Notes under the pieces: model-generated | What the model saw: only the letters and a program-made list of their open reading frames with translations | What the model was told of the DNA's origin: nothing | The model's database searches: none | DNA from: Antedon bifida | Lineage: Eukaryota > Echinodermata > Crinoidea > Comatulida > Antedonidae | Length of the DNA: 64,000 bases | Direction of reading: 5' to 3' | Assembly (NCBI GenBank): GCA_963402885.1 | Contig: OY727099.1 | Coordinates: 2,668,501 to 2,732,500, forward strand | Translations under genes and position numbers: made by a program | Shown here: piece by piece, positions 1 to 64,000 of the stretch | Layout of the letters: every line of letters starts with the position of its first letter | Position numbering within the stretch: position 1 is the stretch's first letter

Positions 1-815
1 CTGACACTTGGTTACAATACCCTTGTGACCTTTCAATCGGTACAATCCCGATTCATTGACGATATCCCAAAGGATAACATCTGTATCCTGAAAGAGGGGA
101 GAAAGGAGGATATTGTAATATTGGAAAGGTGCATAATGTGTTGGTTAATTAAATAAACATAACATTATTATTATTTTATTGATCAAAAAAGAAGATAGTG
201 TAGTAGTATATCAGGAAAATTCAAATTTAAAACAAGAATATTTGAACAGTACCAACCTTTGACCCAGATGCTAATGTCAAACCTGCTTTGTCAAAGGTCA
301 AAGTTGTTATAGCAGATTTATGACCATTGAAAACTATACTTGGGTCACCACTGGAAAGGTCAAATAACTGGATAGCACCATCAGCATATCCTACAGCTAA
401 AAGTTTACTCTGAGGACATCCAGTAAGAGCAGTTACTTCGTGTTTATTTCCTTCCAAAATCAACACCTATGAAACAAAAAAGAGGTGGGATTAGTCTGAA
501 TCCTAAATCAAGGGGTGGGATTATAATCGAGCATCGGATTATGCTCAGAAGTCATATACAATATTATGGATTAGCAGGTAAAAATTATAATTACCTGAAT
601 TACAATTTGAATCACAATTTAATTAAATAAAAAAAAGTGTTCACCTTTTCATTCTTTCTGATATTCCAAATGATGACATGCTCGACTGCTGGAACAGCAA
701 TCAAATTACCACGCTCCCCATCAAGGCTAATGTAAACAATATGGGCGTTATTACTTGCAACTACACCGAAGACCGTGCTTTGAACATATCGTAGATACTG
801 TTTTGTGAGACCCAT
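1..815 (-). CDS. WDR3: WDR3, WD40 protein of the SSU processome (N-terminal part, runs off left edge)
   Basis: Three minus-strand exons join in frame: 815-645, 466-257 and 87-1 (continuing outside the window). The start [19 protein letters not shown] matches the conserved N-terminus of WDR3/UTP12-type proteins. The following exons carry WD40 blades ([16 protein letters not shown], then [20 protein letters not shown], which resembles vertebrate WDR3). Family knowledge: WDR3 is a nucleolar tandem WD40 beta-propeller protein of the small-subunit processome needed for 18S rRNA maturation. Exon joins are phase 0 and use GT/AG (donors after 645 and 257, acceptors before 466 and 87). Only about 156 residues are visible. 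No frameshift is seen. The gene is divergent to MGST3. Confidence 0.9.
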
Positions 816-2107
816 TGTGTGTTCCTTTTCAAATTGTTTAATTTGTCATTTTATTCTCTATAAAAAAATAAATTAAAAAAAATAAACTTGTGTAAGTAAA
901 TTATAATATATGCACAATTTGCAATATTTTCCAATTATTCAAAAACTTTGAATAAACCAATGAATACGACTGGGATTCCAGTACGTATACGTCCTTCTTA
1001 TCAAATTTAAAATTGTACAAATGGTTTATTGCATTATTTTTCGAGTGCAGTTAGTCTTTTTTTAAAATTCCTTATTATTTTTATTTATTAAAATAAACAT
1101 GCAAAAATAATTTAAATTCCAAACAATTCTTGATTGTCTTGGTTTGGACTAGGCCTACACATGGATTTAACATGGCAGTGTAAAATGCTGAGGCACGAAT
1201 CTACAATTAGCTTAGGCCTAGGCTTAGCTACCTGTCCTCTCAGACCTGCATTGGCTGTGAGAGGTCGTCAGGCCGCCGCTGTGATAAATGTTTGTTTTGC
1301 CCTTCCTTGCTTATGGTTGGGCCTGGCTGAACTGGTTTTCGTTTTAAAGAGCTGGCCTGGGATGTTAAACCTTATTTATAGAAAAGCAACACAATGACAA
1401 ATATTCCTACCTTAAATAGGCCTAGTATTTAACTCATATAATATTCTTAATATAAAAAACGCATAAAATAAACTTTTCTACAGAGTACTATCGAAGAACA
1501 CGTGTGTTGATGTGGTCGTCGCGTAACATAATAACCTTTGACCTTACATACTATCAACCAATCACATGTCTGCACAGGACAGGTACAGTAGTACCTACCT
1601 AGTATAGTACACCGCTCCACCACAACATACACCACCACTACCACCCCTGGATTTTTGGGTTTACAAAAAGGTATAGGCCTAGGCCTATATATTTGATGAA
1701 CTTTCTAAGCTAATAGTCTAGGCCTAGCTAGAGGCTACCAGTACTACACACTACCTAGGCTAGGCTAGACTCTAGGCCTTGCTGCGGCCCTGGATATTAT
1801 AAGGAGGCCGACCCTAGATAGCTAGGTAGGCTAGTAGTAAGCTATCTACTACTAGGCCTAGGCCTACTAGGGGACTACTAGACCCCTACTACTAGGACGG
1901 CCTCTAGGCCTAGTCTAACTAGTAGTAGGAGGCCAAGGCTTTTATTTTAGTTTAGGTCTAAACATGTTACAAATATGACATACATAAATATAAAATAGGG
2001 GAAGGGTGCGACAACCCCAGTAGTCGGTAGTGGCTGGCAACACAGTCACAGGGATGAGGGTACGGTACATTTTCATTAATATCATGTTTTGTTTCAGATT
2101 TCTAAAA
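816..2107. other. Intergenic region between divergent WDR3 and MGST3, rich in AGGCCTA motifs
   Basis: No supported coding sequence. It should hold both promoters and 5' UTRs. An acceptor-like TTTGTTTCAG lies about 8 bases before the MGST3 start codon, so MGST3 probably has an upstream non-coding exon in this stretch, which I could not place. From about 1671 to 1940 the sequence is dominated by interleaved AGGCCTA/TAGGCCT and CTACTA words, a low-complexity, partly palindromic tract. Smaller AGGCCTA clusters occur elsewhere in the window, for example 24830-25000. Confidence 0.5.
1671..1940. repeat. AGGCCTA/CTAG-rich low-complexity tract
   Basis: Dense self-complementary AGGCCT hexamers alternate with CTACTAG words. 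There is no fixed period, so this is low-complexity sequence and not a clean satellite. Confidence 0.55.
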
Positions 2108-3631
2108 ATGCCATCTGTGTTATCAACTCTACCCAAGGAATATGGCTACGTTCTAGCAACTGGAACAGCTAGCTACTTGATGTTGCAATATATGGTCATG
2201 AAAGTGGTGATGGCAAGAAAGAAGTACAAGGTCAAAGTAAGGTCACAGTAAAAATCTCTGGTCATAATCTTACTTAATTTTCCCCAATAAATCCATTATA
2301 TGTCTGTCTATTATTGACCTACTCAAAGTCTGCACAGACATTTTGTGTCTCTATCTCTAGATAGGTTCTTTGTATTTGTATACATTCAATATATTATATA
2401 TTATTTTTACCAGTATCCTATTATGTACAGTGAAGACCAGCCTGTGTTCAACTGTGTTCAACGAGTACATGCTAACACGTAAGTATATATCCACCAACAG
2501 GTTAGAAAGCATGCTTACTGATAGCAAAGCAATCTAACAACAGGACACTTAGCTCGCCTTGCCAAGATAAAACTAGTAACAGTCCTTTGATCTTATGTCT
2601 GGCTGCGACAAATACCAACGTACTGTACTGTACATATTATCTGCGGTGCACGGTTTCTGTTAAGAGCCGTGGAACTGATTGTGTCTTAGCCACAGATAAA
2701 CCCTTTGATCTCTGGAGCTCAGCATCATGTTGTTAGATTGCCTTGCTGCTAGCTATCTTGTTATGACTTCTATGAGAATCTTAGTACAGTTGGATTTGAA
2801 TCAAAGATCCCAAAAATAATATTTGATCTGATAACTTTTATTCTACTGTAAAATTATTTTATTTTCAGACTTGAAAGTTATCCGTCTTTCATATTCTTCT
2901 TGCTAGTAAGCGGTCTTCGCTACCCAGTAAGTATTGCTTATTGAAATAAAATATTACCATTACAATGTCCCCCCCCCCCTCTCCCCATGGTTCCACAATT
3001 TAAATAACGTTGTTTTAATGTTTTTTCCACAGCGTGCTGCTTCTGGATGTGGAATGTTGTGGATTGCAAGCCGTTTCTTTTATTCATTTGGTTATTCTAC
3101 TGGAAGTAAGTACTTAGATTATAAGCTAGGCTAATTTATTAGTCCTTTTACAGCTGGTCTCGAGTTTGAAAAGGGGATGGGGATTGTTTGAACCCTACAA
3201 CCTAACTGGCTACTGGCCGCACCACCAATCTTTTAACCAACATAATGACAAAGAGGTTGTGAAATGTGGTGTACACTGTATTGATAAATACAAGAGTAGG
3301 CCTACTTGTACCTACAGGACTCAATTAGACCATGACCTAACAAATGCAAACTCGTTGCACACACCCACCAAGTTTTAAGAGCGTGCAAACCCTAGTCTCT
3401 CAATAAAGCCAGACAGATGTACAGACACACAGAGATTTGGTAGATTTATTTATAGTAAGATACACACAGATTTTAAGTAAAGTTTAGATCGAGTTAAGTA
3501 TGGAATGTTCTTGTTTCTTTATAGATCCACAAAAACGTCATTATGGGAGCTTTGGATTCTTTCCTTATGCCGCTCTTCTTGGCATGACTATCAAGATGAC
3601 TGGAGAACATCTTGGTTGGTGGGGATGTTAA
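2108..3631 (+). CDS. MGST3: Microsomal glutathione S-transferase 3 (MAPEG family), complete
   Basis: Five exons, 2108-2236, 2414-2478, 2869-2926, 3033-3105 and 3525-3631, give 143 residues plus stop, close to vertebrate MGST3 (about 150). The protein starts MPSVLSTLPKEYGYVLATG. It keeps the RKKYKV basic motif after the first membrane segment, the FNCVQRVHANTLE core motif of MAPEG glutathione-binding proteins, the RYPRAASG turn and a C-terminal HLGWWGC. Several hydrophobic helices are visible, as expected for a four-helix membrane enzyme. Family role: glutathione-dependent peroxidase/transferase activity and leukotriene C4 synthesis in ER or outer mitochondrial membranes. The start at 2108 is preferred over an in-frame ATG-like start at 2030 because a splice acceptor lies just before it and the family begins here. 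AATAAA lies at 3830. Confidence 0.93.
2524..2745. mobile_element. MITE-2 copy (terminal inverted repeats AATCTAACAACA) in MGST3 intron 2
   Basis: About 220 bp flanked by GCAATCTAACAACAGGAC and its inverted counterpart TGTTGTTAGATTGCCTTGC. The interior is shared with the copies at 22309-22512 and 10322-10391 (words such as TAACAGTCCTTT and GGCTGCGACAAATACCAAC). It has no coding capacity, so it is a non-autonomous DNA transposon. Confidence 0.75.
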
Positions 3632-3829
3632 CAATGCTGTTAGTGTTACCATCATATTTGTTATAGATCAGGAATATGTAATTGTAGAAATGGGTGTGTG
3701 ATATTAATATAACAAAGACCAAAGCTATTACAATGTTCTATTTTGTGATTAATGTTTTTGGATTGCAAAAATATTTAATTCAATTTCTCCCTTGATTATC
3801 TTTTACATTTATGGCGATGTATATGTTTT

Positions 3830-3835
3830 AATAAA
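3830..3835 (+). terminator. Poly(A) signal of MGST3
   Basis: Canonical AATAAA about 200 bases past the MGST3 stop codon, in an AT-rich 3' UTR. Confidence 0.7.
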
Positions 3836-4089
3836 CAGTGATGATTATACTGTAGTATTGTATGTAGATGTAGCAAAGAATTTCATATTGTTCATTTGCT
3901 AATTTTAATATTTTTAATTTGGTTTACTACTATATTTTAATCAGTTTTAATCAAGTGTAAATTTTGTATTCGATAATTTAGATAAGAGTTGGTCGTTCCA
4001 AAGATATTTATGACATCTTTGTTTCTGAACTGCATTAAGTACTATACTGTACAATATGTATACATAATTTACACCTTTTAGATAAACAG

Positions 4090-4463
4090 AGGTACCTTAT
4101 TTTCGTAGATCTAATAGAAAAGGTACCTTATTTTCGTAGATCTAATATGAGGTACCTTATTTTCGTAAATTTAATAGAAATTAAAAGGTACCTTATTTTC
4201 GTAGATCTAATAGGAGGTACCTCGTTATTTTCGTAGATCAAATAAGAGGTACCTGCTTATTTTCGTAGATCAAATAAGAGGTACCTGCTTATTTTCGTAG
4301 ATCTAATAGAAAAGGTACCTTATTTTCGTAGATCTAACAGAAAAGGTACCTTATTTTCGTTGACCTAATAGAAAAGGTACCTTATTTTCGTTGACCTAAT
4401 AGAAAAGGTACCTTATTTTCGTTGACCTAATAGAAAAGGTACCTTATTTTCGTTGACCTAATC
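4090..4463. repeat. Minisatellite, about 31-bp unit, 12 copies
   Basis: GGTACC recurs 12 times (about 4091, 4122, 4151, 4187, 4215, 4248, 4280, 4313, 4345, 4375, 4407, 4439), each followed by TTATTTTCGTAGATCTAATAG or a close variant. Right-hand copies carry GTTGACCTAAT instead of GTAGATCTAAT, so sub-variants cluster. There are no unique spacers, so it is not CRISPR-like. Confidence 0.9.
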
Positions 4464-6070
4464 AAGGGAGAACTTTATTTTAGTAGATATAAATACAGTA
4501 TTATAATGAAGTATCAACAAATATGTATTATTTTATTGATGATTAAGTAAATAAACCAAAATGCAAACCAATTTTTTTTTCTTCAAATGTGCACATTCTA
4601 CTGCTCACCCCTGACGAAAGTGAAAGTACATAATAATAGTACTTTAATTATCTTGTCTTCTTAACGGATTGACATAAACAAAAGTCTTATTGATTAATTA
4701 TTTCAAATTTTACTTCTCGGAAAAAACTTTAAACAAAACATTGACATTCTTTAAATACTGATAAGGTATTGGTTTCACATTATGCTAGTGGGAACTTATG
4801 GTGGATAGCCGACTTTGTTGCAATTGTTGACTGTGACCTCTTTGTAAACCTTCCAAATAATATTGTACAGTAGGTCTACACATGGATTAAAGAATAGAAG
4901 GATATGCATCGACGGTGACATCAAACGATTTTACAACGTGCTTGCCTATACTAAAGCACTGCTGCCAATCAAACAAACACGCTCATTGAACTCCGTGTCT
5001 CTAACCGCGGCCCTCTGTAAAACGCTGCGAATCAACTGTTACATTTTTTAAGACCAAAACGTAACCATGTAGAAATCGTATGCGCAGTCTGAATGTTCTA
5101 TTGACATGTCTGCGTCGATGATTAATTGACAACAAAAATATATTGCTGAACAATTCTGTTTTAGTTTCATCACAATCGGACTACGAAAAGTTCACTTTCT
5201 TACGACTGGTAATTTTAAGTAGTTGGTAATATTAATAAAATATGCAATTTTAATATTTGAATTATCATTATTTGCCTGCCATCTTCTGTCATTAAAAATT
5301 GCGTTAATCTATAGAATATTAAATTATGCATTTGACCATGTATGTTGTTAGCGTGGCCGGTGTTCACACATACAACAATCGTGTTTTTAATATATGGCTA
5401 AGCAGTGGTTTCTTCATAAATCTCCTTAATTATCGACGTGATTATATTTAAATTGTAGTGCCTGGTGATTGGCTAGTGGTTATGTCATCCACATCACATC
5501 CAATTACCGGGCCTAATTGAATGAAAACAGCGATCCCTGATCCGGGATTGGCTGGCTATGTATAGTTGCGATACGTTAATACCTAGCGGTCGTTTTGAAA
5601 AGTACACGCAGGGCAAACTTAATCACGAACAAACGAAGTACCTATTATTATTCACACAAGTAGTAAGACAACGGTGAGTATATAGATCATGATTACACGT
5701 TGTATCTACTACACTTAAGATTAGCAGTATCAATGTCGGCAAATCATATGGTTTACTAGTAAGCCTAGAAGGCCTAGTATTCTTGCTGATTTTGTAATTT
5801 TACATGTAGGCTGAGACAAATAGTTATTGTCTCAGATGTAGGGCTACTACAGGTCATAAAATGCTACTTTAATGTCATAAAAACATTAGCGAAGATCAAT
5901 CGCGGCAGAAACCTATACTAATTACAATTATAGCATCTACAATTCTAAGCCAATAACAATATAGTATTGTTTTTATCTGGTATATTGATGAAGTAGGCCT
6001 ACACTAGGGTCTTCACAATAACATACAATGTAATTTAATAACTGTTTTCAATAAACATCATAGTTATACT
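4464..6070. other. Intergenic, no gene recognised
   Basis: AT-rich with stops in all frames. Short open frames (for example 4863-5051) lack coding character and family resemblance. The right part may hold the promoter or a 5' UTR exon of the JmjC gene (a donor-like GGTGAGTATA lies at about 5673), but this cannot be shown from sequence alone. Confidence 0.4.
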
Positions 6071-6267
6071 CAGTGGCGTGAGGCAGAGGCCTGAAGTCAC
6101 TTGTTTAGGAAACCTAAGTGGCCCTCCAAGTTTCAAAGATCGAGGTCTGGGACGTTTTTAGCATTTTTGAAATATTTTATGCCTGTTCATCTGGGCACTG
6201 CTCATGGGCCCCAAGCTTCAGGGCCCATTGGTTTAGCCAGTGAGCGCACATAGCCGTTACGCCACTG
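6071..6267. mobile_element. hAT-like MITE with 8-bp target-site duplication
   Basis: A 197-bp element begins CAGTGGCGT and ends ACGCCACTG (perfect 9-bp terminal inverted repeats). It is flanked by GTTATACT on the left (6063-6070) and ATTATACT on the right (6268-6275), an 8-bp duplication with one mismatch. CAGTG termini and 8-bp duplications are typical of hAT transposons. It has no transposase and is therefore non-autonomous. Confidence 0.75.
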
Positions 6268-6333
6268 ATTATACTGTTCAAATATGTATGAATACATACA
6301 GTGCAACAATATTTTCTATTTTCTAGATAGAAA

Positions 6334-6450
6334 ATGAGCAATCACCAGTTGTGTCTGCAAACGATTTGTAGGCTATGTGGTAGCAGTAAAGTTTCTATGA
6401 AGGACCGGAAACCAAAGAACGCGCGAAAGAAGCGTAGCCAACAAGGTTAA
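6334..6450 (+). pseudogene. Small ORF with CxxCG zinc-ligand motif, possible transposon ORF remnant
   Basis: A 38-codon ORF preceded by a polypyrimidine/AG acceptor-like site. It reads MSNHQLCLQTICRLCGSS and then a very basic tail (KDRKPKNARKKRS). The C-x-x-C-G after a hydrophobic start resembles the first zinc-ligand pair of N-terminal fingers in several transposon-derived proteins, including the one in front of the RAG1 core. No continuation with the second Cys/His pair is found downstream, so it is at best a fragment. It could also be chance coding in the 5' region of the JmjC gene. Confidence 0.25.
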
Positions 6451-6817
6451 ATGTCGTTGCACATGTGCAGTAAACAATATATTAGGCACGCGACCGTTTC
6501 GTTGTTACCATGCGGTTAATTAAACTGTAACATTGTGGGCGGTCCGCGGTCTGTCGGCGAGAGTCAAGGAACCCTTGATCTCACGTCGATGCATATCCTT
6601 CTATTCTTTAATCCATGGTCTACATTGTTTTCCCTGTTATGCTTCAGTGGTTCACAAGGCTTCTAATACTTCCTCATTCAAACAAACACTCAAAATCATT
6701 GAACCAAGATATGACAATATTGTACCAGCTTTTACTACACTTATAAATAAACCATAATTATTTCCGGGAGGAAATTTGAGACTATGTACTAATACTAGTG
6801 GTATAACTGTGTTAAGT

Positions 6818-9800
6818 ATGTTACCATCATGTGTGCCACTAAATACATGTTGTTACCAGGTACTATTACTTACTATAATCATAGTTTATACTACAACCGG
6901 TGAACTTCTAGGTCAACGAGGACCGAATCTGACTGTTACTGACGTAAATGACTGGCCCAGGGCTAGTGAATTTTTTAACAACTTCGGATTGCCATCTAAA
7001 CCTTTAGTTGCAAGAGGAGTCGGAGTAAAATCGCCTGCTTTTAGGCTATGGACAGACGAATATTTGAGGCAACATGTTGACAATGAAATGATTGTTACTG
7101 TGGAGAGGGAGAAGAAAGAGGACAGGCAAAATGGCATCGCTGAAGGGCTCACATTTGACGAATTCTTGTCAAGGTATCAGAAAGAACAAATGTATATGGT
7201 ACAAGATATTCCAGAAACGCTAAAGTAAATTACATGTTGTTTCCTATCTCTAGTTAAAAAAAGAGTCATTTCTACTATTAATCACATAGTAGGCATATAT
7301 AGAAATTAGAGCCATACTACAAATTAGGAAATTTAGTTAAGACGATATTTATTGCAATAACTCGACCATTATTCATAATAACAATAGAAATTCCTCATTG
7401 AATCCATGCATAGAACTACTAGAACAATAGGCCTTTTCCAGTAGGCCTACAGTATTTGGAAATACCCGCTTACATTGATTATCCGATCAAGCACAGTAAA
7501 AACATTCATGTAGAACAGAAAGTTATTAAAAATTCAGCTAAATTTTGTAAAAGTCTATTAATATCCTTGAAGAAACTGTTTTAGCGCTTATTATAAACAT
7601 AATATTTTTGTCTTACCTTAGGAAAGATGTGATTGTACCTGCACCTCTTCAGTGTCACGTGATGAGTGATAGTATAGCAATATCGGTAATGTTTTAACCT
7701 GCTAATATTACTAATTATTAAACAATTGATGATTTACCATAATTCTAGTTTCCTGTTCGATTTTTATGTACAGATTTTCCAATATCGAAGAAAGAGTAAG
7801 CCTAATACAAAAAGTAACATTTGTTGTTAGTCCCCTGCACATTGACACGCTTCTGCACCGTGGACACAATTGACATTTTCTAGATTTAAACATTATTTTT
7901 AAACTTTAGTTGATGTGGTTTAGTAGTGGTGGTACATCGTCGGTTCTGCATATTGATTCAATGGATAACATAAACTGTGTGTTATCAGGCCATAAGCATG
8001 TAGTACTCATTGATAGAAAATATTCAGATAAAGTAAGTAGACAAACATATTCTGAACTGTTTAAGTGACGTTTAATGTTATATTTTCATCTTCAAAGGAC
8101 GTTTAATTTTGTTCTTCTAAACAAAATATACGTTTAATGCTTATTGTCTCATTTTCCTAATAGCGTATATGTTTTGCCATTCCTGTAAATTGTTTTTCCT
8201 GCAAATTAAAATTGTAATTATTTGATTTCTCTACAGGTGTCTTTAGACCATCCTTCTGAAAACTATTGTGGGGTAGACGTAGACAGGTAAGATTTTGAAA
8301 TAAATAATTACTATTACTACTAATACCTAAATTGAGTGAGGTAGACTAAAAAAACTAAATCGACCTATTAGTAGTGAAAAAGTCTTCTAAACACTGACTC
8401 GTATATTAATAATTCATACTACATGTACATTGTCAATCATGTAATATAAAGTACCGTACTTTATTTTTAAGTGTTGACTTTGATAAGTATCCTGGTCTTC
8501 TTGAAGTTGAATACTATCACGTTGATTTACATCCAGGTGATTGTTTGTTCATCCCATATCGATGGTAAGTAACAAGGTAATCCTAAAAAACTACTTCGAG
8601 ATTGTCATTGATTGTGAAGTAATAGCATCAGTAGGCATTGACTGACTGTACTGTCCCATGCACCGATTCTGCAGCTGTCGCTAGATAGATTATAACTGAC
8701 TATTGACAGTCATCTAAATACGAGTCTAGGTGTATTAAGTACTGTAACTTCCAATATTTTTATTTATTTATTCTTTATATTGGGTAACCTCTTCAGTAAA
8801 AAAAACTGTTCTGCCAGAGGGCCCAATACAAAGCAAAAGAAACTACCTAATAATACCTACACAACTAAAATGATTAAATCATTTAAATCATCATTTAAAT
8901 GTCCTGCCTGAAGTATCCATCCACGGTGTTAAAACAATCATGGTCAGATATATACTATACTGTCTGAAGTTGAGTTTGCCACTGATTAGGAACCTACCAT
9001 CTATTTATAGGTTTCATCAGGTACGTTCTTCTCAAGAAAGAAACATCGCAGTTAACGTATGGTGGAAACATTATACAATGAAGAAACAAAACTTTGGTCA
9101 ATGTTTGGATATTCCACCAGAAGAACTTAAAACGTTCGATAAATTCACGCTGGCGGGAATGGATAATACGTTTGACGAATTGGATTTAATTAGGTAATTT
9201 TCTTTGCAGGGAGTCATTTTTTATGGTTTGTTTGCCGAAAATAATATAATAATATTAAGTAAAGTAACGAACAATACCGGTACACGGTGTACCACAAACT
9301 CATATCATCGTTTACCCTTTCTATGATGTTGGCCTAATCAAGTTGCTTTTCGACGACCCCGGACCTTCTGACTATTGGCATATAGCAGTCATTATCCTTA
9401 ACAAATGTACAACATACCATATATAGTTACACTCAACTATGGATGCCCATGCATAAACTAACCAATGAGTTTTCATTCAGGGACCACGTGTTATCGGTAA
9501 CTAGAAACTATGATGGTCCAATGGAGTATGACGATTTTAAAGTATCGATCTTTAAACCACCTCCCGATGAGACGGGAAGAGAAATATTTTTCACGATGTC
9601 AGAAGAGGTACGCTAACAATTCTTATTTAAACCTCAATAGTTAAGAAAGAATTTTTAATTTACATTCTCACTATAGGACATTTCTTGGGTACACACAATT
9701 CTATTGTATTCTATTTATTTTGTATGGCGCCCTACCAAGAACAGAGCACCTACAATATTTAAATTATGTTGATACGAAGAAAAGTCTTAAGATTACATTT

Positions 9801-10709
9801 AAATAGAGGTGCCGACTTCGTTTCTCGCAAAGGCAACAGGAATTATGTTCCAGATGTGCGGAGCGGTGACAGAAAACGTTAGACCAGTAGATTAATGTAT
9901 GTACACATTGTTTTATTCCAACAGTTGTTCTTACATCTTGACGATAACTACGATGACATCATCGATTTTGAGGAAGTGTCAAGTTTGGAAGAAAGTGTAA
10001 GTAACTTGACATTTGTTATGATATTATGATGATGATATTATATTGAGAAATAGGAAGGATATCTACCCGCCCCAGGTTTTTTTCAAATATAGTTAAAAAC
10101 ATTTCTTGTACCATTCCGATCATTTTGATACCCCAAGAGAGCAGTAGATACATTTGTGATAAAAACAAAACAAATGTACAGTCTACAAAATGGTAGTTCT
10201 GGGTTTTGGATCTGACGATGTATACAAACGCTCATTGTTTAAGTTTAGGTTAAGTTAGTTTCAGCTAAAAGCAATCACCGTACTAAGTACCATAATTATC
10301 AATTGCTGGTCTTTATAACTAAGACAATCTAACAACAGGACACTGAGCTCGCCTTGTCAAGATAGGAACTCGTAACAGTCCTTTGGTCTTCGATACTTAC
10401 TTCGTCGCATTTTATCCAACTTAAATCGTACTAAAAGACTATAATTACTTGATGAAAAAGTTTATCTAAAAAAGTAAAATCTACAATTTGTGCCTATTAT
10501 GGTCTTTATAGGTGTGGCAGGAGATTTCAGTCATTTTAGGAGAGTTTACCATCAAAGTACAAGAATATGAACGTATCAGACATGAAGAGGAATGGAAGGA
10601 ACATGAGAATATGAAGAACGAATTTGAAGAAGATGAACATAAACAAGATGAAAGTATATTATTTGAAGAGCAAGTTAAAGAACATGAGAAAATGAAGGAT
10701 GAACTTTAA
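6818..10709 (+). CDS. JmjC/cupin_8 2-oxoglutarate dioxygenase with EF-hand and C-terminal KDEL (ER-lumenal)
   Basis: Nine exons: 6818-7224, 7622-7685, 7910-8032, 8237-8286, 8472-8564, 9011-9193, 9481-9607, 9925-9996 and 10512-10709; 438 residues. Residues 14-27 (QVLLLTIIIVYTTT) form a signal peptide or anchor. The JmjC core has the iron triad H171-x-D173 (SSVLHIDS) and H248 (FIPYRWFHQVRS). N177 and K186 have the same spacing as N205 and K214 (2-oxoglutarate ligand) of the asparaginyl hydroxylase FIH, so the site looks intact. Residues 355-366 (DDNYDDIIDFEE) fit a calcium-binding EF-hand loop. A Glu/Lys-rich, probably helical tail ends in KDEL (435-438), an ER-retrieval signal. I infer a lumenal protein or lysyl/asparaginyl hydroxylase; the substrate is unknown. 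The start at 6818 is the first ATG in frame before the hydrophobic segment. Alternative: a membrane-anchored variant. Confidence 0.85.
10322..10391. mobile_element. Truncated MITE-2 copy in JmjC intron 8
   Basis: Only the left end of MITE-2 is present (CAATCTAACAACAGGACAC, then GCTCGCCTTG and GTAACAGTCCTTTGGTCTT). The right inverted repeat is missing. Confidence 0.7.
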
Positions 10710-11000
10710 CAACTTATTTTGAGTGAAAAATGAGTCGAAGAACTACAAGACAAGTATTTATTTTTCGAAATTGAAATACAGTACTTTCTGGGAAACAATT
10801 GTATTATTTCCCCTATCTATAACATAAAAAACTATTTTTAGTATTTGTCGAAAAAAATTAAATGTTGAAAGAAAGACGACTGATAATAACACAACGGCAA
10901 TTGTCAACCTAATTTTAGAGATATTTAAAAAATATAAATAATCAATTTTCAATGCCCTAACATTCCCCATCTTAAATTAGAAATACATATAAAACGCTGT
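10710..11000. terminator. Shared 3' region of the convergent JmjC (+) and receptor (-) genes
   Basis: Only 291 bases separate the two stop codons. The best poly(A) signal for the minus-strand receptor (AATAAA on that strand, 10762-10757) lies next to the JmjC stop. A plus-strand variant ATTAAA is at 10857-10862. If both are used, the two 3' UTRs overlap in antisense. Confidence 0.5.
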
Positions 11001-14000
11001 CTATGCTAAATGTTGTATATTGGGCACATATCCAAAACAAGATACATCTACAACTGTAGTTATCGATATCTTTTTCTGTTGCATTGGTGAGCCCCATTTT
11101 ATGTAGTCAGATGAATAGTTAGGGCTATGCTTAGTATCTTGACATGGATTTTGCAATGTTTTGACAATAGGGCTAGCAGGTATCCTGATTGTTGCGTATG
11201 TATAACCAGCTGTATCGTCTGCCGATAGTATATTTGACGCAATTGACACTTGTGACGCCGCAGTTGGGGATATTTTAGACTTAGTTAGTACAGATGACGG
11301 CGATACCTGTGACGATGATAGTATTTGTGACGATATTTGTGACGCACTTGACCGTCTTTGTGGCGCAGACGACACTTCTGGGGAAGATGACGGTGAGTGT
11401 GAGAAAGATACCGGAGAGTACGACACTGCACTTGAAACACCAGTTGTTGTGGATGGCGTATCTGCCGTTGACTTTGGCTGTAACGGTAACTCCGGCAAAC
11501 TAGGCCGTGTTCTCAACTCGTCAAATATCTCCTTTTCTCTCGGAGCTATTGTGTATGAGTCTTCCTTGCCATATTTTGCTTTCCATGCTAACAGCTGTAT
11601 ACATGCATAAATAAAAGAACAAAACACATGCTTTTTTAACTCTAGTTATTTTCTGTGTCTGTAATAACGTTTACAAAAGTTTGATAGTGTGCGTTTTAAA
11701 CTCTTTCAAACATTTTATATACCTTAATCATAATCTAGTAAACATTGTATGTGCATATGTATTGTTTATCAATTCCTTTCTGTCTTAACCCAATCTCAAT
11801 GTAAGTCAATAAAACATTTTTTATAATCCTTTATAACAATCATCATCTTTATCATCATCATATTTATCATCATCATCATCATCACCACCATCATTATCAT
11901 CATCGTCGTCATCATTTTATTTATCACTAACACCATCATCATCATCGTCCTCGTCATCATCATCTATTTATCATCAACACCATCTTCATCATCATCTTAT
12001 TTATCATCAACTCCATCATCATCATCGTCATCATCATCATCATCATTAAATTTTATTCCATGTTAAGAAATAGAGCACTAAGCCATTGGTACTGTAACCA
12101 TTGAAACCGCTGAAACAAATCATAATATAGGAAAGTGCACTATTAAGTACATTACGCTATCTATACTACTTAATTCAGCATTCAGAATGGTATTTGTCGT
12201 AATTTGTCAGTAGTAAACATTATCAATAAAGGTAAACTTTAATAATCGTTATCCACAATGTTCGTCTTTCGTGGGCTCGTCCCACTTTTACTGTCATATA
12301 TTCTGAATTTACATACAATACTTCCTCTTTGTAGTCAAGTTGACGTAAACGTAACGGAAGCTTTTGTTTGTATCGTGTCGTAATTGCGTCAATTCCTAAT
12401 GTATGTATTATGGTATGTCAGTACTGAGTATTGAGAATTGTAATTCAATGTAAGAGGTGTACCTTTTCTGCAACGTTTTGCGATATGATTTGATCTTCTT
12501 GCCATTTCTTGCGACACCAGCGGCTTACCGTACCGACAAGTAAAGACACGGCTAACACAGCAAAGATAATGTAGATGACCTTATCCAAATATCTTGTTGG
12601 TTTTGTTGTATTACTTATTGCTTGTTCTGGAATTAAAATGTTTTCTTGATGTTTGTACGTTTGTTTGTCTATTTTTAATTAATCTAGTTTATTCTATATA
12701 TGTATGTATAAGCAATAAAACAATACATATTGTCAATTTAAGAACAATCTTTATTGTCTATTAATCAGATAATGACAAATTTAAAATTCACATAATTCGA
12801 ACATGCAACCACCCGCTAGTAGCGACAATCATGCAGTATCGAGTTCTGACAGCAACATTGGCAACGCTTTACTGCCACTCGGAAGTTAGTGGTTCACCTT
12901 TACCATCAACAAACCTTGGTTCGAATCTCAGCGTGGTCGTTTGAATTCTGTTCCGATGAGCTCTCATATGGGAGCTCCAAGGTGCTGGAGAACGGAGCGA
13001 AGTTTAGAGGGTTAGGAGTTGAGAGACAATATTTAGGAGTAGGGTAGTAGTTATATGGCCATGTTGCCGTCAACAGACACGATCCTGCAGGATATCTATT
13101 GTCGCTACACATACGATAATTGGCTGCTACTACAGGTCTTATTATTAACATGGCATTAACATAAAAAGCCAGTTAAATTACTCATGTTTGCTACAAATGA
13201 GGTAGAAGTTTAAAGAGACTTTAATTTGAAGAAGAACTGCATTATTAACCTGTAGTTGTAACTGTTATCACTTTGCTACTGGTTTGTTTCTGATTATACC
13301 CGCCATACGTAGAGTAAGCCTCCACCAGGTATGTTGTGTCAGGTATCAGGTCGTCGAATTTAAATATTGACTTTCCATGTTTTAGCACCTATGAATGATA
13401 ACGAAATCAGTGGAGTATTTACATTCTAACGTACGTATCTGTTATACAAGCAGAAGGTTCCGAGTTCGAATCTCGGTTAAAGCAGCCTTTTCTCATCCTT
13501 ATAGATTTCCTTATCTTTATCGTATATCTATGAGTTTCAGTATATCACCGGGCGGTTTAGAAATTGCGAATTCTGATACTTATATTTAATTCCGATTTCC
13601 TTTTTGAACTCAATGTTGCTATTAGTAACAATCCTGACATTTTTACATTTAAAATCAATGTATCTGCTAATTACGCTGATATTTATATTTTATGTTGGCT
13701 AATTAAATTTCAATGATTAACAATGTTGCGTAATAAATTTCTATAGCTTAGCGATTTTGTCTAAAGCTCTGTCTACACTTTCTAACTTTATGTGACAAAA
13801 AATGTGATGTGCCCATATATGGACATGATGATGTAATATCACTACCATTATTTGGGCATATCACTACCATATTTGGGCACATCATATTTTTTTGGTCAAA
13901 CTAGTTTGATACTGTAGACAGAGCTTTCCTGTTACATACTTTCATTTATAAACGGCGTATTTACCTCTGTGTCTTCTGTTTGCTTTGACCTGTTTAGAAA

Positions 14001-15645
14001 TAGGTAGGATGTGATCCCGTACATATTTATATCCGGGTCATTCATCCTCATACGCTCTTTACTGTTTTCCTTGATGTAAGGTGTCAGCGGATACACAATT
14101 TCACCAGATATGTTCGTACTTCCTTTGGAGTTGATCAGGATTTCTAGTGGTCCCATTAAAGCTACCAAAAAATGTAATCGTTTTACTAGAACTATAAGTG
14201 ATAATCATTAGATGATCAATTAATTAAGACTTCCTAATAGGACATTTTGGAAAATATAAATGCATTCAACTACTAGTAACCATGTCATGATTTCAGATCA
14301 GGTTGAATGTCTGAATTCTATACTAGTACGCAGAAATTCTTTTTTAGAAAATCAGCGACCAATTCTAGGAAATGCTTATTGCTTATTATACGTCAGTCGA
14401 AAGCTCCAAGCTAAAAAGTACCGTACCTTCTGCCAAAATATCTTGTGTTGCTATACTTGACTCACTTTCGTTGCCTCGTGCGTAAGCCGTAACTTTAACA
14501 TACCCGTCTTGTATAGACCTACTACGAGAATACTCGACTGTCCCAAAGACTCCAATGTGACACAGAAGCTGACGTATATTTTGACACTCACTTACTGGTT
14601 TCCAACTTAAACAATGATAATACAACCTCTATTAAGGAGACACTTTCGGAACCCTGTCAAGTGTCTCCTTAATAAAGGATGCCCCCTGGTTAGTGGTTAG
14701 CAGTGTTGGAATCTATATATTATTTCCACTACCCGTTCTGTTTACGAGAAAGTGTCCCCTTATTAGAGGTGTTCCATAAACTGCTTATTTAATTATTTAT
14801 TTAATTTGTCCAAGAGGCAAACAAATCTACGCCAAGAATGGTAAAAGAGCAGATTAATTATTTTTAAAAGTTCAAATTATAAAAAAGGTAACAAGTAGGC
14901 CTATAAAAATACATAGATAATATACCTGTTATAATATTCCCCGGATTCTACCGAATACGTCACATCTGTCATATTGTCAATATCCTCAGGAGGCAGCCAT
15001 GATACAGTACTGTTCAGGTCAATTGTTTTTATTGTCACATTTCGTGGTTTGCTTATACCTGTCAACATCCATTTAACATGTGAGATGATTTCCAATTTAC
15101 AGAATTCAATTTTCAATGCGTAAATAAGCAAGTCAGGCTGTCATACTCAAATGCTCCTACCCATGTCATCCACCGTTTTTGTATATGATTTGACATGAAT
15201 ATAGTCACTGTTTTGACGATATGTTATGCGTTTTGATATACAATGTGAAAAAATAGGAACATTCAAAGTGGGATTGACTCTTAAGCTCTGTCTACACTAT
15301 CAAACTAATGTGACAAAAAAATTGTGATGTGCCCAAATATGGCAGTGGTATGCCCAAACATGTAGTGATATGACGTCATCATGCCCTTATATGGGCACTT
15401 CACATTTGTTTTGGTCACATCAAGTTTGATGATGTAAACAAGGCTTTACCAGTTATTTTAGGCAGATGTCCGTAATTTTATATACTCATTTATATCGAGA
15501 CATTTATGGGCACAAATAAAGAAAACCGTAGGTATCCAAAATACACAATGAAAAATGTAATAAAAAACAATAAATTACCTTCTGAGTTGCAGTTAAATGC
15601 GATAAATATAAGCAACACTATGATATGCATTGACCACGATTCCAT
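11001..15645 (-). CDS. Class II cytokine receptor-like (interferon/IL-10 receptor family) membrane protein
   Basis: Seven minus-strand exons: 15645-15579, 15058-14926, 14605-14427, 14161-13965, 13388-13250, 12626-12463 and 11594-11001; 490 residues. Order: signal peptide (MESWSMHIIVLLIFIAFNC, 1-22); FNIII-like D1 (KPRNVTIKTIDLNSTVSWLP, WKPVSECQ, Cys74 and Cys82, VKVTAYARGNESES); D2 (MGPLEILINSKGS, IVYPLTP, FDDLIPDTTYLVEAYS); one membrane helix (about 255-273) followed by RWCRKKW; a Ser/Pro-rich tail of about 215 residues with scattered tyrosines and a Pro-rich juxtamembrane SLPELPLQP. These are hallmarks of the tissue factor/interferon/IL-10 receptor family. Intron phases 1-2-1-0-1-0 and the one-exon-per-half-domain layout match vertebrate class II receptor genes as I know them. 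Likely role: JAK/STAT-type cytokine receptor chain at the plasma membrane; the ligand is unknown. Alternative: another two-FNIII receptor. Confidence 0.75.
11838..12050. repeat. Imperfect (ATC)n microsatellite in receptor intron 6
   Basis: About 210 bases of CAT/ATC triplets broken by TTTATTTATCATCA blocks that themselves recur. It is simple sequence in the intron between receptor exons 6 and 7. Confidence 0.9.
13400..13535 (+). mobile_element. tRNA-derived SINE (family A), degraded copy in receptor intron 4
   Basis: The B box (GGTTCCGAGTTCGAATCTCGG) and the downstream tail TTTCTCATCCTTATAGATTTCC with TTATCTTTATCG match the better copy at 44917-45030. The 5' tRNA-like half is eroded. Confidence 0.6.
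13763..13927. mobile_element. MITE-1 copy in receptor intron 4
   Basis: About 165 bp with long inverted ends (AAAGCTCTGTCTACACTTTC on the left, ACTGTAGACAGAGCTTT on the right). The interior is itself palindromic, with GTGATGTGCCCATATATGG facing ATATTTGGGCACATCA. It is one of ten copies in the window. Confidence 0.85.
14622..14772. mobile_element. MITE-3 copy in receptor intron 2
   Basis: Inverted ends ACCTCTATTAAGGAGACAC and GTGTCCCCTTATTAGAGGT. Related pieces are at 41585-41655, 42675-42750 and 61661-61810. Non-coding. Confidence 0.6.
15283..15447. mobile_element. MITE-1 copy in receptor intron 1
   Basis: Left end AAGCTCTGTCTACACTATCA, right end GATGTAAACAAGGCTTT (diverged), with the family's ATGTGCCCAAATATGG core. 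Confidence 0.8.
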
Positions 15646-16760
15646 GTTTCAGAACTAAATAAAAATCAATAATTATAATGTTAAGCTCTTGGTTTGACCA
15701 GTAACCCTATAATTCACGAGATTTTCTTTGTTTGTTTTCGAGTTTGCTCTTAAAAAATGAATATAATAGTCGAATACATCCACAAAGTATTAAGCAGGTT
15801 TTTCAATCCAAAAGAAAAAGAAGAAAAAACAAGCTTAACTGACAAAATACATGGATAATTGAACACAGCTGAAAGAAACACAAACTATCCAGTGATTTCT
15901 TTAAAATGTAATTGATAAATGACGAATGTGTTTTACGCGCACGCAAATTACGTGTCTCTCCGTTGTGCGCAGTAAAAAATACTTACTTTTTGAACAACTA
16001 CGGTAGGCATGCTTTAATAGAAGTAATGTGTTACTGTTTCTCCATTGTGTGTTTTATATTGAATGGAACAAGTAAAAGAAAAATGAAACGAGTATTTGAA
16101 AAAAGATGATTAATGGTCGATGTAATATGCGTATGCTTTAAAGTTTAATTTAAAAAGTTAAATCATAACAAATTGAAATATAAAAGCAATTAAATATGAA
16201 ACACAAAGGCCGTTAATTTATTGCGAAGTTAATAAATTGTGTTTTTATCTTCTTTCGACTCATCCACTTTGTCGGTTTTAAGTTATGTGCATTATTAATT
16301 ATCAGTTTCGATTGATCGTGATGAGTTGGTCGAGGTCAAAGTAATGGGGCTACCAGTTATGCAAAAAAACATGACACGATGAGAATGATATCGCGTGTAT
16401 TTGTATTTAAAACTAATCAGGTCACACATTTTGCTGTCTCATGTTTTATATAGAGATGGTGATTAGCTGATGTTCGCGTGTCGCACGCATTTAACACGCG
16501 ATGGAACTTTAAATGCGTTTGACTACCGCTGGACAGATTGAAATCAAATAACGGTATGCGAAATAAAGCCATGTTTTGTAGATTTTTCAGTCAATTCTGC
16601 TCACTTTTTGTGACCGGCAGTATCATTCGTTTTCGTCATCAATATAGTCAGGATGGCCTATTGGTGTATACTTAAAACATCTTTAAACAATAAACAATTA
16701 ATGTTTACAGTCCATAGTCCTATTACAATGATGTTTTCTCCCAGCATACTTTAACATGTA
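15646..16760. other. Intergenic between the receptor and the tRNA-Leu cluster
   Basis: AT-rich, no gene recognised. The left end is the receptor's presumed promoter and 5' UTR on the minus strand. A short tRNA-Leu 5' fragment (AGTCAGGATGGCC) lies at about 16646-16665. Confidence 0.45.
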
Positions 16761-16844
16761 GTCAGGATGGCCGAGTGGTCTAAGGCGCTGCGTTCAGGTC
16801 GCAGTCTACTCTTGTAGGCGTGGGTTCGAATCCCACTTCTGACA
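16761..16844 (+). tRNA. tRNA-Leu (anticodon CAG)
   Basis: 84 nt without CCA: acceptor GTCAGGA pairing with TTCTGAC plus discriminator A, D arm GGCCGAGTGGTCTAAGGC, anticodon stem-loop GCGTTCAGGTCGC with CAG, long class II variable arm TCTACTCTTGTAGGC and T arm GTGGGTTCGAATCCCAC. It closely resembles animal tRNA-Leu(CAG). Boxes A and B are intact, so it is probably functional. Confidence 0.93.
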
Positions 16845-16872
16845 TTACTCTTTTCCTATTTTACTTAAACAG

Positions 16873-17120
16873 GATATTGTATTGTCCCCAAAAAACATGA
16901 AAAATGAAGATTAATTAAATCAGACTTTCATATAAAATGACAAAATAAACTCATTGACTGGCAGCCAATTTGACTATGTTTTGCTTTAAATTACAGTTTT
17001 TCAGGTAAATAATTTTTGTTCGATTCAATTTTTGTTCAAAGTGGATAACTATTGTGTGACATTAAAATGGCATATTAAAAAAATGTAAACAATTATTCTT
17101 CAGGGGGACAATATCTATCT
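16873..17120. mobile_element. Inverted-repeat element (ATATTGTATTGTCCCC ends)
   Basis: It begins ATATTGTATTGTCCCC and ends GGGGGACAATATCTAT, roughly inverse ends. The interior word GTGACATTAAAATGGCAT recurs at about 30700 and, inverted, near 20700. Probable MITE family 4. Confidence 0.45.
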
Positions 17121-17226
17121 AATATAAGAAATATTTATCATAGGCAGCCATCTGAATCATTTATTCCATTCAGAGTTCGTAAGCTTTACCATCTGAGTGT
17201 CCTCACAAAAACTGTTTTACATTTAA

Positions 17227-17250
17227 GTCAGGATGGCCGAGCGGTAAGGT
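17227..17250 (+). pseudogene. tRNA-Leu 5' fragment fused to minisatellite flank
   Basis: AGTCAGGATGGCCGAGCGG stops in the D arm and runs straight into TATGGTATTCCTGAACAGTA, sequence otherwise found at the 3' end of the 18.1-18.6 kb minisatellite. Confidence 0.6.
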
Positions 17251-17410
17251 ATTATGCACTGGTATGGTATTCCTGAACAGTATTTATTTAGGCACATCTG
17301 ATACAACCTCAAATTTCTAATAAAAATGTTTAATTTGTTCAGTTTACACTTTTTAAACATTTAGGCTTTTCCATGGTGATGTATTTCCGCACAAAAATAA
17401 TAAGCGTGTG

Positions 17411-17468
17411 GTCAGGATGGCCGAGCGGTCTACTCTTGTAGACGTGGGTTCGAATCCCACTTCTGACA
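17411..17468 (+). pseudogene. tRNA-Leu copy lacking the anticodon arm
   Basis: The acceptor, D-arm start, variable arm (TCTACTCTTGTAGACG) and T arm are present, but the stretch from the D arm through the anticodon stem-loop is deleted, so it cannot decode. Confidence 0.8.
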
Positions 17469-17635
17469 TTATTCTTTACGTATTTTACGTTATTTTACAT
17501 ATTATATTGGACTTAAAACAAGGATTTTAAAATTAAAGTCTTTATTATAAATATCCACCTGAATCAATTTGCGTTCACAGTTCATATAGGCCTTGCCATA
17601 TATTAGCCTCACAAAACAAAAAAATTGGATATATA

Positions 17636-17719
17636 GTCAGGATGGCCGAGTGGTCTAAGGCGCTGCGTTCAGGTCGCAGTCTACTCTCGTAGGCGTGGGT
17701 TCGAATCCCACTTCTGACA
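17636..17719 (+). tRNA. tRNA-Leu (anticodon CAG), second copy
   Basis: 84 nt, differing from the 16761 gene only in the variable arm (CTACTCTCGTAG versus CTACTCTTGTAG, which keeps the hairpin). All stems are intact. About 110 bases downstream are shared with the flanks of the 17411 and 17885 copies, so the cluster grew by segmental tandem duplication. Confidence 0.93.
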
Positions 17720-17884
17720 TTACTCTTTTCGTGTTTTATGTTATTTTACATATTATATTGGACTTAAAACAAGGATTTTAAAATTAAAGTCTTTATTATA
17801 AATATCCACCTGAATCAATTTACGTTCACAGTTCATAGGCCTTGCCATATATTAGCCTCACAACACAAACAATTTGGACATATA

Positions 17885-17955
17885 GACAGGATGGCCGAGT
17901 GGTCTAAGGTCGCAGTCTACTCTCGTAGGCGTGGGTTCGAATCCCACTTCTCACA
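17885..17955 (+). pseudogene. tRNA-Leu copy with 13-nt anticodon-arm deletion
   Basis: 71 nt. GCGCTGCGTTCAG is missing between the D arm and GTCGCAG, and the acceptor 3' strand reads TTCTCAC against GACAGGA. No anticodon loop can form. Confidence 0.8.
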
Positions 17956-18119
17956 TTAACCTTTATGTACGTTATTTCACATTATATTTGACTTAAAACA
18001 AGGATTTTAAAATCTAAGTCATTATTATAAATACGTTCACAGGTCATATAGGCATTTTGGCTATATAAGCCTATTCAGGATGTTTTCATTGAGTTTTGCT
18101 AATTACACATTAATCAATT

Positions 18120-18600
18120 ATGGTGTTATTCCCCATGGTATGGTATTATTCACCATAGTATGGTATTATTTACCATAGTATGGTATTATTCACCATGGTA
18201 TGGTATTATTCACCATAGTATGGTATTATTCACCATAGTATGGTATTATTCACCATAGTATGGTATTATTCCCCATGGTACGGTATTATTCACCATAGTA
18301 TGGTATTATTCACCATAGTATGGTATTATTCACCATAGTATGGTATTATTCACCATAGTATGGTATTATTCCCCATGGTATGGTATTATTCCCCATAGTA
18401 TGGTATTATTCACCATAGTATGGTATTATTCACCATAGTATGGTATTATTCACCATAGTATGGTATTATTCACCATGGTATGGTGTTATTCACTGGTATG
18501 GTATTATTCACCATAGTATAGTATTATTCACCATAGTATGGTATTATTCACCATAGTATGGTATTATTCACCATGGTATGGTGTTATTCACTGCTATGGT
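18120..18600. repeat. Minisatellite, 20-bp unit, about 23 copies
   Basis: Tandem TGGTATTATTCACCATAGTA with minor variants (CCCCATGG, GTGTT). Each junction makes the self-complementary ACCATAGTATGGT, so the array can fold into a series of small hairpins. It has no spacers and is not CRISPR. Confidence 0.92.
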
Positions 18601-20549
18601 ATTCTTAAACAGTATTTATTTTAGGCACATCTGATGCAACCTCAACTTTTCTATCCCGTTGTAGTTCTGTACCAATCTGATTCTATTTATAGTGCAGAAC
18701 AACAATTTTATTTTATCAGTTATATTTGTTGAATGTACAAACAGGAATTTACCGGATGGTCAGACAGAAGGGTTGAACCATGGACTCCGTGGTCTGTGTA
18801 TCTGTATGATATCTGTATCAGATCTCTAAAATATCAATATCTGTGATCTGTAAATACGCACAGCAGTAGTAGGCCTATTCCAACTTTCTAGAGAACACAG
18901 CAATTTTTCAGTCGTGTCTAAATAATGATCTCGATACAATGTATAGTATTGGTCAATATTTAATTTGAAATTTATAGTTAGAAGAAGTAACAGTGTTTTT
19001 ATAGTATTGTCTCTAGTGTGACACGAGTGTATTATTCATGTAAAAATAAGTAATGTTTATATAGGCCTATACCTAAAAGTTAAACACCTTGTCTCGAGAA
19101 GATTATCAATGGACCTCGTTAACTTAATAATGATTATTTGTAGTCATATTAATTGGTACCAAGTATGATTGATCACTCGAATTTCACTCGAAATTCACGC
19201 ATGAATACTTGGTGTTAATGGATACTTAGGATGTTTGAACAGTACGCTATCTGACTGTATTAACACTAATTGAGGCAACTGATGCACCGATAATTTCATA
19301 TGCATAGGTCTAACTACATAACCACACAATTAATCTGAAAAGGAACTTATGAACCTTTGGAACATAAGTTAAGGGCATTGTTTTGTTTATCATTGTGTTT
19401 AAATGAAGATTTAATATGTTGGAAAATCCAAGTTTTGGGTGTTGCTCCAAAATGTGTTCCTCCGTGGAAAACTGGAACTGAGCAACTTACACAGTTTTAA
19501 GTCAATTAACTAGTTGTTAAGATGTATACCACCGCTAATTTGTTCTTGAGCTATGGGGAATTTTGTACTCTGTATTATTTTTTCCGAAATAAAAGATGAA
19601 ATGAATAAAATGAAAGAAAATATACAGTGAACAATGTAGTGGAGCTGTAGCTTGGTGGTTCTTGCCTTCAAATCCCAAGGTCCTGGGTTCAATCCTAACC
19701 TGGAGCCAGGGTTGTAACTCACGACTCTTTCAACTCCACTCCCTAAGTCTCAAATGAGACTAAGCACGATAAAGTATCATAAGTTATCATCCACCGCATC
19801 ATTATCATCATCATTTATGTTAATGCGGATGAATGGACTGACTCTATGAAAAGACAGATCTCGTCTTTCTTTAACATCAAATTCTACTGATTCATTACGT
19901 CAACTTCGGATACACATGCTTATATAACACCGTTGACGTTGACGGTTTAGAAGTGTTTAGGTGAAAATCTGAAGCCTTACAAACCAGTTACTTTCACCTA
20001 AGGTATAATAACAATATTTTAGACTATTTTGAAACTGGCTTACACGAAACCATTGACTTTAAACCAATTTAAAGGCTTTTTCGGCTAACTTTTGATTGAT
20101 AAATCAGATCCCGGTGCTAAATCGCTGAAGTTATCTCGTAGATATTGAACTTTACAGGACAAGCACAAGATAAGACAGTGGCTTGTGAGAGATGTCTCTC
20201 TGCTCATTATCAGCACATTTTAATCTTTCTAGTTAATATTTTGCTAAATAGAGATTTGCTACCTACAAATCAGAGGTGTTAATCAGATCACGTGACCCAA
20301 AAATTACCTGGCGTACCCCGTCTCTGTACTAGGTACGCAATATCAAAGCGAACTATAACTTATGCTCGTTACAGATTGTTCCGATACCGACAGACTGTTA
20401 CGTATATTATACAGTGGTCGGGGTTTCGGTTTTAAAATCCTCTTCTTTTTAAGAAAAGGAGTGTTGTATATTTGTAAATTAGCATAATAAGTTAAATACT
20501 GTACAGATTAAGTTTTATTGTAATTGGAATACGAACCCATGTGTCCACA
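18601..20549. other. Intergenic upstream of the MAM gene
   Basis: Contains a SINE-B copy (19636-19780) and otherwise no recognisable gene. The last few hundred bases should include the MAM-gene promoter and 5' UTR. TATTATACAG at about 20405 is the only TATA-like word noted. Confidence 0.4.
19636..19780 (+). mobile_element. tRNA-derived SINE (family B)
   Basis: A-box-like TGTAGCTTGGTGGTT and B-box-like GGGTTCAATCC are followed by a conserved tail (TAACTCACGACTCTTTCAAC, CTCAAATGAGACT). The same unit lies inverted at 59325-59475. Confidence 0.65.

Positions 20550-64000
<43,451 letters not shown>

Follow-up and report, generated by a model that had tools for sequence, protein, structure and literature searches.

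A crinoid gene for a probable class II cytokine receptor, built on the vertebrate exon plan

Interferon receptor genes have been published with the intron phases 1-2-1-0-1-0 (excerpt of PMC8863823), and according to one survey the IL10R superfamily goes back to lampreys (excerpt of PMC8226699). Among invertebrates, the oyster protein CgIFNR-3 ('IFN receptor-like 3') has been reported as an interferon-type receptor that activates human reporters; the available text of the same source (PMC8218723) also names it cytokine receptor-like 3, and it is by description, not by sequence, that we liken it to the proteins treated here. CRLF3 is described as class I-like in the abstract of PMC12026705. For the purple sea urchin, a paper on the evolution of JAK-STAT signalling (PMC3296744) states that no system of cytokine receptor signalling is apparent. 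None of the open-access matches listed is an earlier report of crinoid receptors of the kind described below; subscription journals and automatic database annotation lay outside the scope of that search.

The window, by which we mean the whole analysed stretch of 64,000 nucleotides, contains a gene that very probably encodes a crinoid cytokine receptor chain of class II (interferon/IL-10 type), with at least one more such chain encoded in the genome. The source had been read from sequence alone as a probable echinoderm; a mitochondrial contig with the echinoderm code and crinoid base composition (PMC7748595) supports this origin and narrows it to a crinoid. The seven exons proposed for the gene were confirmed: they lie on the minus strand from 15645 to 11001, all six introns are GT-AG, and the spliced product is a frame of 490 codons. 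Exon 1 (15579..15645; 67 nt, with a GT donor) carries the start codon and signal peptide and ends in phase 1. D1 is divided between exon 2 (14926..15058, first half, end phase 2) and exon 3 (14427..14605, second half with the cysteine pair C74-x7-C82, end phase 1). D2 is likewise divided between exon 4 (13965..14161, first half, end phase 0) and exon 5 (13250..13388, second half without a D2 cysteine pair, end phase 1). Exon 6 (12463..12626, end phase 0) encodes the transmembrane helix and a juxtamembrane stretch, and exon 7 (11001..11594) encodes the cytoplasmic tail and the stop codon, including KEIFDEL at residues 314-320 and YVPN at 482-485. When recomputed, the phases of the six introns are 1-2-1-0-1-0, as derived in the sequence-only reading, which linked them to vertebrate class II genes, and they agree with the series in the excerpt of PMC8863823.

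The predicted product is composed of a leader, a class II-type D1, another domain of FNIII size, a single membrane helix and a tail, laid out on the vertebrate exon plan. A type I membrane topology is predicted from the hydrophobic leader and one clear transmembrane segment at about 251-275 (hydropathy maximum). Of its eight N-glycosylation sequons, seven lie outside the membrane segment, and the cytoplasmic tail of about 215 residues contains eight tyrosines. We also scored the exon frames with a codon model trained on a neighbouring MAM gene. In all seven exons the annotated frame outscores the other two sense frames, but an antisense frame beats it in exon 1 (-2.4 against -3.9), an aspartate-rich antisense frame does so in exon 7 (47.8 against -8.9), and stop-free intron stretches score similarly to exons. 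Codon bias is therefore weak support for the gene model.

A second gene of like plan is located on another contig (C16). It has seven exons and the same phases, 1-2-1-0-1-0, and its protein is 23% identical to the window protein. The first four introns fall at nearly the same codons in the two genes (23/23, 67/66, 127/127 and 193/192, window gene first), and the membrane segment of the second protein lies at 294-316 (hydropathy maximum). The second gene carries in its intron 4 a palindromic repeat that is common in the window and also occurs in introns 1 and 4 of the window gene. The two tails have E-[IT]-F-D-[ED]-L in common, as well as a Y-[LV]-P-N close to the C-terminal end. The membrane-proximal stretch reads KEIFDEL in the window protein and CETFDDL in the second, and we take it to resemble the corresponding stretch of IL-10R2 (IL10RB) and IFNGR2, with JAK binding putative. 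The shared tail motifs are candidate JAK and SH2 docking sites; FD[DEK]L is a short pattern, with one extra occurrence in D2 of the window protein.

The window ectodomain scores 45 bits (E = 1.1e-11) with Pfam Tissue_fac (PF01108, cut-off 27 bits) against 17.3 bits with fn3, which is below the fn3 cut-off of 25 bits; D1 in isolation still reaches 42.4 bits with Tissue_fac. The second protein reaches 43.8 bits with Tissue_fac, and fn3 has no match to it at E<=10. We compared both ectodomains with the PDB using phmmer. For the window ectodomain, class II receptors account for seven of the nine matches at E<=10, the other two being ephrin-receptor rows; for the second, all four matches are class II. 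IL20RA is the best match of both, with E 6.5e-7 for the window ectodomain and 5.9e-9 for the second, where the alignment spans D1 and D2. The D1 cysteine pair, which had been put forward as a family mark, stands: it is present as C74/C82 in both crinoid proteins and aligns with the IL20RA pair, and W-x(4)-[EM]-C-x-N-I-x(4)-C is common to all three proteins in D1. The class II chains among the matches of the two ectodomains are IL20RA, IFNAR1, IFNLR1, IFNGR1 and IL22RA1. The crinoid genes share their phases with interferon receptor genes, but the proteins are too distant from IFNAR1, IFNLR1, IFNGR1 and IL22RA1 to be assigned as orthologues of one of them. The pattern goes beyond chance because the Tissue_fac E value is so low and because the gene plan is repeated in the second gene. 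Class II membership, as first proposed from the sequence, is thus supported by the D1 family profile, the PDB matches, the exon phases and the second gene.

D2 is the weak half of the protein. Taken alone, D2 of the window gene scores 18.3 bits with Pfam Interfer-bind (PF09294), under the cut-off of 21 bits, and the profile has no match in the second protein. When the genome was searched with it, two matches were obtained (19.2 and 18.9 bits), both below the cut-off and neither of them one of the two receptor genes; the first kind of surroundings is a group of immunoglobulin-like frames, the other an FN3 frame. Because such ordinary-looking frames reach these values, the D2 score has no discriminating power. 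The sole PDB match of D2 alone is an ephrin receptor (E 0.75), and PDTTYLVEAYS, another proposed family mark, is a weak one, being also similar to an ordinary ephrin-receptor FN3 strand. In both crinoid proteins the stretch from the D1 pair to the membrane segment is free of cysteine, so the D2 cysteine pair is absent. That pair is usual in vertebrate class II receptors; we do not take it as defining here. Both crinoid proteins differ from IL20RA in this respect, as does the window protein in having a D2 that is not recognised alone.

The absent D2 cysteines could also be read as primitive, which would fit a stem receptor that predates the split between class I and class II, a version that partly overlaps the class II reading. 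Such a stem receptor, or a class I receptor of the gp130/Domeless type, is unlikely though the best placed of the alternatives: class I receptors, too, have JAK boxes and a homology region of two FNIII domains (excerpt of PMC1963337), and IL6R-like proteins have been reported from echinoderms (excerpt of PMC13203501). Against class I, the patterns C-x(9-10)-C-x-W and WSXWS, as given in the same excerpt of PMC1963337, are absent from both proteins, and there is no class I receptor among the nine and four PDB matches of the two ectodomains.

It is very unlikely that the window gene encodes an unrelated two-FN3 receptor of the PTP, Robo or ephrin-receptor kind, with its class II likeness due to convergence. 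The ephrin-receptor-like end strand of D2 and the indiscriminate D2 profile would fit this explanation, as would the behaviour of Tissue_fac elsewhere in the genome, where it exceeds its cut-off at three other sites (one on C15, two on C7) with 31.3-33.7 bits. We rejected these sites as receptors; each encodes a long, unrelated protein in a single frame, in which FN3 domains are combined with a GTPase-like part. FN3 domains from two of these proteins served as the two controls. They score 45.0 and 54.3 bits with fn3, higher than with Tissue_fac, whereas both receptor genes favour Tissue_fac, and one control domain compared with the PDB matches titin, Robo and PTPRF, with no class II receptor in the best 60 of 129 matches. 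Best matches to unrelated FN3 receptors had been named as the finding that would speak against a class II receptor; tested in this way, the control domains of this genome show the opposite pattern to the receptor. The class II exon phases and the D1 cysteines, present in both genes, also argue against convergence.

The matching Pfam family bears the name of tissue factor, and a non-signalling, tissue-factor-like clotting cofactor is slightly less probable again. Tissue factor itself is missing from the PDB matches of both ectodomains at E<=10. Its tail is short, unlike the long, tyrosine-rich tail of the window protein. Vertebrate contamination or recent horizontal transfer is scarcely credible: the nearest sequences are vertebrate, though the PDB was the only animal set compared, but both genes lie inside large contigs of a 27-contig assembly (C16, of 19.35 million bases, and C12, of at least 18.87 million), differ greatly from each other, and carry the window's palindromic repeat in their introns.

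We also searched the genome with additional queries. The second receptor matched only its own six exons and missed the window gene, which shows that exon-by-exon search is insensitive. IL20RA gave five matches, one being the window gene; two were rejected as receptors since they are titin-like FN3 tandems, and two for their chance-like appearance. A STAT gene is present, as is a JAK gene, found by the FERM_F2 profile; the Jak1_Phl profile had no match in the genome, which is uninformative since FERM_F2 detects the JAK. For ligands, the equally insensitive exon-by-exon search returned no Interferon match and a single, unconvincing IL10 match on C7 (E 2.46), rejected as a ligand because its frame is not cytokine-like. 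In the PDB, the tail of the window protein gave one chance match (E 1.8) and none to a receptor tail, and a search of NCBIfam gave no match.

A working scheme can be outlined for these components. A secreted helical cytokine would bring the long-tailed window chain together with a partner chain, plausibly the shorter-tailed second chain from C16; the JAK of the genome would then phosphorylate tail tyrosines, on which STAT could dock to relay the signal. We consider it about an even chance that echinoderms inherited a complete class II circuit of this kind, with long- and short-tailed chains around an IL-10/interferon-like ligand and signalling through JAK and STAT. The system would then have arisen in deuterostomes rather than in vertebrates, and sea urchins would either have lost it since or had it overlooked.

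The presence of these genes suggests that the class II receptor family is older than the echinoderm-chordate split. Two crinoid genes with the vertebrate exon plan would shift the origin of interferon/IL-10 receptors to the common ancestor of echinoderms and chordates. The receptor pair offers a concrete handle for seeking the ancestral ligand, and the origin of interferon signalling would become testable in a living invertebrate.

The receptor gene of the window lies on the minus strand and comprises seven exons, at 15645-15579, 15058-14926, 14605-14427, 14161-13965, 13388-13250, 12626-12463 and 11594-11001. Joined across GT-AG introns, they yield a spliced frame of 490 codons with computed intron phases of 1, 2, 1, 0, 1, 0, and the exon count, product length and phases proposed in the sequence-only reading were thus reproduced. 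The predicted protein has an N-terminal hydrophobic leader, a top hydrophobic segment at approximately residues 251-275, and cysteines at positions 19, 74, 82, 276, 444 and 479. Using a codon model trained on the neighboring MAM gene, we found that the annotated frame is the best sense frame in all seven exons; an antisense frame outscores it in exon 1 and by a wide margin in exon 7 (47.8 versus -8.9), and stop-free intron stretches score similarly to exons (n = 287, best 5.2). Therefore, codon bias alone is weak support for this gene. The 64-kb window contained no second receptor copy.

In Pfam, the protein matched Tissue_fac, the profile of the first ectodomain domain (D1), with 45 bits (E 1.1e-11; cut-off 27), versus 17.3 bits for fn3. 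Nine sequences of solved structures (PDB) matched the ectodomain at E<=10, and seven of these are class II cytokine receptors: IL20RA, which ranks first (6.5e-7), IFNAR1 (three) and IFNLR1 (three). The other two are ephrin receptors (E 0.087 and 0.1). The proposed check, whether best matches are class II or unrelated FNIII receptors, thus came out for class II. The class II reading itself held for D1, by Tissue_fac and the PDB matches. The second domain (D2) alone scored 18.3 bits (E 0.0028) against Interfer-bind, under the cut-off of 21, and had an ephrin receptor as its sole PDB match (E 0.75). Over the whole genome, the D2 profile reaches 19.2 and 18.9 bits, both under cut-off, at two places, neither being one of the receptor genes reported here; one lies among immunoglobulin-like frames and the other in an FN3 frame, so the 18.3 bits of the window D2 prove nothing. 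The predicted class II assignment depends on D1, on the gene plan and on a second gene rather than on D2. The 18.9-bit place is in FN3-type frames on contig C8 (L031 855-1743, plus strand), which could belong to another FN3 receptor.

The refuting case named in the sequence-only reading, an unrelated FN3 receptor, was tried on FN3 domains of the same genome. Tissue_fac also matches ordinary FN3 domains, at three places on contigs C15 and C7 (31.3-33.7 bits), and passing its cut-off alone is therefore insufficient. All three places were read (L001, L002 and L003) and rejected as candidates; they form a small family whose members are very long proteins read in a single frame, with FN3 domains joined to a GTPase-like part. 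FN3 domains from two of them scored 45.0 and 54.3 bits with fn3 versus 33.0 and 32.3 with Tissue_fac, and the balance in the window receptor, where Tissue_fac exceeds fn3, is the opposite. One control domain matched 129 PDB sequences; the 60 listed include titin, Robo, PTPRF, gp130 and ephrin and insulin receptors, with no class II receptor among them.

A genome search with the window ectodomain gave five matches, of which four are exons of its own gene and one, a weak match (E 7.9), is on contig C16. The second gene found there has 434 codons in seven GT-AG exons running from 12495193 to 12491389, with intron phases 1-2-1-0-1-0 identical to those of the window gene. The two proteins share 23% identity across the ectodomain (blastp 58 bits). 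Introns 1 to 4 interrupt the two frames at codons 23/23, 67/66, 127/127 and 193/192 (window/second gene), and the last two, at 239/275 and 294/328, are shifted due to a longer stretch ahead of the membrane segment in the second protein. C74 and C82, the D1 cysteine pair noted from the sequence alone, are common to both. The second protein matches Tissue_fac (43.8 bits) and not fn3, and Pfam recognizes nothing in its D2; its ectodomain has four PDB matches at E<=10, all class II (IL20RA, IFNAR1, IFNGR1 and IL22RA1), the IL20RA alignment (E 5.9e-9) spanning both domains. With the codon model, its annotated frame is the best sense frame in all seven exons, and antisense is higher in exons 1 and 2. 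The ordered six-phase pattern would arise by chance at approximately 0.0013 to 0.0022 per gene, under two sets of assumed, unmeasured phase frequencies. Agreement of this predicted gene in phases, intron places and best matches is the strongest single argument, because it was reached through a barely visible match. Exon-by-exon genome search with either crinoid ectodomain or IL20RA as query recognized no third receptor gene; this search is insensitive, as the second receptor query missed the window gene. Exons upstream of the second gene (L013 1400-2500, minus strand) appear to encode a different membrane protein with a single pass.

The class I marks given in PMC1963337, C-x(9-10)-C-x-W and WSXWS, are absent from both crinoid proteins by sequence scan. 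The intron phases of both genes agree with those published for vertebrate interferon receptor genes (PMC8863823), a comparison within class II. Both proteins lack the D2 cysteine pair that is usual in vertebrate class II members, and their D2 is hardly recognized. Because they share this difference alongside an intact D1 pair and the gene plan, it probably reflects divergence or else the ancestral condition, and we do not take it to exclude them from class II. Published work traces the IL10R superfamily back to lampreys (PMC8226699), describes no apparent cytokine receptor signaling system in the purple sea urchin (PMC3296744), and reports IL6R-like (class I) proteins in echinoderms (PMC13203501). 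No echinoderm class II receptor was among the open-access literature matches listed.

The source had been called a probable echinoderm, and by its mitochondrial code and base composition we take it to be a crinoid. The assembly holds 315,563,634 bases in 27 contigs, with the window at C12:2668501-2732500. Its mitochondrial contig (C27, 15,844 bases; L005/L006) has genes on both strands and carries COX1 with internal TGA codons. In an alignment to COX1 of PDB 7o37, four of five AAA codons stand opposite Asn and none opposite Lys; all five AAG codons pair with Lys, 12 of 16 ATA codons with Ile and all seven TGA codons with Trp. The four AGA/AGG codons, opposite Ala, Thr and Gly, are uninformative. 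We take this usage to be the echinoderm mitochondrial code. The 26 ARAGORN candidates include one tRNA-Lys, with anticodon CTT. Judged by eye, nad4L is flanked by nad4 and nad5, and a rearrangement of this gene has reportedly been described in crinoids. On the cox1-sense strand, T makes up 46.7%, C 11.4%, A 26.4% and G 15.4%, and that strand of the crinoid Florometra sp. is given as T 44.9, C 12, A 26.9 and G 16.1, high T with low C being termed crinoid-specific (PMC7748595). The contig's size is inside the 15,792 to 15,887 bases of published crinoid mitochondrial genomes, as far as PMC7748595 and abstracts state.

Around the receptor gene, very long tandem MAM-type repeats occupy 22662-64000 (plus strand), apparently as one gene leaving the window's end; two frames are Pfam-confirmed as MAM and the remainder was recognized as repeats. 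A multi-exon gene at 6758-10709 (plus strand) has two frames matching cupin-like PF13621 at 22.5 and 19.6 bits, under the cut-off of 27.4. A tRNA-Leu(CAG) unit with flanks stands in four tandem copies at 16756-17974 (plus strand), two called as tRNA genes and two not. A palindromic repeat (GCTCTGTCTACACTATCAAAC ... GATGTGCCCAAATATGG) occurs in many introns, including those of both receptor genes (window 13764-13936, 15281-15456, 26386-26645, 36525-36671, 56273-56437 and 58405-58545; L012, approximately 7130-7260).

At the sequence level, the predicted proteins have receptor topology and a class II D1, and the genome has JAK and STAT genes. Two STAT matches within approximately 700 bases on contig C1 (E 1.1e-12 and 1.3e-6) were read as exons of one gene. 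A JAK frame on contig C13 matches FERM_F1 (33.6 bits, over cut-off) and FERM_F2 (22.1, under cut-off); of its eight PDB matches, six carry the name JAK2, TYK2 or JAK1, one is listed only as "tyrosine-protein kinase" and one is Nup98, and SH2-like and kinase-like frames were seen by eye downstream. IL10 and Interferon ligand profiles returned nothing usable from the genome. The cytoplasmic tail has approximately 215 residues in the window protein and 118 in the second. A ligand would pair the two chains, JAK may dock at KEIFDEL in the window protein and CETFDDL in the second, a stretch that presumably resembles one in IL10RB (the shared FD[DEK]L motif, a short one, is found once more in the window D2), and STAT may then dock at Y-[LV]-P-N or D-Y-[IV] close to the C termini.
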